In this document: positions 1-20,973 of the stretch, one piece after another | How positions within the stretch are numbered: position 1 is the first letter of the stretch | Layout of the letters: every line of letters begins with the position of its first letter | IMG/VR virus record: IMGVR_UViG_3300043571_000253 | Span: 1 to 20,973 of that record | Length of the DNA stretch: 20,973 nucleotides | Reading direction: 5' to 3' (one strand) | Origin: a virus | Position numbers and translations under genes: made by a program | Notes under the pieces: model-generated | Database searches by the model: none | What the model was told of the DNA's origin: nothing | What the model saw: the letters and a program-made list of their open reading frames with translations, nothing else

Positions 1-1061
<1,061 letters not shown>

Positions 1062-1062
<1 letters not shown>

Positions 1063-3119
1063 TGCCTATCTTACATAAAAGATCTTCTACCCCCGGAGCA
1101 ATTCCACCCGCAACAGGTTTAAGTCTTGGTGAATTGGCGATCAATACAACCGATGGAAAATTATATACTAAAAAAACAGACGATACAGTTGTGCAGCTCA
1201 CTTCAACTCCAGCGGGTCTTATATCGCCCGCAGTCAATGGAGTCTTATCCAGCCCCGATTGGTTACTTTGTAGTGGAACGGTAATTCCACAAAGTTCCTA
1301 TCCAGTCCTTGGAAATTTACTGGGCGCAAACTTTATATCTGCTACTGGAGCTATGCCAGCAACGGCCAACTGGCAAGCGGTTGCTTCAAGTGGTGAAAGT
1401 TCATATGTTGCAGTAGCATTAGGATCTCAATACTCAGCATTGTCAAGCGATAGCGGAAATGTTTGGATTTCTGGAGCATTACCTGTAGTGGCAAACTGGT
1501 CTACTGTAGCTTATAATAGTGGTTCAAACAATTATTTAGCTCTTGCAAATGGATCAAATGTGACAGCTAGATCAGTAGATGGCTCTGGTTGGGTTCAAGG
1601 TTTTGTACCTCCTACCAATCAATTTAATGCTATATCCAGTGGTGCATTGGGTGCTTGTGCAGTAACTCTAGGTCAATACTCTACAACAACAGTTGATGGA
1701 TTCTTGTGGTATCCCGGAGTATTGCCTTTCTCTGGAAACTGGACAGCAGTTGGGTATAATGGATCATTGTATTGTGCATTAGCATCTGGAACTAATAGTG
1801 GAGCTATTTCTACTAATGGATTGAGTTGGTCTGGTATTACGCTTCCCGTTACGGGAGACTGGCAAGCCGTTACAGGTACTGGTACAAATGGATTTTATGC
1901 TATCGCATCTAATGGCACGATAGCTGCTAACTCAGTAAACGGGACTAGTTGGACACAGCAAACTTTACCATTTTCTGGAAACTGGAGAGATATAGAATAT
2001 GGTGGATCAAGATTAGTTGCAGTTTGTGCTAATTCAGCATCCGGTGGATTATCTTATGATGGTGTGACTTGGTATAGAACCGCACTCCCAAGCTTTAGTA
2101 GCTGGTGGAGATTAGCTTGGAATGGCTCTATATTTGCGGCAGTTTCAAGTACGGCAAATTCAACACTTGCAGCGTCTTCTCCTGATGGTTCTGGGTGGAC
2201 CGCTAGAACTTTACCAGCGGGTACAGTTTGGGCTGGTATTGCTTGGAATGGTTCTACATTTTGTGCGGTTGGATTATCGCTTAACGTGGCAACATCTCCT
2301 GATGGGACTGGTTGGATTGGTAGATCAACTGTTCAAAATTCTGCTAAAAATGATTTAGCTTGGACAGGACAAAAATTTGTTGCGACTACTTTTGGAAATA
2401 GCTCTGTGTCAATTTCCCCGGAGGGTACTAGTTGGTTAACAACTACAACAGGCGCTACAAACACTTTTACTTTTATGGCTTCAGATGGAAATAAATATTG
2501 CGCCGTTTCAAATGGCGGTATGCACTCTTGGCTATCAAATGATGGAATATATTGGAGTGGCTATATGATGCCAACGGGCATAGCATGGTGTGCGATAAAT
2601 TGGAATGGTAGTCAATTTTTAGCAACAGCTCAAAACTCAGCTATTTATGCAACATCCCCAAATGGCTCAGTGTGGACATCTAGAACTTTTCCAGTGAGGA
2701 ATACATATCAAAATATTAATTGGAATGGATCTCAATATGCGGTCCCAGCCACACCTAGCAATTTTATAAATATATCAAGCGATGGAATAAATTGGACTAC
2801 AAATTATATGCCTAACTCTAGATCTTGGCATACACTTTCGTGGAATGGGTCATATTATATAGTCCCAGCTCTCTCATCAACACTTATAGCCGTTTCTAAA
2901 GATGGTGAATCATGGAGAGAGCTTAATATAGTTACTGCTGCTACTAACAGCTTGAGGTCTATTCTTTGGAACGGACAGTCTTTTATAGCTTTAAATTATG
3001 GTGGAGATAATTTTATAAAAATAACGCCAGACACTGGAAATTTTCGATTGCCAGCAATAACTACAAATATCGGCGGCTTCGCTTCTGGATATGTTGGCAA
3101 CTACTGGATTAAAACATAA
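1062..3119 (+). CDS. Putative receptor-binding or fibre protein: tail-collar domain split by 13 SxDGxxW repeats
   Basis: 685 residues. Residues 1-46 form a phage fibre-type N-terminal segment (LGELAINTTDGKLYTKK), shared with the next gene. Residues 66-91 resemble the start of a phage tail-collar domain (DWLLCSGTVIPQSSYPVLGNLLG), and residues 655-685 resemble its end (TPDTGNFRLP ... NYWIKT). Between them lie 13 SxDGxxW-type motifs, starting at residues 128, 171, 210, 250, 291, 331, 373, 412, 452, 492, 532, 572 and 612. Spacing is 39-43 residues, and most repeats also carry a WNGS-F strand. The pattern resembles Asp-box beta-propeller blades; the first motif (SSDSGNVW) has the full SxDxGxxW spacing. 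Likely role: a surface protein that binds glycans or host receptors. I see no catalytic residues, so I do not call a sialidase. The start follows a GGAGGA ribosome binding site. Confidence 0.75.
1443..2915 (+). repeat. Array of 13 degenerate 40-residue propeller-type repeats
   Basis: The protein repeat is about 120 bp per unit, with a conserved S-x-(D/N/E)-G-x-x-W core, usually followed six or seven residues later by LP or FP. The units are diverged at nucleotide level, so this is an old repeat rather than a recent tandem expansion. Confidence 0.85.
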
Positions 3120-4264
3120 TGGCAAATACAATATTATACAAAAGATCAAATCAAATTGGGAAAGTTCCAACTGTTAACGATTTACAGTCTGGTGAATTAG
3201 CTATAAATACTGCCGATGGAGCGTTATATTTAAATAATGCAACCATATCTACTCCAGTTGGAACTATACAGGCTGGATATTTAAATTATGACACTAATTG
3301 GATATTATGTGATGGAAAAAAATATTTAAAATTGCAATATCCATCTCTTAGTAATTTTTTAGAATATGAACTTTTTATAAATAATAATATAATAAATCCT
3401 ACCGACCCAATAGCTGTTCAGTCGGCTGCTTCTAGTCCAACTGCCATATGCGTTGGCACATATAGCAGTTTAATATACAGATCAACTGATGGTATAAATT
3501 GGAATAATATAATTCATCCAATAGGTGGTAGATGGAGTACTATGATTTGGACAGGATCTTTATTTTTTACAGGAAGTTCTGTTGGTAATTCTTATATGAC
3601 TTCGCCTGATGGTATAAATTGGACAGCAGGAACAATTCCCGGAGTAACTTCAATATGGGCTATTGCTTGGAATGGCACTATTTTTTGTATCTCTGGACTT
3701 AATACTAATATAGCAAATATTTCAACAAATGGAGTTAATTGGACACCTATTACAACTCCATTAACTTTAAGGTATAGAACTGCTATATCTCTTGGGAGTT
3801 TAATATTACTTTTTTCTGATACTGGAAACCAATACGTTGGGTCTATAGATGGAATAAATTGGATTGCATATACTTTTCCATCTACTTTAGTGGCTAGCAA
3901 TGCAGGTATCTATCCAGTTGTATTCAATAATACTATATATATATCTGGAACCGGAGGATCTGCAAAATCGACTGATGGAATTAATTGGACTATGATTAAT
4001 AATTTTAACGGCAGGTTTATATGTCCGGCTTCAAAATCTATGATATATTTTATATCAAATTTATCTGAAGTATTTTATTCAAAAGATGGTAATAATTGGA
4101 AAACTTTAGGCTATATTAGTGGATATGCAGGAGGAGGTGTTCCTGCGGCATTTGATAATATCCTATATACCGGCACTTTATTTACTTTAAATGCAAATAC
4201 AGACTATTTTTCTACCCCAAAATTAATATATGATAATTCTCAACCAAGATATATAAAAACATAA
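3119..4264 (+). CDS. Shorter paralogue: tail-collar domain split by six SxDGxxW repeats
   Basis: 381 residues, with the same plan as the preceding gene. The N-terminal segment shares KRS and GELAINTADGALY. A collar-like start (NWILCDGKKYLKLQYPSLSNF) lies at residues 60-80 and a collar-like end (YFSTPKL ... RYIKT) at 363-381. Between them are six motifs at residues 122, 162, 202, 242, 284 and 321; four of the six end in DGINW, so this array is more uniform than its neighbour's. One seven-bladed propeller, with the last blade closed by the collar strand, would fit. It begins at a TAATG stop-start overlap with no clear ribosome binding site, so translation probably depends on reinitiation. Base composition is more A+T-rich than in the upstream paralogue. 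Likely a receptor-binding or surface-decorating virion protein. Confidence 0.72.
   Translation: MANTILYKRSNQIGKVPTVNDLQSGELAINTADGALYLNNATISTPVGTIQAGYLNYDTNWILCDGKKYLKLQYPSLSNFLEYELFINNNIINPTDPIAVQSAASSPTAICVGTYSSLIYRSTDGINWNNIIHPIGGRWSTMIWTGSLFFTGSSVGNSYMTSPDGINWTAGTIPGVTSIWAIAWNGTIFCISGLNTNIANISTNGVNWTPITTPLTLRYRTAISLGSLILLFSDTGNQYVGSIDGINWIAYTFPSTLVASNAGIYPVVFNNTIYISGTGGSAKSTDGINWTMINNFNGRFICPASKSMIYFISNLSEVFYSKDGNNWKTLGYISGYAGGGVPAAFDNILYTGTLFTLNANTDYFSTPKLIYDNSQPRYIKT
3482..4099 (+). repeat. Array of six 40-residue propeller-type repeats
   Basis: Motif starts are spaced 40, 40, 40, 42 and 37 residues apart, with core sequences STDGINW, SPDGINW, STNGVNW, SIDGINW, STDGINW and SKDGNNW. Confidence 0.85.
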
Positions 4265-4638
4265 TGTTATCATTCCTACCACTATCAACAACTCCCTATT
4301 CATCATTAGCTTCTGGGCCAATTTACGCCTTTGCTTTATTTAGCTCAGACATAAATTTAGAACTCTCTCCAGCTATAAAATTCTACGAATCAATTCAATT
4401 TGATTGTTTTTCAAATTTTATTGGGAGTTTAGATCCGGTAAGGCAAATAAATGTGTATCATATTATGTATGTTACTACAAATAAAAATAATATTATGCTA
4501 CTGAATACGGAAGATCTTGAGATAGTTTACCACACTTCCGACTTCTATGCAGACTTTTATGTAGATACAGATTTAAACTATGAATTACCTCTAATTATGT
4601 CGGCAGATTTTATCTTAAATGCAATAGAGGAATATTAA
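4264..4638 (+). CDS. Unassigned 124-residue protein
   Basis: I do not recognise this protein. It has no signal peptide that I trust, no cysteine pair motif and no repeat. The N-terminus is Pro/Ser/Leu-rich (MLSFLPLSTTPYSSLAS) and the C-terminal half is acidic, with many Asp, Tyr and Asn residues. It begins at a TAATG overlap with the preceding fibre gene and lacks a clear ribosome binding site, so it is probably translationally coupled to that gene. Its stop is immediately followed by the next ATG. The position suggests a partner, chaperone or base for the fibre proteins, but nothing in the sequence shows this. Confidence 0.6.
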   Translation: MLSFLPLSTTPYSSLASGPIYAFALFSSDINLELSPAIKFYESIQFDCFSNFIGSLDPVRQINVYHIMYVTTNKNNIMLLNTEDLEIVYHTSDFYADFYVDTDLNYELPLIMSADFILNAIEEY

Positions 4639-4947
4639 ATGGCTTCTGAAATACATTATGGTGACGTTGGGGTTAATTTCAATATAACAGTCATGAATGA
4701 TACTGTTCCTCTGGATGTATCAAATGCCAATAATATTTATATAATTTTTGAAAAGCCAGACGGTACAGATGTGACAAAAACTGCAAGTCTTATCAATGAT
4801 GGTTCAGATGGCAATATTAGATATACAACAATTGTTGGCGATTTAAATCAAGTTGGTACATGGCAAATACAGGCTAAAGTAGATTTCGGGTCAAGCGTTT
4901 TTTCTACAGAGATTCAAAAATTTAAAGTGCAAAGGAATCTAATATAA
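4639..4947 (+). CDS. Small beta-rich (BppU N-terminal / Ig-like) virion protein
   Basis: 102 residues: one small beta-sandwich-like domain. The order GDVGVNFNITV, then PLDVSNANNIYIIFEKPDGTDV, then GDLNQVGTWQIQAKV, then FSTEIQKFKVQ matches the pattern of the N-terminal domain of siphophage baseplate upper proteins (BppU) and related Ig-like fibre-attachment domains. In those families this domain anchors appendages to the virion. Here it stands alone, between the fibre genes and the connector genes, which suits an adaptor for the upstream appendages. GAGG eight bases before the ATG supports the start. Family assignment is by pattern only. Confidence 0.6.
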   Translation: MASEIHYGDVGVNFNITVMNDTVPLDVSNANNIYIIFEKPDGTDVTKTASLINDGSDGNIRYTTIVGDLNQVGTWQIQAKVDFGSSVFSTEIQKFKVQRNLI

Positions 4948-5471
4948 TGGCTTGGGAAAACGAAATGACAATTATAGTCAGACATATTATAGATGATCTA
5001 GACTCAACAAGCTATCAATTTTCAGATAGTAGAATCGAAGAGGCTATTACTGTAGCAGCTCAATTAATTCATAATGAAATGGAATTCGTCGTTGATTATA
5101 ATATAGAAGTTGACAGTAAAACAATTACTCCAGATCCAACAACTACTCCTGTTGGCTCAAGTCTAAAAGATGATGATTTTATCGCCCTTTGTTGTTTACG
5201 GGCCGCAATGCTTTTTACAGCAAGCCAATTAAAAACATACTCTTTAAAAGCTATTTCTATACGAGACGGTGCATCTGCTCTTGATATGAGGGGCGTTATT
5301 CCGGGCCTTAAAGCGATTCATGACGACCTTGTGAAAAAATATGAAGCTGTTAAACTCGATTATCAAACTTCTAAACTTGGCCTTGGAAAAACTATTCTTT
5401 CTCCATACTCTCCGGGTTCAGATACTGCGAATCGTGGTTATATTGATTATCGTGCTGGATTCTTCGGTTAA
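4947..5471 (+). CDS. Putative head-tail adaptor/connector protein
   Basis: 174 residues, mostly helical in appearance. The N-terminus (WENEMTIIVRHIIDD, then FSDSRIEEAITVAAQLI) is typical of a conserved virion protein in many environmental tailed phages. The general pattern, a short helix pair with Asp-Ser-(R/K)-I followed by an alanine-rich helix, is that of gp6-like head-tail connectors that sit under the portal. The Pro-rich ITPDPTTTP at residues 60-68 is a loop, and the C-terminus ends in a YSPGSDTANRGYIDYR segment. It starts at a TAATG overlap, with AAAGGA about ten bases upstream. Connector identity is an inference from pattern and position; the gene itself is certain. Confidence 0.55.
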   Translation: MAWENEMTIIVRHIIDDLDSTSYQFSDSRIEEAITVAAQLIHNEMEFVVDYNIEVDSKTITPDPTTTPVGSSLKDDDFIALCCLRAAMLFTASQLKTYSLKAISIRDGASALDMRGVIPGLKAIHDDLVKKYEAVKLDYQTSKLGLGKTILSPYSPGSDTANRGYIDYRAGFFG

Positions 5472-5491
5472 TACAAAAAGGAAAAATAAAA

Positions 5492-5710
5492 ATGCCAAAT
5501 GCAGATGTTTCTGATGTAGTAAAAGGTTCTTATTCGCAGCGTGATGGCAGAATAGTATTACAGCCGCAACTTGCTGCTCCGACACAGTATCAAACTATTA
5601 ATCCTCCTGTAATTAGAGGATATACTCCTAATGAGTTTTACACTCGTTTAGACTCAAGACTTGATCGTCCACGTTACTATTACTCAACTCCTTCTGGATT
5701 ACAATACTAA
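5492..5710 (+). CDS. Unassigned 72-residue protein
   Basis: A short protein with its own ribosome binding site (AAAAGGA at about 5476-5482), set off by a 20-base gap from the gene before. It is rich in Pro, Gln, Arg and Tyr and ends in a Tyr-rich stretch (RPRYYYSTPSGLQY). It has no predicted membrane segment and no recognised family. Overlap of its stop with the next ATG (TAATG), good codon structure and a strong ribosome binding site all support a real gene. Small proteins at this site in related phages are usually virion or assembly components, but the sequence does not decide which. Confidence 0.6.
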   Translation: MPNADVSDVVKGSYSQRDGRIVLQPQLAAPTQYQTINPPVIRGYTPNEFYTRLDSRLDRPRYYYSTPSGLQY

Positions 5711-6222
5711 TGAGCTTATCTCTGTCTCCTGATTTATTCAACATATATAATGAAGCTGTAGATAATATCTGGAACAGACCCATAACTCTTGTTTATCCTG
5801 AAATTAGAGAAGAATGTCCGAATTGTACATTTAATGGATTTAGGTCCAATGGTAGATATAAAACCGGCGGACCATACCCTTTTGAAGATGGTGGCCTTTG
5901 CCCTTGGTGTGTTGGCGCAGGTTATAAAATGATTGAAACAACAGAACAAATAAATGCTCGTATTTATTATTCACAAAAAGAGTGGGTAAAAGTAGGACCA
6001 GAAGTGCAACTTGCAAATGCTGCTGCCCAAATAGTTGCAAAACTTACAGACTTGCCAAAACTTCAGCAATGTAAATACTGCATTCCTCACTACTATCCGG
6101 GCATTGATAACTACAATAATCAAAAATTATTAAGAATTAGCGATTTTTATCCAATGGGATTTTTGCAAAACCCCGTAAAATACATAGTGACTTATTGGAG
6201 TACATACAATGAGTCAACTTAA
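5710..6222 (+). CDS. Zinc-knuckle virion protein of the connector/tail-completion region
   Basis: 170 residues. Cysteine pairs CPNC (residues 36-39) and CPWCVGAG (64-71) flank a GGPYPFEDGG turn, forming a four-cysteine zinc site of DnaJ or rubredoxin-like appearance. A third pair, CKYC, lies at 121-124. I recognise the overall pattern (SPDLFNIYNEAVD, then CPNC, then PF, then CPWC-x-G-x-G, then K-x-TDLPK) as a conserved protein of environmental tailed phages, but its role is not settled to my knowledge. It lies between a putative connector and a putative tail-completion protein, so a head-closure or neck role is a reasonable guess. It begins at TAATG without a ribosome binding site and overlaps the next gene by 14 bases. 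Confidence 0.6.
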   Translation: MSLSLSPDLFNIYNEAVDNIWNRPITLVYPEIREECPNCTFNGFRSNGRYKTGGPYPFEDGGLCPWCVGAGYKMIETTEQINARIYYSQKEWVKVGPEVQLANAAAQIVAKLTDLPKLQQCKYCIPHYYPGIDNYNNQKLLRISDFYPMGFLQNPVKYIVTYWSTYNEST

Positions 6223-6832
6223 AATAAAAATCCTTGAGTCCTCAGATAAAATACAAAAAGATATTCTCGCAGCTTCTGAGCAAGAGTTAAAAAAAATATT
6301 TCAAAAAGCAAAAGTAAAAATTCATTCTGAAATTATTAATCTCACAGTTCAAGCATTATCTAGTTGTCCTGAAATAGAATCATTAAGAGGCGGCAAATTA
6401 AAAACTGATTTTGGTTTAAATTATGACCCCTCCGATGAGATTATTTACGCAGTTGCTAATTCTGTTCAAGTGTATTTTAAATACTTTCGTTTTACAAAAA
6501 CTGGAGCAACTTCTGTGCTTTCAGTTTATATTCAGCCCGAAGATTTTCAAAACTTATTTTCTTTACCATCAGCAGTTACAGAAACAGAAAAAGGTGCAGT
6601 GTTGCCTTGGCTACAATGGCTATTAACTGCTGGAGATGCTATTCTTATAGTTGACTATCATGTTTCTTATGGGCCATATCCAACAAGTAGATCGGGCGGC
6701 GGCATAATGACTAATGGCGGCGTATTTAAAGTTGATTCTCAATTTTCAGGAACCCAAGACAATAACTTTATTACCAGAGCCTTAGAAAAAAAACAAAAAG
6801 AAATTTTAAGCATTATTGAGAGAAGCGTATGA
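6209..6832 (+). CDS. Putative tail-completion / neck protein
   Basis: 207 residues. The N-terminal 50 residues look like a lysine-rich amphipathic helix. The C-terminal part carries LPWLQWLLTAGDAILIVDYH (residues 132-151), followed by SRSGGGIM and FKVDSQFSGTQDNNFITRAL. This arrangement recurs in phage minor virion proteins near tail genes. Its size, the helix-plus-beta layout and its place just before the tail tube fit a neck or tail-completion protein, as in HK97 gp10-like families, but I cannot prove homology. GGAG at 6197-6200 sets the start. The gene overlaps the preceding one by 14 bases and the next by four (ATGA). Confidence 0.5.
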   Translation: MSQLKIKILESSDKIQKDILAASEQELKKIFQKAKVKIHSEIINLTVQALSSCPEIESLRGGKLKTDFGLNYDPSDEIIYAVANSVQVYFKYFRFTKTGATSVLSVYIQPEDFQNLFSLPSAVTETEKGAVLPWLQWLLTAGDAILIVDYHVSYGPYPTSRSGGGIMTNGGVFKVDSQFSGTQDNNFITRALEKKQKEILSIIERSV

Positions 6833-7806
6833 CTTACAATCCATCTTTAGTAGGCATTAGTAACACACAAGATTCAACATTATCTACAATTTTATTAGAT
6901 AATTTTGTTACAATGTATGATTGGGGCTTTCTTGACAAGGGCGGTTTTAATAATATTTCAATTCCTCAAAGCGGAATGTATGGTGGATCTAAAAGTGACT
7001 TAAGAGTAGCAAATGATCCAAATTATCAGTCGGGTAGAGTTTGGAGGGGTTTTAGGGAAAATTGGGTCTGGGAGACAGGAATAAATAGATCAACTCAACC
7101 TATATCAATAAGTGGACTATATGTAAACAACACTTTTTTGCCCTACTCTTATAATTCTGGCGTTGGATGCTATACTGGCCCCACTGCAACAGGATATAGA
7201 ATTAACTTTGTAGAGGGGCAAGTTGTTTTTGACAATCCTGTTCCTGCCACCTCTGTTGTTAAGTTAAATTATTCATATAAATGGATAAAAGTAGATCGAG
7301 CAGAAGGCGTTCCATTTTTTCGCCAAATTCAAACAAGTGATTTTAAAATAGATCAAAATTTCTTGTCTAGTTCGGGCGACTGGGTTCAGTTAGGCCAAAC
7401 AAGAGTTCAACTTCCCGCTGTTTTTGTTGAAATTATTCCTAATAGAAAATATAAAGGATATCAATTAGGTGGCGGTCAATGGGCTTATACAGACATCCTT
7501 TTTTATACACTTGCTAATAGAGAGTCTGACTGTTCAAATATATCAAATATTATTTCTTATCAAAATGATAGAATTATAAATTTATTTGATTCAAATACAA
7601 TATCTTATAGTGGAAATTATCCATTAAGTTTTGGAAGCGATTTAATAAACAGGTCATATGACTATAAATATTGGCTCAATAATCACTTTTTTGAAAATTG
7701 TAGAATTTTTGATACTAATATAAATGGAATAACTCAAGTGGGTGTTGATTTTTATGTAGGAACAGTTAGATCAACAACAGAAGTAAAATTGCTAGATGTA
7801 ATCTAG
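6829..7806 (+). CDS. Unassigned conserved virion protein upstream of tail tube
   Basis: 325 residues, aromatic- and Asn-rich, with a soluble beta-rich look. Recognisable stretches are MYDWGFLDKGGFNNI (residues 29-43), WRGFRENWVWETGI (about 72-85), a strand pair around ISGLYVNNTFLPYSYN and VEGQVVFDNPVPATSVVKLNYSY (split about 97-150), and QLPAVFVEIIPNRKYKGYQLGG. I recall this arrangement from environmental phage genomes as a structural protein without a fixed function. It is the last gene before the tail tube, where tail terminator or sheath genes may lie. It is short for a contractile sheath and shows no sheath motif that I know. It starts at an ATGA overlap and ends before a 64-base gap. Confidence 0.5.
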   Translation: MTYNPSLVGISNTQDSTLSTILLDNFVTMYDWGFLDKGGFNNISIPQSGMYGGSKSDLRVANDPNYQSGRVWRGFRENWVWETGINRSTQPISISGLYVNNTFLPYSYNSGVGCYTGPTATGYRINFVEGQVVFDNPVPATSVVKLNYSYKWIKVDRAEGVPFFRQIQTSDFKIDQNFLSSSGDWVQLGQTRVQLPAVFVEIIPNRKYKGYQLGGGQWAYTDILFYTLANRESDCSNISNIISYQNDRIINLFDSNTISYSGNYPLSFGSDLINRSYDYKYWLNNHFFENCRIFDTNINGITQVGVDFYVGTVRSTTEVKLLDVI

Positions 7807-7870
7807 CTTTGTGTATTATTATATAGCTTAGGCTTTTCTTAAAATAGATCTATAAATGGAGAAAAATTAA
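7807..7870 (+). promoter_or_regulatory. 64-base gap before tail tube gene: ribosome binding site, no convincing promoter
   Basis: GGAG at 7858-7861 lies nine bases before the tube gene ATG and sets its start. The gap also holds a perfect 10-bp palindrome (ATAGATCTAT, 7844-7853) and a TAAAAT that could pass as a -10 element, but there is no matching -35 element. Tail tube genes are expressed at high level, so a promoter or RNA-processing site here would make sense, but the sequence does not establish one. Confidence 0.3.
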
Positions 7871-8920
7871 ATGTCAAATCGTATTTTTTATGCTGTGCAA
7901 GCAGTTGGAATTCAACCAGACGACACTGGCACAATTAGCTGGATGCACGGTATGCAATCAGTTGGTATTACTACCAATTTTAACCTAGAACAAGTATTCG
8001 AACTTGGTCAATTAGCTCTTTTTCAGAATATTGAAAATATTGCAGAAATCGAAGTTACAACAGAAAGAGTTCTTGATGGAAATGCACTAACATATTTAAC
8101 TGCTGCTAGTTCTGGTAATAGTAGTATTGTTGCTGCTTCTAATCAAAAAGCTGGTGTTTATTTAATTATTTATCCAGATACAAATAGTGCAGCTACTGGC
8201 CTTGGATTCAATGGTCTTGTTTATTGCTCCGGTATGCGCCCAAGCAATATTACATATACGTTCCCAGTCGAAGGCAATTCTACAGAATCAGTAACATTTG
8301 TTGGAAATCAAAAGCAGTGGTCAGATAGCACTTTATTCCCAGCCTTTAATCCATCAACATGGGTTGGAACAGGAACGTATAATAATGGAGTTGTTTACTA
8401 CCCATCTGGCGCAGGATATTATAGCGGTATTAATGAACCTTCTTATGACTCTCCTCTTAATACTGTATTTCGTAGACAACACTTTACAACTGGTGTTGTT
8501 GCGTCAAAAGCAACAGTTATTCCAACTGAAGTTCTTAATGCTACAAATGGTGTAGTATCAAAAATTCAAACTATTACAGTTTCAGCAGATATGGGTCGTG
8601 AGAATATTTTTGAACTTGGTAAATTTTTACCATATGTTAAATATGCAAACTTCCCAATTGCTGTAACTTGTGATTTTGAAGTTATTTCTACAAGTGGCGA
8701 TAGAATGTCATCTAGTGGTGAAAATTATTCGCTATCTGATAGACAAATTATTGTAAACTTTAACAATGGTACAAAAACTCTATCAATTGATCTTGGAACA
8801 AAAAATAAACTTACAAGTGTAAACTATACTGGCGGTGATACTGGTGGGGGAAATGCTACTATGACTTTCTCATACCAAGGATTCAATGCCTTTAGAGTTC
8901 AAACTGGCGTAGTTTCTTAA
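7871..8920 (+). CDS. Major tail protein (tail tube), apparently two tandem tube domains
   Basis: 349 residues. The first half carries QSVGITTNFNLEQVFELGQL (residues 29-48), and the second half carries a matching QTITVSADMGRENIFELGKF (233-252). FELG falls at residues 43-46 and 247-250. In each half this is followed by a diverged matching segment: GVYLIIYP...FNGLVYCSGMRPSNITYTFP at 95-132, against RQIIVNFN...LGTKNKLTSVNYTGG at 291-322. Both halves end in a strand with T/S-F and G-F or Q-W. The FELG-containing hairpin is what I associate with phage tail tube proteins of environmental phages. A tandem duplicated tube domain is known from phage T5 pb6, which forms trimeric rings with pseudo-sixfold symmetry. 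Role: polymerises into the tail tube around the tape measure. Start set by GGAG. Confidence 0.75.
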   Translation: MSNRIFYAVQAVGIQPDDTGTISWMHGMQSVGITTNFNLEQVFELGQLALFQNIENIAEIEVTTERVLDGNALTYLTAASSGNSSIVAASNQKAGVYLIIYPDTNSAATGLGFNGLVYCSGMRPSNITYTFPVEGNSTESVTFVGNQKQWSDSTLFPAFNPSTWVGTGTYNNGVVYYPSGAGYYSGINEPSYDSPLNTVFRRQHFTTGVVASKATVIPTEVLNATNGVVSKIQTITVSADMGRENIFELGKFLPYVKYANFPIAVTCDFEVISTSGDRMSSSGENYSLSDRQIIVNFNNGTKTLSIDLGTKNKLTSVNYTGGDTGGGNATMTFSYQGFNAFRVQTGVVS

Positions 8921-8935
8921 GATTAAGTTAATAGG

Positions 8936-9976
8936 ATGACTGGAACGGACTTTTTATTATATAGAATTATGAAGGGCCATCTCAGCTTTCGCAGAGATGG
9001 TCTTTCTTTATATATACTAGAACCAGATCAAGACTTGATGTATCAATCGTCAGAAGTATATCAAGAAATATATGATAAAGCCTATATAAGCGGTGTAATG
9101 ATTAAAGAAGAGGCTTATGAGCTTATGATGGAAAAATTTTTCTATAGTCCATTTGATGACATGGAATTAGAGAAATTAAAAGCAGATCAAGAAAATTTAA
9201 AAGTTGAATGCTTTAAAAACTTCATGAAGCCTAAAAATTTAACAGGATTAAAATACGCCCTTTTTCAAAATCAAAATGCAATATCTAAAATATATAAAAA
9301 GAAAAGTCAATTTGATCACTTAACTTGTGAAGGTGTTGCAACGCTTGCTCAGTGGAATTGGATTATTGAAAATTCAACTTATTATAAAGACTCCAATAAA
9401 TTATATGACTGGAAAAGATTTTCAGTCAATACAATTATGTCTCATTATGAATCTTCTGTTATACCATCTGAAGATTTTCGAAAAATAGCAAGGTGTGATT
9501 CTTGGCGACCAATGTGGAATTTAGGAAAAAAAACTGGAAATCTTTTTAGTCGGCCAGTATCAATGATGACAAGAGATCAAATAGCTCTATGTTCATTCTC
9601 TACTATGTACGATAATGTATATGAAAGTACAGAAAGCCCCCCAGAAAAAGTTATAGAAGATGACGACTGCTTAGATGGGTGGTTTATAGATCAAAAAAGA
9701 AAATATGAAAGAATGAAAAAGGACCAAGAGGCTGATGCTTTTACTAATAATAAAAAAATCGCAAATGCTGGCGAAATATTTATAATGGCAGGGTCTGACG
9801 AAGAAGCTCAATATGTGGATGGATTTAATAATCAGCATTCCAGAAATATAAAAAATGAAAGGATGGAAATGATTAAAGGAAAAACAAATGTTCAAGATAT
9901 TCAATTTGCAGACGTTGCAATGGATATTGGGATTCAACAAAATAATCTTTTTGCAAATAAACTGAGAGGGAATTAA
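8936..9976 (+). CDS. Conserved phage protein between tail tube and tape measure, function unknown
   Basis: 346 residues, charged and mainly helical. Features include LSLYILEPDQDLMYQSSEVYQ near the N-terminus (split at residues 23-43), a Trp-rich middle (AQWNWIIEN at about 138-146, CDSWRPMWNLGKKTG at 187-201), an acidic EDDDCLDGWFIDQKRK segment (241-256) and a Lys/Asp/Asn-rich C-terminus. I recall the DGWF-x-x-Q-(R/K)-RK segment from proteins at this position in other environmental phages. Tail-assembly chaperones normally lie here, so a chaperone-like assembly role is possible. The start is uncertain: AGG directly abuts the ATG at 8936. The next Met codon (8969, residue 12) has no better ribosome binding site, so I keep the longer form. 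Confidence 0.55.
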   Translation: MTGTDFLLYRIMKGHLSFRRDGLSLYILEPDQDLMYQSSEVYQEIYDKAYISGVMIKEEAYELMMEKFFYSPFDDMELEKLKADQENLKVECFKNFMKPKNLTGLKYALFQNQNAISKIYKKKSQFDHLTCEGVATLAQWNWIIENSTYYKDSNKLYDWKRFSVNTIMSHYESSVIPSEDFRKIARCDSWRPMWNLGKKTGNLFSRPVSMMTRDQIALCSFSTMYDNVYESTESPPEKVIEDDDCLDGWFIDQKRKYERMKKDQEADAFTNNKKIANAGEIFIMAGSDEEAQYVDGFNNQHSRNIKNERMEMIKGKTNVQDIQFADVAMDIGIQQNNLFANKLRGN

Positions 9977-10338
9977 TGGATGACTATTCAAATTATATAA
10001 AAAAATCTTTTGATTTAAAGCAGAAAAGGGAAGAACAAAAAAGAGAGCTTTCAAGAGAGAAGTTGTTGAACATCGCAAAAAAGAAAGTTCAAACAACAAT
10101 GATTGGGGCAATTTCTACTATTGAAAATTATTTTGGGTTTTTATGGGATATTGAAAATCCAACTGCTGAACAAAAAGAACTTCGAAATATTTTTGAAGAA
10201 GTGAGGTCTGAAATCCTTGATCGTGGTAACACACAAATGAGGAATCTGGAAAATGAATTTATCAACTATGATATAACATGGAAAAAATATACTATTAATT
10301 TACCGTTTGTAAACAGAGGAGATGACAATAATGTCTGA
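9976..10338 (+). CDS. Small conserved helical protein, possible tail-assembly factor
   Basis: 120 residues. The first 40 are very rich in Lys, Arg and Glu and look like a charged helix (KQKREEQKRELSREKLLNIA). The rest holds MIGAISTIENYFGFLWDIEN (residues 42-61), EVRSEILDRGNTQMRNLENE and a C-terminal WKKYTINLPF. I recall the combination FGFLW ... R-x-x-(I/V)LDRGN-x-Q-x-RNLE from other environmental phage genomes, always uncharacterised. It sits between the tube and tape-measure genes, so an assembly role is an inference from position. It has a strong ribosome binding site (GAGAGGGA) and a TAATG junction, and it overlaps the next gene by eight bases. Confidence 0.55.
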   Translation: MDDYSNYIKKSFDLKQKREEQKRELSREKLLNIAKKKVQTTMIGAISTIENYFGFLWDIENPTAEQKELRNIFEEVRSEILDRGNTQMRNLENEFINYDITWKKYTINLPFVNRGDDNNV

Positions 10339-11185
10339 GGAATATAGAGAAATAGTGGAAGGCGAAGTTAAAGTTCTTGTAAAGAAGCCAACAAGAAAAG
10401 ATTATAACCAGTCTCAAATTGTTTATAATAAAGTTTGGGCAGAGTGCTTACAAAAAAATGCTTATTTAAGACAAGAACTTAATGATATTCTTGAGAAAAA
10501 GGGATTGTGGAGCAAGGAAAAGCAGGAAAAATACGATCAATTTATTCAGAAGATTAATAATCTTGAATTAATTCTTAAAAAGGGTGGAATCCCATTAAAG
10601 AAAGCAAAGTCAATAGCTATTGATCTTAAAAATACAAGAGAAGAGTTTAGAGATTTAATTTCAGTAAGAACAGCTTACGATAATAATACCGCAGAAGGAA
10701 CTGCTGATAATGCAAGATTTGACTATCTTGTTTCCGTTTGTGTTCTCGATCCATCAACTAAATCTCCTGTATTCAAAGATATAGAAGACTATAATGAAAG
10801 AGGAGCAGAACCTTGGGCCGTAAAAGCTGCTGGTGAACTTGCCAACTTGCTTTATAATCTTGATCAAAACTATGAAAAAAATCTTCCAGAAAACGACTTC
10901 TTGAAAAAGTTTAAGTTTGTTAATGATGAAGGAAGGTTAGTTAATAAAGATGGTCATCTTATCGCTATTGATGAAGATGGTGTTGAAAGATTAATCGATA
11001 AGGATAACTATTTTATTGCTTATGATGAAAATGGAAAATCATATAGAGTCAATAAAAATGGAGAGCCTACAGAAGTTGAACAACTGCCATTTACAGATGA
11101 CGATGGCAATCCAATTAATGATGAAGCTGCTTCACAAGAAGAAGCCAAAAAAACTAAAAAAAAGAAAGACAATCCTGCTGAATAA
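10331..11185 (+). CDS. Putative tail-assembly chaperone-type protein with C-terminal DG repeats
   Basis: 284 residues from the ATG at 10331. I prefer this start to the in-frame ATG at 10322 because AGAGGAG (10315-10321) abuts 10322 but lies nine bases before 10331. The N-terminal 180 residues are helical and charged (VLVKKPTRKDYNQSQIVYNK, NTAEGTADNARFDYLVS). From about residue 195 comes a small repeat region with a (V/I)-(N/D)-K-(D/N)-x theme: LVNKDGHLIAIDEDG, LIDKDNYFIAYDENG, YRVNKNGEP. The end is acidic and then Lys-rich. It is the last gene before the tape measure, where tail-assembly chaperones of siphophages and myophages normally lie. An A-AAA-AAG heptamer occurs at 11158-11164, but the shifted frame stops within six codons, so I see no gpG/gpGT-type fusion. 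Confidence 0.55.
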   Translation: MSEEYREIVEGEVKVLVKKPTRKDYNQSQIVYNKVWAECLQKNAYLRQELNDILEKKGLWSKEKQEKYDQFIQKINNLELILKKGGIPLKKAKSIAIDLKNTREEFRDLISVRTAYDNNTAEGTADNARFDYLVSVCVLDPSTKSPVFKDIEDYNERGAEPWAVKAAGELANLLYNLDQNYEKNLPENDFLKKFKFVNDEGRLVNKDGHLIAIDEDGVERLIDKDNYFIAYDENGKSYRVNKNGEPTEVEQLPFTDDDGNPINDEAASQEEAKKTKKKKDNPAE

Positions 11186-11216
11186 TTGTGTAATATAAAG
11201 TAGGATGGAAAGTAGC

Positions 11217-11269
11217 ACATGCTGGATAGTGTCCGTTTAGATAGAGATACTACCGGCATGTATTTTTTT
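11217..11269 (+). terminator. Strong Rho-independent-type terminator upstream of tape-measure gene
   Basis: The 5' arm ACATGCTGG (11217-11225) pairs with CCGGCATGT (11253-11261) using one G-U pair. A single bulged A at 11226 follows, then TAGTGTC (11227-11233) pairs with GATACTA (11246-11252), again with one G-U pair. That gives 16 base pairs around a 12-base loop, followed by A and a run of seven T (11263-11269). It fits a canonical intrinsic terminator and lies within the only gap of more than 90 bases in the window. No clear promoter lies between it and the next gene, so it may act as a partial terminator setting tape-measure dosage. An RNA-processing or stability hairpin is the alternative. 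Confidence 0.75.
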
Positions 11270-11284
11270 ATAGGAATAAAATAA

Positions 11285-14200
11285 ATGGCTTCAAAGTTTA
11301 CCATTACTGCTGAATTAAACTTACAAACTAAAAATTTAAATCAGGTCGTTAACAATCTAAGGCAGCAGTTTCAAGGGGCCAACCTAAATATAAAACTTAC
11401 GAATTTAGCTCAGGCTAACTCTCAAATGGTTAACTTGTCTAAAAATAGTGCCGCAGCAAAAAAGTCTGTTGACTCTTTGGGTAGTAGTGTTTTAGCCGCC
11501 GCTAAAAGATTTTCAGGCATGGCACTTGCAACGGGAACTCTTATTGGTTTAACTAGAGCTATTAAAAATGCAGTTGGCGAAGCAATTGAATTTGAAAGAG
11601 AAATGGTGAAAATTTCTCAGGCTACTGGGAAAACAATGAGCGATTTAAAATCCTTGTCTAGTGAAATTGGAAATGTAGCTTCAAATTTTGGAGTATCTTC
11701 TAAAGAGTTAGTTTTAGCAGCAAGAGAATTAACACAAGCCGGATTTGCCGCTGATAAAGTTAGAGGAACATTAAAGCTATTAGCACAAACAGAATTAGCT
11801 GCTACCTTCGATTCAATTCAAGACACAACAGAAGGCGTTATCGCTGTTCTTAATCAGTTTGGTAAAACTGCCCAAAGAGCAGGAACAGAAATAGATTTCT
11901 TAGAAAAATCTTTATCTGCTATTAATCAAGTTTCTAAAGATTTCGCTGTTGAATCGGCGGACTTAATTACAGCAATTAGAACAACTGGTTCTGCGTTTGA
12001 AAGCGCTGGTGGTAGTTTAGATGAACTAATTGCACTGTTTACATCTGTACGCTCTACGACTCGTGAATCAGCAGAAAGTATCGCTACAGGATTTAGAACA
12101 ATTTTTACTCGTGTTCAGCGTGTTGACACTATAAATGCACTTAGAAATCTTGGTATAGAACTTCAAGATGCAGAGGGAAAATTTGTCGGTCCAATGGAAG
12201 CCGCTAAAAGGCTAGCAATTGCTTTACAAACTATAGATCCAAGAGATTTTAGATTTAATCTTGTAGTTGAAGAGCTTGGTGGATTCCGTCAAGTTTCAAA
12301 AGTTATTCCTCTTATTCAACAGTTTACAGTTGCACAAAAAGCTCTTAGCTCTGCTCAAGGCGCGAGTGGCTCACTAGCAAAAGACGCCGCAACTGCACAG
12401 CAATCACTATCAGTTCAAATAGATAAAACTCGTGAAGAGTTTAAGAGATTTATAAGAGAATTGACAGATAGTAAATCGTTTCAAGATACTGCAAGATTTT
12501 TATTAAGTTTAGCAAATGCCTTTATAAAAGTTGCAGATACAATAAAACCTCTTATTCCACTTATTGCTACTTTTGCAACCTTTAAATTAGGTCAGGCTTT
12601 TATTCCTGCAATTAAAGGTTTAGGTTCTATTGGCAAGAAGTCTCTTGGCGGACCTATTGGATTTGCTAGCGGTGGAATGGTTCCCGGACAAGGAAATGGA
12701 GATACTGTTCCGGCGATGCTTACTCCGGGCGAATTTGTAATACGCAAGAGTTCTGTTGAAAAATTAGGAGCGGAAAATCTTGCGAGAATGAATAAATATG
12801 CTGCTGGAGGAAGGGTTACTATTTTTCCAAAATCAAATAAATATGGAGTATTTGCTCTTCAACCACTTGGAGCTAAAGATGATATTTTAAGAGGAAAAGC
12901 TAAAGTAAAAAATAAAAGCGTAGAAGCTCAATTAGCAGCTATGGCAAAAAACCCAGACGCTTCTGTTGAAATTGCAGCAGACGATACTTATCAAGTTCCA
13001 GCATTTTATATTGGTGGAAATGATGCTGAAAAATCTCAGGCAATGAAAAAAAGAATTGAAAAAGTTACTAAGGCGGGATTTAAAAAAATAATTTCTACAA
13101 TTATAGAAACTCCTGATTTTAGTCTTGGAAGTCCACCTTTAAAAACAGATCAGTCATATTTTAATAGTGCAATTAAATCTCTTTTTGAAAAAGATAATAG
13201 CGCCAAAGCTACAATCGAAGGTTACGTTCTAGAAGCAGTTACAGCTTCTCTAGGCCAAGTTAAATTAGGCGGAGGAACTTCAAATTGGGACTTTCCTAGT
13301 TTGGGTGGTAAAGGAGAAAAATTATCGCAACTGTTTGGATTAGATAAAGCAGGTTTAATTTCTTCTTTAATTAGTGGAGACGCCAAAAGATCTATATCAG
13401 ATAAAGCTATACGAAGCGTTTTAGGAACAAAAATTGCAAACTCTTTATTACAAGATCGAAGCCAAATTGGACTTACAAAGTATGATCAAACCGGCGCAGG
13501 AGTTAAGATTGAATCAAGCAAGGCCGTAGCAAAAAAACAACAAGCCCAAGTTAAACAATCTAGCCTAAAAGGAATGCAAGCGCAATCAGAGGAATTTAGA
13601 AAAAAAATAGTTGAGATTGCAGGCGAATATTTTAATTTTGCTAAAGATCCTAATACTGGCTTACAAGCAAGTAGATTAAATCTACAAAATTTTGGAGCTG
13701 GTGCTACTGATTTAGTTAAAGGTATTTTAGGACCAGATATGAAAGGAAAATTTGGTAAAAATGATTTTTCTTTAAGTGAAGCCGAACAAAAAAAAGTATT
13801 AGACCAACTAAAGAAATGGCGGGAAGGATCTCCTCCTGTAAGTTTATTAAAATCAGCTCTTGGCGGAATAGTGTCTCGTTTTGCAGAAGGTGGTGGTGTA
13901 AAAAACGCCCCTCTTGTTGATGATATTCTACAGGCTACAGGAGCCATTTTGCCCCATCCAGTAAAGGCTATTCAGGCAATCATTGATGCTGGTGGCGGCG
14001 CAGTTGATATGGATCGCACGCTAAAAAGAACAATTGGTGATCAGGCATACGCAAAAGCCCCTACAAAAAAAGCTCAGGCAGAAGTTCTTAAAAGATATTT
14101 TAGAGATGATGCTGCAAGATTAGCAGATGTAAAATCAGCGCCCTTGACACAGTTTGGAAAAGCATTAAAAGACGCTGTTGAAAGTGGTCAAATTAATCCT

Positions 14201-17200
14201 CGTAAAATGCAGATTATTAGTAAGTCTGGCAGAACTCCCGGTCTTGCCGAATACTTATCTAGTGTATTTGGTATTCCAGTTTCAAATATGGTTTTTACAG
14301 AAGGAAAAACAAAACAGCCAGCACTTGATGCATTAAGACAAAAAGGGCCACGTGCAGATAGAGTTTCTAGATTTGCTAGCGGAGGATTTGCTAGTGGTAC
14401 TGATACTGTTCCAGCCATGCTTACTCCGGGCGAATTCGTTATTAATAAACAATCAGCTCAAAAGATTGGTTATAGCAATTTGCATCGTATGAATAAAGTT
14501 GCTAAATTTGCTAATGGTGGCGCAGTAGGAGTTCAACATTTAGCGATTGGCGGAGAAGTTGATCAGCAGAGCCACTATAAACCTAATAATAAAGAATCTC
14601 TTGATAGTGTGTTATCAAAACACAGAGATGATGAATTACAAAGTAATTTTATTAAGACTGCTAATCTATCTCCTAATTTTGCAGAGAGTTTATCTAAATA
14701 TAGAGAATTGGGATTAATACAAAAAAGTAATAGTAAGGATAGAAATAGTTCTACAAAATCATTTATAGCTGCTTATGGATTATCTAAGCTGAAAGATGAA
14801 GATTTAAAAAATAAATTTAAAGATAAATTTGAAATTAACGATGAAATAAAAAATATTTTTAAATATTACGATTCAGGAATATCGGATTTAGTTTCTTATC
14901 TTGGAAAACAAGATAAAATTAAACTTAGCCAAATTACAGGACATGACTTTAGTAAAAACAAAAATTATGGTAATATAGAAATATTTTCAGGTAAAAATGA
15001 TATATTAGCTAGATATGTCGATGGAGAAAATGATAGAACTGGTTTTGTAGAAGCTAAAAAAAATAAAGATAATTTTTATCGAGTGAAGTTTTCTTATGCA
15101 ACTTCAGGATATGGACCTAAACTATACGATGCGTTATTAGAAGAGGCAGCAAAAATTGGTTCTTGGGTTGCTCCCGACACAAATATCTCAAAAAATGCCG
15201 CTGGAGTCTGGAAAAATTATTATTTGAATAGGCAGGACGTTAATAAAAAATTAATGGACTATAATAATTGGAATAATGCATCAGGTAAATTTCAAACTAA
15301 ACCAGAAAAGGATATAGAAAAACTTAAATTAACTTGGCCTAAAAAAGAAGATCCAGATTGGGCATTACAATACGCCTACCAAAAACCATCATCAGATAAT
15401 AAAAATATTATTAGAGCAAAAAAGAAATTTGGACCTTCTTATGAAGGAAGAGAAGCCGTTCTCGCTTCAATTAAAAATTTTGCAACTGGAGGAAAGACTA
15501 GTGGAACCGACACCGTTCCCGCTATGCTAACTCCGGGCGAATTTGTAATTAATAAACAATCTGCTCAAGCAATTGGATATTCATCTTTAAATAGAATGAA
15601 TAAGGTTGGAAAGTTTGCTAATGGTGGACCCGTTGGAGTTCAATATTTTGCAACTGGAGGAACAGTTGATCCAGCTACCTTAAAAATGCTTGTTGAAATT
15701 AGAAAAATGAGCAGACAAGCTCTTACCCAAGGACCAACAGCATCTGGAGCAGCATTAGGCAGTGGTAATAAGCAAATTCAAACATTTATAAAGATGGTTG
15801 AGGCTTTAAATAAAGCTGGTCTAGATAGTTCTAAATTAATTAAAGAAGGTTTTGCCGAAATTAAAAAAGATGCAGCTAATTTTAAAATTAGTAAAGAACT
15901 CAAAGCTACTTATAAAGAAGCAGCTTCTAATACTTCAAATAATCAGGAACAACAATTACAAAAGGCTTCGCAAACAAATATTCAAAATCTTCTCTTGTTA
16001 GGTAGTGCAATTGGAAGTGTTGTCACTCAATTTACTACTCTTTCAGATGAACAAAAGGCTTATTATGGTGCTTTAACTGCTACATTTACTGTTTACCAAG
16101 GCATTGGACAAAATTTAAAGAATTTTGGATTAGGTATTATTGAAACAATGCAACAACGTAAACAGGAAAAATTAGCATTAGCTCAAAGTGCCGCTGCAAT
16201 GAAGAATCATGCTAATGCAGCAAATCAAGCTGCTACACAGATAAAATCTGGATCAGTAGGCAGTAAGGCTGGATCTACAGCAGGAGGTTCTGGAATTGGT
16301 GGAACAATAAGCAAACTAGATAAGGGCATGGTTATTTTTGACGGTATTATAACTGGATTCTCTGCTGTAATGGCAATTGCGGCAGCTAATGCTGCTTATT
16401 ACGCTGAAGTTTCTGAAAAATCAGCTAAGAAAATGAATGAAACGATTGATGCATTGTTTAAAGATGCTAGCAAAGTTTCTACAGGAAAACTAACATCAGA
16501 TATATCTCAAGCGTCTTCAGATAAAGCCAAAGCATCTTTGATGGGTAAAATTGGATCAGATTCAAAATCTATTATGAAAATTCTTGGAGCTGCTATAGGA
16601 GGAGGAATAATAGGCGGAAAAGTAGGTGGTGTAGCTGGAACTGCTACAGGAGTTCCCGGAGGAACTTTAGTCGGAGCTGGTATAGGGGCTACTGCTGGCG
16701 CTTTTGGAGGCGCGTATTTACAATATCAAGATCAAGTTGCTAGAGCTGAAGCTAAACAAAAACAAATGCTTGATGATTTAAATGCAGCAAGTGCTAGTCT
16801 AGCAGTTAGTTTTAAAACTTCTGCTGAAGAAACTCAAAAACTTCAAAAGTTCATGGGTTCTATTGATAAAAAAACCGATAAACAAGTTTCAGATCAGGCG
16901 GCAGCTAGTACAACTAAGTTTGTTCAATCTTTAGATGCAGCTACTAATGCTGAATTAAAGTATATGAATGCTGCTGGCTCTTTAGTAGAAGCACAGAAAT
17001 TATTTGGTGATCAAATAAAACAAGCAAAAGAAAAAGCAGATGAATTTGGCAAAGCTCTTGATCAAATTATTGGCGCTGAATATGCAAGGCAAATAACTCA
17101 GTTAGGTAATAAAATTGGAACAAAGGGTGTTGATGTTGGTGGAGAAATTAGTAAAATTGTTGAAAGTCAAAAAGAAAATATAAGCAAAAGAACAACAGCG

Positions 17201-19984
17201 GAAACAAAAAGTCAGTATGGAGCAAAAATAGAAGATCTATTAAGAGGCGCTGGTAAAGCTGGAACCCCAAAGGGTGATTTTGCTCAATTTATGGGTAAGC
17301 AGATTCAATCCTTAACTTTTGGCAAAGGCGGACTTAATGAAAAAAGAGCAGAGAAAGGCGAACTAGAGTTAGAAAAGTCTGCAACAGAAGCTGCTATTCA
17401 AATTATTAAACAAAAACAAGCTCTTGCCGAAGAAGAAGCAATTAGAAAAAAATTAATTGGAACTTTAGCTGATCAATTAGCTTTATCTATTGGATTGGAA
17501 AATTTTGAATATAGTATTAAAAAGGCAAATGATTCAATTGTCAATGCGGGAGCAATGTTTGGTGACTCATTAAGTGCATTTTCTTCGAGCGTGCCGAATG
17601 CTGATGTGTTAAGTTTATCAGCTCCTAATGCTGCCAATTCTCCTGATTTCAAAAAAGCTATGGATACAATTTCCAGTGTTGGTCCTATTGGCAAAGAATT
17701 AGCAGATAAATTTAATCAACTAAATGGAGTTATGCCAAAATTAAAAGTTGGTTTAGAAAAAAATACATTAAGAGTTGGAGCAAGCTCTAAAGAAATTGAT
17801 AGTTTTATTCAATCTATTGGAATAGATGGCGGAACAGATGTTGGAAAAGCAATTAGAGAATCAATCGAAAAAGAAACAAAATCTTCTGAAATTACTCCAA
17901 GAGAAGGCGTTTCTAGTGGCGCTGAAATAGCAAAAAGAATTCAAGATAATATAGAAAACTATGCAAAGATTCTTCAAGAAGGTGGCGGAAGAATTTTAAA
18001 GGCAATGCAGGATCATGAGGCATCTATTACCAAGGCGTATGATGAAATTGCACAATCAAGAAAAAGACAGCTTGATATTGAACTAGAAGGTGCTGACAGT
18101 TTTCAAGAATTAGTAAAGAATGTTGCAAATGCTCAGGGTAAAATTCTAACATTAACAGAAAAAAATGCATTAAGAACTAATCGTCAAAATATGTTAGCTG
18201 GAAAATATGCTGGAAACCCAGAAGCAATTGGAAAAAGATTAAGAGATATTAGAACTAGTCTAGCTAAAGAAACAGATATAGGTAAAAAGGCTGGATTACT
18301 AGAAGAATCTACAAAATTAAAACAGTCGTTAAAAGAGTTATCAAATCAAAGTTCTAGAACTGCTGATACTCTATTTGAACTTGAAAAATTAAAAGCTCAA
18401 AGAGAAACTGCAAGAGATGCTACGAAAAGTTATTTATTTGGAACAAGAGAAGAAAAAGATAAACAAGAAGATATTATGGTTGCTCTTAGAGATGCCATGC
18501 AGAGTGGTGATATTGAATCTATTCCGGATGAATTAAAATCTGGTGTAAGTGGCTTGCTTGATCAATTTAAAGATGTTAAAGCATTTGGTGGAATGACAGG
18601 AAAAGAAGTTCAAAATCAACTTATGGCAAACAAGATGATGCAAATGGGGAATGTTGAAGGAGCAATGGCAATTGCTAATGATACTTCCGGTCCTGAGCAG
18701 CAAATGATTCAAGAGCTAGGAAATATCTATGCCCAAGAAGAAAAAGCTAGAAGAGCTATGCTTCTAGAAGAAATGTTACATCAGGATATGTTGAATCAAT
18801 CTATTCAAATGAATACTCAATCGTTAAATAATTTAGTTAAAGAAACTCAAGAAAAAGCAGCAGAACTTAGACCGGCTGGTGGTCCACAAAATCTTGAAAC
18901 TCCAGAAGCCTTACAAGCTCAAAAGAAAGCGGCAGAAGCAAGATTAACAAAAATAGATAGCGATATTGCAACGATAGATCAGAGCATTGAGAAGTTTCTT
19001 CAAAGAATTGATAATATGTTTCAACAAGTTAAAGATAAATTTGACGGAACAGAAAAAAAATCTACAGGTGGTTTAATCTATCGTGCTGGCGGCGGTTTTA
19101 CTCCTCGTGGCACAGACACTGTTCCAGCCATGCTTACTCCCGGCGAATTTGTTGTAAATAAAAGAGCAGTTGATAAGTTTGGAGCTGGAAATTTACAAAA
19201 AATAAATGCTGGATATTATGCAAATGGTGGTAACATTGACCAGCTTGGTTTACCATCTAGAAGAAGTGGAAATATACGTTCTCGTCTTGATGAGGTAAGA
19301 AAGCAAATTGAACAAGGAGTATATAAAAATAAAGAAGGAAAAAATATTAATGATATTATGGATATGAGGGAATATAGAAAAGCAAAAGAACAAGCGATTA
19401 AGGAAGCAAAAGCAGAAGATCAAAAACAAGCTGATGAAATTGCAAAAAGAGGACGAGATCCTAAAATAGCTTATATGCAAAAAGCAGAAGAGTGGTTAAA
19501 GCAAAGATCAATAAATACTAGAAAAATGGAAGGATTTTTGAATCCTAAAAAAGTTCAATCTTCTGGAAGTAGTAAAGTAAGCGGTCCGATTGTTCAGCAA
19601 AAAACTATGATTTCTCAGTCTATGGCACAGCAGCAGCGTCAGTCAATGGCTACGACTCCGGCACAGCAAGCCAACGCAGCAGTCAATCCGGGTGCGGCTG
19701 GAGCTGGAGCAATGCCTCCTGATATGACAGGATTCGCCCAGAGTGTTGAATCACTTAATTCAATTGCTGCTACTTTTTCGTCTTTTACAGAAACGCTTGC
19801 TAATTTAGCTAATCAATTTGCAGGAATCACTGTTCAGCATACCATGACGGTTGATGGAAGTATAGCTGTAACTGGAGTTAATGGCCCAGAAATTGCTAAA
19901 CAATTATCTGATGCTATTATTGGTCAAATTAGGACAGAAGTATTAAATCAAATTCAATTAAATAATAGGCAAGAGAAGAGATGA
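11285..19984 (+). CDS. Giant tail tape-measure protein with embedded enzyme-like domains
   Basis: 2899 residues. Role: sets tail length, fills the tube and is ejected ahead of DNA. Residues 1-~450 form a TP901-type tape-measure core (PhageMin_Tail family pattern: FEREMVKISQATGKT, LAARELTQAGFAADKV, ESIATGFRTIFTRVQ). Four ~50-residue modules containing DTVPAMLTPGEFV start at residues 460, 1030, 1399 and 2599. Intervals 1-2 and 2-3 hold PD-(D/E)XK-like, HAD-like and GNAT-like domains, described separately. Residues ~1450-2590 are helical, with membrane-compatible stretches at about 1568-1586 and 1682-1709 and a Gly-rich zipper at 1766-1815. The C-terminus ends MTVDGSIAVTGVNGPEIAKQ, typical of tape-measure ends. 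AGGA (11272-11275) nine bases before the ATG sets the start. The stop overlaps the next gene (ATGA). Tape-measure identity is certain; the enzyme-like domains are pattern calls. Confidence 0.95.
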   Translation: MASKFTITAELNLQTKNLNQVVNNLRQQFQGANLNIKLTNLAQANSQMVNLSKNSAAAKKSVDSLGSSVLAAAKRFSGMALATGTLIGLTRAIKNAVGEAIEFEREMVKISQATGKTMSDLKSLSSEIGNVASNFGVSSKELVLAARELTQAGFAADKVRGTLKLLAQTELAATFDSIQDTTEGVIAVLNQFGKTAQRAGTEIDFLEKSLSAINQVSKDFAVESADLITAIRTTGSAFESAGGSLDELIALFTSVRSTTRESAESIATGFRTIFTRVQRVDTINALRNLGIELQDAEGKFVGPMEAAKRLAIALQTIDPRDFRFNLVVEELGGFRQVSKVIPLIQQFTVAQKALSSAQGASGSLAKDAATAQQSLSVQIDKTREEFKRFIRELTDSKSFQDTARFLLSLANAFIKVADTIKPLIPLIATFATFKLGQAFIPAIKGLGSIGKKSLGGPIGFASGGMVPGQGNGDTVPAMLTPGEFVIRKSSVEKLGAENLARMNKYAAGGRVTIFPKSNKYGVFALQPLGAKDDILRGKAKVKNKSVEAQLAAMAKNPDASVEIAADDTYQVPAFYIGGNDAEKSQAMKKRIEKVTKAGFKKIISTIIETPDFSLGSPPLKTDQSYFNSAIKSLFEKDNSAKATIEGYVLEAVTASLGQVKLGGGTSNWDFPSLGGKGEKLSQLFGLDKAGLISSLISGDAKRSISDKAIRSVLGTKIANSLLQDRSQIGLTKYDQTGAGVKIESSKAVAKKQQAQVKQSSLKGMQAQSEEFRKKIVEIAGEYFNFAKDPNTGLQASRLNLQNFGAGATDLVKGILGPDMKGKFGKNDFSLSEAEQKKVLDQLKKWREGSPPVSLLKSALGGIVSRFAEGGGVKNAPLVDDILQATGAILPHPVKAIQAIIDAGGGAVDMDRTLKRTIGDQAYAKAPTKKAQAEVLKRYFRDDAARLADVKSAPLTQFGKALKDAVESGQINPRKMQIISKSGRTPGLAEYLSSVFGIPVSNMVFTEGKTKQPALDALRQKGPRADRVSRFASGGFASGTDTVPAMLTPGEFVINKQSAQKIGYSNLHRMNKVAKFANGGAVGVQHLAIGGEVDQQSHYKPNNKESLDSVLSKHRDDELQSNFIKTANLSPNFAESLSKYRELGLIQKSNSKDRNSSTKSFIAAYGLSKLKDEDLKNKFKDKFEINDEIKNIFKYYDSGISDLVSYLGKQDKIKLSQITGHDFSKNKNYGNIEIFSGKNDILARYVDGENDRTGFVEAKKNKDNFYRVKFSYATSGYGPKLYDALLEEAAKIGSWVAPDTNISKNAAGVWKNYYLNRQDVNKKLMDYNNWNNASGKFQTKPEKDIEKLKLTWPKKEDPDWALQYAYQKPSSDNKNIIRAKKKFGPSYEGREAVLASIKNFATGGKTSGTDTVPAMLTPGEFVINKQSAQAIGYSSLNRMNKVGKFANGGPVGVQYFATGGTVDPATLKMLVEIRKMSRQALTQGPTASGAALGSGNKQIQTFIKMVEALNKAGLDSSKLIKEGFAEIKKDAANFKISKELKATYKEAASNTSNNQEQQLQKASQTNIQNLLLLGSAIGSVVTQFTTLSDEQKAYYGALTATFTVYQGIGQNLKNFGLGIIETMQQRKQEKLALAQSAAAMKNHANAANQAATQIKSGSVGSKAGSTAGGSGIGGTISKLDKGMVIFDGIITGFSAVMAIAAANAAYYAEVSEKSAKKMNETIDALFKDASKVSTGKLTSDISQASSDKAKASLMGKIGSDSKSIMKILGAAIGGGIIGGKVGGVAGTATGVPGGTLVGAGIGATAGAFGGAYLQYQDQVARAEAKQKQMLDDLNAASASLAVSFKTSAEETQKLQKFMGSIDKKTDKQVSDQAAASTTKFVQSLDAATNAELKYMNAAGSLVEAQKLFGDQIKQAKEKADEFGKALDQIIGAEYARQITQLGNKIGTKGVDVGGEISKIVESQKENISKRTTAETKSQYGAKIEDLLRGAGKAGTPKGDFAQFMGKQIQSLTFGKGGLNEKRAEKGELELEKSATEAAIQIIKQKQALAEEEAIRKKLIGTLADQLALSIGLENFEYSIKKANDSIVNAGAMFGDSLSAFSSSVPNADVLSLSAPNAANSPDFKKAMDTISSVGPIGKELADKFNQLNGVMPKLKVGLEKNTLRVGASSKEIDSFIQSIGIDGGTDVGKAIRESIEKETKSSEITPREGVSSGAEIAKRIQDNIENYAKILQEGGGRILKAMQDHEASITKAYDEIAQSRKRQLDIELEGADSFQELVKNVANAQGKILTLTEKNALRTNRQNMLAGKYAGNPEAIGKRLRDIRTSLAKETDIGKKAGLLEESTKLKQSLKELSNQSSRTADTLFELEKLKAQRETARDATKSYLFGTREEKDKQEDIMVALRDAMQSGDIESIPDELKSGVSGLLDQFKDVKAFGGMTGKEVQNQLMANKMMQMGNVEGAMAIANDTSGPEQQMIQELGNIYAQEEKARRAMLLEEMLHQDMLNQSIQMNTQSLNNLVKETQEKAAELRPAGGPQNLETPEALQAQKKAAEARLTKIDSDIATIDQSIEKFLQRIDNMFQQVKDKFDGTEKKSTGGLIYRAGGGFTPRGTDTVPAMLTPGEFVVNKRAVDKFGAGNLQKINAGYYANGGNIDQLGLPSRRSGNIRSRLDEVRKQIEQGVYKNKEGKNINDIMDMREYRKAKEQAIKEAKAEDQKQADEIAKRGRDPKIAYMQKAEEWLKQRSINTRKMEGFLNPKKVQSSGSSKVSGPIVQQKTMISQSMAQQQRQSMATTPAQQANAAVNPGAAGAGAMPPDMTGFAQSVESLNSIAATFSSFTETLANLANQFAGITVQHTMTVDGSIAVTGVNGPEIAKQLSDAIIGQIRTEVLNQIQLNNRQEKR
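12662..12811 (+). repeat. Tape-measure module copy 1 (VPAMLTPGEFV)
   Basis: Residues 460-509 of the tape measure: FASGGMVPGQ, then DTVPAMLTPGEFVIRK, then ENLARMNKYAAGG. The copy is 150 bases long. It follows directly on the tape-measure core and a hydrophobic segment, and precedes the nuclease-like domain. Confidence 0.9.
13100..13480 (+). other. PD-(D/E)XK nuclease-like domain in the tape measure
   Basis: Three motif residues occur in the right order. Glu650 lies in an amphipathic helix (IEGYVLEAVTASLG), Asp669 in a short strand (NWDFP), and Asp699-Ala-Lys701 (GDAKRSIS) serves as the (D/E)xK element. Spacings of 19 and 30 residues suit the fold. I recall similar E ... DF ... DAK segments in tape measures of other environmental phages. 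The boundaries are approximate and activity is unproven. Confidence 0.42.
13900..14371 (+). other. HAD phosphatase-like domain in the tape measure
   Basis: Residues ~872-1029. Motif I is VDMDRTL (Asp908, Asp910, Thr912), the DxDx(T/V) nucleophile signature. Motif II is IISKSG (Ser979), at the end of a hydrophobic strand. Motif III is GKTKQPALDAL (Lys1008/Lys1010). A clear acidic motif IV (GDxxxD) is not visible, so the domain could be inactive or diverged. It directly precedes module copy 2. Confidence 0.5.
14372..14521 (+). repeat. Tape-measure module copy 2 (VPAMLTPGEFV)
   Basis: Residues 1030-1079: FASGGFASGT, then DTVPAMLTPGEFVINK, then SNLHRMNKVAKFANGG. The copy is exactly 150 bases, the same as copies 1 and 3. 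It is closest to copy 3: both go on to share (A/P)VGVQ and an (I/T)GG turn. Confidence 0.9.
14560..15470 (+). other. GNAT acetyltransferase-like domain in the tape measure
   Basis: Residues ~1092-1395, visibly more A+T-rich than the flanks. The core is a strand (FYRVKFSYA), then SGYGPKLYDALLEEAAKIG (glycines 1275 and 1277), then a Pro-Asp turn, ISKNAAGVWKNYYLNRQDV and a KLMD end. This fits the acetyl-CoA pyrophosphate loop and following helix of GNAT enzymes, and a GYGP-x-LYD-containing protein family that I recall from phage virions. The N-terminal ~150 residues are helical and unrecognised. Confidence 0.42.
15479..15628 (+). repeat. Tape-measure module copy 3 (VPAMLTPGEFV)
   Basis: Residues 1399-1448: FATGGKTSGT, then DTVPAMLTPGEFVINK, then SSLNRMNKVGKFANGG. 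It is nearly identical in protein to copy 2 but differs at many third codon positions, so the similarity is maintained by selection on the protein. Confidence 0.9.
16580..16730 (+). other. Glycine-zipper-like membrane-compatible segment of the tape measure
   Basis: Residues ~1766-1815 have glycines at every third or fourth position (ILGAAIGGGIIGGKVGG, then GTLVGAGIGATAGAFGGAY) without charged residues except one Lys. Such segments insert into or oligomerise in membranes. Together with the hydrophobic stretches at residues 1568-1586 and 1682-1709, it fits a channel through the host inner membrane during DNA ejection. Confidence 0.5.
19079..19231 (+). repeat. Tape-measure module copy 4 (VPAMLTPGEFV)
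   Basis: Residues 2599-2649: YRAGGGFTPRGT, then DTVPAMLTPGEFVVNK, then GNLQKINAGYYANGG. It is one residue longer than the other copies, at 153 bases. It lies near the C-terminus, about 1150 residues after copy 3, and is followed by a charged helical stretch and the terminal domain. Confidence 0.9.
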
Positions 19985-20973
19985 ACAATAATAATCAAGG
20001 ACTAAATTTAAATATATTCTCGTCTAATGGAAGTGGTCAGTTTGGGCATGTTCCTCTTAGAGTTCAGGCCGACAATTCTAATTACATACCACATGAAACT
20101 GCATGGGACACTAGTATATATGGACCAGATTTAATAAATTCATCAACTTTAAACGAGTTAAGTATTAATCTTACTGATTTTTCAGTAAATAAATATGATT
20201 ATCATTACGGAAATAATAATGGTAAAAATTATATTAATTATGATTTACAATCAAATTGGTATGTTGATATGATTGATATGAAGGATGATATAGCAGTTAT
20301 AGGAGTAAAAGATTGGACCAGTACAGAAAAATTTACTACTGAATATGATATTTCTGGAGTTTTGATTACTTCTGATAATTTATATAATGTAGATATATTG
20401 TCTGCAAGTCAATCTTCTCAATCATCATATACATTAACAGACTGGACTTTTGAAATTGACTCTCATCATCCTAATTATGGTAATGGTCAAGTAATAATAA
20501 ATTACCAGAATAATTTAGGTCAACAGGCTTTAACTATTGATGTTCCTCATAATTATTATAATAATCAAATAGTTGTTTATTCAACAGCTCAACCTACTTA
20601 TACTTTGACTGGAGATTATGATGAATTTAATGATCCTGTATCTGGTCCATCTAGTGGCACGGCTGTATATTATCCCGGAGGACTTGGCTGTGGCTCTGGA
20701 ACTTATTTAAAAAATGATCAGTGCTATTATAATACCTTTTCTCCATTAGATGTTGGATTACAGCAAACTATAACTTATTTTAATATTAAAAATTTAGTAG
20801 ATATTTTTCAAAAGCCAGAATTTTTAAATAATCATCAGGCTGATGATAATGATTCATTAAATACAGAAGAACTAGAGTCAAATACTCCTTTAGGTGGATA
20901 CTGGTTATCTCAGGAATTTCCTGATTATAGTGATGTATTTTTAAAAATAAATTATACAAAATCATCTTCTTTT
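19981..20973 (+). CDS. 5' part of gene after tape measure, probable distal tail protein (3' end outside window)
   Basis: The frame is open from the ATG at 19981 to the last base, giving 331 residues without a stop. It starts in an ATGA overlap with the tape-measure stop, behind a purine-rich AAGAGAAGAG that can serve as ribosome binding site. The protein is very rich in Asn, Tyr, Ser and Asp (begins MNNNNQGLNLNIFSS), beta-rich in look, with GQFGHVPLRVQAD at residues 19-31, DWTFEIDSHHPNYG at about 153-166 and a Gly/Cys segment GGLGCGSGTYLKNDQCYYN. It has no signal peptide and no family that I recognise. In most tailed phages the gene after the tape measure encodes a distal tail or baseplate hub protein, so that is the default expectation from position. 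Confidence 0.6.
   Translation, partial: MNNNNQGLNLNIFSSNGSGQFGHVPLRVQADNSNYIPHETAWDTSIYGPDLINSSTLNELSINLTDFSVNKYDYHYGNNNGKNYINYDLQSNWYVDMIDMKDDIAVIGVKDWTSTEKFTTEYDISGVLITSDNLYNVDILSASQSSQSSYTLTDWTFEIDSHHPNYGNGQVIINYQNNLGQQALTIDVPHNYYNNQIVVYSTAQPTYTLTGDYDEFNDPVSGPSSGTAVYYPGGLGCGSGTYLKNDQCYYNTFSPLDVGLQQTITYFNIKNLVDIFQKPEFLNNHQADDNDSLNTEELESNTPLGGYWLSQEFPDYSDVFLKINYTKSSSF

Follow-up and report, generated by a model that had tools for sequence, protein, structure and literature searches.

Two adjacent ORFs in the DNA of this virus, A and B, each have one segment similar to phage tail collars near the N-terminus and another at the C-terminal end, with a run of repeats in between, which raises the question of whether a propeller array is nested in one loop of a collar domain, as was suggested in the initial annotation. 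The window (that is, the whole stretch of DNA analysed) is a virus record of 20,973 bases, the left part of which holds a collagen-like gene, A, B, small genes and a 2899-aa gene. The features considered are listed below.

1..1062, + strand: collagen-like tail gene, running in from the contig edge, with a stop/start overlap with A
1062-3119, + strand: ORF A, 685 aa
1062..1199, + strand: N-terminal structural tag of A, residues 1-46 (MPILHKRSS...GELAINTTDGKLYTKK)
1209..1337, + strand: collar first half of A, residues 50-92 (G-x-I ... DWLLCSG ... YPVLGNLLG; PF07484 13-39)
1338..3035, + strand: 14 blades of about 40 aa (SxDGxxW) in A, residues 93-658, from the repeat profile; probably two propellers
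3036..3116, + strand: collar second half of A, residues 659-685 (NFRLPAI ... YWIKT)
3119-4264, + strand: ORF B, 381 aa
3119..3238, + strand: N-terminal structural tag of B, residues 1-40; tail-fibre PHROGs match residues 1-51 (best E 4e-6)
3251..3364, + strand: collar first half of B, residues 45-82 (TPVGTI ... NWILCDG ... YPSLSNFLE; PF07484 13-34)
3365..4195, + strand: one predicted seven-bladed propeller in B, residues 83-359 (AF2 model and fold match)
4196..4261, + strand: collar second half of B, residues 360-381 (DYFSTPKL ... RYIKT; position and motif as in relatives)
Downstream of A, B and the small genes: 2899-aa gene, of tape-measure type by reading of the ORFs

Both ORFs are found in a tail-gene setting, with a collagen-like fibre gene upstream and the tape-measure-type gene downstream, and stop/start overlaps join four genes (391-1062, A, B and 4264-4638). 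The gene at 1..1062 matched PF01391 at 24.2 bits, which is below the cut-off of 27.2, and also matched tail-fibre PHROGs. The approximately 10 kb of the window that were compared were 100% identical in IMGVR_UViG_3300042402_005180, which starts at window position 259; beyond that one identical contig, no close relatives of A and B were found in IMG/VR. The gene at 1-1062 is rich in collagen-like Gly-x-Thr repeats and both contigs with this region end in or beside it (window positions 1 and 259), a pattern that points to an assembly break in these repeats. In addition, terminase PF03237 had no match in a related 77.7-kb contig, and a search of named phages with the gene at 7871-8920 gave no relative.

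The order of parts is the same in A and B: tag, collar first half, repeats and a short C-terminal end. The separate tag of about 45 residues, GELAINTxDGxLY, opens both proteins, which are 44% identical over the whole N-terminal segment, and it would attach them to the tail. This tag starts many phage structural proteins (378 IMG/VR stretches), and propeller repeats were absent from all loci fetched with it except the window's own contig, so that the tag by itself is uninformative. The collar-type starts and ends described at the outset proved exact in both coordinates and motifs (WLLCSG at residues 67-72, YPVL at 80-83, FRLP at 661-664 and a terminal YWIKT in A; WILCDG at 61-66, YPSL at 74-77, YFSTPKL at 363-369 and a terminal RYIKT in B), and the repeat profile placed all repeats between them as had been proposed. 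The units are about 40 aa long; A has 14 of them, and in B the profile detected 6, which follow a divergent one. After the YPxL segment, 577 residues precede F-x-x-P in A and 286 in B, and 21 and 14 residues follow it, respectively; ordinary collars from genomes of the Paludibacterium host's family have 12-16 residues, F-x-L-P-D, 85-189 residues and a last strand such as ALLACIKY.

Pfam registered the first half of the collar in both proteins. The Collar model PF07484 comprises 57 positions with a cut-off of 24 bits, which neither protein reached: A aligned over positions 13-39 only, with 20.5 bits (E 5e-4), and B over 13-34 only, with 14.2 bits (E 0.044); at the scale of one genome, A matched positions 12-39 with an E of 2.2e-6. 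No second collar was detected by Pfam in A or B, and an additional intact collar, which had been named as one of the cases that would speak against nesting, was absent from A, B and the six further family members scanned. With a profile of the family C-terminal ends, the C-end of A was its top-scoring window. The C-end of B has the F-x-x-P motif, yet it scored no higher than internal windows. The collar second half was clear in several relatives (L337, L344 and L131-L177). The PDB was searched by sequence with A and with a profile of collar first halves, and neither query gave a match.

It had also been proposed to check by structure prediction whether the repeats form closed propellers. For B, the AF2 model (15 aligned sequences) had pLDDT values of 80-96 over most of the propeller and 40-67 in the collar ends, and residues 83-359 aligned over the full length of 2z2o, a virginiamycin B lyase (270 residues at rmsd 3.2, Z 23.4). 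The repeats of B are thus predicted to form a complete closed ring of seven four-stranded blades, and the collar parts sit outside this range, as nesting requires. The Foldseek and VIA lists for B were uninformative on the collar because they were filled by the propeller. For A, the model was of low confidence and placed eight blades in one ring (see below).

Evidence for nesting also came from a homologue without the propeller. Protein SLPG_00038 of Salicola phage CGphi29 is a collar of the form DVMYAVEKPGADWEECDGAVYLQTTYPELYNVLGTGG..DPNTEFAVPLIEPL...AYIRI. The full-length relative L337 from Paludibacterium, with its propeller in place, matched this protein at residues 28-65 only (5e-6); with the propeller removed, 67 of 71 residues (94% of the query) matched at 2e-11. 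In a direct comparison of the two proteins, the N half alone gave 55.5 bits and the spliced sequence 63.9 bits, with the alignment running through the junction. The C-end of L337 (FVVPDIDAL...AYVRT) scored 35 against the Salicola tail, and the best of 256 internal decoy windows scored 17. The C-ends of A and B showed no direct resemblance to the Salicola tail, and the link goes via their relatives.

When the propeller was cut out of A, PF07484 matched positions 12-50 across the junction at 29.7 bits, compared with 24.0 and 27.4 bits for two decoy splices; the test in A alone is weak, since a repeat decoy likewise lengthened the Pfam match (27.4 bits). The spliced collar beat the decoy splice on Pfam in all seven of the proteins compared, with a margin of 0.2 (B) to 5 bits, and L337 rose from 25.5 bits intact to 33.9 bits spliced. 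The spliced L337 query also aligned across the junction with ordinary collars of related genomes. The spliced collar of A aligned with gp12-type collars (E 0.07), and that of B had no phage match at E 1. Among complete propeller ORFs, 17 combined a collar-like start with an F-x-[LVTI]-P end, 6 and 9 had one only and 134 had neither (Fisher 3e-12, a value that is inflated because the rows are related).

Scans of viral contigs and bacterial genomes revealed about 20 proteins with the layout of A and B. Tandem paralogues occur in IMG/VR contigs (three to four in L131-L138 and two in L177), L095 has an adjoining pair with 7 and 14 blades like the window, L101 also has 14 blades, and L106 and L161 also belong here. 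Single-propeller relatives have about seven blades. Prophages of Paludibacterium denitrificans carry four copies, of which L346 is cut short and L341 is frame-broken; the latter (C3 near 3097547) is split over two frames as ORFs of 86 and 299 aa, and other copies are intact. Caulobacter phage KSC gp039, annotated as a tail fibre, has a T7-fibre N-terminus (PF03906, E 1e-10), a collar-like start that gave no Pfam registration, a 637-residue insert and an FRVP...PYVKI end. Its relative, the Percy tail fibre, matched the B model, as did BFVD A0A6J7W9V9 (411 aa), a "Phage tail collar domain containing protein". The nearest propellers of named phages (Stenotrophomonas, Synechococcus B23 and Limnohabitans) were rejected as members, as the collar layout was absent where they were read. 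In Synechococcus phage B23 (L087), positions 4000-4839 hold a + strand open frame of 321 aa with SPDGxxW repeats, and the annotation gives instead two hypothetical genes on the opposite strand. Very long propeller-repeat ORFs without a recognisable collar start, with up to 28 units in 2054 aa, were observed in three large phage contigs (L102, L122 and L182).

Inserts in the family were 286-306 or 577-637 aa long and nothing was found between these classes (a printed value of 392 for L106 is an artefact of an early motif match). Such sizes fit the gain of whole propellers, one or two, and do not fit free growth blade by blade. In the nearest pairs of relatives, identity in the N end, propeller and C end was 95, 65 and 95% between L131b and L133c and 94, 44 and 64% between L337 and L344. 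In nine L131/L133/L177 proteins, the identities of the N and C ends co-varied (Mantel 0.54, p 0.006); the values were 0.31 (p 0.12) for N end and propeller and 0.46 (p 0.007) for propeller and C end. Judged from these sequences, kept ends with a varying propeller would fit a constant mount with a changing binding part. In L131-L138 and L177, propellers from one contig also tended to resemble each other more (61.4%) than those from different contigs (57.0%) and the collar ends did not, hinting at exchange between paralogues.

On the basis of these results, nesting of a propeller array in a collar domain is well supported at the family level by the uninterrupted homologue, the recurrence of the layout, inserts that are exactly one or two propellers long and the predicted closure in B. 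In the two proteins themselves the proposal held less completely, as the model of A did not resolve two seven-bladed rings and the C-terminal half of the collar in B was not distinct by sequence alone. According to another explanation, no collar is formed: the N segment would be what is left of a decayed collar, and F-x-x-P...IKT at the C-terminus would be the last propeller strand plus a short tail. The C-end of A overlaps a degenerate blade motif (ITPDTGNFRLP resembling SPDGxxWxxxLP), that of B was not significant, and repeat decoys can lengthen the Pfam match as noted. We nevertheless regard this explanation as quite improbable, because the intact Salicola collar has the same C-end and no propeller, the L337 end lies far above its decoys, the propeller of B is complete at residue 359 and does not need the last 22 residues, and collar-like starts and F-x-[LVTI]-P ends co-occur.

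The partition of the blades in A and the activity of the propellers also allow other readings. The model of A (three sequences; all strands, mean 55.6, pTM 0.45) closes eight blades, residues 94-414, in one ring, so that two rings of seven are unsupported by the model. The fourteen blades might accordingly be arranged as 8+6 or in another partition, with the ends maybe apart and the collar perhaps formed between the chains of a trimer. We consider such an arrangement somewhat unlikely, given the count of about seven in single-propeller relatives and of 14 in A, L095 and L101; moreover, the blades of A fall into two similarity groups around the middle, similarity being higher within halves than between them (6/2000 permutations), although L095_14 shows no such split. 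Two propellers thus remain the probable composition of A. It is less likely still that the propellers are not binding domains but enzymes, for instance glycan lyases or hydrolases. The best PDB folds for the B model do include virginiamycin B lyase and GH74 xyloglucanases, but identity is 9-15% and the fold is very common, and no enzyme family reached the Pfam cut-off in A or B.

The claim that this architecture had not been described before stood only in part. A split collar is not new, since the collar of T4 gp37 already consists of two segments (811-860 and 1016-1026) with a receptor-binding region (907-996) between them (PMC12724248). As proposed for A and B, a two-segment collar surrounds a receptor-binding part and the last 11 or so residues complete the collar; however, the insert of gp37 is an elongated trimeric tip after the 811-860 core, whereas the insert proposed for A and B is a closed propeller before F-x-L-P-D, with a short later loop. 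Ordinary PF07484 fibres (such as L353-L376, ending in ALLACIKY) and the short tail fibre gp12 of T4 have the collar segments proposed here, W-L-x-C-D-G, the YPxL helix, F-x-L-P-D and the final -IK- strand, but have 12-16 residues in the loop used by the propeller and 85-189 after F-x-L-P-D. Propellers are known in phage receptor-binding proteins, namely phi11 gp45 (five-bladed), phiKZ gp131C (seven-bladed) and PRD1 P2 (PMC4901313). In these the propeller is likewise proposed as the receptor-binding part of a tail or spike protein, but nesting in a collar is not described, and in phi11 a helical stem and a tower flank the propeller. KSC gp039 and the Percy tail fibre have a T7-type fibre N-terminus where A and B carry the GELAINT tag. 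What we found undescribed is that the insert is a propeller and that it occupies the loop preceding F-x-L-P-D, not the one that follows; no description of this was found in the literature searched, which included few subscription journals, although such proteins are present in public databases, as the BFVD entry above shows.

Taken together, A and B are likely to be tail-fibre tips with a two-segment collar that carries one or more propellers in its loop and probably binds a receptor. The collar would be built from two chain segments, G-x-I...W-L-x-C-D-G with the YPxL helix and then F-x-L-P with the last -Y-I-K-T strand, and the loop between the YPxL helix and F-x-L-P would be replaced by one propeller in B or fourteen blades in A. 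As a closed propeller begins and ends in one blade, its ends are adjacent and it can fit in a loop with the host fold unbroken; the collar would close in space, and A and B would form trimers. The stretch after F-x-L-P is 13-22 residues in this family compared with 85-189 in ordinary collar fibres. With this receptor-binding stretch cut so short, it is most likely the propeller that binds the receptor instead, which might be a surface glycan; the setting among tail genes, the relatives that are tail fibres and what collar tips are known to do would suggest the same. The layout probably serves to place receptor-binding propellers at the tip of a fibre. A more speculative idea, to which we give limited credence, is that the loop before F-x-L-P-D is a general propeller dock apart from the T4-type loop, and that tandem paralogues (A and B, or the three to four copies in L131-L138) swap propellers, keep locus-specific ends and may form mixed (hetero)trimers, so that one phage presents several propellers.

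Phages widely use collar-type fibre tips to display the parts that bind the host. A propeller has adjacent ends, and its blades are easily multiplied or swapped; if a second loop of the collar takes such propellers whole, it would be a modular site for changing host specificity, and this would, if true, account for a group of phage proteins that lack annotation. Because the collar of the Salicola homologue is uninterrupted, the insertion can be put to a direct test.

Follow-up and report, generated by a model that had tools for sequence, protein, structure and literature searches.

A viral tail tube protein with two tandem tube domains that probably assembles as trimeric rings

The virus record IMGVR_UViG_3300043571_000253 from IMG/VR encodes, in the 20,973 nucleotides that we analysed (positions 1 to 20,973, hereafter the window), a 349-residue protein that an earlier note, made from the letters alone, had taken for a tail tube protein built by internal duplication and predicted to form trimeric rings. 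Does one chain of this protein really hold two tube domains, and would three such chains then close a ring? The open reading frame (7871-8920, plus strand) was as claimed, and the motif FELG, from which the duplication had been read, occurs at residues 43-46 and 247-250, inside the quoted segments 29-48 (QSVGITTNFNLEQVFELGQL) and 233-252 (QTITVSADMGRENIFELGKF). However, a motif of this size is within chance in the single sequence: 867 of 2000 composition shuffles produced some 4-mer common to residues 1-210 and 211-349, and 377 of 2000 reached the best ungapped 20-residue identity between the halves (8). FELG identity was therefore discarded as stand-alone proof of a repeat, and the duplication had to be sought in the family and in predicted structures, where it was indeed found.

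Relatives were collected from viral contigs in three scans, which gave two loci with the single sequence, 15 with a 2-row profile and 188 confirmed relatives with a 12-row profile; the best 80 of the 188 were kept, and once identical rows had been dropped, together with one that a contig end had cut short, 73 rows remained for the alignment. Both halves of the protein are present in all 73 relatives, and the patterns of the 2-row and 12-row scans sat in the N-terminal half, so that the C-terminal half was not needed for recovery there. At the first site the motif is FELG in 48 rows, FQLG in 17 and YQLG in eight, so [FY][EQ]LG holds in 73 of 73, and at the second site Leu-Gly is kept in 71 of 73 (FELG in 29), the remaining two reading NEIG and FEMG. 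When the 73-row profiles of the N-half (1-155) and the C-half (215-349) were compared with hhalign, the score was 45.1 (P 5.3e-7) vs a best of 27.5 among 100 column-shuffled controls; the match pairs residues 26-65 with about 230-268, approximately 39 columns, which span just the motif-bearing loop and the two strands that flank it. Half-profiles of 12 rows scored 33.6, where 30 shuffles gave at most 22.9, and a global alignment forced on the two halves (117 columns) came out poor (probability 47%). Judged from these profiles, the repeat between the halves is beyond chance once the family is used.

An AlphaFold2 model of the monomer, predicted from 12 rows, had a pTM of 0.74 and a mean pLDDT of 65.5, with values below 50 in stretches that include residues 37-58, 154-196 and 244-253, and low values also at 257-260. 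The corresponding strand patterns claimed for the two segments were present in this model (strand 28-36, loop, strand 59-67; strand 232-240, loop, strand 264-273). Among the matches listed by VIA-align, which do not thereby exclude families that go unlisted, the top one was the P74-26 tube chain 8ed0_A (Z 17.6, rmsd 4.0, 275 residues aligned over model residues 5 to 349, 10% identity), and the T5 tube chains 9iny_A (Z 16.7, 279 aligned), 7qg9_A (16.3) and 5ngj_A (13.6) also stood high, as did SH-Ab15497 8xan_A (16.3), the DT57C entries 8hqz_p and 8hrg (15.2) and the T5 tip chain 9ioz_A (14.6), which by its length and title we take to be T5 p140. HFTV1 9fkb_BA followed with a Z of 9.7, and in the rows after it nearly all entries were tubes of one domain, or tube-like proteins, that covered model residues 1 to about 155.

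Because a single domain can fill the match list of a whole model, residues 212-349 were also predicted alone (73 rows; pLDDT 79.3, pTM 0.73). The best Z for this C-half was 8.1, for phiCD508 9gb2_Y (116 aligned) and PlPVC1 9qgl_1A (120 aligned), and the 50 matches listed were by title tube, neck, cap, baseplate or Hcp proteins, with alignments spanning most of the model. These Z values are middling, but their consistency and coverage appear unlike those of a chance arrangement. The chains 8gtb_A, 8q01_A and 6toa_G fit both the N-half and the C-half, and since the C-half also folds whole, each FELG can be assigned to its own domain, where it sits in the long loop. The chain thus has two complete tube domains, going by the whole model and by the C-half, and their arrangement in the predicted monomer is that of the T5 and P74-26 tubes, on which it superposes in one alignment (275-279 residues, rmsd 4.0). 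The claim of a tail tube protein made of tandem duplicated tube domains was in this way upheld by profile comparison, by end-to-end superposition of the monomer and by the C-half folding by itself. The further claims needed qualification: the first half is longer, chiefly by an inter-domain linker (about residues 154-215), and the supposed Gly/Tyr-rich insert at about 150-210 is only mildly enriched (G+Y 21% vs 14% outside residues 154-215) and is mostly this same linker, which is variable in the alignment except for R202, invariant in 73 rows. Coordinates are collected in Table 1.

Table 1. Features of the tail tube locus in the window and second tube copies in related records. Neighbour counts are over 72 tube loci, many of them cut by contig ends.
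Feature	Coordinates	Strand	Basis
Upstream neighbour, 325 aa	6829..7806	+	Homologue in 72/72 tube loci; no family match; putative tail terminator by position
Two-domain tail tube protein, 349 aa	7871..8920	+	Open reading frame; model and fold matches
Tube domain 1, about residues 1-153	7871..8329	+	Single-domain tubes align to model residues 1 to about 155
Long loop of domain 1, residues 37-58, FELG at 7997-8008	7979..8044	+	pLDDT <50, between strands 28-36 and 59-67
Variable inter-domain linker, residues ~154-215, mildly Gly/Tyr-rich	8330..8515	+	pLDDT <50 at 154-196
Tube domain 2, about residues 216-349	8516..8917	+	C-half alone aligns to whole single-domain tubes
Long loop of domain 2, residues 241-263, FELG at 8609-8620	8591..8659	+	Low pLDDT at 244-253 and 257-260
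Downstream neighbour, 346 aa	8936..9976	+	Homologue in 60/72 tube loci; putative tail assembly role by position
Downstream neighbour, 120 aa	9976..10338	+	Homologue in 58/72 tube loci; putative tail assembly role by position
Tape measure protein, 2899 aa	11285..19984	+	phrog_4211 E 2e-28, phrog_28 E 2e-25, tail length tape measure
Dispersed second copies, far from tail cluster	L112:5269-6327; L113:5738-6853; L137:2038-3189; L138:2642-3514; L139:2938-3930		Beside PhoH-like gene
Adjacent second copies	L057:5969-6817; L069:5968-6828; L075:5989-6846; L080:5967-6827; L085:5968-6828		Directly downstream of main tube

Judged from PHROG matches and conserved neighbours, the gene stands a little ahead of genes for tail assembly and for the tape measure. 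By position only, the 325-residue neighbour would be a terminator and the downstream neighbours would be chaperones; the count for a further neighbour of 287 residues (10322-11185) was left unused, as its locus count and offsets were identical to those of the 346-residue one, probably through profile drift or kinship. Pfam and PHROG searches with seven neighbours, tested as single proteins, gave no usable names. A 77.7-kb record (G001) carries the same tube gene and, in the stretch read beyond the tape measure gene, large genes of 1206, 697, 1032 and 573 residues. The sheath family PF04984, the one family sought, was not found in either of the two longer records searched (G001 and G002), which may be incomplete.

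Two other regions of the window were noted in passing. The tape measure protein has four near-identical copies of the motif DTVPAMLTPGEFV, at window positions 12701, 14402, 15509 and 19115, and matches phrog_35029 in four stretches. The genes at 1062-3119 and 3119-4264 encode adjacent proteins with similar starts and W-N/T-G repeat units (seven and two counted), which suggests propeller-like repeats; the N-terminus of the 3119-4264 product matches tail fibre families.

The single sequence of the tube protein matched, in Pfam and PHROG, only phrog_985 (E 2.4e-4, residues 28-85), a virion structural protein family of 141 positions. This family resembles domain 1 weakly (19 of 73 members at E <=0.01, best 2.1e-4) but is one domain long, and only one of 73 C-half fragments matched it (E 0.044). 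Pfam over the 73 members found Phage_tube_2 in two and STN, probably spuriously, in three. No match was returned by tblastn against 50,697 phage records for the tube protein of the window, for the tube of one relative (L078) or for a second copy, and neither phmmer nor a profile search turned up a tube among PDB sequences. Searching predicted viral proteins by structure brought 55 matches at E <=0.001, including the Gordonia phage Kampe major tail protein and the Caulobacter phage Sansa tail subunit; most of those listed have 290-410 residues. The terminase of G002 reached approximately 25-30% identity at best to phage records, the longest match being to Microcystis phage MaeS. One relative (L101) came from a record labelled 'Heimdallarchaeota chromosome', and was not accepted as a provirus: 100 consecutive N bases (L101:7588-7687) separate its tube-family tail genes from cellular-looking genes, and the join looks like a scaffolding artefact.

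How close is this protein to the tubes that are known in detail? The tube domain of T5 pb6 is described as tandem-duplicated and its rings as trimeric and pseudo-hexameric, and the long loops that link strands 3 to 4 and 13 to 14 as unresolved or flexible in the crystal, their deletion impairing tube formation (PMC5717097). T5 had been put forward as the established case of a duplicated tube, and it is one, but not the only one: the rings of P74-26 are likewise described as trimeric and pseudo-hexameric, with a Loop1 that stays flexible until rings stack (PMC10034513), and three-fold symmetry has been reported for the phiCbK tube. For the SH-Ab15497 tube (8xan), a literature search on the phage name yielded, by title, no tail-structure paper giving its symmetry. 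The P74-26 tube protein, the best structural match, shares with ours two tube domains, a linker and nearly its length (348 vs 349 residues); however, identity in the structural alignment is as low as noted above, no profile match appeared among PDB sequences, and the trimer is known for P74-26 but would here follow from the arrangement that the model has in common with trimeric tubes. T5 pb6 (5ngj, 9iny) and that of DT57C (8hrg), described as a T5 relative, also have tandem tube domains and long loops and match over both domains (Z 13.6-16.7), but pb6 has, by its description, a C-terminal Ig-like domain for which the present protein has no room, as domain 2 reaches residue 349 of 349; this Ig-like domain is reported to be missing from some T5-like tubes. 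The 73-row profile showed no detectable similarity to the single pb6 sequence (hhalign probability 0.1%) and no sequence match to T5 p140, a test that is insensitive, because pb6 and p140 compared as single sequences are equally blank.

T5 p140 is described as having the two-domain tube fold and as trimeric, and is said to stem from duplication of the tube gene, but it forms one ring at the tail tip and is a better analogue of a second set of genes that we found in relatives. Among 27 long records, chosen for length and not at random, the 73-row profile located a second, diverged two-domain tube gene in ten, the remaining 17 having one tube place each. The second copy lies directly downstream of the main tube gene in five of them (G006, G014, G017, G028 and G029). 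In four others (G001, G002, G003 and G011) it lies between genes that we take to be ribonucleotide-reductase-like and PhoH-like, with a small extra gene between the reductase-like gene and the tube copy in G002, and in G012 it lies beside the PhoH-like gene, with no reductase in the 7 kb read; four of the five dispersed copies thus follow the reductase-like gene. The same two flanking genes occur in G004 and G007 without a second tube copy.

In a 42-row tree, a single clade (100/100) united the adjacent copies and joined the main tubes from the phages that carry them. The dispersed copies fell on one side of another well-supported branch (100/100), with warnings of long branches (4.47 for the copy in G003) that leave the exact place of the second copies in the tree unsure. 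This suggests two origins. Profiles of the dispersed copies matched those of the main tubes half by half (N-N P 2e-12, C-C P 4e-14), as did those of the adjacent copies (N-N P 1.5e-37, C-C P 6e-36), and since cross matches were far weaker, fusion of the domains predates these gene duplications. In the T5 record a 298-residue tail gene, taken to be p140, directly adjoins pb6, and by this analogy the likeliest role of the second copies may be that of a p140-like end ring. Tentatively, and with confidence falling a little short of even, we propose that these phages have two kinds of tube protein, of which the second arose at least twice (once adjoining the main tube gene and once alongside phoH, mostly behind a ribonucleotide reductase gene) and forms a three-fold end ring like p140. 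Such a ring has been described as marking large T5-like phages alone, and a literature search on tail tube duplication with phoH and ribonucleotide reductase surfaced only a Campylobacter phage work.

The 349-residue protein itself is, very probably, the major tail tube protein of a long and probably non-contractile tail, with two tandem tube domains and three copies to each pseudo-hexameric ring, the rings being stacked. Two tube domains (about residues 1-153 and 216-349) are, by the models, fused in tandem through the variable linker. Three copies would close a pseudo-hexameric ring, and the tape measure protein, whose gene lies 2.4 kb downstream, would run through the stack of rings. Each domain's long loop, with its conserved Leu-Gly turn, would be flexible in the free monomer; on assembly it would lock onto adjacent subunits and onto the following ring, in the manner of T5 and P74-26; because the FELG loops occupy the same inter-strand place as the loops of those two tubes and have low model confidence, we infer the same role for them.

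Three other readings were weighed. A protein with this architecture could instead form one trimer in a tip or baseplate ring, another protein making the tube, since T5 p140 and the HFTV1 baseplate-tail connector are described as having the same two-domain trimeric organization and the T5 tip chain matches the model well (Z 14.6). We think this unlikely: the best structural matches are major tube proteins, the gene stands just ahead of the tail assembly and tape measure genes, no other tube-like gene was recognised in the window (where the neighbours were judged by sequence), and the second copies of relatives are better candidates for a tip ring. A genuine hexamer, decorated on its outside by domain 2, would agree with the extra outer domain that many tube proteins are described as carrying, such as the Ig-like domain of pb6; it is nonetheless an improbable reading, less favoured than the tip ring, as domain 2 makes a whole tube domain in its own right and both domains together fit trimeric tubes as one unit over 275-279 residues (rmsd 4.0).

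The lone sequence, in which the repeat lies within chance, would even allow a single tube domain with both FELG hairpins in one beta-sandwich and the repeat fortuitous, an outcome that the earlier note had named as fatal to its proposal. The models exclude this arrangement, and it is contradicted as well by the family profile, by fold matches over the whole length and by the C-half folding by itself, which makes it scarcely credible. A major tube of stacked trimers, a preference over a single tip ring that draws on structural matches and gene order, is the reading that we retain.

The architecture is already known from T5 and P74-26, and what the 349-residue protein adds is a family for which no isolate was found here. 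With it, tail tubes that have two domains per chain and are probably trimeric, known from a few studied phages, are extended to a large uncultured group, and the second copies in its relatives form a natural series in which to ask how a tube gene turns into a specialised end ring.
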